Shown here piece by piece: positions 1-41,709 of a stretch of DNA of 41,709 bases (the first letter of the stretch is position 1; every line of letters starts with the position of its first letter). A program made the translations under genes and the position numbers. The notes under the pieces are model-generated. The model worked only from the letters and a program-made list of their open reading frames with translations, searched no databases and was not told the DNA's origin. Source of the stretch: a virus; the IMG/VR virus record IMGVR_UViG_3300020125_000179, positions 1-41,709 of that record; one strand, 5' to 3'.

Positions 1-23
1 GCCCACCAGCAACACGAGCACCG

Positions 24-206
24 ATGAGCACGACATACGAATGGAGCGTGCTCGTGGAGACCTACGTCACCGCCTGGCTCGTGTGGTACAGCGCGCGCAC
101 GTTCCGCCACATCAACCGAAATCGACCCATCGTCTCGAAGGAGGACGATGGAAAGTATCTGGTGCGCCGCGACCTGCGTCGCATCAGAGGAGGGAGGTAC
201 CACTAG
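24..206 (+). CDS. small putative membrane-associated protein
   Basis: A 60-residue protein with a hydrophobic, aromatic stretch at about residues 8-26 (VLVETYVTAWLVWYSA), followed by a basic C-terminal half rich in Arg. This fits a single-pass or peripheral membrane protein with a cytoplasmic basic tail, but the family is not recognised. The ATG at 24 lies in an ATGA arrangement with a TGA at 25-27. If the window is circular, that TGA ends a short reading frame starting at 41689, so the gene would be translationally coupled to a leader peptide. It is followed by the hairpin at 231-262. Confidence 0.6.
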   Translation: MSTTYEWSVLVETYVTAWLVWYSARTFRHINRNRPIVSKEDDGKYLVRRDLRRIRGGRYH

Positions 207-230
207 CCAACGACAAGCAATCCATCCCGC

Positions 231-262
231 GTAGCCCCTACTCCTTGAGGAGTAGGGGCTAC
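231..262 (+). terminator. 14-bp intergenic hairpin (terminator or RNA-stability element)
   Basis: Perfect 14-bp stem with a TTGA tetraloop between the stop at 206 and the start at 284. It is followed by TTGTGTTTCTC, a T-rich but interrupted tract, so intrinsic termination is plausible but not certain. The apex is the repeated 12-mer CTCCTTGAGGAG (241-252). Confidence 0.6.
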
Positions 263-283
263 TTGTGTTTCTCAGGAAGGTTC

Positions 284-562
284 ATGAGTGATCCAGACCA
301 AGCATCCCTGCCATGGGTGCTACGGCAGGGAACCCTGCGCTTCCAACGCTTCGGCGTCGATGCCCAGGGCCGCACCGAGTTGGTGTTCCGTAGCACCGCC
401 AGAGGCTCGCCACTGCGCGAGCTCCACATCCACATGGTCTCGACGGTGACCGTCGACTGGGTCTACGGCTACACGATCGTCGACCCAGCAACCAAGGCCA
501 TGACCACCTACCGGGGTCGCTTCGGTGATCCCAGCCTCGACACGGAAGCCGAGCAGCCGTGA
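284..562 (+). CDS. hypothetical protein, 92 aa
   Basis: Soluble protein of 92 residues with no motif I recognise. It has a beta-rich look (alternating hydrophobic residues in QGTLRFQRFGVDAQGRTELVF and in VTVDWVYGYTIVD). The ATG at 284 is chosen because AGGAAGG lies just upstream (274-280) and because translation from further upstream would run through the hairpin at 231-262. The stop TGA (560-562) overlaps the GTG start of the AAA+ ATPase, so the two are probably translationally coupled and may work together. Function unknown. Confidence 0.7.
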   Translation: MSDPDQASLPWVLRQGTLRFQRFGVDAQGRTELVFRSTARGSPLRELHIHMVSTVTVDWVYGYTIVDPATKAMTTYRGRFGDPSLDTEAEQP

Positions 563-2193
563 CGAAACGAAACCTGCTCGGGTCGATGGCAAGTGCTATC
601 GACCAACTCATCAAGCGCAAGCAAGACACCAACTACACACAGGAGTACCCATCCGCCATGGCTACCGCCAACCCCACCCGTCGCCAGGTCGCTGTCACGC
701 AGGACGCGTTGCAGCGCAAGGCGCTCGAACAACTCGCCATCATCGGCGGTCAACTGACCGTCGAGGACGACATCACCTTCGAGGGGAAGAAGTTCATCTT
801 CCCCGAGCAGTACCAGGGTGACCTCAAGGGCATGGTCACCTTCGTCAGCCGCTACGCCGATGCGCAGGCGGAGATGATCGTCGTCGACAAGGTCTTCAAC
901 TACAGGCCGTACGACGGCGCGCACGCCGTCTTCCACTGCCTCAAGGAGCACTTCGGCTACGCCCAGTCGAAGGCCCGTCAGGGTCTGTTCGGTCCGCAGC
1001 CCCCGCGTGAGGTGACCATCCCGGTCGGCTACTACGAGGGCAAGCTGCGTGATGTGACTGTGCCGTTCGGCAGCGACATGGTGTTGCCGGGGTTGCAGCG
1101 TGCGACCCTGACCATCACCTCCCAGCGCACGCCGATGGGTGATCTGCTGTACCTCACGACGTCGTGCCGTCGTGTCGACAAGGCGGTGATCGACGGGTTC
1201 TACAACGTCGTCACCGACTACCTGGCGCGCAACTCGATCTACCGCGGTCACGCGGTGGACGGGGCGATGAACTACATCGACACCGATGCCATCGACCCGA
1301 ACCAGTTCATCTTCACCGAGGCAGCGCTGGCCCAGTTGGAGACGCACATCCTCAGCCCCATCGTCCACGCCGACGTGCTCGCCAAGGAGGGGCTCGCTTC
1401 CAAGCGTGTCGTCCTCCTCGAAGGGCCGTACGGCTCGGGCAAGTCGGGGATGGGGCGCATCGCCGCCAAGGCAGCGGTGGCGCACGGTGTCACCGCGATC
1501 ATCGCCCGGCCGGGGGTCGATGACCCCTTCGCTGTGATGCAGCTGGGTCGTCTGTACCAGCCGTCGATGATCTTCATCGAGGACGTGGACACGTTCTCGT
1601 CCAACCTCGATCCGGCGTACGTCACGAAGCTGCTCGATCAGTTCGATGGCTTCGGCACGAAGGACCTGCGCATGTTGCTGGTCCTGACGACCAACCACGC
1701 CGATCGCATCCACAAGGGGATGCTGCGACCGGGTCGTCTCGACTCGGTCATCCACATCGGGGCGATGGATCGCCAGGGTGTCGAGGGCCTGTGCAAGTTG
1801 GTCATCGGCAAGAACCTGGCGGCCGACACCGACTTCGACGCGGTGTACGCCGCGAACGAAGGGTTCATGCCCGCGTACGTGCGTGAAGCGATCGAGCGCG
1901 CGGTGCGTTACACCATCGCCCGTCTCGGGCGCACGGGTGGGATCAACACCAAGGACTTGGTCGCGGCGTGCGAGTCGCTGCGTGCCCAGTTCGATCTGCA
2001 GAGCGGCGCCAACGATCAGCACGAGAAGCTGCCGCCGCTCGACCAGATGTTCCGCAAGATGATCACCGACCATGCGACCCCGTCGCAGGAGATCATCGAG
2101 CAGGCCGTCGACGAGCGGATCGAGTACCGCATCAACGGGGCGGTGATCGTCAAGCCGGACGGCAACCGGTTGGGCAGCATCGCTACCAACTGA
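559..2193 (+). CDS. AAA+ ATPase (classical AAA clade)
   Basis: A 544-residue ATPase. The C-terminal half carries a full AAA module: Walker A GPYGSGKS (residues 289-296), Walker B MIFIEDVD (337-344), sensor-1 region LTTNHAD (376-382) and the MLRPGRLD segment (388-395), which carries the arginine-finger positions of the Cdc48/FtsH-like AAA clade. The N-terminal 270 residues look like a substrate- or partner-binding region. No HExxH zinc-protease motif follows, so it is not an FtsH protease. The expected role is ATP-driven remodelling of a protein or nucleoprotein complex in the cytoplasm; the substrate is unknown. The GTG start overlaps the preceding stop (GTGA). The gene ends at a strong hairpin (2201-2228), so it may form a unit with the 92-aa gene before it. 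Confidence 0.85.
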   Translation: MTKRNLLGSMASAIDQLIKRKQDTNYTQEYPSAMATANPTRRQVAVTQDALQRKALEQLAIIGGQLTVEDDITFEGKKFIFPEQYQGDLKGMVTFVSRYADAQAEMIVVDKVFNYRPYDGAHAVFHCLKEHFGYAQSKARQGLFGPQPPREVTIPVGYYEGKLRDVTVPFGSDMVLPGLQRATLTITSQRTPMGDLLYLTTSCRRVDKAVIDGFYNVVTDYLARNSIYRGHAVDGAMNYIDTDAIDPNQFIFTEAALAQLETHILSPIVHADVLAKEGLASKRVVLLEGPYGSGKSGMGRIAAKAAVAHGVTAIIARPGVDDPFAVMQLGRLYQPSMIFIEDVDTFSSNLDPAYVTKLLDQFDGFGTKDLRMLLVLTTNHADRIHKGMLRPGRLDSVIHIGAMDRQGVEGLCKLVIGKNLAADTDFDAVYAANEGFMPAYVREAIERAVRYTIARLGRTGGINTKDLVAACESLRAQFDLQSGANDQHEKLPPLDQMFRKMITDHATPSQEIIEQAVDERIEYRINGAVIVKPDGNRLGSIATN

Positions 2194-2200
2194 GTGGTCG

Positions 2201-2228
2201 GGCCCTTCCTCCTCAAGGAGGAAGGGCC
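2201..2228 (+). terminator. 12-bp intergenic hairpin
   Basis: Perfect 12-bp stem with a TCAA loop directly after the ATPase stop codon. It has no T-run, so it may stabilise or process mRNA rather than terminate. The apex CTCCTCAAGGAG (2209-2220) is the reverse complement of the apex of the hairpin at 231-262. Confidence 0.6.
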
Positions 2229-2233
2229 ACGGC

Positions 2234-2263
2234 CCACCAACCAACAACCAACCAAAGGGAACC
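2234..2263 (+). promoter_or_regulatory. C/A-rich unstructured leader with ribosome-binding site
   Basis: CCAACAACCAACCAAAGGGA: a run almost without G or T, ending in an AAAGGGA Shine-Dalgarno sequence before the ATG at 2268. Similar CAACCAACAA leaders precede the genes at 5046 and 7150. Confidence 0.5.
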
Positions 2264-2267
2264 GTAC

Positions 2268-2852
2268 ATGGAAATGGATGAAGCCAAGATGCTGGCCGTC
2301 CACGAACGGATCACGGTGCGCTTGAAGAAGCGCGCGGTGAAGGATGCTCGTGGCCCACAAGATGTCAACCCGTCGCTGTTCGTCACGTTGACGGATGGCA
2401 CGCACCACGCCGGTGCACCGATCGCCTGGAAGATGGGGCCGGAGTTCGATCTCGGTCGTGCGCTGGCGACCGACGTCTTCCTGTTGTGGTGCGAGAAGTC
2501 GGTGCCGATCGAGCGGATCATCGTGTGCATGGATGCGTACGTGCAGCTGGTCGAAGACCGCGACGAAGCAGCGGTCATCGAGCGCGGTGATCTGCGCAAG
2601 GACTTCCGCAACAACCCGAACAGCAAGGTGCAGGAGGGCTGTGTCACCGCCTTCATCTGGCACAACGACGGGCGCTACTACGGAGCGATGTGCACGCAGG
2701 GCTACACCTGGGCCGAGGGTGGCGTGATGGCCTGGGGTGAGGCGAAGGTCTCCGACGTGGTCGACCTCACCGTCGAGGGGAACAGCTTCGGCGCGGTGAT
2801 GGAGTCGGCGTTGGCCGTGATGCAGGTGACCCGAGAGGAGACGGACGAATGA
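2268..2852 (+). CDS. hypothetical protein, 194 aa
   Basis: Soluble 194-residue protein; family not recognised. It has acidic and basic helical segments in the first third and several aromatic, probably beta-strand segments in the last third (VTAFIWHNDGRYYGAMCT). The ATG at 2268 is supported by AAAGGGA upstream and by the hairpin and C/A-rich leader that separate it from the ATPase gene. Its stop overlaps the next start in an ATGA. No catalytic motif is visible. Confidence 0.75.
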   Translation: MEMDEAKMLAVHERITVRLKKRAVKDARGPQDVNPSLFVTLTDGTHHAGAPIAWKMGPEFDLGRALATDVFLLWCEKSVPIERIIVCMDAYVQLVEDRDEAAVIERGDLRKDFRNNPNSKVQEGCVTAFIWHNDGRYYGAMCTQGYTWAEGGVMAWGEAKVSDVVDLTVEGNSFGAVMESALAVMQVTREETDE

Positions 2853-3370
2853 ACTTCGGCAGCTTCGGTGAGTTCGGTGACGAGCTCGCCCTCGACCCCA
2901 AGGCGTACCTCAACCACATCGTCGAGCACTTCGAGGCCGGTGACATCGACATCCACCAGGCCCTCGAAGCCGCGTCGTTGGTGGCCAACGGATCGGCCAT
3001 CGACATGACCAAGGAATGGCAGTGCGTGCTCATCGCCTTCGACGAGGAGGACCTCGCGCACCGCTTCGTACACATCGCCTTGGTCATCAGCAAGCGGGGC
3101 ATCGGCATCACCCTCGGCATGGATCCCAGCGATCCACTGTGGGACACGTCGATGGTGACCGAGGGGCAGAAGAAGATCATGGATCGAGCGACGTACTCGT
3201 GCCTGCGACGCGCCGGTCTCGATGTCGAGTACCAGGAAGGAGGACGCCTGCGTATCCAACGGCCCGATCAGCCGGAGGAGGACGCGATCATCTCGCAGTT
3301 CATTGAGGAGCTCAACGAACTGCCCGAGGAAGACCCCGACCGCAAGGGCTGGGGCAAGTGGATCACATAG
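2849..3370 (+). CDS. hypothetical protein, 173 aa
   Basis: Acidic 173-residue protein, probably mixed alpha/beta, with no motif I can name. A middle segment (CVLIAFDEEDLAHRFVHIALVISKRG) could be a strand-helix-strand core, and the C-terminus is strongly acidic. Translation is coupled to the preceding gene by an ATGA overlap. It is followed by a strong ribosome-binding site for the 66-aa gene at 3383. Confidence 0.75.
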   Translation: MNFGSFGEFGDELALDPKAYLNHIVEHFEAGDIDIHQALEAASLVANGSAIDMTKEWQCVLIAFDEEDLAHRFVHIALVISKRGIGITLGMDPSDPLWDTSMVTEGQKKIMDRATYSCLRRAGLDVEYQEGGRLRIQRPDQPEEDAIISQFIEELNELPEEDPDRKGWGKWIT

Positions 3371-3382
3371 GAAGGAGGAACC

Positions 3383-3583
3383 ATGCTCACCGACGAACTC
3401 ACCGATGAGGAGCTCCAACTCGCAGCACGCGCGTTGTCGATCCATCGCGTGCAGATGAGGCGGAAGCTGATGAAGCTGACGCCAGGAGAGCCTTCATTCG
3501 TCAGCACGCTGCGCGAGATCAAGGAGACGCAAGCACTCGTGTCGAAGCTCAATGGCATCGACCTCGATCGCATCGCGTCGTGA
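3383..3583 (+). CDS. small helical protein, 66 aa
   Basis: A 66-residue, mostly helical, charged protein with no cysteines and no membrane segment. The start is well defined: AAGGAGGAACC sits immediately before the ATG. It might be a small regulator or antagonist peptide, but nothing in the sequence says which. A hairpin follows at 3591-3623. Confidence 0.7.
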   Translation: MLTDELTDEELQLAARALSIHRVQMRRKLMKLTPGEPSFVSTLREIKETQALVSKLNGIDLDRIAS

Positions 3584-3590
3584 GCCGTGG

Positions 3591-3623
3591 GTGGGGCCGC
3601 CGGGGACTTCTCGGCGGCCACAC
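3591..3623 (+). terminator. GC-rich intergenic hairpin
   Basis: GGCCGCCG (3595-3602) pairs with CGGCGGCC (3612-3619) across a 9-base loop, and GTG/CAC pairs further out after one mismatch. It starts a few bases after the stop at 3583. There is no T-run. Confidence 0.5.
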
Positions 3624-3665
3624 CGCGACCGCCCAACAACAATTCATAGAAATGGACATGGAAAT

Positions 3666-3974
3666 ATGAAAACCCATAAATGCACTCGTTGTCATAAACC
3701 AGTGACCGACGACGAGCTAACCCTGGTCAAGGCATCACTCACCGTCGAGCTCCGCGAGATCTTCGCCAAGGCGGCCGAGGAGTGGGGCATGACCGTCGAG
3801 GAGGCGGCAGCCAAGACCCTCGACCCGCTGATGGACACCGTGCCGGTGTGCATGGCCTGCTTCACGGAGGTAAACGCCAAGACAGCGTTGCACGAGTTCC
3901 TCGACCAGACCGTCGTCGAGGTTGACCCGACCTTCGTGTGGAAGGAGATGAAGGTGAGCGTGCTCGATGACTGA
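3666..3974 (+). CDS. small zinc-ribbon-like protein, 102 aa
   Basis: A 102-residue protein with CTRC at residues 6-9 and a second pair, CMAC, about 55 residues later, a spacing that suggests one zinc site bridging an intervening helical segment. The ATG at 3666 is chosen because the protein then begins just before the first cysteine pair and because the upstream bases form a hairpin plus an A/C-rich leader. No strong Shine-Dalgarno site is visible. It overlaps the next gene by 8 bases. Role unknown; DNA, RNA or protein binding are all possible. Confidence 0.65.
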   Translation: MKTHKCTRCHKPVTDDELTLVKASLTVELREIFAKAAEEWGMTVEEAAAKTLDPLMDTVPVCMACFTEVNAKTALHEFLDQTVVEVDPTFVWKEMKVSVLDD

Positions 3975-5025
3975 GGCACCGATCCCCGGCCAGGACAAGA
4001 TGCTCGACTTGATCAACAAGGTGCGCGAGCCGCGCATCGTCCACAGCCCCGTGCTGCTCGACGTCAGCTACATCTCCGACAGAGGGATGCAGGCGGTCGT
4101 TGCACTTGCAAACAGTTTGGAGTGGAACGTCGTCGTCAAGCGTGGACGGCCGGTCACGCTCGTTGCCCGCGACGGGTTCAAGCAGCAGATCCCGACTGAC
4201 ACCTCGATTCGCTTCGAGGTGTTTCGCAACCGGGTCAACGCGGTGATCACTCACTCGATGACGGCTCAGGCCACACCCGAGCTCATGGAGCACCTCATCA
4301 AGCAGTACAAGCTTGACCCGTCCCATGCGCGGGTGTTCCGCGCCGCGGGCGGCAACGGCGTGATGGATGGTGTCGTCTCCGCTGACGAGCCCGATGAGGG
4401 CCTCCCTGAGGAGGAGCCGGATCAGCTGACGACGCTCGCTGAGGCGGTGATCATGGCGGAGGCCGAGGCATCGGTCGCGCTCGATGGCGAGACACAGTCC
4501 GTCGAGGAGCCAGCGGTGCAGATGCGCGTCGAGCCGACGCTCAACTTCGCCAAGGGTGGCGAGCAGTACATCTCGGAGATCATGGACACGATCATCCGCC
4601 AGCTGGTGCCAGACGGCGAGGATCAGATCACCTACCGCTGCAAGGTGTGTGGTCTGGAGCTCCCGACCAAGCGGGGCATCGGCTCGCACTGGCAGGTCCA
4701 CGTCAAGAAGGGCGAGGCGCAAGCTACAGCGGGGAACAAGCGAGTCATCGTCAACAAGGTCCCCGACTACGTCCCGACCGAGGTGCACAACCCACGGATG
4801 GTCCCGAGCACCGAGCTACGCAAGCTGCAGCGGATCATCTCCGATGTGCAGAAAGCGGTCGGCCAGGACTCGATCAAGGAATCCGAACGACGGGTGATGG
4901 TGGCCGAACGCAAGCTGGCCGAGATGCAAGCAGAAGTCGAGCGGCTGACGAAGCGCAACGAGTCATTGGAGCGCTCACTCAGCACGCTGCACGATCTCTT
5001 GGGTGAAATCCGAGAGACGAAATGA
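3967..5025 (+). CDS. C2H2 zinc-finger protein with C-terminal coiled coil
   Basis: A 352-residue, apparently multidomain protein. Residues 20-110 form a compact N-terminal domain (including QIPTDTSIRFEVFRNRV), followed by an acidic linker (about 137-185). A classical C2H2 finger comes next: Cys225-x2-Cys228-x12-His241-x3-His245 in YRCKVCGLELPTKRGIGSHW. Residues about 277-350 form a long heptad-rich helix, probably a dimerising coiled coil. This layout suggests a nucleic-acid-binding regulator or scaffold. Single C2H2 fingers of this spacing are uncommon in phage proteins. It contains one copy of the repeated 12-mer (4402-4413). Confidence 0.75.
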   Translation: MTEAPIPGQDKMLDLINKVREPRIVHSPVLLDVSYISDRGMQAVVALANSLEWNVVVKRGRPVTLVARDGFKQQIPTDTSIRFEVFRNRVNAVITHSMTAQATPELMEHLIKQYKLDPSHARVFRAAGGNGVMDGVVSADEPDEGLPEEEPDQLTTLAEAVIMAEAEASVALDGETQSVEEPAVQMRVEPTLNFAKGGEQYISEIMDTIIRQLVPDGEDQITYRCKVCGLELPTKRGIGSHWQVHVKKGEAQATAGNKRVIVNKVPDYVPTEVHNPRMVPSTELRKLQRIISDVQKAVGQDSIKESERRVMVAERKLAEMQAEVERLTKRNESLERSLSTLHDLLGEIRETK

Positions 5026-5045
5026 ACCAACAACCAAGGAGAGAA

Positions 5046-5525
5046 ATGAACCACGAAGACTGGGGCGAAGGCCCCTGGAATCACGAGGACGACCACGACG
5101 TGTGGGTCGACCCCGTCAGCAACTTGGACTGCATGATCAATCGCGGACCATCGGGCGCGCTGTGCGGCTACGTCGGCGTCCCGCCCACGCACCCGTGGCA
5201 CAGCTTGCGGTACGACGACGTCGACGTCGCGGTCCACGGCGGACTGACCTACTCGGCCGCGTGTCAGGAGGGTGGTGAGATCTGCCACCTCCCTGAGGAG
5301 GGACGTGAAGCCGACATCTGGTGGTTCGGCTTCGACTGCGCTCACGCGTTCGACATCTCCCCGAAGATGGAGATGGAGATGCGCGTGCTGGCCGAGAAGC
5401 TGGGCGATCCCCGCCTGATCATCCCAGTGGGCGAGGGGCCGCTCAGCAAGGTGTACCGCGACTGGGAGTACGTCACCAACGAGGTGACCCAGTTGGCCTG
5501 GCAGCTGGTGCAGGTGCGGTCATGA
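5046..5525 (+). CDS. conserved-looking hypothetical protein, 159 aa
   Basis: Acidic, Trp- and Cys-containing soluble protein. The region GYVGVPPTHPWHSLRYDDVD, then a VHGGLTYS segment, a CxxGGxxCH-like patch and WWFGFDCAHA, resembles an uncharacterised phage and metagenome protein family that I recall but cannot name; the repeated His and Cys residues could bind a metal. I prefer the ATG at 5046 to the ATG at 5022, because AAGGAG at 5036-5041 lies 4 bases before it and the intervening bases repeat the C/A-rich leader seen before other genes. Starting at 5022 would add 8 residues and give an ATGA overlap. Confidence 0.7.
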   Translation: MNHEDWGEGPWNHEDDHDVWVDPVSNLDCMINRGPSGALCGYVGVPPTHPWHSLRYDDVDVAVHGGLTYSAACQEGGEICHLPEEGREADIWWFGFDCAHAFDISPKMEMEMRVLAEKLGDPRLIIPVGEGPLSKVYRDWEYVTNEVTQLAWQLVQVRS

Positions 5526-5989
5526 GGTTCCTGTTCGTGCTGCTGTTCGCAGCACACCCAGCCGCCCTCGACCTGCCGCCCGAGGGTGTGTACGAGACGG
5601 CAACCGTCGAGGCACCGGCCGACCGGCTTGACCCGCCAGCCACACCAACGACGGCAGCAGCAGCGACGCCGACCTTCACAAATGATTGCGACGAGATGCA
5701 CTGGTACCGAGCCAACGTCGGCTTGCCAGCGCGCTTCGACACACTCGGTTGGCGCGAGTCGAACTGTCGCAACGAGGAGGGCGTGCACACGTCGTGTTGC
5801 TGGGGTTATTGGCAACTCAACGTCGCCCTCCACCTGCGCGATCACCGCCTCGTCGGTCGGTACCACGACTGCGGGGTGTACTCGCGCTCCGACGTCGACT
5901 CGGACACGGTGGCGGACAAGATGCGCCAAGCCTGCGCGGCGAAGGCGCTCTACGACGTCGTCGGCTACTCGGCTTGGAGCACGTCATGA
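5522..5989 (+). CDS. secreted lysozyme/transglycosylase-like protein
   Basis: A 155-residue protein with a signal-peptide-like N-terminus (MRFLFVLLFAAHPAALDLPP), a Pro/Thr/Ala linker to about residue 55, then a domain of about 100 residues with lytic-transglycosylase (SLT/goose-lysozyme-like) features: a WRES motif with Glu79 as candidate catalytic acid, a GYWQLNV motif matching the usual G-x-x-Q-x-N segment, and a C-terminal A-x-x-LY-x-x-x-GYSAWS segment. The extra cysteines (NDC, NCR, SCC, DCG, QAC) fit disulfides outside the cytoplasm. It probably cleaves peptidoglycan glycan strands, in addition to the amidase at 9806. The start overlaps the preceding stop (ATGA). Confidence 0.65.
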   Translation: MRFLFVLLFAAHPAALDLPPEGVYETATVEAPADRLDPPATPTTAAAATPTFTNDCDEMHWYRANVGLPARFDTLGWRESNCRNEEGVHTSCCWGYWQLNVALHLRDHRLVGRYHDCGVYSRSDVDSDTVADKMRQACAAKALYDVVGYSAWSTS

Positions 5990-6261
5990 ACGACATCGAG
6001 ATCCTCGCTCGGGCCGACCAGTACATGCAGATGATGGACAACCTGGTCGCCGCCACGCTCGAAGACCTTGGTGAGTCACCCGAGGCACTGCGTGGAGCTC
6101 ACGTGGTCACCTCGGCGGCTTCACTGATCGTCTCCACCCTGCTCAACCTCGACAACGACGACGAGACCAACCAGATGGCGGAGATGGCGGCGGTGGCCAC
6201 GGTCATCGGCCACCTGGTCCGTCGTCTCGACCGACGGCTGGACGAGGTGGTGCCCGCATGA
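5986..6261 (+). CDS. hypothetical protein, 91 aa
   Basis: A 91-residue, acidic, all-helical-looking protein (MNDIEILARADQYMQMMDNL onward). A moderately hydrophobic stretch around residues 38-52 is more like a buried helix than a membrane segment. The family is not recognised. It is coupled on both sides by ATGA overlaps in a run of small genes between the secreted lysozyme-like gene and 7023. Confidence 0.7.
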   Translation: MNDIEILARADQYMQMMDNLVAATLEDLGESPEALRGAHVVTSAASLIVSTLLNLDNDDETNQMAEMAAVATVIGHLVRRLDRRLDEVVPA

Positions 6262-6611
6262 ACATGCATGAGCGACACATCGTCGACGAGACCGTGCGCG
6301 CCGTACTCGTCGGCTACCGCTCGGGCCCGTGGTCCAACGCCGAGGTGGCCGACTATCTGATGAAGGCACTCGACGGCAAGGGGTTGTTCAAGAACCCGTT
6401 GGCGCCGGTGGATCAGCCGACGACCACCTCGGAGACGATGAGTGGATCAGAGGCGATGAGCCACATCTCCGTCGAGGTCGACACCGACGACGAAGACAGC
6501 CCGTACCTGTACTGCGTCGAGTGCGGCGACGGTTGCGGATACGTCGGGGGCGAGTTCCTCAGCGCCCTCATCGTCAAGGCAGCCGCGCACTGGAAGGACC
6601 AGCACTCATGA
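6258..6611 (+). CDS. hypothetical protein with Cys cluster, 117 aa
   Basis: The N-terminal half is helical and looks like a small winged or helical domain (GPWSNAEVADYLMKAL). After a Thr/Ser-rich linker comes a C-terminal Cys-rich segment, YCVECGDGCGYVGG, followed by a helix with His, which may form a small zinc knuckle. ATGA overlaps join it to both neighbours. Function unknown. Confidence 0.7.
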   Translation: MNMHERHIVDETVRAVLVGYRSGPWSNAEVADYLMKALDGKGLFKNPLAPVDQPTTTSETMSGSEAMSHISVEVDTDDEDSPYLYCVECGDGCGYVGGEFLSALIVKAAAHWKDQHS

Positions 6612-6700
6612 AGGACGTGTTCGACGACATGCTCGTACTCGTCTGGATGGGCTGGATCAGCACCATCGCGTGGTACTACGCGCTGAGGTGGTGGGCATGA
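6608..6700 (+). CDS. 30-aa membrane peptide
   Basis: A 30-residue peptide that is almost entirely one hydrophobic, Trp-rich helix (VLVWMGWISTIAWYYALRWW), so a single-pass membrane peptide. Its support comes from context: ATGA overlaps with the gene before and after, exactly as in the rest of the operon. It could be a holin accessory or a small membrane regulator; no family is recognised. Confidence 0.55.
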   Translation: MKDVFDDMLVLVWMGWISTIAWYYALRWWA

Positions 6701-7023
6701 GCGACGACGAGGTTGAGGAAGTGTTCCTCGTCTGTGTGCCCATCGCGGCGCTGCCGATCCCGCGGGAGGGCAGCGTCATGTCGGTGTGCCAGAAGTGCGA
6801 GGCGCCCGTGTGGGTGTCGGAGAACGGCATCGACTTCATCAACGAGAACCCGACCGTCTACCTCATGTGCACCAACTGTGCGATCGACACGGTCGGACCC
6901 GAGGAGTTCAACTCGGGCGGGCACATGGTGCCGGGTGCACCGGAGTGGATGGCCAAGGCGCTCGAAGCGATGAAGCAGGAGATCGACTTGTCGAAGGTCC
7001 TGCGCACGCGTGACGACGAGTAG
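6697..7023 (+). CDS. small zinc-ribbon-like protein, 108 aa
   Basis: A 108-residue protein with CQKC and, about 28 residues later, CTNC, the usual spacing of a four-cysteine zinc ribbon, followed by an acidic helical C-terminus (WMAKALEAMKQEIDLSKVLR). Zinc binding is inferred; partner unknown. It overlaps the 30-aa membrane peptide by ATGA and ends just before the hairpin at 7036-7065. Confidence 0.7.
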   Translation: MSDDEVEEVFLVCVPIAALPIPREGSVMSVCQKCEAPVWVSENGIDFINENPTVYLMCTNCAIDTVGPEEFNSGGHMVPGAPEWMAKALEAMKQEIDLSKVLRTRDDE

Positions 7024-7035
7024 CCATCATTGCGA

Positions 7036-7065
7036 CGGGTGCCATGGAGTGATCCATGGCACCCG
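7036..7065 (+). terminator. 13-bp intergenic hairpin
   Basis: Perfect 13-bp stem with a GTGA loop, 12 bases after the stop at 7023. It has no T-run downstream. It is followed by about 55 bases with no recognised element, then the C/A-rich leader at 7121-7136. Confidence 0.55.
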
Positions 7066-7120
7066 GAGCATTCCCCTGTCAGTTTCAGTTACCAATCACA
7101 TCAAGTCCTGCCCCTCGGGG

Positions 7121-7142
7121 CGAGCAACCAACCAACAAGGAG
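7121..7142 (+). promoter_or_regulatory. C/A-rich leader and Shine-Dalgarno site that fixes a TTG start
   Basis: GCGAGCAACCAACCAACAAG leads into AAGGAG (7137-7142), 7 bases before a TTG codon at 7150. This is the same leader style as before 2268 and 5046, and it is the main reason for calling TTG as the start. Confidence 0.55.
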
Positions 7143-7149
7143 ACCCAAA

Positions 7150-7497
7150 TTGGGCTGGCAAACAGTCTTCATCTGCGACGCGCACTGGGAGGAACAAGAA
7201 GGCAAGCGCCTCCCCGTCCGCGTCGTCCCCGACGGCACCGAAGTCGTCAAAGAGCCGTGCTACATCTGCAGCGAAGACGCCTGCATCCCCGTCCGTCGGC
7301 TCATCACCGAAGGCGACGTCGGCGGGCAGTGCGAGTGCGGCGACGAGGGGATCGTCCGCGTCAACGAGCGGTGGTACTGCCTCGAACACCTCGGCCGGGG
7401 ATTCCACCCGGCGCGCACGGTCCAAGAAGCGTTCGACGAAGTCTTCGGAGGGCGCGTGATCTTCTCCGACCCACCGAACGGAGACGATGCCGCATGA
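7150..7497 (+). CDS. Cys-rich zinc-binding-like protein, TTG start
   Basis: A 115-residue protein with several metal-ligand pairs: C-D-A-H near the N-terminus, CYIC-x4-C, CECG, and CLEHL, suggesting two zinc sites. No family recognised. The start is read as TTG at 7150 because AAGGAG lies 7 bases upstream. An upstream start would translate through the 7036-7065 hairpin and leader. It is coupled to the next gene by ATGA. Confidence 0.65.
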   Translation: MGWQTVFICDAHWEEQEGKRLPVRVVPDGTEVVKEPCYICSEDACIPVRRLITEGDVGGQCECGDEGIVRVNERWYCLEHLGRGFHPARTVQEAFDEVFGGRVIFSDPPNGDDAA

Positions 7498-7703
7498 GCG
7501 TGGCCGAGGGACACTTCAAGTCCAACAACCACGCGCTGATCACCGGGCTGCTGATGGGCTACCTGTTGAAGAAGGGGTTCACCATCGACCCGGTCGTGGC
7601 CGACAACGGCGAGGACTGGACGCCGCGGCTGATGGTGTACATCGAGGAGTTCGACACCCACGTGGCGATCGAAGTCCTCCCCGCCGAGGCGGACGAGCTA
7701 TGA
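7494..7703 (+). CDS. hypothetical protein, 69 aa
   Basis: A small 69-residue protein, helix then strands by eye (ALITGLLMGYLLKKGFTI then LMVYIEEF and HVAIEVL), probably a compact alpha/beta domain. There are no cysteines and no certain membrane segment. ATGA overlaps join it to both neighbours. Function unknown. Confidence 0.7.
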   Translation: MSVAEGHFKSNNHALITGLLMGYLLKKGFTIDPVVADNGEDWTPRLMVYIEEFDTHVAIEVLPAEADEL

Positions 7704-7936
7704 CCGTCGCGCTGTGGTGCATGACGATCGTCAGCACGTTCGCGGTGATCATGTTCGGCATCTACATGATTGCCAAGATCAGCAGCGACGACGCCGACAA
7801 GCTGCGCCTCGCGCAACGAGCGAACGCTGAGTACCTCGAAACCATCCAGAAGCAGAGAGCTCAGATCATCGAGCTCAAGGTCGAGATCGACCACCTCAAG
7901 AACAGGAAGGTCCACGATGCCGACAGCCCCGAGTGA
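7700..7936 (+). CDS. small membrane-anchored coiled-coil protein
   Basis: A 78-residue protein with one transmembrane segment (residues about 3-25, VALWCMTIVSTFAVIMFGIYMIA) followed by a charged heptad-like helix to the end. This is the layout of an inner-membrane spanin or of a small membrane scaffold. No partner lipoprotein is seen, and it is not adjacent to the endolysin, so spanin is only a possibility. Its last 20 bases overlap the next gene. Confidence 0.65.
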   Translation: MTVALWCMTIVSTFAVIMFGIYMIAKISSDDADKLRLAQRANAEYLETIQKQRAQIIELKVEIDHLKNRKVHDADSPE

Positions 7937-8309
7937 CGAACCCACCGCTCCACACTGCATCGGGTGTGGAGCGGTGGGTCATCCCTCTCCGAGCGGATGG
8001 ATCACCGCCCACGAGTCCGACTGCCCGTGGACGATGCCGATGCCACCGAGTGAGTACGCCGACCTCGACTTCGGCAACGACGTCATCTGGCAACAGACCC
8101 TCGACGACGGTCGGTTCACGATGCGCGTGACACGCGTCGACGAGAGCATCGGCCTGCTCCAGGTGTTCGTCACCGAGGGGGAACGCAAGCTGCACGAGGA
8201 GCAAGTGCCGCTGGCATTCGGAGCCGTGTTCGGCCCTGACATGGACGACGTGGCCGAGTGGCAAGAGATCACCATCGCTCAGGTCGATCGGTTCCTCCTC
8301 AAGGAGTAG
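7917..8309 (+). CDS. hypothetical protein with N-terminal Cys/His cluster, 130 aa
   Basis: A 130-residue protein. The N-terminal HCIGCGAVGHPS segment followed by H-x3-C suggests a zinc finger; the rest is probably a beta-rich domain (RFTMRVTRVDESIGLLQVFVT). AGGAAGG precedes the ATG. The codons for residues 8-21 lie in a perfect 16-bp inverted repeat (7940-7979). The last codons contain the 21-base repeat shared with 41668-41688. It ends ahead of the strongest intrinsic terminator in the window. Confidence 0.7.
   Translation: MPTAPSDEPTAPHCIGCGAVGHPSPSGWITAHESDCPWTMPMPPSEYADLDFGNDVIWQQTLDDGRFTMRVTRVDESIGLLQVFVTEGERKLHEEQVPLAFGAVFGPDMDDVAEWQEITIAQVDRFLLKE
7940..7979 (+). repeat. perfect 16-bp inverted repeat inside a gene start
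   Basis: ACCCACCGCTCCACAC (7940-7955) and its exact complement (7964-7979) with an 8-base loop. It begins 4 bases after the stop of the membrane coiled-coil gene but lies within the coding part of the gene at 7917. It could act as a terminator or a translational brake. Confidence 0.6.
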
Positions 8310-8311
8310 CC
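8291..8311 (+). repeat. 21-base repeat, copy 1
   Basis: The 21 bases here (beginning GTTCCTCCTCAAGGAG) are identical to 41668-41688. In this copy they encode the last residues and stop of the 130-aa protein; in the other copy they form the ribosome-binding site of a start codon. Confidence 0.7.
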
Positions 8312-8339
8312 TCGCAACTCGGACGTCCAACGCCCGCCC

Positions 8340-8384
8340 AAGCCCCAGCCGTCCTCAGTCCCGTGAGGTTCGGCTGGGGCTTTT
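8340..8384 (+). terminator. rho-independent terminator
   Basis: AAGCCCCAGCCG (8340-8351) pairs with CGGCTGGGGCTT (8371-8382), with an inner CCTCA/TGAGG pairing, and the stem runs into TTTT (8381-8384). It lies between the 130-aa gene and the methyltransferase gene, so the methyltransferase probably has its own promoter. Confidence 0.8.
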
Positions 8385-8407
8385 GCGCGCCCGTACTGTG
8401 GTCCGGA

Positions 8408-9496
8408 ATGACCACCACCTACCAAGTGGGCGACGCCCTCGCCCTGTACCCCACCCTCGCACCAGGGTCGATCGACCTGGTGATGACGTCCCCGCCGTTC
8501 CTCAACCTGCGTCACTACCTCGGGCCGATGGACCCACTCAAGGAGGCCGAGGTCGGGCGGGGATCGCCCGCCGCGTTCATCGACACCCTGCTGGAGCACG
8601 TCGCCGCGTGGCGCACCGTGCTGGCCGAGCACGGCACCATCGTCATCGAACTCGGAGACACCTACTCCGGCTCCGGTGGAGCGGGCGGGGACTACAACAC
8701 CGGCTTCCGCCGCGGCCCGCGCTACGACGGCAGCGCACGTACGCCCGAGGGCTGGCCCCTGCGTAAGTCGAAGGCGATGATCCCCGAGTTGCTCGGCGTG
8801 GCCCTGGCCTACGGCCTCAACCCGCTCACCGGAGAGGACTCGCCCGCCGGGTGCTGGCGTATCCGCAACGTCGTCACGTGGTGCCGCTCGAACCCACCGG
8901 TCGGAGCGACGAGCGACAAGTTCCGCACCGCGACGTCGTCGATGATCATGGCCTGCACCTCACCCAAGAGGTACTTCGACATGGAGCCGGTGCGCACCAC
9001 CGCCCCGCCGCTCGACTACTGGGCGATCAACGTCAAGCGCACCAAGCTGCACCACTTCGCCTCGTATCCGGGCAAGGTGTGTCGTGTCCCGATCCTGTCG
9101 ATGTCCCCGATGAAGGTGTGTCGCACGTGCGGACAGCCCTCACGCAGAGTGATGAAGACGCAGTGCTACCGGGACGGCGAACCGATCTCCGGCGTGCGTC
9201 ATGGCACGGTGCGCGGCCTCGCTGCCGACACCGGCATCAGCCACAACCGATTCACCACGACCCGGATCACCGAGGGTTGGACAGACTGCGGGCATGACGA
9301 CTGGCGCGCCGGGTGCGTCCTCGACCCCTTCGCCGGGACCGGCACGACCCTCGCCGTGGCCGACCTGCTGGGCCGCGACGCGGTCGGCTTCGACATCGAC
9401 AGCCGGGGCCCTGCGCTGTATGCGCGCCGATGGCCGGAGGTCTGTGTCGAGTTGTTCGGCCAGCCATGGATGCAGCCCGAACTCATCAGTGCTTGA
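8408..9496 (+). CDS. DNA methyltransferase (N4/N6 type, DNA_methylase/N6_N4_Mtase family)
   Basis: A 362-residue amino-methyltransferase. The catalytic motif IV is TSPPF (residues 27-31) and the AdoMet-binding motif I, DPFAGTGTT, starts at Asp306. IV before I is the beta-class order. A Cys-rich insert (Cys238 and Cys241 in CRTCG, then TDCGH just before motif I) is a probable zinc ribbon, as in many phage methylases that I recall. It should methylate phage DNA at a short site, most likely to evade host restriction; no restriction enzyme is present. The gene follows a strong terminator. A weak TACTGT hexamer at 8394-8399 is the only -10-like element seen, so transcription may start very near the ATG. 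Confidence 0.9.
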   Translation: MTTTYQVGDALALYPTLAPGSIDLVMTSPPFLNLRHYLGPMDPLKEAEVGRGSPAAFIDTLLEHVAAWRTVLAEHGTIVIELGDTYSGSGGAGGDYNTGFRRGPRYDGSARTPEGWPLRKSKAMIPELLGVALAYGLNPLTGEDSPAGCWRIRNVVTWCRSNPPVGATSDKFRTATSSMIMACTSPKRYFDMEPVRTTAPPLDYWAINVKRTKLHHFASYPGKVCRVPILSMSPMKVCRTCGQPSRRVMKTQCYRDGEPISGVRHGTVRGLAADTGISHNRFTTTRITEGWTDCGHDDWRAGCVLDPFAGTGTTLAVADLLGRDAVGFDIDSRGPALYARRWPEVCVELFGQPWMQPELISA

Positions 9497-9584
9497 GTTC
9501 AACTCGGTCGAGCAACGGTGGGCTGCGATCCTGATCATCATCGGCTTCGCGCTGCTGCTGACCTGGCCAGGTAGCAGGGATTAG
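9489..9584 (+). CDS. 31-aa single-pass membrane peptide
   Basis: Starting from the GTG at 9489 (8-base overlap with the methyltransferase), this encodes a 31-residue peptide with one hydrophobic helix (AAILIIIGFALLLTW). Tiny single-pass peptides recur in this phage (6608 and 10968). Evidence is limited to the tight spacing and the clear membrane helix. It may belong to the lysis group downstream. Confidence 0.45.
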   Translation: MLEFNSVEQRWAAILIIIGFALLLTWPGSRD

Positions 9585-9593
9585 CGTCAGCCC

Positions 9594-9809
9594 ATGTCCA
9601 TCGGTGACGTCGAGCCCGACGACGAGTTCGTGGCCAACAGCATCCCCGACCCCGAGCAGGTGGCCCGTCACCTCCACGAGGAACGCAGGTGGATCGGCTC
9701 GGGTGAACCCGACTGGGATCACCTCGACGACGAGACCCGGATGGTCGGTGAGCTCCTGATCCAGATCCTCCTCGAATGGTTGCTGCGTGAAGGCGTCGAC
9801 TTCGGATGA
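9594..9809 (+). CDS. acidic hypothetical protein, 71 aa
   Basis: An acidic 71-residue protein ending in a hydrophobic, probably amphipathic helix (GELLIQILLEWLLREGVDFG). No recognised family. It sits directly before the endolysin and shares an ATGA overlap with it, so a role in lysis timing is possible but unproven. Confidence 0.65.
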   Translation: MSIGDVEPDDEFVANSIPDPEQVARHLHEERRWIGSGEPDWDHLDDETRMVGELLIQILLEWLLREGVDFG

Positions 9810-10747
9810 CGGGGACGTACCTGACGAACATGGCGGACGTGTTGCGCGCCGCTGGCGTGGCCGTCGTCGAGCAAGACGGGTGGAGAACACGCGCACGATC
9901 ATCAGGTGGCTACAGCAGCGGGAGGCCGTGGTGCGTGATGTGGCACCACACAGCGTCGAGCGCGACAGCCAGCGCTTCAAGCGACGCGAACTACATGAGC
10001 TACTCCGCCGACTCGAAGCCGGTGGCGAACCTCCTGATCGCCCGTGACGGCACAGCCTGGGTGCTCGCCGCCGGGGCGACCAACACCAACGGCAAGGGCG
10101 TCGCCCGTTCGTTCTCCAAGGGCACCGTCCCCGCCGACTCGATGAACACCTACGCCATCGGCATGGAGATCCAGAACACCGGCGTCGGCCAGGCGTACAC
10201 CCAGCAGTGCATCGACGCCTGCTTCAAGGTGAGCAACGCCCTGTGCCAGGCGTACGGGTTGGCCCCCGACGACGTGGATGAGCACGTCACCTATGCCCCC
10301 GGCCGGAAGATCGACCCCGCCACCGCGGCCGCGGTGCAGGGACCGTGGAAGCCACGGTCGACCAACAGCAGCGGGTCGTGGAACGTCGACGACCTGCGCG
10401 CCGAGTGCCGCCGTCGTGCGGGCACCGGCCCGACACCACCCCCACAACAGGAGGAACAGATGGCCACGGTGATCCTCGGAGTCAGCGGACGCAACGCCCA
10501 GTTCATCGGGCAGGGACCGCTGCTGCCGGACGGCACGGTGCACAACCTGTTCGTCACCTGGTTCGGTCCCGGCCCCGACGGCAACCCGTTCCTCACCGAC
10601 CACCGTGCCGCACCGGACACCAAGATCCAGCCGGTCTCCATGGATACGTTGAAGCGTGACATCGTCCTGCTCGGCAACCCCGAGGAGATCGAGGACTCGA
10701 CCGGGCGGTGGTCCGAGGCGGACTTCTATCGGGTCATCCGCAGCTAA
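9806..10747 (+). CDS. endolysin, N-acetylmuramoyl-L-alanine amidase (Amidase_2)
   Basis: A 313-residue endolysin. The N-terminal domain (about 1-185) is a zinc amidase: WHHTAS gives the first zinc ligand His47, the YAIGMEIQNTG core strand follows, and EHVTYAPGRKIDPA gives His160 and Asp170 as further ligands with Lys168 as candidate catalytic residue. It cuts between muramic acid and L-alanine of peptidoglycan. A proline-rich linker (about 210-220) joins a C-terminal domain of about 95 residues that has no motif I recognise and is probably the wall-binding part. There is no signal peptide, so export would need a holin; the candidate follows immediately. Confidence 0.9.
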   Translation: MTGTYLTNMADVLRAAGVAVVEQDGWRTRARSSGGYSSGRPWCVMWHHTASSATASASSDANYMSYSADSKPVANLLIARDGTAWVLAAGATNTNGKGVARSFSKGTVPADSMNTYAIGMEIQNTGVGQAYTQQCIDACFKVSNALCQAYGLAPDDVDEHVTYAPGRKIDPATAAAVQGPWKPRSTNSSGSWNVDDLRAECRRRAGTGPTPPPQQEEQMATVILGVSGRNAQFIGQGPLLPDGTVHNLFVTWFGPGPDGNPFLTDHRAAPDTKIQPVSMDTLKRDIVLLGNPEEIEDSTGRWSEADFYRVIRS

Positions 10748-10751
10748 GGAT

Positions 10752-11066
10752 GTGTCTCAGGATGACGTCACCACCCGACGGCTGATCGCCGTCATCCTCG
10801 GGATGCTCGGTGTCGTCGTGATGGTCGATGTCGCCGTCATCGCCATCGCCAACCCGGAGACGACGGACTTCACCGGGTTCCGTCACGTGATGCTGTTCAT
10901 CATCGGTGGACTGCTCATCCTCAGCGGGACGCTGACCTTCTCGTGGCCGCGCAAGAGCGTCGGTACGTCAGTTGATGTTGAGCAGCAGCACCATGGCCGT
11001 GGCCATGCAGAAGATGGCGACGACGACAGCGACCACCGTCCAGACGCTGGTGCCGTCGGTACGTAG
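10752..11066 (+). CDS. putative holin, two transmembrane segments
   Basis: About 104 residues with two membrane helices (LIAVILGMLGVVVMVDVAVIAI and VMLFIIGGLLILSGTLTF), a short positive N-terminus, and a long charged His/Asp-rich C-terminal tail. Position directly after the endolysin and this topology support a holin. The start is uncertain: GTG at 10752 follows AAGGA too closely, and a later ATG is possible. The last 100 bases overlap an antisense membrane peptide (10968-11072), so the tail may be shaped by that overlap. Confidence 0.6.
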   Translation: MSQDDVTTRRLIAVILGMLGVVVMVDVAVIAIANPETTDFTGFRHVMLFIIGGLLILSGTLTFSWPRKSVGTSVDVEQQHHGRGHAEDGDDDSDHRPDAGAVGT

Positions 11067-11072
11067 AACCAC
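10968..11072 (-). CDS. 34-aa membrane peptide, antisense to the holin tail
   Basis: Read on the minus strand from GTG at 11072, this gives VVLRTDGTSVWTVVAVVVAI and then a further hydrophobic segment, 34 residues in all: a short polar N-terminus and one transmembrane helix. It begins in a TAGTG overlap with the stop of the preceding minus-strand gene, the usual packing here. It is antisense to the C-terminal codons of the holin-like gene, so either it or that tail may be spurious. Short and unsupported by any family. Confidence 0.4.
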   Translation of the reverse strand: MVLRTDGTSVWTVVAVVVAIFCMATAMVLLLNIN

Positions 11073-11251
11073 TACAGCAAGAATAGGCCCAGGGCCAGGC
11101 AGCCCAGGGCTGCTGCGACGAGCGTCGCCCACAACGTCTTCGTCGGGTAGGCGATGATCGCCCCGATGAACGCCAGGATGCAGGCGATCAGGAAGAACAG
11201 GTCGGCAGCGGTGAGGTGGGCGCTGACGATCCCGTCATCGACGCCGATCAC
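11072..11251 (-). CDS. small two-helix membrane protein (holin-like)
   Basis: A 59-residue protein with two transmembrane helices (LFFLIACILAFIGAIIA and LWATLVAAALGCLALGLFLL) joined by a short YPTKT turn. Size and topology fit a small holin or antiholin. GTG at 11251 overlaps the previous stop (GTGA). It lies at the far end of the virion arm, facing the amidase and holin genes that arrive on the other strand. Confidence 0.6.
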   Translation of the reverse strand: MIGVDDGIVSAHLTAADLFFLIACILAFIGAIIAYPTKTLWATLVAAALGCLALGLFLL

Positions 11252-11406
11252 TCGGCGGGCTCCTCCGCTTCGGGGACCTCGCTCGCACCCTCGGCCACGG
11301 GTGCCTCCTCGTCGACGTCCCACTGCTCCGGGTCGACGAACGACCCATCGGCCGCGGCCCGCTCCTCCATCGTGAAGTCCAAGGCGTCGGTCTTCTCGTC
11401 ACTCAT
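11248..11406 (-). CDS. small acidic protein, 52 aa
   Basis: A 52-residue, highly acidic protein (MSDEKTDALDFTMEERAAAD, ending in a run of Glu, Ala and Pro). The ATG at 11406 has AAGGGAGA a few bases upstream. It may be an accessory virion component or a charged partner of the membrane proteins that follow. No family recognised. Confidence 0.65.
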   Translation of the reverse strand: MSDEKTDALDFTMEERAAADGSFVDPEQWDVDEEAPVAEGASEVPEAEEPAE

Positions 11407-11450
11407 TGGTGTCTCCCTTGCTGGTTTGTGGATGAGTACCCGACTGCACG

Positions 11451-14400
11451 CTACGCAGCCGCGCGACGGCGCAGTGACTTCTGTGTGGCCAGCGCATCGC
11501 GGGCGTCGAAGAACTGGTTGCGGGCTTCGATCTCCTGCTGCTTGGGCGACAGCGTGCGGATCGGGATGCCGAGGTAGCGGGCGAGCGCCTCGGCCTGACG
11601 GCTCGTGTCCCCGAGGTCGCCAGTCGTCTGCGGGGCGAGGCGCCCGGCCTGGTTGAGCGGGGGGATCAGCTTGGTCACCAGGTTGGTGAAGTTGTCCGAG
11701 ACCAGCGTCTGCCCGTCGACCGTCTTGGTCTGGCCGGGGACGACACGCGCCAGGGCGGCGATCAGGTTGCCGATCGGACCGTCGGCCTTGGAGTAGTCGG
11801 CCGGTCCGAAGTTGCGGTCGCGGTACAGGTCCTTCTTGAACATCGCCTGGGCCGGGCCGACGACCAGCGGGTTGGCCTGGGACAGCAGCTGCCCCCAATC
11901 CCCGCCCGCGATGTCCTTGATCTGACGCAGCTGCTGCTGGGCCTGGTCGATGCCCAGGTCCGGCTGGAGGTACAGCGGCATCCCACCGAGCGTGCCACCG
12001 GTGTTGAATGCCCCGAGGTTCTGCCAGTAGCTCGGCGTGAACGGTGCGTCGGGGGCGGAGAAGTTCTGCTTGAAGTGCCCGTACGCCGAGTACATCTTCG
12101 GCATCGTGTAGATCATCTGCATCTGCAGCGGCAGGTTGCGGGACATGAACGTCCAGAACGGGATGATCCGCTTCATCGTCTCGTCCAGCTTGGACAGCTG
12201 GCTGTAGTCGAAGTGGATCCTGCTGATCCGCTCCAGCGCGTTGTGCGCGTTCATCCCGCTGCGCACCGAGTCGAGGGCCATGCCCAGGCGCAGTGACTGC
12301 TCGACTTGCTCACCGGCGCGCTGGCTGAGCAGGGTGACGCGGTTGCGGGTCAGGCGGTTCAGCGCGGCGTTGTCGTGGCGCCCGGCGAAGCCAGCCTCAG
12401 CGAAGCGGCCACCACCACCGGAGCCACCCATGATGCGGAACGCTTCCTGCACCTCGGGCTCCTGCAGAGCCAGCCACGCCTCACTGTCGGCCGCCTTCTT
12501 GAACTGGCGGACCATCTTCCAACCGTCGAGTTGGTTGGCCAGCGACACGCCGTCGGCGGCGTTCATGAAGATGCCGGAGATGGCGTTGCGCACGTGGAAC
12601 GACGGGCTCAGCGTGGCGTAGGTCTTGAACACGTTGGTCGCCTCGTTGAAGATGCGACCGAACAGCTTCGGATCGTCGATCGTCTTCTCCGCCCGCAGCA
12701 ACATGCTGCGCAGGCGCTCGTCCATGATGAAGTCGCCGCGCTGCACGGGCCCGTCGTGCAGGCCCCGCCACCCGTCGCTCAGGCCGGTGAGGTACTCGTC
12801 CTTCAACTTCCCCGAGCGCGCGTCGCGGGCCATCTTGCCCAGCCCGTTGATCACGTCACGGTTCCCGGCGATGCGCTGCGACTCCGTGGTGAAGTCCTTC
12901 AACAGATCGTCGGTGGCCTTGCGCGTCGCGTCATCGAGCAGCATGTTGTTCGCGTTGAACTGCTGCAGATCACGGATCGTCGCGTCGATGTCCACCTTCT
13001 TGGAGCCAAGAGGCAGAGACTTGTACTGGTCACGGAGCACACGGAGTTGACCACGGGTATCGACCTCCTGGGCCAGTTCATGGACGATCGGTTCGAGGTC
13101 GCTCAGCTTCTGCGCCGCGGCCTGCGCCCGGTCCCTCGCCGCCTCCCTGGGGAGGACGTCGGTCAGCCGCCCGACCTCGTTCTCCTTGGCGGCCGCGGCC
13201 TGGGCGTTGGCGATGCGCGTCGGCAGGGTGTCCTCCGCGATGCGTGCGGCCTCGCGCTGGTTGGCTGCGTAGCGACCCATCGAGCTCTGCTGCGGTGAGT
13301 TGGCCAGGCGCTCCAGGTCCTTGAGGGCCTGCTCCTCCAGCCGCTGCGGGGGCAGCTGCACGCTGTGGCTGCCGAGGTGCACGTCACCCGCAGCACCGAC
13401 GCCCTGCTTGCGCAGCTTGACGCCCTCCATCCCCCGCGGCACGGCCCGCGTCTCCGCCGTCGGGTGGATGCTCGGCGCCGCGCCGGGCGTCGGGTCGGTG
13501 ATGCCGGTGACGTCCAGCTTGAACGCCCCCTGCTGCGGTGGCGTCGTCACCGGCTCGACCCGTCGACCCTGGAAGATGTCCTCGCGTGGCGTGACCATCG
13601 AGCCGAAGCGCCCGGCCTCGTCGTGCAGGTACCGCGCCGACTTGGTCGGGGTGTAGACGAGGGCCTCGGGCTGGCGACGCATCTGCTCGTACGCCTGGTC
13701 GAGGCGCTGCTGGTACGGAGCGAGGTGGTCGTTGAGCCGCTTCTCGTAGTCGGCCACGTTCGCCAGGATCTCCTGCGCCCTGGCCCGGTCGGCACGAGGC
13801 AGGGGCGGTCGCGGGGTACGCGCCACGTCCGTCCCCGCCTCGCGTGCTTGGCGCGCCTGCTCCAAGATGCCGCCGACCTTCTCGGCCTGCTTGTCGACCT
13901 GTGCCTGGACCTTGGCTGCCGACGCCTCGGTCAGCTTCCCCGAGGACAGCTTGTTGCGCAGGCCCTCCAGCTTGGTGACCGCAGCGCGGTAGTCCTCGCG
14001 CAGCTGCTCGGCCGTGGCCGTGGCCTTGCCAGTCATCTTCCGCCCGGCGAGCTCGGTCTCTTGGGCCCAGGTGATCTGCTCGGGTGTGTAGGTCAGCGGG
14101 TCGCGCATCTTGAAGTGCGACTCGGCCTGCTTGAGATTCGAGCGGGCGTCCTCGACCGGCTTGAACAGCTGCTCGCGGCGCCACTTGATCTCCTTGCGGA
14201 TCTCCGCCGGGAGCTCAGCCATCTTGCGATCGAGGCTCTCCGAGTGCGCCTTGAGGGTGCGCAGCTGGGCGTTGAGCTCCTTGTCGATCTTGTTCGCCTC
14301 GCGCGTCCCCTTGCCCTTCCACACGGAGTTGCGCGCCTTGATCTCGTTCTCCAAGTCGAGGACGTTCTTCTCCATCGACTCGCGCAGCTGGGTCACCTCG

Positions 14401-17036
14401 GCCGCGTTGTTGCGATCGACCTTGCCGATCCCCTTGATCTTCTTGATGTACTCGTCGGCCACCTCACGCAGCGACTTGATCCGATCCGACGACGCGCTGA
14501 CCTCGTTGCGCAGCCCGTCGTAGGCGTTCTTGCGGATGTCGGTCATGGCGTCGATCATCTGCTGGCGGACGGCGCGGCCTTCGATGTTCGACTGCCCGGC
14601 GAAGGTGGTCGGCACCCCGCTGTTGGCCCACTGGGTGAGCTCCTTGGTAGCCGTGTCGCTGGCCCGCGGCTGGAGGATCGACAGGTGCTCGGCGGGGATG
14701 TTCTCGCCTCCGCCACGAGCGATCGTGGCGTCGGGTACCTGGATCAGCGAGCCGTCGTCGAGGCGCACGTTGGTGAACCCGGCCGCCGTGGTCTGGTCCT
14801 TGCCGAGCACCTCCATCCCGGTGCGCGACAGCTTCTGCTTGCTGGCCTCGTTGACCAGGCTGTCGACGCGCTGCCAGTCCTGGGTGGCGATCGCGTCGGT
14901 GACGTTGGCGTTGTACTCGTGCCAGTAGCGCAGCGTGTTCTGGTCGGCCTTGCTGCCCGGCACGAGCGGGCGCTCGGGGACCGACAGGGTCTCGCCCGGC
15001 GTGAAGGTGCCGCCGCGATCCTCGACCATCTTGCGTAGCCGTGCACCCTGCGACTGCTGGGTCAGGGCCTCGTTCATCTTGTCCAAGGTGTCAGCCAGTT
15101 CACCCTCGACCACACGGCCGTGAGGCGAGGCCGACTCGGCCAGGTTCCGGAACGCCCGCCGCGACCCGGCGTCGCGGGCCAGCGCGTCGCTGTAGGTGTG
15201 GAAGATCTTGTCCAGGTCGGTCTCGTAGAACTTGCCCTCGAACTCGGGGAAGACCTTGGCCAGCCCCTCGTTCAGGTCGTTCAGCGTGTTGCCGTTGAGG
15301 CGCATCGTGCGCCCACCGATGTCGATCTCCTTCGACGTCTCACCGGGGCGGAGTCGCAGCTGCCGAGCCCGATCGACGAAGCCACTCGTGTGCAGCATGT
15401 CGCTGGTCTTGAAGTCCGTAGCCGCCTTGTAGGCCACGGCGCGCGGGTCCTCGGGGTGCTCCTTCAACCACGCCGCCCACTCCTTCGACTGGATGTGTGG
15501 CAGGTACTGGTTCTTGTTGATGGATGAGAAGTCCTCGAACGACTTGCCGGTGATCTTCTCGTGGATGTCGGCCAGCTGGACCAGCAGATCGTTGACCTTG
15601 TTGGCGTCGGGCGACGCCTCGGCGGCGACGCGCATGGCGTCGCGTTCGCCCTCGGTCATCTTGTTGAAGGTGTTCTTCCACTCCCGGTTGACCGCCTGCG
15701 CTCCACGCTGGGTCATCTCCCCCGACCCGAGGCGCACGTCGTTGACGATGCGGATGTAGTCCGAGTACAGCTGGTACATCTCCGGCGAGGTGGACTTCGA
15801 GCGCAGCGCCTTGCGTGCCTCGGCCACCGTCTCCGGCGTACGGAAGTCGCGCAACGTCTCCGGGAGGAACTCACCGATCTTGCCGGTGCCAGCGCGCAGC
15901 CCGCTGCCGAGCATCCCCGAGCCCTCGACCAGCTTGGCCGTGCCAGGGATGGCCTTGCCGCCGAAGCGCAGCGCTCGCGGCGCCATGTCGATCGCCTCGC
16001 GCGCCTCGGGACTCATCCGTCCGAAGCCACGACTGATCCCCTTGGCGAACTCGTCCTTGAACTGAACGAGCTCGGGCTGGCGGCCGAGCAGTTCAGCGAT
16101 GAACGACGCTCGCTGACCCACCGTCGCCGGAGCGTGCACCGCCTCGGCGCTGCCCTCGAACGCTGCCTTGGCCGCGGCCTGGCGCGACGTGGCCGTGGTC
16201 AGATCCTCGGCCGCCTTGTCAGTGATCTTGGCCAGGTTGTCCGACAGCCAGGTCTTGCCGCTCTGCTGCAGGGTCTTGGCGTACGCCTCGGTCGCCTGGT
16301 CGAAGGCGGTGGCCGCGGTCTCCGCGCCACGCGTCGCCACGCCGAGCTCGGCCCCGAGCTCAGCGCTCTTGGCCAGGACGCGCTCGCCGCCGGAGATGAA
16401 GGTCAGCGGATCGTGGCCGATGTCGAGGGTCAGGTTGCGCAGCCCGGTCATGCCAGGGACGCCGACGTCCTGGTAAATCGCCTCGCTGCCGTACGTCGAG
16501 CGCGGTGCGATCTTGTTGAAGAACGACCGCTTGTCCTTGTCGATCTTCTCCACGTCCTGGCCGAAGAACGGGTTGATCAAGGGGAAGGCCGCGTCACCGA
16601 AGTTGGTGATCGTGTCGACGACCGGGTTCTTCTCCCACGAATCCGGGGTGGCGTAGGACACCGGGTCCTGCAGGAAGTTGCGCACGGGTGTGGGCAGGTG
16701 GCGGGTGGCCTGCTCCAGCCCGAAGGTGACGACCTTGCCGGGGACGGTCAGCGGGCTGAGCACGTTGGCCCCGAAACCCAGGGCGTCCTGCCACCACGGC
16801 AGGTCCGGCGGGTGCTCTTGGGTCTGGACCTGCTGGCGCTTGGCGAGTTCGGTGGGCGAGGCCATGAACTGCTGGTCGATGGCGTCGAACTTCGGAGCCG
16901 GGGTCTTGCCCTTGGCCGGGGTGGTCCGCTTGCTCGGCGCAACGGCGCGGGCCACCGGCGTCTGCGGCGTCGGGGTGTACAGCTGCACGCCGCGCGGCAC
17001 GGCCGCGGCGTTGACCATCCCGCCGATCGTGGTCAC
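11451..17036 (-). CDS. giant internal virion (probable DNA-ejection) protein, 1861 aa
   Basis: The largest gene of the window and the end of the virion cluster. The first 60 residues are Pro/Ala/Lys-rich. Residues about 75-230 contain LPWWQDALGFGANVL and DIGHDPLTFISGG. The middle (about 830-1350) is strongly charged and helical, with long coiled-coil stretches. Near residues 1606-1640 the segment FDYSQLSKLDETMKR is followed by IIPFWTFMSRNLPLQMQMI, a motif I recall from the C-termini of very large phage proteins. Size and order match gp16 of T7-like phages, which is ejected ahead of DNA, but no transglycosylase active site could be pointed out. GTG at 17036 is the longest start; ATG at 17018 is possible. 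Confidence 0.7.
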   Translation of the reverse strand: MTTIGGMVNAAAVPRGVQLYTPTPQTPVARAVAPSKRTTPAKGKTPAPKFDAIDQQFMASPTELAKRQQVQTQEHPPDLPWWQDALGFGANVLSPLTVPGKVVTFGLEQATRHLPTPVRNFLQDPVSYATPDSWEKNPVVDTITNFGDAAFPLINPFFGQDVEKIDKDKRSFFNKIAPRSTYGSEAIYQDVGVPGMTGLRNLTLDIGHDPLTFISGGERVLAKSAELGAELGVATRGAETAATAFDQATEAYAKTLQQSGKTWLSDNLAKITDKAAEDLTTATSRQAAAKAAFEGSAEAVHAPATVGQRASFIAELLGRQPELVQFKDEFAKGISRGFGRMSPEAREAIDMAPRALRFGGKAIPGTAKLVEGSGMLGSGLRAGTGKIGEFLPETLRDFRTPETVAEARKALRSKSTSPEMYQLYSDYIRIVNDVRLGSGEMTQRGAQAVNREWKNTFNKMTEGERDAMRVAAEASPDANKVNDLLVQLADIHEKITGKSFEDFSSINKNQYLPHIQSKEWAAWLKEHPEDPRAVAYKAATDFKTSDMLHTSGFVDRARQLRLRPGETSKEIDIGGRTMRLNGNTLNDLNEGLAKVFPEFEGKFYETDLDKIFHTYSDALARDAGSRRAFRNLAESASPHGRVVEGELADTLDKMNEALTQQSQGARLRKMVEDRGGTFTPGETLSVPERPLVPGSKADQNTLRYWHEYNANVTDAIATQDWQRVDSLVNEASKQKLSRTGMEVLGKDQTTAAGFTNVRLDDGSLIQVPDATIARGGGENIPAEHLSILQPRASDTATKELTQWANSGVPTTFAGQSNIEGRAVRQQMIDAMTDIRKNAYDGLRNEVSASSDRIKSLREVADEYIKKIKGIGKVDRNNAAEVTQLRESMEKNVLDLENEIKARNSVWKGKGTREANKIDKELNAQLRTLKAHSESLDRKMAELPAEIRKEIKWRREQLFKPVEDARSNLKQAESHFKMRDPLTYTPEQITWAQETELAGRKMTGKATATAEQLREDYRAAVTKLEGLRNKLSSGKLTEASAAKVQAQVDKQAEKVGGILEQARQAREAGTDVARTPRPPLPRADRARAQEILANVADYEKRLNDHLAPYQQRLDQAYEQMRRQPEALVYTPTKSARYLHDEAGRFGSMVTPREDIFQGRRVEPVTTPPQQGAFKLDVTGITDPTPGAAPSIHPTAETRAVPRGMEGVKLRKQGVGAAGDVHLGSHSVQLPPQRLEEQALKDLERLANSPQQSSMGRYAANQREAARIAEDTLPTRIANAQAAAAKENEVGRLTDVLPREAARDRAQAAAQKLSDLEPIVHELAQEVDTRGQLRVLRDQYKSLPLGSKKVDIDATIRDLQQFNANNMLLDDATRKATDDLLKDFTTESQRIAGNRDVINGLGKMARDARSGKLKDEYLTGLSDGWRGLHDGPVQRGDFIMDERLRSMLLRAEKTIDDPKLFGRIFNEATNVFKTYATLSPSFHVRNAISGIFMNAADGVSLANQLDGWKMVRQFKKAADSEAWLALQEPEVQEAFRIMGGSGGGGRFAEAGFAGRHDNAALNRLTRNRVTLLSQRAGEQVEQSLRLGMALDSVRSGMNAHNALERISRIHFDYSQLSKLDETMKRIIPFWTFMSRNLPLQMQMIYTMPKMYSAYGHFKQNFSAPDAPFTPSYWQNLGAFNTGGTLGGMPLYLQPDLGIDQAQQQLRQIKDIAGGDWGQLLSQANPLVVGPAQAMFKKDLYRDRNFGPADYSKADGPIGNLIAALARVVPGQTKTVDGQTLVSDNFTNLVTKLIPPLNQAGRLAPQTTGDLGDTSRQAEALARYLGIPIRTLSPKQQEIEARNQFFDARDALATQKSLRRRAAA

Positions 17037-17040
17037 GGCA

Positions 17041-18774
17041 TCAGCCGATCAGGTTCCGCAGCGTCTGGCTGCGAGCCGCCAGCTGGTCGTTGAGCGGGGT
17101 GCGACCCTGCCGAGCCAGGGCGTTCATCGCCACGCGCAGCTTGGCTCGCTCCATGTCGCTGGGCGACAGGGCCAGCGACCGGCCGTACGCGCTGTACGCG
17201 TCCTGCGCTGCCGACGCGGCCTTCTGCTTCGTCGTCCCCGCCGCGCGGATGTCCTCGGGCTTGAGCCCACGCGTCTCCACCTTCGGGGAGAAGTCGATGC
17301 TGCCGACCAGTTGGTTGCCGCCCACGCCGACCGTGCCCTGCATCCGACCCTGCGGGATGTTCTGGTTGGTCGCCAGCGCGACGCTGCCGTCAGGACCGAT
17401 GCGCACCTTGGGCATCGGTCGGGTCGTCGTAGCTACTCCCTGAGGAGGAGCCACCGGGCCCGGTGCACTCGGCGCGTAGGGGATGTCTCCGATGCGCGTG
17501 CCCTGCGGAGTGACCAGGTCGGCCGCCGCGCCGTGGCCCTGGGCGTTGATCAGCGCGCCGTTCTTGTCGGCCCACATGATCGGGTTGCCCTGGGCGTCCG
17601 TCGAGACCACCCGCATCCCCGTCGTCGGGTCGGCCGGAGCCGCCGCGGGTGCGGGCTGGGCGCGCATCCAGTCGGGCATCCCCGGCATCTGTGCGGGGGC
17701 ACCGAGGGTCGGCTGGGATGGCACGTTGTAGTTCTCGTTCCACGCCTTGACCAGGGCGTCCTGGTTGGCGCCCGCCGCCTTGACCTTGTCCTGCGCGCCG
17801 TACGAGGTGTTCTTCAACGCGTCGATCCGGCTGGCTCGGTCGGTGTCCATCGCCTGGGCCTGGCCAGGCTCGTACCCGAACATCGACTGGGTGTACTGGT
17901 CGATCGTCGTCGGGTCGTCGTAGCTCGCCGTCGGGTAGGCCAGGCCCAGCTTGTCGGCCGCCTGCATCTGCTCGGTCGGCTTGTCCTCGTAGCCGGTGTA
18001 CCACTGCTTCGTCTTCGGGTCCTGCCACGCCGTGCCCTGCAGGGCGCGGTCCTTGGCCACGCCCTTGAACAGGTCGTCAGCGAAGCCCTGCAGCGCCTTG
18101 TAGTCGTACAGCGTGGCGAAGCCGCGGTCGGTCTTGACGTCCGGCGCGGTCGTGCCCGGCAGCTGATCTCCGAAGTCGGCGCTGGCAGGCAGCGAGGCGA
18201 GGAACTCCGGCGACGCCGGGCTGACCCCGCCGGTCTCGTCGGTGCCCTGGACCATCTTCTTCAACTTGGTCATGGCCATCGCCGGGGTGTCCCCGCTGGC
18301 GATGCGCATTGCCAGGTAGGTCTGCCAATCGTCCCCGCCCGAGTTGGCGTAGGTGTCGACCGTGGCCTGCCCACCGAACTGCAGCGGACTGCCGGTGCCC
18401 TGGCGGATCGGCTTCCACGCGCTCGGGTCGCTGGCCTGCCCGCCGGTCATCCACGACAGGACGTTGTTGCCCAGCCCGGCCGAGCCGGTCAGGTCCTGCT
18501 CGAAGTTGAGTCGCTTCTGCTGCGTCTCGACGTTGTACGGGTTGGCCGTGCCCTTCGAGTTCGTCGACAGCGGGATGCCGCCGAGCATCGACGGCAGGTC
18601 GTAGGCGAACGGGGTGAGCTCCGGGGCGAAGGCACCCGAGGTCGAGGGCATGTTCGTGCTCGCCTCGGACATCCCCATCGCCCGCATGACTTCCTGCTGG
18701 ATGCCCGGGTCCTGACGTTGCAGCCAGCCGACGAACTGCGGGCTGCTGGGATCGGGCATGTCTTCGAGTGCCAC
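17041..18774 (-). CDS. putative internal virion protein, 577 aa
   Basis: A 577-residue protein rich in Gln, Ala, Pro and Gly, with a helical C-terminus (residues about 520-577). Low complexity and position between the 362-aa and 1861-aa proteins suggest an internal core or ejection protein, analogous in place to gp15 of T7. The GTG start is well supported by AGGAGG 4 bases upstream. It carries one copy of the repeated 12-mer (17436-17447). No enzyme motif visible. Confidence 0.65.
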   Translation of the reverse strand: MALEDMPDPSSPQFVGWLQRQDPGIQQEVMRAMGMSEASTNMPSTSGAFAPELTPFAYDLPSMLGGIPLSTNSKGTANPYNVETQQKRLNFEQDLTGSAGLGNNVLSWMTGGQASDPSAWKPIRQGTGSPLQFGGQATVDTYANSGGDDWQTYLAMRIASGDTPAMAMTKLKKMVQGTDETGGVSPASPEFLASLPASADFGDQLPGTTAPDVKTDRGFATLYDYKALQGFADDLFKGVAKDRALQGTAWQDPKTKQWYTGYEDKPTEQMQAADKLGLAYPTASYDDPTTIDQYTQSMFGYEPGQAQAMDTDRASRIDALKNTSYGAQDKVKAAGANQDALVKAWNENYNVPSQPTLGAPAQMPGMPDWMRAQPAPAAAPADPTTGMRVVSTDAQGNPIMWADKNGALINAQGHGAAADLVTPQGTRIGDIPYAPSAPGPVAPPQGVATTTRPMPKVRIGPDGSVALATNQNIPQGRMQGTVGVGGNQLVGSIDFSPKVETRGLKPEDIRAAGTTKQKAASAAQDAYSAYGRSLALSPSDMERAKLRVAMNALARQGRTPLNDQLAARSQTLRNLIG

Positions 18775-18782
18775 GTGTCCTC

Positions 18783-19871
18783 CTATGCCAGGCCGAGGGC
18801 CTGCAGGTCAGGCAGCGACAACGTGCCGCCCTGAGCGATCAGGCTGGGCAGCAGCGAGGCCAGGGCGGAGAGGACCTGCTGGTTGTACGACGACTTGGCG
18901 TTGACGTTGGCGTCGCCCACCTCGTTCTGTCGCTGCCAGTTGGCCAGGGCCTCCTGCTGCGCCAGCTGAGCGCGCTGCTGGGCGTTGAGCAACGACCGAT
19001 CGTCGGCGCGCTGCTGGTACGCCTGCTTGGCCTGGCCCTCCTGCAGCCCGATGCCGGTGTTGCCCTGCAGCCGGGCCATGTCCAGGGCCCGCTGGGTCGT
19101 GCCGCGGTCGGCCTGGATGGCCGACAGGCGGTTGCCCTGCAGCTGGTTCTCGTTGGCCCCGAGGACCGACAGCAGGTTGCCGAACGCCTGGTCAGCGCTC
19201 TGCCCCTGCTGGTACGTCTCGCTGCCCATCTGCGGGTTCTGACCCTGCGAGGCGAGCAGCCGCTGCATCCCCGCCTGCGTGGTTCCCGGCACGTTCTGCC
19301 CACTGGCGTAGGTCGCGTTGTCGTACGGGTTCTTGTAGTTCGACTGCAGGTAGTTCTGGTACGCGTCGTAGGCCCCGGTCGCCGCCGCGCTGTCCGACGC
19401 GTACGCCTGGCCGAGCGAGTCACGCAGCCCCGAGTACAGCGAGTTGTCGAACGGCGTGAGGTTCACGTCCTGCCAGTCGGGCAGGTCGAGGTTCGTCGCC
19501 GTCTGCTGGCCGGGAGCACCGCCACGCAGCAGGCTGGCGTACCAATCCAGCTGAGCCTGGTTCAGCTGAGGTGGGGCGACGGCTCCGCCACCGCCGCCCC
19601 CGCCGCCACCGCGACTGGTGGTCCCGGTGCCGGACTTCTTGATGACCGGGGTCTTGGCCCCACCGGCCGCGGCGCTGAGCGAGTTGCCGTACTGGTACAG
19701 CGTGTTCCAGTCGGCCGAGGACAGGTTCGTCGGGGTGTAGCCCATCGACGCGGGCGTGGCCGTCGAGGTGTACGCCTTGTACTCCGGCGTGCCCTGTCCC
19801 CAAATCTGCGTGCCGACCGGGTCGGTCGTCGACGTCGGGGACGTCTTGCCGCCCCATCCGGTTCCGCTCAT
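18783..19871 (-). CDS. putative internal virion protein, 362 aa
   Basis: A Gln/Ala/Tyr-rich protein with an uninterrupted poly-glycine tract of nine (about residues 89-97). The C-terminal half is helical and Gln-rich (QADRGTTQRALDMARLQGN onward). Composition and position fit an internal structural or ejection protein. The ATG overlaps the upstream stop (ATGA) and has AGGGA 4 bases before it. It could also be a minor tail component. Confidence 0.65.
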   Translation of the reverse strand: MSGTGWGGKTSPTSTTDPVGTQIWGQGTPEYKAYTSTATPASMGYTPTNLSSADWNTLYQYGNSLSAAAGGAKTPVIKKSGTGTTSRGGGGGGGGGAVAPPQLNQAQLDWYASLLRGGAPGQQTATNLDLPDWQDVNLTPFDNSLYSGLRDSLGQAYASDSAAATGAYDAYQNYLQSNYKNPYDNATYASGQNVPGTTQAGMQRLLASQGQNPQMGSETYQQGQSADQAFGNLLSVLGANENQLQGNRLSAIQADRGTTQRALDMARLQGNTGIGLQEGQAKQAYQQRADDRSLLNAQQRAQLAQQEALANWQRQNEVGDANVNAKSSYNQQVLSALASLLPSLIAQGGTLSLPDLQALGLA

Positions 19872-20341
19872 GCTGTCCCTCCGAAGTACGGACGCAGCAT
19901 CTGGATGCCGAGCGCCGCGTTGGCGATCTCTTGCTGCTTCTGGAGCTCCAGCTGGGCCAGGGAGTTCTGGTAGTCAGCGGTGTTCTGCAGGCTGGAGAGA
20001 TCGTATTGCTGCAGGTTCTGCGTCAGATCCTGCTGCGCTCGGCCGTAGTCCTGGTTGTAGTCCCCGAGGAAGTTGCCCATCGCCCGACGCTGCGTCCCCG
20101 AGTTGACGCCCGGACCGGACAGGCCGCGCTGGTTGTACGTCGCGTAGGCGTTGGGCAGCCCGCGCTGGAACGTCCTGGTCATGTCCCCGAGCGATCGCTC
20201 GCCGCGTTGCTGGGACAGGAAGCGGCTGTACGCATTGGTCGCCTGGCTGCCCGTGTACTGGTAGCCGAGCGTGTCGGCGGCGCGCTGGTAGGCCCCGGTG
20301 TCGGGGACTCCGTAGCTGCTCAGGTAGCCGTTGTCCGCCAT
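19868..20341 (-). CDS. putative internal virion protein, 157 aa
   Basis: A 157-residue Gln/Tyr/Asn-rich helical protein resembling the 362-aa protein in composition. In place it corresponds to the small gp14-type internal protein that precedes the larger core proteins in T7-like phages. The ATG at 20341 lies 1 base after the preceding stop. No motif identified. Confidence 0.65.
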   Translation of the reverse strand: MADNGYLSSYGVPDTGAYQRAADTLGYQYTGSQATNAYSRFLSQQRGERSLGDMTRTFQRGLPNAYATYNQRGLSGPGVNSGTQRRAMGNFLGDYNQDYGRAQQDLTQNLQQYDLSSLQNTADYQNSLAQLELQKQQEIANAALGIQMLRPYFGGTA

Positions 20342-20342
20342 C

Positions 20343-21245
20343 TCAGACCGCCCGGACGATGAAGATGATCCCGACGTAGGGCGGCATGTTGGCACCGACC
20401 GCGGTCACGCCCGTGGCCTGCGTGCTGCCGCTGAACGCGGGCACCGCGACGTTGTGGTTGTGCGTCTGGTTCTCGTTGCCGGTGACCAGCGAGCGGTCCG
20501 CCAGGGCGGTACCGCCGACGATGCCGTGGCCGTGCGCTCCACCGAGCGTGGTGAACGGGGTGATCGAGTAGCCGCTGCCACCGATCTGGATCCCCGCCTC
20601 GGTGCCCGAGACACCGTCAACGAGGAAGCCCGCCCCGGCAACCGGCACGGCGTGTTGGTGATCCCCGACCCCGGCGGCCGACAGCCCGCCAGCGGCGTGG
20701 GCGTGGTCGGCCCCGTTGTGGTTGTGCGCCTGGTTCTCGTTGCCCGACACCGCCCCACCGTGGTCGTGGGTCATCACGTGGCCGTGGGAGACGACGACCG
20801 CGTCCTTCGAGCCGCCCTGAGCACCGACGGCGATGTTCGTCCCCGCCCCGACGGGGAACCGCTCGGTCAGCGGTGGCAGGTTGAAGAACCCACCCGATCC
20901 GCCGAAGCGCGTGCCCATCACAGCGAACAGGTCGGGGTAGTCGGCCGTCGCCGCCGGGCTGCCGTCGCACACCAGCCAGATGCCACCGACCGGAGCGGCC
21001 GGGCCGGTGTACATGATCACCCCGCCGATCGGGATGATCGTGTCGACGTACTGCTTCGGCGCGGCATCGAGGCCGTTCATCGGGTTCCCGGCCAGGCGCA
21101 GCTGCGCGGTCATCGCCACCGTCCCACCACGCTCGATCAACTCGGCGTTGGTGTGCTGCTCGATGCGCGCGAAGTTCGATTGCACCGGCACGGCGTTGGC
21201 GGGCGAGAGGTTGTTGATCTCGTACGGCAGGTCGATCTTGGCCAT
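20343..21245 (-). CDS. tail-collar-domain fibre protein
   Basis: A 300-residue protein with a phage tail collar domain (PF07484-like) at about residues 72-135: IPIGGVIMYTGPAAPVGGIW, CDGSPAA, then FFNLPPLTERFPVGAG. The following part is Gly- and His-rich, with HDHGG, two HNHN motifs in a repeated GNENQxHNHN unit, HAH, HQH and HGHG. H-x-H motifs in trimeric fibres such as T4 gp37 chelate a metal ion along the fibre axis, which is likely here. The RBS AGGAGG lies 5 bases before the ATG. Probably a short tail fibre or tail tip binding the host surface. Confidence 0.85.
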   Translation of the reverse strand: MAKIDLPYEINNLSPANAVPVQSNFARIEQHTNAELIERGGTVAMTAQLRLAGNPMNGLDAAPKQYVDTIIPIGGVIMYTGPAAPVGGIWLVCDGSPAATADYPDLFAVMGTRFGGSGGFFNLPPLTERFPVGAGTNIAVGAQGGSKDAVVVSHGHVMTHDHGGAVSGNENQAHNHNGADHAHAAGGLSAAGVGDHQHAVPVAGAGFLVDGVSGTEAGIQIGGSGYSITPFTTLGGAHGHGIVGGTALADRSLVTGNENQTHNHNVAVPAFSGSTQATGVTAVGANMPPYVGIIFIVRAV

Positions 21246-21253
21246 GAATCCTC

Positions 21254-22924
21254 CTACGTCCTGAACCGACGAGCGACGGTCTTGCAGACGATGCCGTCGA
21301 CGCCCCACTTCTGCAGCGCGGTGTACGGCGCCGCGCCGACGCGCAGCTGCAGCGCCCGAGCATGACCCATCGGCCCACCACGCAGCAGCTGTGCCCCGGC
21401 GGCGGGCTCGCCCCAGTCGGCACCACGACCACTCGGGTCCGCGGCCCCGCCCTCGGTCCAGTCGAAGCCCTTCCCGCTCGGGTCGTCGAACCCCGTCGCC
21501 GTCCAGATCGGACCGGCTCCGGCGGGGATGCGCAGCGACCCGGTGCGCCGCACGCTGATCTCGTCGTAGTCGCGGAACTGCTCGACGAGCAGGTCGACGG
21601 TCAGCGGGACACGACGGCAGACGAACATCGGTCGACGCCACGACTTGAGCCGGTCCGGCCACCCAGCGTGCAGCCAGCGCGTCCGGTAGTACGCCTCGAA
21701 CGACGACTGCGTCCCCGGCGGGTTGGCCAGGAGGACGTCGTAGGCGTTGTCGATCACGTCGAGAACGACCATCGTCGCCGCCTCGTCGGACCAGAACGAG
21801 GCCAGCGGGAACTTGGCGTTGACGTCCGAGCCGTCGAGCACGTTGGTCACCGCCCCATGCTCGGAGCGGTACATCGACCACGAGCCCTGGCCGATGGTCG
21901 GGTCGAAGACCAGCAACGTCTTCGGCTCGGACTCGGCCCCGGAGTTCATGTGCCACGGCACGCTGACCCACAGTCGACGCCCGGCCCAGGAGACGAAGAC
22001 CATCTCGTAAGCCAGCACCGCCTCCAGCGCGGGGGCGATCTTCTCGCTGATGTAGGTCGGCTGCTGGCCCGAGTAGCCGTAGATCCCGCCGCGATTGGAG
22101 GCCGAGAAGAAGTACACCGCGGTCTCCGAGCGAGTCACCGCGGTGGTCGTCGGGCAGCCGATGTTGCTGGACACCTTGACCAGCTGCCACGAGTCGTCGC
22201 CGTAGCCGTAGAGGGCCCACAAGCTGCCCGTCTTGAAGATCAGCAGGTGGTCGCTGAACGAGATGATCGCGGTGATCTTCCCGCCGCCCGCGTCGATGTC
22301 CAGGTAGTCGAGCTCGCGGAACGCGTCGGGTCGGTTGGGGTGCGACCAGCGGATGCGCGAGGGGAACAGCGCCGCGCCCTCGGAGATGTTGGCCACGAAC
22401 AGGTAGCCCGCGTGGGTCTTGACGAACTGGGCCATCGGCATCGTGTTGCCGACCGGAGCATCGACCTCCGACCACGTCGCCCCGGTCATGGTGGTGTGCG
22501 AGCCGTTGGCGTTGACCCGCTGCGAGGCGGTGAACGTGCCGCAGGCCAGGTACATCGCGTCGCCCCACGAGGCCCCGTCGACCTGGTGTGGTGCGCCATT
22601 GGCGGCGATGCCCATGTCCACGAAGTTCGTCGACTCGTCGGCCCGCCACACGGTGTTGCCCGATCCGACGTAGAAGATCTGCGCCCCGCTGGACAGGTTG
22701 TGCACGCCTGAGTTGCGCGGCCGCCAGTTGGTCACCGGGGTGGTGATGTCGGAGCCGTTCCAGCGGTGCCAGCCACGGCGGGTGTAGAACCCGCCACGCG
22801 GATCGACGTCGACGTTGAGCATGTCCGGCGACTCGTTGTCGCCCAGGGTGAACTGATCGCGGCGGAGGTTCAGGCCCCCGGTGAAGTCGGTGAGGTCGAT
22901 CGGCTCCAGACGGTTGGCTGCCAT
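21254..22924 (-). CDS. tail nozzle/stabilisation-type protein (gp12-like position)
   Basis: A 556-residue, beta-rich protein opening with a GGLNLRRDQFTLGDNESPDM segment, typical in my memory of phage stabilisation or tail-tube proteins that cap the portal-adaptor complex. Repeated short beta segments with Trp/Gly (GSGNTVWRAD, GSLWALYGYGDDSW, GGIYGYSG) suggest a propeller. It follows the adaptor gene directly, as gp12 follows gp11 in T7. The C-terminal 80 residues are Gly-rich. Assignment rests on position and these motifs, so it is moderate. Confidence 0.7.
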   Translation of the reverse strand: MAANRLEPIDLTDFTGGLNLRRDQFTLGDNESPDMLNVDVDPRGGFYTRRGWHRWNGSDITTPVTNWRPRNSGVHNLSSGAQIFYVGSGNTVWRADESTNFVDMGIAANGAPHQVDGASWGDAMYLACGTFTASQRVNANGSHTTMTGATWSEVDAPVGNTMPMAQFVKTHAGYLFVANISEGAALFPSRIRWSHPNRPDAFRELDYLDIDAGGGKITAIISFSDHLLIFKTGSLWALYGYGDDSWQLVKVSSNIGCPTTTAVTRSETAVYFFSASNRGGIYGYSGQQPTYISEKIAPALEAVLAYEMVFVSWAGRRLWVSVPWHMNSGAESEPKTLLVFDPTIGQGSWSMYRSEHGAVTNVLDGSDVNAKFPLASFWSDEAATMVVLDVIDNAYDVLLANPPGTQSSFEAYYRTRWLHAGWPDRLKSWRRPMFVCRRVPLTVDLLVEQFRDYDEISVRRTGSLRIPAGAGPIWTATGFDDPSGKGFDWTEGGAADPSGRGADWGEPAAGAQLLRGGPMGHARALQLRVGAAPYTALQKWGVDGIVCKTVARRFRT

Positions 22925-22925
22925 G

Positions 22926-23606
22926 TCACGGCCCCGGCGGGAACACGACGTAGCTCGGCACTCCGCCGACCGGGCTACCTCCGTGCATCACCAGCGGGCG
23001 GGCGTGCACGGGTTCCATCATCGTCTTCAACTGCTGCATCAGGTCGCGGTTCCAGCGCGCCAGGTAGGCCGCTTCGAGGACGTCGTCCTCCTGCTGGGCG
23101 TAGGCCAGCGACAGGGCGAAGTAGGCCAGCGTGACGTGCAGCCGCGGGTCGAGGTCAGGGATCGTCGAGGCCGCGTTGTTCCACACCGGCTGGCGGTAGC
23201 CACGCACGACCAGGTCGTACGGGTCGGCCTTGGACAGCCGCGGCCACAGGTACATCTGGTTGCCCCACACCGAGAAGTACAGCGGGTTGGTGTCCGACGC
23301 CTGGGTCAGCGGGGCGTAGTTGATCTCCGCCATCTCCTGGTTGATGGCCGACAGCCGGTAGCCATTCGCCCTGGCCAGGACGCTGATCAGGCCGGGGATG
23401 TTCAGGTCGGGGGGCAGCGTCACCGAGGTCTCCCCCGGCAGCAGCGTCACCTGCCAGATCATCTCCGAGCGTGGCCACTGGTTGGTCATCGCCATCGTGC
23501 GGTCGAACGCCTCCTGCAGGTAGACGTTCAAGACGGTGTCGGGCAGGTCGCGCTCGTCGACGTCCATCTGCGCCCTGGTGTAGTTACGCAGGCTCTGGAC
23601 ATCCAT
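22926..23606 (-). CDS. head-to-tail adaptor (gp11/tail tubular A-like)
   Basis: A 226-residue protein. The N-terminus is helical (SLRNYTRAQMDVDERDLPDT), with helices around a beta-sandwich core (VTLLPGETSVTLPPDL, LYFSVWGNQMYLWP) and a C-terminal helical pair. This is the layout of podovirus adaptor proteins that bind under the portal. It lies between the capsid genes and the nozzle gene, the expected place. It overlaps the preceding Cys-rich gene by 23 bases. Confidence 0.7.
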   Translation of the reverse strand: MDVQSLRNYTRAQMDVDERDLPDTVLNVYLQEAFDRTMAMTNQWPRSEMIWQVTLLPGETSVTLPPDLNIPGLISVLARANGYRLSAINQEMAEINYAPLTQASDTNPLYFSVWGNQMYLWPRLSKADPYDLVVRGYRQPVWNNAASTIPDLDPRLHVTLAYFALSLAYAQQEDDVLEAAYLARWNRDLMQQLKTMMEPVHARPLVMHGGSPVGGVPSYVVFPPGP

Positions 23607-23946
23607 CGGCGCGCTCCTTGTTCTTCATGCGGGTGTGCGGCCCGCACAACCCACCTTCGACCAGCACGTTCGAGGTGCACGGTGAGCCGTCGGCGCGCGT
23701 CGCCGTGCACTTGTACACGGTGTCGTGGCGCGCCTCGGGCCCGACGACGATCAAGGGGCTGGGGTGGGTGCCCTTGTCGTCGACGTATGGGGCGGTCGAG
23801 TACAGCCCGGCGGGGACCACTGTGGTCCCCGCCGAGCCGACCCGATCAGTTCCGTGCACCCGAGTGCCCCACGCCTGGCTGAGGGGGACGACCCCTTCGG
23901 CCGAGCCATTGGCTGGCTTGCGGTAGTTGAACTCCTCGACCGGCAT
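23584..23946 (-). CDS. small Cys-rich virion-cluster protein, 120 aa
   Basis: A 120-residue protein. The N-terminal 70 residues look extended and Gly/Pro-rich. The C-terminus has YKCTATRADGSPC, then LCGPHTRMKN, giving Cys, Cys, Cys and His ligands that could hold a zinc ion. GAGGGAGG precedes the ATG at 23946. It sits between major capsid and adaptor genes, where decoration proteins can occur; that role is speculation. Confidence 0.65.
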   Translation of the reverse strand: MPVEEFNYRKPANGSAEGVVPLSQAWGTRVHGTDRVGSAGTTVVPAGLYSTAPYVDDKGTHPSPLIVVGPEARHDTVYKCTATRADGSPCTSNVLVEGGLCGPHTRMKNKERADGCPEPA

Positions 23947-23957
23947 GGGCGCCTCCC

Positions 23958-25082
23958 TCAGGTGCTGGTGACGCCCGTCAGCTTGGCCAGGCGGCGACGG
24001 TTGCGCACCGTCGTGTTGCCGTAGGTCGTGATGAACGACACCCGAGCGTCGAGACCGAAGCCCGCTCCACCGGCGAAGCTGCCGTCCGGCGTGGTGCCGC
24101 CCGGGTTGCTCGTGGCCGTGTCCAGGCCGCCACCGCCGAGACCCGAGGTGAACGGGCTCTGCTTGAAGTTGCGGTCCTTGTGGATCGTCAGGCCGATGTA
24201 CTTGTTGTTGAGGAACAACACCGTCCCCGCCGGGCAGTCGGGGTCGAAGTAGATCGGGATGTCCTTGAACATCAGGTTCTGGAACCCGAGGTTGGCCTTG
24301 CTCGTGTCCGTGTAGCGGACCTGCGGGGTCAGGCTGGCCTCGTAGTACTCGAAGACGTCGGAGCAGAAGATCGCGTCCGGCCGGTCCGAACCACCATCGC
24401 TGGCGATCATGTAGGCCCGGCGCAGCAGCGCCTCCAACTTGGCACCGTCGAGCGGACCACCAGCGGGCCAGCCCGGCGTGGTGCCGCCGGTGATGGTGCC
24501 GCCGATCGGGGTCGTGCCCGCGCCGGTCGTCGCGTTGTAGGTCAGCGAGCGCCACTGGTTCTCGATCGCCGGGGCGGCGGCCGGGGTGATCCCACCGGCG
24601 GCGGCCGTGGCGTCGATCAGGTTGATGTACGACTCGAAGTCGGACGCCTTGGCGTTGGCCCCACGGGTCCCGTAGATCATCTTCGAGAGGATGTCCTTGA
24701 GGGTCTCCTCGGACTGCATCACCTTGGCTTCGATCAGGCTGACGACCTGCTCCTTGCCGTTGTTCTGCGCCTCCTCCAGGCCGGAGATGATGATGGTCGA
24801 GTACAGCTGCTTCCAGGGGAACTGGGCCGCCGAGATCCCCGCCTGCGCGTGGACCGCCAGCGTCTGCCACTGGGTGTACGAGTCGGCCTCACCAGGGCCG
24901 AGCAGCAGCGGCTCGATGATCGAGTAGCCGCCGTCGATCGTGCGCACACGACCGTTGCTCATCAGGTAGTTCAGCAAGGGCCGGGACTTGAAGACGTTGT
25001 CCGTCAGCTGCTTGCGATAGTTGTGCATGGTCGTCGAGAGAACGACGTCCCATGTTGCGGGTACGTGGGATGCGAGAGCCAC
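23958..25082 (-). CDS. major capsid protein
   Basis: A 374-residue protein directly after the scaffold gene. An N-terminal helix (TMHNYRKQLTDNVFKSRPLL) is followed by a long central helix (LIEAKVMQSEETLKDILSKM) that resembles the spine helix of HK97-fold coat proteins, an insertion rich in Gly/Thr (about residues 160-205), and A-domain-like strands (IFCSDVFEYY, LFLNNKYIGLTIHKD). Size, order and these features support the coat protein. No prohead protease gene is present. GTG start with AAGGGGAG upstream. Confidence 0.85.
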   Translation of the reverse strand: MALASHVPATWDVVLSTTMHNYRKQLTDNVFKSRPLLNYLMSNGRVRTIDGGYSIIEPLLLGPGEADSYTQWQTLAVHAQAGISAAQFPWKQLYSTIIISGLEEAQNNGKEQVVSLIEAKVMQSEETLKDILSKMIYGTRGANAKASDFESYINLIDATAAAGGITPAAAPAIENQWRSLTYNATTGAGTTPIGGTITGGTTPGWPAGGPLDGAKLEALLRRAYMIASDGGSDRPDAIFCSDVFEYYEASLTPQVRYTDTSKANLGFQNLMFKDIPIYFDPDCPAGTVLFLNNKYIGLTIHKDRNFKQSPFTSGLGGGGLDTATSNPGGTTPDGSFAGGAGFGLDARVSFITTYGNTTVRNRRRLAKLTGVTST

Positions 25083-25111
25083 CGGCTCCCCTTTCGCGGA
25101 TCAGCGCCGCG

Positions 25112-25945
25112 TTACTGCAAACCGGCCTGGTCGTAGGCCGCTTCGATCGCTTGGCGCAGGGACATGGGTTGTCCCGTGTCGACGCGGTCGGTGAGGGGGG
25201 CTGCGCTGCCGGTCCCGTTGGAGATGGTTCGGCCCGCCGCTGCCGCGGCTGCCTGGCGTCGCTGTTCCTCGGCAGCCATGGCTGCCTGCTGGTCGCGGTG
25301 CGCCTGCACTGAGGCTTGGATGCGGTCGAATGCCATCGTCTTGTACACCATCGGGAGCATCTCCACCGGCAACCCTTGGTTGTAGGCGGTGGAGACGACG
25401 TTGCGGATGTCCTCGTCGTTCGCGTTGAACTGGGATCGCAGGGTCCCAACCATCCGCTGCAGCTGCTCGTCAGCTTCCCGTGCGTTGATGCGCGTTTCGA
25501 GTTCCAGCCGCGCCTGACGCTCCTCGTAGAGCATCTTCTCCAGCGGGTCATCGAACTCCGGGATCTCCGGAGCCTGGGCCTGCTGCTGCGCGTACTGCTC
25601 CTGCAAGAGGCGGATCGTCGCCTGGGGGTTCGCTGCAAGCGCGGCCTGCAACTTGATCCCAAGGTCCGCTTCCTCCCGCAGGCGTGCTACGTCCTGCGTC
25701 TTGCGGGTGTAGTCCTCGGTCCGGCTGTAACCCCGGAGCGCTTCACTGAACGGCACCTCGACTTCTTCACCGTCTACCCGGGTCCGCACGTAGCGGTTAT
25801 CCGGATCATCAACTTCGAGGTACTGACGGGCAGGCGCTTCGTCGGTTGCTACCTGCTCGGATGCTCCGCTGTCGACTTGCCCGTCTCCGGGGTCGGCGCT
25901 CGGCTCGAACCCGCCTTCCGCGGGGAGAATTGCGCTGTCAGACAC
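25112..25945 (-). CDS. capsid scaffolding protein
   Basis: A 277-residue, acidic, highly helical protein with Gln/Glu/Ala-rich coiled-coil stretches (residues about 90-175 and 205-240) and a disordered acidic N-terminus, lying between portal and capsid genes: the classic scaffold composition and place. It would guide procapsid assembly and then leave. GTG start with GGAAGGA 5 bases upstream. Confidence 0.8.
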   Translation of the reverse strand: MSDSAILPAEGGFEPSADPGDGQVDSGASEQVATDEAPARQYLEVDDPDNRYVRTRVDGEEVEVPFSEALRGYSRTEDYTRKTQDVARLREEADLGIKLQAALAANPQATIRLLQEQYAQQQAQAPEIPEFDDPLEKMLYEERQARLELETRINAREADEQLQRMVGTLRSQFNANDEDIRNVVSTAYNQGLPVEMLPMVYKTMAFDRIQASVQAHRDQQAAMAAEEQRRQAAAAAAGRTISNGTGSAAPLTDRVDTGQPMSLRQAIEAAYDQAGLQ

Positions 25946-25984
25946 CTGAGTCCTTCCGGTGTGCTCGTGGTCTGACGGCGGAGA

Positions 25985-28009
25985 TTAGCGCAGTGCACCC
26001 CCGCTACCCAGCAACTGCATCAAGAGTTCGGGGGGGATGTCCTGAGGAAGGGCTGCCTGGGGTGGTGGAGGGCTGATCCGACCGGGCGGCACCGGCGGCG
26101 CGCCCTGCATCATCTCCGGCGGGATGCCACCGGGTGGGCCGCCACCCATCTCCGGTGGCACGCCCGGCATGGGTGGCGCTCCGCCGCCTCCCTGAGGAGG
26201 AGGCGGCGGAGCACCCTGCTCCTGGGGCGGCAGTTGCCCCGGTGCATCAGTGGGGTCCTGTGTCGGACCGTTCATCGGCTGGGTCTGGTCGGCACCAGGC
26301 GGCCCACCCTGGGGTGGGATGACGAACTGGGTCACGTCCTTGACCCCGAAGCCGCGCTGGAGGATGTACATGTACAGGCCCAGCGGGTTGGCCACGCCCA
26401 TCTGCAGGAAGGGCATCGAGGCGTCGACCATCTGCATCGCGGACTGGCGGCGGAACGTCTCGTTCTGCGGCTCGGTCGAGCCAGCGACCACGTCGTAGTC
26501 GAACTCACCCTGGATGTACTCGGCGTCGTAGTTGACCCAGGCGCGCGTCGGGATGGTGACGATCCGGGCCACCTGGTCACCGGTCATGAACTGCTGCATC
26601 AGGCCGATGACCCGCTCAGCGATCTGCGCCAGGATCGTCTCGATCTTGGCCAGGCGATCCTGGGCACGGGAGTTGGCCGCGTCCTGGATCATCGCCGCCT
26701 CGGTCGCGGTGCGCTTCATGTTCTGCTGCGCCCCGGCCCCACGCTGGTAGTCGGACACGCCCGAGACCCGGTCGATGTCGGTGGAGATCATGGCCGACTG
26801 GTCGTAGAAGTCCGACGGCGTGATCACCGCCGGGAGTGGCGCGATGACCCGGCTCGGGTCGCCGTCCGACATGACGGGGATCATCGTGTTGTCGATGTCC
26901 GACTCCAGCGCGGCCACGCCGTCGCGGTCGAAAGCGTCCTTCTCGTACAGCCACTTGCGCTGGAACCGCTTGCGGTGGTTCATCATCTGCGTGCGGGTCT
27001 CGTTGAGCTCCAGCTGCAGCGACTCGATCTGGCACACGTCGCCCAGCGGATAGAAGCAGTCCGGCACCTCGTAGTTACGCAGCATCACGAACGGCTGCCC
27101 GAACGCGTAGGGCATCTTCTTCGGCTTGATCAGGAACGCCGTCTGGTTGTCCTGGTCCTCGCCGGACAGGGCGAAGGTCGCCACCATCTGACGGCGCACG
27201 TCGTAGTACTCGATCACCTCGACGTACGCCGTGTCCTGCACCAGCGAGGTGCGGTCGTCGCGTCCGTCCTGGTCGCCGTCCATGATCTGGTTGCGCGCCC
27301 ACTTCGAGCCGGTGACCTTCTTGCGCGCCCCGGTCTCGTAGCGCTCGTCGACCTTGACGTCGTTGACCGGGCGCCAGACGCGCTGGGCCACCCAGCCCCA
27401 CTCCTTGGGGTGGCGGGCGTCGGGATCGACGAACATGTCGAAGATCGACACCCGCTCCAAGAACGGGCGGTCGACCAGCACGTTCATCTCCGACTCGACG
27501 TTGCCCTCGACGTCCTCGCGGTCGTCGATGCCGAACGCGCTGGCGTCCTGGTCCCCGCCGGTCGCTGTCTCGCTGCTGACGTCCTCGGTCGAGTCCGGGG
27601 CCTTGACGTCCTTGGGCGGCTTGTTGAACTTGTAGCCGATCTTCACCCAGCCCAGCCCGCAGATCAGCCAGTCGAGCACGGCCAGGCGGAACTCGTCCTG
27701 GTAGCGGTAGGTGCGCCAGATGTAGTTGAGCACCTCCTCGGTGACGATCGCCTGGGGCGCGGTGCCCGGCTTGCGTGAGTTGACGACGAACTTCGGGTTG
27801 TTCACCGCGACCGCCGGGGCCATGGTGTTGATCGTCGAGAACACCAGGTTGATCATCAGCCGGTCGCCGGTCGCCTTCGTCGAGTACTGCTTGCCGCGAT
27901 ACAGGTCGATGTACCGCTCCCAGTCGTCGTCGTAGTTGTCGCTGCGCCACTTCTTGGAGCGCCGGACGTTGGCCCGATAGGTACGGATCAGCTGGGCTTG
28001 GGTCGGCAT
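25985..28009 (-). CDS. portal protein
   Basis: A 674-residue protein, the size of a podovirus portal. It begins with a helical WERYIDLYRGKQYSTK segment, has the LINLVFSTINTM-like wing region (DRLMINLVFSTINTMAPAVA) and a long C-terminal helix around residues 430-480 (RTATEAAMIQDAANSRAQDR-type, starting with MKRTATEAAM). It forms the dodecameric DNA channel at one capsid vertex. The last 110 residues are an unusual Pro/Gly/Met-rich low-complexity tail, and one copy of the repeated 12-mer (26188-26199) falls in it. Confidence 0.85.
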   Translation of the reverse strand: MPTQAQLIRTYRANVRRSKKWRSDNYDDDWERYIDLYRGKQYSTKATGDRLMINLVFSTINTMAPAVAVNNPKFVVNSRKPGTAPQAIVTEEVLNYIWRTYRYQDEFRLAVLDWLICGLGWVKIGYKFNKPPKDVKAPDSTEDVSSETATGGDQDASAFGIDDREDVEGNVESEMNVLVDRPFLERVSIFDMFVDPDARHPKEWGWVAQRVWRPVNDVKVDERYETGARKKVTGSKWARNQIMDGDQDGRDDRTSLVQDTAYVEVIEYYDVRRQMVATFALSGEDQDNQTAFLIKPKKMPYAFGQPFVMLRNYEVPDCFYPLGDVCQIESLQLELNETRTQMMNHRKRFQRKWLYEKDAFDRDGVAALESDIDNTMIPVMSDGDPSRVIAPLPAVITPSDFYDQSAMISTDIDRVSGVSDYQRGAGAQQNMKRTATEAAMIQDAANSRAQDRLAKIETILAQIAERVIGLMQQFMTGDQVARIVTIPTRAWVNYDAEYIQGEFDYDVVAGSTEPQNETFRRQSAMQMVDASMPFLQMGVANPLGLYMYILQRGFGVKDVTQFVIPPQGGPPGADQTQPMNGPTQDPTDAPGQLPPQEQGAPPPPPQGGGGAPPMPGVPPEMGGGPPGGIPPEMMQGAPPVPPGRISPPPPQAALPQDIPPELLMQLLGSGGALR

Positions 28010-28188
28010 CAGATCGGCTCCACGTTCGGGTTGCTCATCGCCTCACGCTGGCGCTCGGCCATCGTCTGGCCGTTCCACTGCCCAGCAACGGCGCTGCGAT
28101 AGGTGAAGCTGACGCCGCGGACGTGGCACGGGTAGCAGGTGTCATGCCCCTCTGCGACCCGGCGCTTCTCGCACTCGGGGCACAGCAT
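28009..28188 (-). CDS. small zinc-ribbon peptide, 59 aa
   Basis: Read on the minus strand from the ATG at 28188, this 59-residue protein starts MLCPECEKRR and continues with CYPCH, a compact four-cysteine zinc knuckle, followed by a polar tail. ATGA and TGATG overlaps tie it to the genes on both sides, which is the main support. It may bind terminase, portal or DNA, but that is a guess from position. Confidence 0.65.
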   Translation of the reverse strand: MLCPECEKRRVAEGHDTCYPCHVRGVSFTYRSAVAGQWNGQTMAERQREAMSNPNVEPI

Positions 28189-28766
28189 CAGGGGACGTGT
28201 CCGGGATCGCGATCGCTGATGAACCCCTGCAGCCAGGTCACCAGGGTGACCCGCGGGGTCGGGCGAGCCTCCTCGGCAGCGAGCACCTCGTCAGCCAGAT
28301 CGGGGTGATCGTCGACCCACGCTTCGATGTCGGGGATGGTGAAGTTCTGCGGGCTGGTGACGTGCTCATCCTCCACGACTGTGGCCGTGACGATGTAGGG
28401 CAGCGAGTTGGACGCCTCGTGGCCGGGGACGGCCGGGTCGTCGTTGTTGACGTGCACGGACTTCGTCCCGACGACCGTCGGGGTGGTCGAGTACGTCAGC
28501 CGGGTCGATGAGACGTAGGTGACCGGGACGTCCACGCCGTCGATCTCGATGTGGGAGTAGGGCATGAAGTTCGTCCCGTTGAGTTGGACGGTCTGCGCCA
28601 CGTTCACCACGGAGGTGTTCGGCACGAGCGAGGTGAGCGTCGGCGTGAGCTCCCAGCTGTCGCCCCACACGCCGTGCGGCAGGGTCGTGTAGCCACGCCG
28701 ATACGGGCGGGAGTTCTTGCGTCCGTGGTACCGCCGTGGCGGTCGCTGCAGGTCAAGTCGTCCCAT
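28188..28766 (-). CDS. IPT/TIG-domain protein of the head region
   Basis: A 192-residue protein. After a basic N-terminus (RPPRRYHGRKNSRPYRRGY), residues about 40-120 form an IPT/TIG Ig-like domain: LTSLVPNTSVVNVAQTVQLN, then GTNF and VGTKSVHVNN. The last 60 residues hold a short helical module (IPDIEAWVDDHPDLADEVL) of the kind found at the ends of many phage head and tail proteins. A surface decoration of the head or neck is likely. ATG at 28766 is preferred over the GTG at 28769 because GGAGA lies 5 bases upstream. Confidence 0.65.
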   Translation of the reverse strand: MGRLDLQRPPRRYHGRKNSRPYRRGYTTLPHGVWGDSWELTPTLTSLVPNTSVVNVAQTVQLNGTNFMPYSHIEIDGVDVPVTYVSSTRLTYSTTPTVVGTKSVHVNNDDPAVPGHEASNSLPYIVTATVVEDEHVTSPQNFTIPDIEAWVDDHPDLADEVLAAEEARPTPRVTLVTWLQGFISDRDPGHVP

Positions 28767-30409
28767 CACCGTCTCCTCGTTCGTACGAAGTGGGCCCCGA
28801 TCGGGTCGCGCTCGACTCTACGACGCGGCGCAGGGCCGATCGTGACCATGGATCCGTACAACTGCCTCTCCATCCAGCCGAAAGTGCCCGGTCCGGGCAC
28901 AGTTTCCGGCTGATATTCACGAAGCCAGACGTGTTTCAGCATCTGATTGGCGATCGCGAGGCTGATCGTGCGGTCATCGAAGGGCGACCCGGCCATTCGT
29001 CCGGCGTCGTCGCGCACGAACGAGCGGAGCTCGGCCACGGTCTCCTTCTCCCACAGGGTGAGCTCGCCGTCGCGCAGCGCCTTGTTCAACTCGTCGATGG
29101 CCAGCGGCTTGGTCGACTGCGATGTGCGCCAGCCGAGCACGTCGGTCGGCACCGACTTCTTGTACTTGGGCGAGCGCTGCATGTAGATCGGGTGGTACTT
29201 GACCTTCTGCAGCGCCTTGAGCGTGGTCAGGCCGTGGTTGTTCGACTCCACCCCGATCAAGGCGGCGTTGTACCACCGACCCAGCGGGGCCAGCACATCG
29301 CTGCCGAACAGGTCCGGGTCGATCCGTCCGTGCCAGGTGGCGACGACCACGCCGTTGCGCGCGTTGATCACGTGGGCCGCGGTGAAGTCGCCGTGGACCA
29401 GGCCCTGGGCCGGGTCGGCGCCGATGACGTAGCGACCCTCCTTGTCCGGGAACTCCCACACCCGCAGCGGCTCACCGACCTGCTCGACGAACTTCCAGCC
29501 GCGGTACTTGGCCAGGAAGCCGACGGAGATCGGGGGCTTGGAGTCCTGGTCGAGGCGCCGCAGCGTCTCCAGGTGGAACACCGGACGGCCCGACTTGAGG
29601 AACGCCTCCTCGGGATCGGAGGGGTACTCCTGGGCCAGCTGCCACTCGGGCAGGTCCTCCTTCTTCTCGTCGTACCACGCCTGGTCGCGGCCGTTCGCCC
29701 ACCATGGATAGAAGATCGACTTGAAGCGGTTCATCTTGTTCTGCGAGCCGACCCACAGCTGGTGGAACAGGTTGCCCTCGCCGTTGGCCGTGGACAGGGC
29801 GATGACCCGCCCGCCCACGTCAGCGATCGGCTCGATCGAGGCCCACGCCTCCTCCGAGTTGGGCAGGTAGGCGAGCTCGTCGATCACCGCCAGGTACACC
29901 GACTCACCACGAGCCGGGTCGCTGGCCGACGGCAGGGACTCCATATAGCTCTCGTTGGAGAACTCCAGCTTGGTCTGCGTCGCGTTCATCGGCGGGCCGC
30001 GCCACTTCATCCACTCAGGCAGGAAGCGATACGTGTACTTCGACTTGGCCAGCAGCTTGATCGCGTCGCGCTCGGTGCGGCTGAGCATGATGACGACGCG
30101 GTCGGGATATCCGAACGTCAGCCACAGGCAGTACACCGCGACGAGGGTGGAGAACCCCAGCTGCCGGGCCTTGAGGATCAGGCTGTAGCGCTGGCGCAGC
30201 CACGAGAGGGCGGTCTCCGCCTGGGCCTCGTACAGGGTGAACAGCATCCGTCCGTGCTCAGGGTGCTTGATGTACACGTACGTCGAGCAGAAGTACTCGA
30301 ACGCCTCGTGCAGCTTGGCCGGGTCACGTGTCGTCGGGAAGCAGCGCCGCCACTCCCGCTCCTCGATCAGCTGATCCCAGGTGATCCGGCTGTTGTCGAC
30401 CGCGGTCAC
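28766..30409 (-). CDS. terL: terminase large subunit
   Basis: A 547-residue packaging motor. The ATPase domain has a TerL-type Walker A, LKARQLGFST (residues 79-88), Walker B VYLAVIDE (171-178) and coupling motif STAN (206-209). The RNase H-fold nuclease domain has Asp332 in GADPAQG, Glu388 in GVESN and the Asp pair 478-479 in FDDRT. All key residues are present. It pumps DNA through the portal and cuts it. The GTG start at 30409 overlaps the preceding stop. An extended version from 30469 is possible but would overlap the upstream gene by 60 bases. Confidence 0.93.
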   Translation of the reverse strand: MTAVDNSRITWDQLIEEREWRRCFPTTRDPAKLHEAFEYFCSTYVYIKHPEHGRMLFTLYEAQAETALSWLRQRYSLILKARQLGFSTLVAVYCLWLTFGYPDRVVIMLSRTERDAIKLLAKSKYTYRFLPEWMKWRGPPMNATQTKLEFSNESYMESLPSASDPARGESVYLAVIDELAYLPNSEEAWASIEPIADVGGRVIALSTANGEGNLFHQLWVGSQNKMNRFKSIFYPWWANGRDQAWYDEKKEDLPEWQLAQEYPSDPEEAFLKSGRPVFHLETLRRLDQDSKPPISVGFLAKYRGWKFVEQVGEPLRVWEFPDKEGRYVIGADPAQGLVHGDFTAAHVINARNGVVVATWHGRIDPDLFGSDVLAPLGRWYNAALIGVESNNHGLTTLKALQKVKYHPIYMQRSPKYKKSVPTDVLGWRTSQSTKPLAIDELNKALRDGELTLWEKETVAELRSFVRDDAGRMAGSPFDDRTISLAIANQMLKHVWLREYQPETVPGPGTFGWMERQLYGSMVTIGPAPRRRVERDPIGAHFVRTRRR

Positions 30410-30750
30410 TGCTGCGGCAGCGGGAAGATCGGTTGCTGCGGCACCCGGACAGCCTCGACCGGCCACCACTTCTGGATGACGGAGCGGATGTTGCCATCGG
30501 TGATCACGCCCTCATCGGCCCCTGGGTTGGGGTTCTCCCCGGCCAGGGCCGAGGCGTACTCGGCCTCGTACTCGGTGCACGTCGGCCACAGGAACCGGTT
30601 GAGGCCGATCATCGGGTTGGCCCGCACCTGCTCCGCGAACTGCGTGGCAGCGAGCTCGACGGACTCGATCGCCTCCTGCATCGCCCCGGCGGTGATCCGG
30701 TCCTGCAGCGCGACGTCACGCGACGACTGGCTGATGGTGTTGAAGCTCAT
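30406..30750 (-). CDS. conserved small phage protein upstream of terminase
   Basis: A 114-residue protein with the pattern SRDVALQDRITAGAMQEAI, later LAGENPNPGADEGVITDG and a C-terminal W. I recall this as a recurrent uncharacterised family near phage structural genes. Mostly helical. AGGAGG lies 3 bases before the ATG. GTGA overlap couples it to terL. Possible head-completion or packaging accessory; unproven. Confidence 0.7.
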   Translation of the reverse strand: MSFNTISQSSRDVALQDRITAGAMQEAIESVELAATQFAEQVRANPMIGLNRFLWPTCTEYEAEYASALAGENPNPGADEGVITDGNIRSVIQKWWPVEAVRVPQQPIFPLPQQ

Positions 30751-30757
30751 GGTCCTC

Positions 30758-31612
30758 CTAGGTGCTCACCGAGAACGAGATGTTGCTGATGCTGGTGTAC
30801 ACGTGAACGTTCTGCGACGCGCTGTCACAAACCACCTGCACGTCTCCGCTGGGGAGGATTTCAATGCGAGCAGACAGCCCGCCGTAGTTCGCAGCAGCGA
30901 CGTCACCTGTGACGATCAAACCGACCGGAGGACGGAACCCGCTGGGCAGGTTGAACATGATCGACGCTGCTCCTACCCCAACCGCTGTCGGACGGCTGAT
31001 CAGTCCGCGCAGCTGCACCTCGTCACCCACCTTGCGATACGCCGCTGGCGCCCACGTTGTCGCAGCGACATTCACCCAACCGTTCAGCAGCGTCGGTGCC
31101 GTCCACGGCGTGATCGCCACCTGGGGGATCAGCGACGAACCGGTCACCGGGCCCATGTCCTCGATGAAGAACGAGGACACCGGGCTGTCGACCCACACGG
31201 TGACCGCCTGCGCTGCGTTCTGGCCCATCCGAACGGTGTAGGCGTGGGCCAACCCGTCACCGTCGAGCAGCATCGTCGCCGTGAACCCGGCGTACGGGGC
31301 TGGCATGTACGCCCACCAACTCAGCGCGCCGGTATCGGTCGCCCCGTCGAACAGCCCGAGGTTGGACGCCACCGGTGCCGAGGCGGGCTGAGTCGCCCGA
31401 GCCAGGAATGTCAGGCGATACCTGCGCCCGACGATGGTGGTGAAGTTGAGCACCGGAGTCAGGACGGTTGGCGCGCTCCCCGCTGGGACGGTGACAACGC
31501 CGTTCGGAGGTGTCGTAGCGACGATGCCCCACGCGCTGAACCACCGCTGGTCGGCGCTGCCCTGGGCGACGGGCACCCACTTGCCGCCGGTGCGTGCGTA
31601 CAGAATCCCCAT
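30758..31612 (-). CDS. tail fibre/receptor-binding protein, 284 aa
   Basis: A beta-rich protein made of one middle module ([10 protein letters not shown] to FFIEDMGPVTG, about residues 23-155) and a C-terminal domain (from WTAPTLLNGW, including YRKVGDEVQLRGL, ending FSVST). Both parts are clearly related to the next upstream fibre (31612-33492), which has two middle modules and the same type of tip. It is therefore a short paralogue, probably a second receptor-binding protein. Starts in a TGATG overlap. Confidence 0.75.
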   Translation of the reverse strand: MGILYARTGGKWVPVAQGSADQRWFSAWGIVATTPPNGVVTVPAGSAPTVLTPVLNFTTIVGRRYRLTFLARATQPASAPVASNLGLFDGATDTGALSWWAYMPAPYAGFTATMLLDGDGLAHAYTVRMGQNAAQAVTVWVDSPVSSFFIEDMGPVTGSSLIPQVAITPWTAPTLLNGWVNVAATTWAPAAYRKVGDEVQLRGLISRPTAVGVGAASIMFNLPSGFRPPVGLIVTGDVAAANYGGLSARIEILPSGDVQVVCDSASQNVHVYTSISNISFSVST

Positions 31613-33492
31613 CAGTCAGTCACCGAGAACTGGATGCCAGCAAGCGACGTGTACGAGTGAACGAACTGGTTGGCGTTCGCTGACGTCACGTTGACCAACC
31701 CGTCAGCACCAACGATGATGCGCGCCTGACCGTCGCCCCACCCGGACGCACCAGCGGTATTCACCGAGAAGATTTCGGGCCACAGCGGGCGGAACCCAAC
31801 CGGCAGAGTGAAGATCGTGCTCTCCGCGATCGGCGCGATGGCCCCAGCGTGCGTGACCAGCCCCCGCAGGTACACCTGATCCCCGACCTTGCGGAACCCG
31901 GCGGTGCGGTAACCCGACCCGAGGTTCGACCACGAGTTCATCAGGGTGGGAGCCGTCCACGCGGTGATCGCCGGGCTGACCGGGATGATCGCCGCACCGG
32001 TCACCGGGCCGACGTCCTCGACGTAGAACAAGCCACCACCGGTATACGCGACGGGGCCGGTCGGGCCGTGGTACCACATGTCGAAGACATGCGAGTTGCC
32101 GTCACCGACGTAGATGAACTCGCCGTCCAGCGCGTTGTAGCTCGTGTTCCCGATGATCTGACGATGGCGATCGGTGATGAGCACCCCATCCACCCGCAGC
32201 GAGAACCAGTGAGCCACGTTCGTCGGATAGGTCACCGCTCGGATGACCATGTAGACGCGATAGCGCCGCCCGGCGAGCGTCTGGTAGGTGATCTGACTGG
32301 TCAGTGCAACGTTGGTCGTCAGCGAGGCGCCGTCCCCGGTCAGGAACGTCCCGGTGGCAACGATGCCCCACGCCGAGAACCAGCGCAGGTCAGGCTCCGT
32401 GGGCGCGGCGTTGGCCCCACCGGTCGGGCCGACGTCTTCGACTCGCAACTGCGGGCCAGCCGAACCATTCGGCCCGTAGGCCAGCGTGCTGACCGTGCCA
32501 GCGTCGGCGTAGAGACGGATGCAGTACGTCTTGGCCACGGCCCCCGGAGCGACGATGGCGTCGATCATGTGGTGCGCGACGTAGCCCGCAGCGCCCAGCG
32601 TGAAGTCGGCAACGGCCACCTCAACACCCGCGGTCACGTCGTAGATCTGCGCCCACACGCCCGAGCCTGCGCTGCCTTGGACCTGGACTTGGGCAGAGAG
32701 CAGGTACTGCCGTCCGGCCGTTCCGGTGAAGGTCACGCGGCTGCCGGTGATCTCCGTCCACGCCTGACCGACACCGCTCTGGTTGGTCGTGACGAGGGCT
32801 CGGCCGATCAACCCCCACGCCGTGTACCAGCGCATGTCGCTGTTCAGCGTGGCGACAGCGTCATCGTCGTACCACAACTCGATCGACGGGCTGGTGGCGA
32901 TCGGATCGCTCGGCCCGATCCACACCTCGTCGGTACCGCCGCTGGCGCCGAACTGCTTGAACGTCAGCGCGGTGGTGTCGATCGTGATCGGCGCGTTCGT
33001 CGTGCACAGCCACGCCGTGTCGGCGTAGGTGTTGCCCTCGGTGACGACCACCGCGGCAGCCAACATCTCCGCCCCGGTGTCGGCATCGGGCGCCCTGGTC
33101 CACCCCCCGGCGTGAGCGATCCAGATGCCATTCGACAGGGCGTTGCTCTGCCCCACCAGCAGGATGCGATCACCGTCGACCGGCGTGACCCCGTCGATCG
33201 GGTTCAGCCCACCGAGCGCGACCAAGTTGGTCGTCGGCCCCCAGGTCAGCCGCGCGGGCAGCTTCCATGATCCGCCGCCGCCAGCACTGACCGTGTTGTC
33301 GACGTACCGCTTGGTCGCGGCCTCCAACGCCACCGTCGGATCCTTGGAGAGCATCGCTGTGTCCTGCACGTACAGGTCCCCGACGTTGACGTAGCCAGCA
33401 ACCCCCTGATCCATGTTCCCGACCAGGGTGACGTCCTTGTTGAACGTCACCGTGCCCTCGAAGGAGTTGTTGTTCGCGTGTCGCTTGGTCAT
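31612..33492 (-). CDS. tail fibre protein, 626 aa
   Basis: The N-terminal 75 residues ([20 protein letters not shown], then [16 protein letters not shown]) match the common phage fibre arrangement that attaches to the virion. A TGGLN-type domain follows (residues about 75-210), then two repeats of the RWxxAWG-to-EDVGP module and a C-terminal tip domain ([28 protein letters not shown]) shared with the next gene. Likely the main receptor-binding fibre. ATGA overlap with the collagen-like gene upstream. Confidence 0.8.
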
Positions 33493-34352
33493 CCGACAAC
33501 CACGATCGCGTACTCACCAGCGGCGGAAGCGACGGAGAAACGCACCCTGATGTTGTTGACGTCGGGGCGTTCGACGTCGACACCCACAGAATCCCACGGC
33601 GTCGTCGAGCGGTACACCTCGACAGCCACGTCACGCGTATTGAACGCGTGGTTGACCAAGGTCGTTGTCGCCGCCGCGCTCGGCGCGATGAACTTGCGGA
33701 CCGTACCACCAGCGAGGCTCGACACGATCGGGCGCGCCGGGTCGGTGGAGTCAACGGTGACGTTGGTCCCGGCGACGACGGCCTGGACCACACCGGCCGG
33801 ACCGGTGGCGCCCGTCGCACCGGTGTCGCCCTTGACGCCCTGCGGACCCTGAGCACCCTGGATGCCCTGGACGCCCTGGGCCCCGGTGTCGCCCTTGACG
33901 CCCTGCGGACCCTGCGCCCCGGTGTCGCCCTTGTCGCCCTTGGGGCCAGCCGGACCGGGCACCGTCGAGTCGGCACCCGTCGGACCGGTCGGGCCGGTCG
34001 GACCGATCGGACCCTGCACACCCTGAGCTCCCTGCGGACCCGACGGGCCGGGCGGGCCGGTCGGACCCGGCGGTCCCTGGATCGGGCCGAGATCAACCCA
34101 GTCCGTGATCGAGTCGTTCGGGTCGGGACCGACGTACGACCAGATGTGGCCGGTGTCGTCGGTCTGATACATGTCCCCCTCATCGGGGTTGGCGATGTCG
34201 ACCAGGTCGCCCGACGTCGGCACCTCGCCCTTGATGATCATCCCGTTGCCGCCACCGCCGCCACCAGCGGCGATGCGCCGCCGGAGGTCGTAGATCGCTC
34301 GGCGTACGGCAGGGGCGAGCGTCGTCTCGTAGCCGTTGGCGACGTCAGTCAT
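33489..34352 (-). CDS. collagen-like fibre protein
   Basis: A 287-residue protein with a short helical N-terminus, a poly-Gly hinge, a small domain ([20 protein letters not shown]), then about 30 collagen-type Gly-X-Y triplets ([19 protein letters not shown] onward) and a beta-rich C-terminal trimerisation or tip domain. Collagen triplets make rigid trimeric shafts. With the two genes after it, it forms the fibre module, probably as shaft or adaptor. It overlaps the TerS gene by 8 bases; AGGAGG lies about 12 bases before the ATG. Confidence 0.8.
33820..33914 (-). repeat. 32-bp direct repeat in collagen-like shaft
   Basis: Positions 33820-33851 and 33883-33914 are identical over 32 bases, offset by 63 bases (21 codons), and a third partial copy begins near 33917. 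They encode [10 protein letters not shown]-type triplets. This fits expansion and contraction of the fibre shaft by recombination. Confidence 0.75.
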
Positions 34353-34785
34353 CGCTGCGGGTCACCTCCTGGCGAGCCTCCAGTTCGGACGCGGCGCGCT
34401 CAGCGATCATCGCATAGAGCTCGTCGTCGCTCAGCGACTTGGCCGCCTTGCCGTGGGTCACGGTCACGTCGACCGCCTGGGGCTTGATCGCACCGATGGC
34501 ATCGAGGTACGTCTTGGCAGCCTGGACCTGGCGGGGATCGGTGCGGTCCGTGGCGGTGGCCAGCAACTCGGTCATCACCGCCTGCGCCTTCTCCGGGCTA
34601 CCTACTGTGGAGCGGTAGACGCGCTCCCATTCAGCGAGGAACTCCGCGTCCTCGCGCCACTTGCTCAGCGTGCCCCGCGACGCGTCGATCGACTTGGCGA
34701 AGTCCCCGACGGTGGTGATCTCCCGCTCGGCCGTCGGGGTCGTCAGCCAGGCGATGTAGGCGCGCTTGCGCCAATCGAGTGCCAT
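34345..34785 (-). CDS. terS: putative terminase small subunit
   Basis: A 146-residue protein. The N-terminus has a helix-turn-helix of the type found in small terminases ([20 protein letters not shown]) right after a basic [10 protein letters not shown] helix; the middle is a long helical oligomerisation region, and the C-terminus is charged. It would recognise the packaging site and recruit TerL. It is the first gene of the virion arm, separated from terL by three fibre genes. ATG at 34785 has GGGAGG upstream; a GTG at 34830 would add 15 residues but would translate the hairpin at 34798-34815. Confidence 0.7.
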
Positions 34786-34797
34786 GACCTCCCATTC

Positions 34798-34815
34798 TTC
34801 CTCCTCAGGGAGGAA
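34798..34815 (-). promoter_or_regulatory. hairpin in the leader of the virion operon
   Basis: TTCCTCC (34798-34804) pairs with GGAGGAA (34809-34815). On the minus strand the 3' arm is a strong GGAGGAA Shine-Dalgarno-like sequence just before the TerS start, so the hairpin could hide ribosome-binding bases. It contains one copy of the repeated 12-mer. Confidence 0.5.
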
Positions 34816-34862
34816 CAGGGGGGTCCTCACTCTCCGTGGTCATAACTCACACGTTGGGGGGG

Positions 34863-34892
34863 TTGACTTACTGGGGTGGGTCGAGGTATGAT
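34863..34892 (+). promoter_or_regulatory. sigma-70-type promoter, probably leaderless
   Basis: TTGACT (34863-34868), an 18-base spacer and TATGAT (34887-34892): the best promoter in the window. Transcription would start about 34899-34900, right at the ATG of the ribbon-helix-helix gene, giving a leaderless mRNA. It drives the replication arm. No equally good promoter was found for the minus strand; TATGAC at about 34841-34846 (minus strand) is a weak -10 candidate. Confidence 0.7.
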
Positions 34893-34899
34893 TACACCC

Positions 34900-35079
34900 A
34901 TGAGAGCACCCACGACACCCAGGGATCCGACGGAAGTCTCCGTCCAGATCCAGTTCCGAACGCCCTTCTGGTACCGCGAGTTGCTGATCAAGATGGCCCG
35001 CGAGCACGAGATGAATCTCAGCCAGTTCGTCACCTACTTGATCGAGAAGCAGGTCCCGCCGGTCAAGGCCAAGCGATGA
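34900..35079 (+). CDS. ribbon-helix-helix transcriptional regulator, 59 aa
   Basis: A 59-residue protein with the Arc/MetJ-type pattern: a strand (VSVQIQFRTPFW), helix (YRELLIKMAREHEM), turn NLSQ and second helix (FVTYLIEKQV). Such dimers bind operators through the strand pair. As the first gene of the replication arm, beside the divergent control region, it is a good candidate repressor of its own promoter and/or the virion arm. ATG at 34900 is chosen because the promoter's start point coincides with it; the ATG at 34888 lies inside the -10 box. Confidence 0.7.
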   Translation: MRAPTTPRDPTEVSVQIQFRTPFWYRELLIKMAREHEMNLSQFVTYLIEKQVPPVKAKR

Positions 35080-35555
35080 GCCGCGCCGTCGTCGGCATCG
35101 ACCCGGGGATCACCGGAGCGATCGCCGTGCTGTGCGACGGCAGGCTGATCTCGGTCATCGACATGCCGGTCAACGACGGGCGCTGTGACGGGGGTGAGCT
35201 CACCGAGATCCTCGAAGCGATCGTCATCCACTACGAGACCTTCGTGTTCGTCGAGGACACCCAGCCGATGCCGAAGAACGGTTCGATCGCCTCGTTCAAG
35301 CTGGGCTTGAACACCGGCGTCGTGCTCGGGGTCGTCCAGGCCCTGTCACTCCCCCTGCGTAGGGTGAGGCCGTCGGAGTGGAAGCGAGGCCAAGGGCTGA
35401 TCGGCAAGACCAAGAACGCTTCGCGCGGCCTGGCCTCGGAGATCTACCCGACGTTCGCCAACCAGTTCCGACTGGTGAAGAACGACGGCCGTGCCGAGGC
35501 TGCGCTGATCGCCCGCCACGGGGTGTCCGTCCTGATCAAGGAGGCATTCGAGTGA
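35076..35555 (+). CDS. RuvC-like Holliday junction resolvase
   Basis: A 159-residue RNase H-fold nuclease. GIDPGITGA gives the first catalytic Asp9, FVFVED gives Glu60, and the C-terminal NDGRAEAALIARHG gives Asp137/Glu141, matching the RuvC acidic set. It probably resolves branched DNA before packaging. Coupled by ATGA to the regulator gene and by GTGA to the next gene. Confidence 0.85.
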   Translation: MSRAVVGIDPGITGAIAVLCDGRLISVIDMPVNDGRCDGGELTEILEAIVIHYETFVFVEDTQPMPKNGSIASFKLGLNTGVVLGVVQALSLPLRRVRPSEWKRGQGLIGKTKNASRGLASEIYPTFANQFRLVKNDGRAEAALIARHGVSVLIKEAFE

Positions 35556-35710
35556 CCGCCGAGATGTGGAAGCAGACCCTGAGGTTCTACGCCGAGCGCG
35601 GGAACCCGTCCGAGAAGTTGATGGCCAACATGCTCATGGATCTGAGCGCCCTGCCCTCGGCAGGACCGATCCTCGACGGTTGGGCATCCCGAGTACTGGA
35701 AGCAGCATGA
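35552..35710 (+). CDS. hypothetical protein, 52 aa
   Basis: GTG start overlapping the resolvase stop (GTGA). A 52-residue helical protein (EMWKQTLRFYAERGNPSEKL onward) with no cysteines and no membrane segment. Tight overlaps on both sides are the main evidence. Function unknown. Confidence 0.6.
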   Translation: MTAEMWKQTLRFYAERGNPSEKLMANMLMDLSALPSAGPILDGWASRVLEAA

Positions 35711-36174
35711 CCGACTCCAACCCCAACCACACCCACCAGTTCGTCTACGACCCCGACTGTCCGCCAGGCACGGTCTACGCGCTGAACGACAACATGATCC
35801 ACGGGCACACCCACGGCTATCCGACGGTCCCCGTCCAGGCGGCGACGGTCGACAAGATCATGAAGGAGCACCTCGCCAAGAAGATCAGCGAACAGCTGAT
35901 GCAGCCGTCACTGCTGACGAAGATGCTCGAAGATGCCAACGAGACGGTCCCGCCGCCCGACCTGCACACGCTCCTCGCTGACGCCGTGGCCCGCAACTAC
36001 CACGTCCACTGCGTCAACCGCCACGACTACAACGACCTGTGGATGGAGGGCTACGAGCGCGACCAGGTGATGTCGATCTACCAGCCGCTGGCCGACGCGG
36101 GCTACGAGAACTTCGTCGTCGAGTCGACCGTCACCGAGGGCCTGCAAGTGATCATCACGGTGGTCTCGCCGTGA
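35707..36174 (+). CDS. hypothetical protein, 155 aa
   Basis: A 155-residue protein with a His-rich N-terminus (NHTHQFVYDPDCPPG and HGHTHGY), which could bind a metal, a middle helical part and a C-terminal alpha/beta part (MSIYQPLADAGYENFVVEST). The family is not recognised. It lies between the resolvase and the RecB-like nuclease and shares overlaps with both neighbours, so a DNA-metabolism role is possible. Confidence 0.7.
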   Translation: MTDSNPNHTHQFVYDPDCPPGTVYALNDNMIHGHTHGYPTVPVQAATVDKIMKEHLAKKISEQLMQPSLLTKMLEDANETVPPPDLHTLLADAVARNYHVHCVNRHDYNDLWMEGYERDQVMSIYQPLADAGYENFVVESTVTEGLQVIITVVSP

Positions 36175-37418
36175 CCGCCTCGATCGACGTCAACCTGCTC
36201 GATGACGAGCACGAACAACGCAACGACTACCGCCGAGCCAACGGATCACCCCTGGTCAGCGACCCCAACGATCCCTCCAAGACGCTGCGCTACCGGCGCC
36301 CGTCGTCCTACGGCAAGCCGCTCGACGACGACAGCGCCCTGGTCGAGTGGCGGATCTGGAAGTCGATGATCGGCGTGGCCCGGTCGAAGGCTCTGGCCGC
36401 CAAGATCAACGCCTGCAAGGACGAGGACAAGGCCGAGAAGCGGGCCTTGCGCGACGAGGCCACGGACAAGGGCTCGGCCAACGAGGCGGCCGACATGGGC
36501 ACCGCCCTGCACGCCATGACCGCCCGGATCGAGGACACGACCGACGTCGACTTCGATCCCCCCGAGCAGTACGTCGCGGACCTGCGGGCCTACACCGAGA
36601 TGCTGCAGGACTACGGCCTGGTCTCCGAGTACACCGAGATCCACATGGTCAACGACGCCTACCGCGCCGCGGGCACGGCCGACCGCATCTACCGCACGAC
36701 TCGCGAGTTGTCATCACCCGACGGCCGGGTGTGGCCAGTCGGGACCCTGTTCCTGGCCGATTTGAAGACCGGAGCGAAGCTCGACTTCTCCCTGCCGGGC
36801 TACTGCGTGCAGTGCGCGATCTACGCCGACGGGGTGTTCTACGACGTCCACGCCGAGCGGCGCCTACCGACACCGGAGATCAACCCGTACTGGTGCATGA
36901 TCGTCCACCTCCCCGTCGGGGGACACCGCTGCGAACTGCTGTGGATCTCCGTCGAGCTCGGGCTGCGTGGCGCGCTGTTGGCCTACGACGTGAAGGAGTG
37001 GCAGAACGCGTGGAAGGCGGGCCGAGACGGCCACGATGCTGTTGTCGTGACCGTCCCGGCTCCCCCTGCGCTGGCCGCGGTACCCGACTTGAACACCAGC
37101 GAACCGGACCCCGAGTGGCAGCAGCACGACGCCGAGATGGACGCCGAGGAGATGATCCGCGGCATGGTCGAGTACATCCAGGTGCGCGTCCGCGGCTGCG
37201 GGGCGCACCCCCAGGCCCGTGCCAGACTGTCCCAGCAGTGGCCCACCGGGGTGCCCACGCCCAAGCAAGGGCTGAGCGAACCGGCCCACATCACCCAAGT
37301 ACTCGACCTGCTCGACGCCGTCGAGCGCGACTTCTCACTCCCGTTCGTCGGGGGCGATCCCAGGATCAAGGGCAAGCACTACAGCGATCTCCCGATCCCC
37401 AACACCCAGGTCTCATAA
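36171..37418 (+). CDS. PD-(D/E)XK nuclease (RecB/Cas4-like)
   Basis: A 415-residue nuclease. The motifs come in RecB-family order: His114 in GTALHAMTARIED, the GTADRIYR segment with Asp171, LADLKTG with Asp197 and Lys199 (the D-x-K core), and Q214xxxY218 in the YCVQCAIYA helix. No C-terminal Cys cluster for an iron-sulfur site is visible, unlike Cas4. It likely acts as an exonuclease for recombination or for host-DNA degradation, beside the ssDNA-binding protein. The C-terminal 60 residues are a separate helical part. GTG start in a GTGA overlap. Confidence 0.85.
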   Translation: MTASIDVNLLDDEHEQRNDYRRANGSPLVSDPNDPSKTLRYRRPSSYGKPLDDDSALVEWRIWKSMIGVARSKALAAKINACKDEDKAEKRALRDEATDKGSANEAADMGTALHAMTARIEDTTDVDFDPPEQYVADLRAYTEMLQDYGLVSEYTEIHMVNDAYRAAGTADRIYRTTRELSSPDGRVWPVGTLFLADLKTGAKLDFSLPGYCVQCAIYADGVFYDVHAERRLPTPEINPYWCMIVHLPVGGHRCELLWISVELGLRGALLAYDVKEWQNAWKAGRDGHDAVVVTVPAPPALAAVPDLNTSEPDPEWQQHDAEMDAEEMIRGMVEYIQVRVRGCGAHPQARARLSQQWPTGVPTPKQGLSEPAHITQVLDLLDAVERDFSLPFVGGDPRIKGKHYSDLPIPNTQVS

Positions 37419-37434
37419 CAAAGGAGCAACCACA

Positions 37435-37911
37435 GTGAGTGACAACGTTTCCGACTTCCTGTTCGGAGGAGGCGGCAAGGCCGCCAAGTTCGAGCAGATC
37501 GGTGACTTCACCGAAGGCACGATCACCGACGTGCGCATGGCCCAGCAGACGTCGATGGACGACAACCAGCCGCTGACGTGGAGCGATGGCTCCCCGCGGA
37601 TGCAGCTGGTGATCACCCTGCAGACGAAGGACCACGACGGCGAGAACGACGATGGGATGCGTCGGATCTACGCCAAGGGCGGCAACTTCGAGGTGGCCGA
37701 AGGCAGCGGCAAGTCCCTCAAGGACGCCATCGCTGACGCCGTGAAGCGGGCCGAGGCCCGGTCGATCGACGAGGGCGGCATCTTGAAGGTGGCCTACACC
37801 GGCAACGGCAAGCGGACGAACCGCGGCTACCAGGCGCCGAAGCTGTTCAAGGCGTCGTACAAGGCGCCGGTGGCCTCGGTGGCCACCTCCGAACTGTTCG
37901 ACGACGAGTAG
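37435..37911 (+). CDS. single-stranded-DNA-binding protein
   Basis: A 158-residue protein with a Gly-rich N-terminus (SDFLFGGGG), an OB-like beta core (IGDFTEGTITDVRMAQQ, MQLVITLQTK, ILKVAYTGNGK) and an acidic C-terminal tip ELFDDE of the kind that SSBs use to recruit partners. It lies between nuclease and HNH genes in the replication arm. GTG start with AAAGGAG 8 bases upstream. Phage SSBs of this type diverge widely, so the assignment rests on composition and place. Confidence 0.75.
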   Translation: MSDNVSDFLFGGGGKAAKFEQIGDFTEGTITDVRMAQQTSMDDNQPLTWSDGSPRMQLVITLQTKDHDGENDDGMRRIYAKGGNFEVAEGSGKSLKDAIADAVKRAEARSIDEGGILKVAYTGNGKRTNRGYQAPKLFKASYKAPVASVATSELFDDE

Positions 37912-37915
37912 TCCG

Positions 37916-38725
37916 ATGGTGGAGATTCGCAAGCTGCACGCCGAGTTCGTCGGCAGCGACGGATACGGCGTGCGGCTGCGAATCCCACAGCGACCGAAGC
38001 AGGTCGGGCCGCCACCACCCCGTCCGGGGTGGAAGTCCCGCCACCAACGCTTCGAGCGACGACTCAAGGACTTCCCACCGCCCACGCCGCAGGACACCCC
38101 GTGTGTCCTGTGGCAGGGCGCGGTGGACCACTACGGCTACGGCTCGATCAAGCAGTACTTCCCCGACGGCTCCCGGCGGACGGTGAAGGTCCACCGCTGG
38201 ATCATGGAGATGGCCGAGGGCAGGCTCCTCCATCCGGCGGAGACGATCCTCCACCTGTGCGACAACCCACCGTGCTTCCGTGTCTCACACCTGCGCATCG
38301 GCACGATCGCGGAGAACAACGCCGACGCCCGGGCCAAGGGCCGAGCCTCCAAGCCACCGATCAACCGGCTGTTCGGCACGGCCAACCCGAACACCAAGAT
38401 CAGCCCCGTCGAGCGGGTCAACGTGTTCTCCAAGTGGATGGCCGGGGCCTCGATGCACGCCCTGGCCGCCGAGTACGGAGTGTCCTCCCAGCGGATCCAC
38501 GCGATCTGCCGGATCTTCCGTGACGACCACCGGGCGTGGCAGGCGATCTTCCTCGACCTGATGGACGAGGGCCACGACCCCGAAGTGCTCTGCGCGAGGA
38601 TGAACGTCGATTCGAGATCGGCTCGCTGGGACCTGTTCCAGGCGGTCGACCTGCGCTCCGAAGCGGCGCTCGCGCCGCTTCCGGAGCATAACGCGGCTGT
38701 CAAGGCCCCCCTGCCGGAGGTGTAG
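37916..38725 (+). CDS. HNH endonuclease (HNH_3-like, homing type)
   Basis: A 269-residue protein. After a Pro-rich basic N-terminus comes the HNH core: VLWQGAVDHYGYGSIK, VHRWIMEMAEG (His93), LHLCDNPPCF (His113, Cys115, Cys120) and SHLRIGTIAENNAD (His125, Asn134). A C-terminal helix-turn-helix (MHALAAEYGVSSQRIHAICR) would read DNA, as in intron or free-standing homing endonucleases. It lies between SSB and prim-pol genes and is followed by its own terminator, like a mobile insertion. Confidence 0.85.
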   Translation: MVEIRKLHAEFVGSDGYGVRLRIPQRPKQVGPPPPRPGWKSRHQRFERRLKDFPPPTPQDTPCVLWQGAVDHYGYGSIKQYFPDGSRRTVKVHRWIMEMAEGRLLHPAETILHLCDNPPCFRVSHLRIGTIAENNADARAKGRASKPPINRLFGTANPNTKISPVERVNVFSKWMAGASMHALAAEYGVSSQRIHAICRIFRDDHRAWQAIFLDLMDEGHDPEVLCARMNVDSRSARWDLFQAVDLRSEAALAPLPEHNAAVKAPLPEV

Positions 38726-38733
38726 AAAGCAGA

Positions 38734-38774
38734 ACGGCCCGGGTGCCTAGCCCGAGCCGTCCCAATCCCTTTTT
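38734..38774 (+). terminator. rho-independent terminator
   Basis: ACGGCCCGGG (38734-38743) pairs with CCCGAGCCGT (38751-38760) with one C-A mismatch and a 7-base loop; TTTTT follows at 38770-38774. It lies between the HNH and the 68-aa genes. Confidence 0.65.
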
Positions 38775-38793
38775 CACGTAAAGGAAGTTCGAG

Positions 38794-39000
38794 ATGAACC
38801 ATAGCAAGCCGTCCGATCAGTGGACGTACCTGTCCGAGTGGAACGTGCTGCGACTGCACTTCCCCAACGGCAACGTCCGCTACGAGATCGACCTCGATCG
38901 CACCACCGAGATGGACTGGGTCGACCACCTGTCGACCAAGGGGTGGATGACCCCGGCCCTGATGGCCGACCTGCAGCGCAACCTCGACGAGCACCAGTGA
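38794..39000 (+). CDS. hypothetical protein, 68 aa
   Basis: A 68-residue, acidic protein (WTYLSEWNVLRLHFPNGNVR, ending in a helix). AAAGGAAG lies upstream of the ATG. Its stop overlaps the GTG start of the prim-pol/helicase gene, so it is probably a small partner made in step with it. No family recognised. Confidence 0.7.
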   Translation: MNHSKPSDQWTYLSEWNVLRLHFPNGNVRYEIDLDRTTEMDWVDHLSTKGWMTPALMADLQRNLDEHQ

Positions 39001-41252
39001 GCGCCGCCGAACAGCCCCTGCCGCCGCGCTATGACGCAGCGATCAGGTACGGGATGCGTGGCCTGCGCCTGCTCCCCGTGGAGTACCACGCCCGCACGGC
39101 GATCCTGCCCCGCTGGCAGCAGAACGCGGCCAACGACGTCGCCTTCATCGACAAGCACTGGGCCTCCGGGCGCAACAACATCGGCCTGTGCTGTGGCCCG
39201 CAGCCCAACGGGTGGAACATCCTCGTGGTCGACGTCGACGATCCAGCCGCCTGGCAGGCCCTCGAAGCCGAATACGGCCCAGTCGACCGCACCTCGGTGT
39301 GCTTCCACCGCACGCCGACGGGCGGGACCCACCTGTTCTTCAACGTCCCCGAGGGCATGGCCATCACCCGCACCAACGTCCCGGTCAAGGGCATCGACCT
39401 GCGCGGTGGGCAGGCGGACAACCTCGGCTGCGGCTACGTCGTGCTGACCGAGTCCGAGGCGCCGGACAAGCGAACGGGCGAGCTCAAGGCGTACTACGCC
39501 AAGGAGGGGCGGGGACTGCTCGATCGCGATCCCGGTCCGCCGCCTGGATGGCTGCTCGACTTCATCAAGGCCGACCTGGCGCCGAAGCCGCAGGTCCAGG
39601 AGACGATCGACCGGTACATCACCGGGGGAGACGACGGTACGACACCGGGGGGCTGGGTCCGTGAGCACCTCCGCTGGGAGGAGTACCTGCTCAAGCACGG
39701 CTGGACGCGCGACGGCACCTACTGGGTGCGTCCCGGCAAGACAGCACGCGAGGGCCACGGCGCCCAGCTGCACGACGACGGCCGGTTCGCCTTCTGGACG
39801 ACCACCGACTTGCCGCCGGGGATGACGAAGCTGGGCAGTCGCCAGACCGACGGGGGCTACTCGATCAGCCTGTACGACTTCATCGCCAGCTACGAGTTCG
39901 GCGGGGACCGCAGCGAGTTGGGCCGGTACATCCGCAACGAGTTCATGCCGCAGGCCCCCGGGGCGGGCTGGGTCCAGGAGCCTGCGGTGCTCGACGATAC
40001 GCCGACGCTCGGGCTGAACCTGCCGCCGGAGTTCTGGACGGCGCGCCCGTGGTTGACCCACCTGCGGGACTCCGCCTGGGCCGTCGGCAGCACGCCGGAC
40101 GCCCAGCTGATCGTGACCCTGGCGCGCTACGCGACGATGATCCCGCCGGGCCTGCACATCCCGGCGATCGTGCGGGCCAAGGGCTCGTTCGACCTGATGA
40201 CCGTCGTCATCGCCGCGTCGGGGCAGGGCAAGTCGTCGCTGATGCTGCGCGCCGAGGAGCTCCTGCCCAGCCAGCGCACCGACCTGCGCTTCGGGCTGGG
40301 ACTGTCGTCGGGTGAGGGCATCGTCGAGATGTACTACGGGACGCGTGACACCCTCGACTCGGCGGGGAAGGCGTCCAAGGAGCGCACCCTGGTCTACGAC
40401 GGAGCCAACTTCGTCGTCGACGAGGGCGCCTTGCTGTCGTCGTTGGCCGGGCGCAGCGGGTTCACCGGGATCGAGCGCCTGCTGACCGCGTGGAGTGGTG
40501 GGACCCTGAGCACGGCGAACGCCACCCAGGACCGCTTCCGCCACGTACCCGCCGGGAAGTACCGGTTCACCCTGACGATGGCGATCCAGACCGAGCTCTC
40601 CGCCGAACTGTGGGCGGGGACCCGTACGGCGCAGGGGTTCACCGGGCGCCTGCTGATGATGATGTCGCGCGGAGGGGACGTCCCCCCGCCGGGTCAGCGT
40701 CCGCCGGACCCCGGCCCGCTCGACCTGCCGACGCCGCCGTCGATGACCCTCGCGCTGAGTTATCCACAGGCTGTGTGGGACGAGGTGCAGTGGAACGACT
40801 TCGCCAAGCAGGACCCCGCCTACGTCGAGGACGCGCTCGTCGCGCACCAGGATCTGCAGCGCCTCAAGCTGGCGGGGATCTTGGCGTGTGCGGACGGGAG
40901 GGTCGACGTCGACCTCACGGACTGGGAGCTCGCCTCACAGATCGTGACGGTCTCGTCGAACGTGCGTACGTGGCTCCAGCAGCAGACGGCTGCGAAGCGC
41001 GCTCAGCAGGAGGCTCAGGCAGCGGAGTGGAAGGGCAGAGCGCAGGCCGCTGTCGCAAACGCGGAGCACGATGCACACGTCGCCAGGGTGGCCCGGCGGA
41101 TCCTCGGGTTCGTCACCAAGGAGCCGATCCTGATCAGCGTGCTGCGGAAGAAGACGGCCGAGCGCGACCGCATCCCGTACTTCAAGGACGCCCTCGCCAG
41201 CCTCGTCGAAGCGGGGCTGATCCAGACCGACGGCAAGGCGGCCTGGCTGTAG
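38997..41252 (+). CDS. prim-pol/helicase replication protein
   Basis: A 751-residue protein. The N-terminal domain (about 10-220) is a bifunctional primase-polymerase (PF09250-like): VVDVD with Asp79 and Asp81, TPTGGTH with His112 and GIDLRG with Asp134, the three archaeo-eukaryotic primase motifs. The middle holds an ATPase domain with Walker A GQGKSS (409-414) and a Walker B-like VVDEG near 470. A C-terminal winged-helix-like segment (ISVLRKKTAERDRIPYFKDA) closes it. It should prime and unwind DNA at the origin. It is the only recognisable replicative polymerase-fold protein in the window. GTG start in a GTGA overlap. Confidence 0.88.
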   Translation: MSAAEQPLPPRYDAAIRYGMRGLRLLPVEYHARTAILPRWQQNAANDVAFIDKHWASGRNNIGLCCGPQPNGWNILVVDVDDPAAWQALEAEYGPVDRTSVCFHRTPTGGTHLFFNVPEGMAITRTNVPVKGIDLRGGQADNLGCGYVVLTESEAPDKRTGELKAYYAKEGRGLLDRDPGPPPGWLLDFIKADLAPKPQVQETIDRYITGGDDGTTPGGWVREHLRWEEYLLKHGWTRDGTYWVRPGKTAREGHGAQLHDDGRFAFWTTTDLPPGMTKLGSRQTDGGYSISLYDFIASYEFGGDRSELGRYIRNEFMPQAPGAGWVQEPAVLDDTPTLGLNLPPEFWTARPWLTHLRDSAWAVGSTPDAQLIVTLARYATMIPPGLHIPAIVRAKGSFDLMTVVIAASGQGKSSLMLRAEELLPSQRTDLRFGLGLSSGEGIVEMYYGTRDTLDSAGKASKERTLVYDGANFVVDEGALLSSLAGRSGFTGIERLLTAWSGGTLSTANATQDRFRHVPAGKYRFTLTMAIQTELSAELWAGTRTAQGFTGRLLMMMSRGGDVPPPGQRPPDPGPLDLPTPPSMTLALSYPQAVWDEVQWNDFAKQDPAYVEDALVAHQDLQRLKLAGILACADGRVDVDLTDWELASQIVTVSSNVRTWLQQQTAAKRAQQEAQAAEWKGRAQAAVANAEHDAHVARVARRILGFVTKEPILISVLRKKTAERDRIPYFKDALASLVEAGLIQTDGKAAWL

Positions 41253-41257
41253 CGAGG

Positions 41258-41288
41258 AGGGGTACAGGAGTACATGTACTCCACCCCT
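41258..41288 (+). repeat. inverted repeat with 16-bp palindrome
   Basis: GGAGTACATGTACTCC (41267-41282) is a perfect palindrome. AGGGGT (41258-41263) and ACCCCT (41283-41288) pair outside it with a 3-base bulge. It may serve as operator, origin element or terminator for the prim-pol gene. Confidence 0.65.
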
Positions 41289-41325
41289 TCTGTAGCTCAT
41301 TTCAGCCTGTATGCGTTAAGTCCCT

Positions 41326-41370
41326 GGTCAGATGATGGTTATCAGGTGCGATCTGAATCGAGATCTGACC
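41326..41370 (+). repeat. 8-bp inverted repeat with extra half-site
   Basis: GGTCAGAT (41326-41333) and ATCTGACC (41363-41370), 29 bases apart, with a further ATCTGA at 41351-41356. The spacing suggests protein-binding half-sites rather than an RNA hairpin. Confidence 0.45.
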
Positions 41371-41373
41371 CCG

Positions 41374-41403
41374 GAGGGGTACATGTACTCGTTTGTACCC
41401 CTC
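41374..41403 (+). repeat. 10-bp inverted repeat, related to 41258-41288
   Basis: GAGGGGTACA (41374-41383) pairs with TGTACCCCTC (41394-41403) around a 10-base loop. AGGGGTACATGTACTC (41375-41390) equals the element at 41258 with 8 bases removed. Confidence 0.65.
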
Positions 41404-41428
41404 GAAACCCGAACAGATGTACGATCTC

Positions 41429-41452
41429 AGCCCCAGGGTCGCACCTGGGGCT
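41429..41452 (+). repeat. 9-bp hairpin
   Basis: AGCCCCAGG (41429-41437) pairs with CCTGGGGCT (41444-41452), loop GTCGCA, flanked on both sides by CGATCTC. Confidence 0.55.
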
Positions 41453-41552
41453 CGATCTCGCCTCTGAAACGGCGTTCGGGAACGGGTGTTCGATCCTTTC
41501 CCAGGACCTCTCACAGAAATGGCGGGCTGTCCGACTCCCCATTACCAGTCCT

Positions 41553-41575
41553 GCATGGGGGCGGAGCCCCCATGC
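41553..41575 (+). terminator. 10-bp GC-rich hairpin
   Basis: GCATGGGGGC (41553-41562) pairs with GCCCCCATGC (41566-41575) with loop GGA. Very stable; no T-run. It could insulate the promoter downstream from upstream transcription. Confidence 0.5.
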
Positions 41576-41603
41576 CCCCAGGGGGTCGGTGGGGGTGTGG
41601 GGG

Positions 41604-41612
41604 TGCTAGAAT
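41604..41612 (+). promoter_or_regulatory. extended -10 promoter candidate
   Basis: TGC immediately before TAGAAT (41607-41612) forms an extended -10 element; no -35 box is visible in the G-rich upstream sequence. Transcription would start near 41619 and read toward the start codon at 41689 and, if the genome is circular, into the accessory arm. Confidence 0.45.
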
Positions 41613-41667
41613 GATGGGGTGAGTCGGGGTCCCCCCACCCACCGGAACCGAGCACCGTGCCCGGACC

Positions 41668-41688
41668 GTTCCTCCTCAAGGAGTAGCC
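41668..41688 (+). repeat. 21-base repeat, copy 2, with ribosome-binding site
   Basis: Identical to 8291-8311. Here AAGGAG (41678-41683) lies 5 bases before the ATG at 41689, and the CTCC of the same 12-mer could pair with GGAG and hide it. Confidence 0.7.
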
Positions 41689-41709
41689 ATGACCACCACC
41701 ACCACCACC
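41689..41709 (+). CDS. start of a Thr-rich reading frame cut by the window end (possible leader peptide)
   Basis: ATG followed by six ACC codons to the window edge, with AAGGAG at good spacing. If base 41709 is followed by base 1, the frame continues and stops at 25-27, giving the 15-residue peptide MTTTTTTAHQQHEHR, whose TGA overlaps the ATG of the gene at 24 (ATGA). That would be a translational leader for the accessory arm. The ACC run is also where an assembler could break or miscount, so the length is uncertain. Confidence 0.45.

Follow-up and report, generated by a model that had tools for sequence, protein, structure and literature searches.

The segment at positions 41259–41401, directly 3′ of a primase/helicase gene, is very probably the replication origin of a podovirus-like phage; the initiator would bind it via its winged helix and load two opposed helicase rings. 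The analyzed DNA (the window), a 41,709-base contig that IMG/VR lists as viral, carries podovirus-like portal, internal virion protein, terminase, and capsid genes. The origin reading is based on the anatomy, conservation, and position of the element, the domain make-up of the initiator, and the covariation between half-sites and winged helix, from which we infer binding, loading, melting, and priming. The locus contains the following features:

38997–41252, strand +: initiator gene, 751 aa, encoding an N-terminal prim-pol domain, an AAA+ MCM-like helicase, and a C-terminal winged helix
41040–41249, strand +: C-terminal winged helix, the proposed half-site reader according to model, conservation, and covariation
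41259–41282, no strand assigned: composite site 1, F-F-R (GGGGTACA GGAGTACA TGTACTCC)
41283–41375, no strand assigned: spacer between sites 1 and 2, 93 bp, AT-richer, the presumed unwinding region
41318–41327, strand +: conserved spacer motif AAGTCCCTGG (family AAGTCCTG), at the same place in the relatives G014, G022, L096, and L097
41338–41347, strand +: GGTTATCAGG in the spacer, where relatives show the DnaA box GGTTATCCACAGG
41376–41401, no strand assigned: composite site 2, F-R-R (GGGGTACA TGTACTCG tt TGTACCCC)
41409–41424, no strand assigned: LexA-like box 1 CCGAACAGATGTACGA, adjoining site 2, the sole strict YCGAACN4GNNCGA in the window
41429–41452, strand +: 9-bp hairpin AGCCCCAGG...CCTGGGGCT, with no U-run
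41478–41493, no strand assigned: LexA-like box 2 GGGAACGGGTGTTCGA, the sole perfect GAACN4GTTC in the window
41510–41546, strand +: conserved block CTCACAGAAA...CCGACTCCCCATTACC, preceding the promoter and aligned in most relatives
41553–41575, strand +: 10-bp GC hairpin GCATGGGGGC/GCCCCCATGC upstream of the promoter
41604–41612, strand +: extended -10 promoter TGCTAGAAT of the next operon; several relatives have a comparable -10 element in this position
41672–41683, no strand assigned: hairpin word CTCCTCAAGGAG, within the following gene's leader
41689–41709, strand +: beginning of the following gene (MTTTTTT...), truncated where the window stops

Anatomy of the element and its initiator

The initiator matches the Pfam Prim-Pol family (7e-19), and its nearest PDB relative by profile is ORF904 of the plasmid pRN1. 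Its AlphaFold model (mean pLDDT 75) matches the ORF904 primase and MCM helicases; in fold comparison, the primase part is nearest to ORF904 and the central part to MCM helicases. The last 122 aa (pLDDT 88) form a long helix followed by a winged helix, which matches the Rpa2 winged helix (TMt 0.80, E 0.4), all structural matches having E above 0.1. This domain is common to the initiators of the 11 compared replicons, and primase and helicase form a single chain in the window and two chains in some relatives.

Only 6 bp separate the stop codon of this gene, which ends at 41252, from site 1, confirming the replication enzyme that a preliminary description of the region had placed next to it. Both sites are built from an 8-letter half-site (GGGGTACA/GGAGTACA) in two orientations (F and R), and site 2 is an inverted copy of site 1. 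The word GGGGTACA occurs, as had been noted, twice directly (41259 and 41376) and once inverted (41394, strand -); the window has one further copy, at 8445. A strict search for F-F-R followed by F-R-R (8-mers, at most one mismatch, short gaps, in that order) gave a single match in the window and none in 150 dinucleotide-shuffled windows. Other repeats of the preliminary description were also recovered, namely the 16-bp palindrome GGAGTACATGTACTCC (41267–41282) and the 10-bp inverted repeat GAGGGGTACA/TGTACCCCTC (41374–41383/41394–41403, 10 nt apart). Its wide 8-bp inverted repeat is probably the 9-bp pair CAGGTGCGA/TCGCACCTG at 41343/41439, but this pair shows no conservation in relatives. Several features are without conservation and not every listed repeat appears to matter. 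The region was rightly called gene-free: the open reading frame 41274–41609 has no PHROG match and the aligned relatives share motifs and no common gene across it, thus no conserved coding gene is present. The cumulative GC-skew curve suggested as a check has a weak minimum near the site (range p = 0.08), but its extremes are not conserved and it is uninformative.

The AT content of the spacer is ~49% against 34% genome-wide, a value reached by 0.5% of 92-bp windows, and spacer AT content exceeds that of the surrounding locus in 11 of 12 replicons. The motif AAGTCCCTGG, with AAGTCCTG-like words in the spacers of several podovirus-family members, is a possible priming or melting element. The DnaA box TTATCCACA occurs in the spacer twice in G014 and G022 and once in L097. 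In the region of the window no DnaA box was found at up to one mismatch, so that the intact boxes of a DnaA-dependent origin are missing; GGTTATCAGG is possibly a remnant of GGTTATCCACAGG.

In the proposed mechanism, the C-terminal winged helix of the initiator would bind the element, one winged helix per 8-bp half-site. The F-F-R site would nucleate one helicase ring and the mirrored F-R-R site a second one facing the opposite way, and, by analogy with SaPI Rep, SCCmec Cch2, and pRN1, six winged helices would seat the two opposed rings around the spacer. The AT-richer spacer, in which a AAGTCCTG-type motif is conserved and some relatives add DnaA boxes, would then melt, the prim-pol domain would prime, and replication would proceed bidirectionally. 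Just beyond the element, LexA-like boxes flank the next operon's promoter.

GC-rich inverted repeats right after a stop codon could also be read as transcription terminators of the primase operon. This explanation is barely credible for repeats that are without U-runs and form two mirrored copies, 116–128 bp apart start to start, of three half-sites each; moreover, the separate hairpin at 41429–41452 is a better terminator candidate.

Occurrence of the layout in other replicons

Nucleotide searches of phage records found no relatives of the window, and a genome-contig search found no relative of the initiator. Via the capsid protein we gathered 48 contigs of one uncultured podovirus family, known from metagenomes alone, eight of them with the initiator, and further relatives were added by initiator searches. 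The F-F-R...F-R-R order, which is more precise than what the preliminary description had recorded, follows the homologous gene in eight relatives (G014, G022, G034, G044, L095, L096, L097, and L098), the element of G044 starting just ahead of the initiator stop codon. The start-to-start distance of the two sites is 116–117, 122, or 127–128 bp in six relatives and 109 bp in G044. Partial elements, interrupted by homopolymers or the contig end, were found in G001 and G045. The half-site words of the family (GGGGAAG, GGGGAAC, GTAGGACC, GGGGGTC, and GGGGGACA) differ across members and agree inside each, thus the layout is conserved while the word changes in all copies of a replicon together. In L076 (G012), a prim-pol with another ATPase part is followed by a TTGTCCACG/TTGTCCGCG DnaA-like array in place of the paired half-sites. 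L109 and L111, which are closer to pRN1, have widely spaced half-sites CAGAACG/CGTTCTG and a 17-bp stem with a ~60-nt loop.

Beyond the family, the strict element lies 16–17 bp past the stop codon of the homologous gene in the lemur-saliva phage Dulem virus 32 (word ACGTGGCCA), 13–19 bp past it in the Mycobacterium abscessus prophages GD12-2 (TGTCGGC), GD17-1 (GTGTCAGC), and GD05-1 (GTGGAGGC), and 37–39 bp past the gene in Nonomuraea plasmid III (ATGTGGAC). The Gordonia phages Tarzan, TinyDot, Reyja, and Santhid carry a close form, FF...FRR, after the homologous gene. The words are wholly different between replicons (for example, GGGGTACA, GGGGAAC, ACGTGGCCA, TGTCGGC, GTGTCAGC, and CCTGGAAA) and match within each. 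Away from these genes, strict scans found no match, either in ~890 kb of loci or in 186 kb of phage sequence read on both strands. The layout is missing in the cluster O phage Ryadel, a Tsukamurella plasmid, pGEOTH02, and a Streptomyces plasmid. A 6-mer rule FF...RR matches pRN1, TinyDot, Dulem, Nonomuraea, and a Pediococcus plasmid; it also gives six matches elsewhere in one Streptomyces locus and is therefore weaker evidence. A looser windowed repeat score failed to tell origins apart from GC-rich coding sequence and was dropped.

Small hypothetical genes are annotated over the element at L115 4069–4320, L116 4063–4182, L107 3751–4485, and L139 6227–6499; in the prophages, Dulem virus 32, and the Gordonia phages concerned, they are probably false gene calls or genes extended in error.

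The near-complete contigs (the window, G001, G012, G014, G034, and G045) end near the predicted origin, either at physical ends or at assembly breaks in G/C runs. A packaging or terminal site, with repeats serving the terminase or end formation, would account for all six near-complete family contigs ending within ~1.1 kb past the primase gene and for the ~100-bp overlap of the G012 contig ends. It is nevertheless extremely unlikely, given that the break points differ, that G022, G044, and L095–L097 run through the region, that the terminase gene is far off, and that a plasmid has the same element. The candidate origin of the preliminary description gains support from the distribution of the element: phages with no other relationship, and a plasmid, have it after homologous primase/helicase genes, which fits an origin that goes with this enzyme better than a phage-specific operator.

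Half-site covariation and the downstream promoter region

Half-site distances were compared with winged-helix distances by Mantel tests, with half-site registers assigned by hand and the word ending at the dyad. A first run on 10 taxa was non-significant (p = 0.09). In the later run, for which the set had been enlarged with more distant replicons and whose p values are nominal, the two distances correlate (n = 19 replicons, r = 0.43, p = 0.0001), also with helicase distance held constant (r = 0.50), whereas half-site and helicase distances give r = 0.13 (p = 0.08). The covariation persists after near-identical members are removed (p = 0.004); restricted to the podovirus family, it is marginal (p = 0.07, or p = 0.02 once helicase distance is controlled for). 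Allowing the registers to shift produces a correlation with helicase distance as well and weakens the contrast between winged helix and helicase. Tarzan, with SRDR and CGTGGACA, and Reyja, with SKDR and CCTGGAAA, form a natural pair. These comparisons suggest that every replicon has a half-site word of its own, coevolving with the winged helix of the initiator.

The covariation bears on two further explanations. The two sites might be the arms of one large stem-loop origin working by structure, as proposed for pRN1, which requires its 100-nt stem-loop (PMC4234260). The arms do fold into a long stem (single-stranded fold of 41253–41405, z = -4.57), with a loop of ~93 nt where ~60–100 nt is expected of a pRN1-type structure, and L109 has its 17-bp stem around a loop. 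We consider a purely structural origin unlikely, however, since the F and R copies are unequal in number in some replicons (TinyDot and Tarzan), an imbalance for which a hairpin has no need, since half-sites recur every 8–10 bp inside one arm, and since the word covaries with the winged helix. The stem-loop and half-site readings are not exclusive, as the pRN1 arms themselves repeat a word.

Alternatively, the paired sites could be operators through which a phage repressor or activator controls transcription from the downstream promoter, with no origin present. Paired palindromes are typical operators, and the promoter and LexA-like boxes lie 10–210 bp downstream; still, in every replicon the sites abut the upstream stop codon and not the promoter, they accompany the primase/helicase gene in phages and a plasmid with little else in common, and their half-sites covary with the winged helix of that gene's product, which makes this explanation very unlikely.

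Next to the predicted origin lies a control region for the following operon. The LexA consensus used (tCGAAC-N4-GNNCGa) is that of Streptomyces venezuelae (PMC9380542), and at 41409–41424 this actinobacterial consensus is found near a promoter. LexA-like boxes with at most one mismatch number 21 in 11 family regions against 1.6 expected; judging from these sites, LexA may control the promoter of the next operon and couple it to host DNA damage. Both hairpins of the preliminary description, as well as its extended -10 element, were found again. The hairpins look like ordinary terminator or leader hairpins; the one at 41429–41452 is a possible terminator of the primase operon, and relatives have GC-rich inverted repeats at the place matching the one at 41553–41575. 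The conserved LexA-like boxes and extended -10 promoter within the downstream 200 bp also bear out the earlier term "master control region." In G044, the first gene starts with MSTTTTTTTT. Early intergenic regions carry repeated copies of the hairpin word CTCCTCAAGGAG (241–252 on strand -, 2209–2220, 8295–8306, and 41672–41683), and relatives have repeated palindromes of their own, CTGCACGTGCAG (G014), CGACACGTGTCG (G012), and GTGCAGCTGCAC (L096). The window also encodes, at 559–2193, an AAA-ATPase whose relatives in Gordonia and Pseudomonas phages are annotated as AAA/FtsH; several family members have it too.

Comparison with known origins

By analogy, the element appears to be a new form of SaPI Rep/pRN1-like origin, resembling both. 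As in origins of this kind, a primase-helicase initiator gene lies directly upstream, and short replicon-specific repeats surround an AT-rich stretch. In Rep of the staphylococcal pathogenicity islands (SaPI) and in SCCmec Cch2, the C-terminal domain reads short repeats just downstream of the gene, and the proteins may act as two hexamers (PMC7581432); the location just 3′ of the initiator helicase gene and the short repeats are shared with the window. Unlike SaPI, whose origins were compared by their description, the window has primase and helicase in one chain, an MCM-like fold match, and fixed F-F-R/F-R-R half-sites of 7–9 bp in actinobacterial phages and a plasmid.

The Sulfolobus plasmid pRN1 has its origin immediately 3′ of the ORF904 gene, with inverted arms and an AT-rich loop; its sequence diverges while the layout persists, it is described as being without iterons, and the initiator binding motifs are given as "not yet identified" (PMC4234260). 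ORF904, like the initiator studied here, combines a prim-pol, a helicase, and a winged helix in a single polypeptide, but its helicase belongs to SF3, and pRN1 has F-F...R-R only. Its arms read TGTCCA-tag-TGTCCA / TGGACA-cta-TGGACA, possibly a simpler version of the layout described here; in pDL10, no such repeats were seen. Phage P4 alpha differs from the window's protein in its Toprim-type primase. The geometry of the P4 origin (ori/crr) probably differs from that of the window as well. P4 alpha is cited in PMC4234260 as a multifunctional primase-helicase whose winged helix binds origin repeats, as proposed here. The prim-pol of phage NrS-1 belongs to the pRN1-like primase group (PMC5862659). 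Extrachromosomal mycobacterial prophages also have actinophage origins, but these are RepA-like or RNA-based, and no repeated motifs were found in them (PMC7157519). None of the open-licence papers covered maps an origin for prim-pol/helicase actinophages; an earlier description elsewhere is possible.

We tentatively suggest that prim-pol/helicase/winged-helix replicons of actinophages, bacterial plasmids, and archaeal pRN1 share one origin grammar. It would consist, again with somewhat less than even confidence, of mirrored private words of 6–9 bp, about one helical turn apart, flanking an AT-rich gap directly 3′ of the gene. If so, the "stem-loop" of pRN1 would be paired binding sites (TGTCCA four times), a concrete candidate answer to the question of its initiator motifs, and recognition-helix variants would spell a protein–DNA code, such as SRDR/TGGACA in Tarzan versus SKDR/TGGAAA in Reyja. 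The many natural recognition-helix/half-site pairs make such a recognition rule directly testable. The analysis provides base-precise predicted origins for a whole uncultured soil podovirus family, four Gordonia phages, three M. abscessus prophages, the lemur-saliva phage, and the Nonomuraea plasmid, several of these having a hypothetical gene annotated at the site; the modules could become new actinobacterial plasmid origins. In the Pediococcus plasmid (L138), a P4-family primase gene is followed by an AT-rich stretch with TGTTCCA words repeated in mirrored order around it, an arrangement that resembles pRN1.
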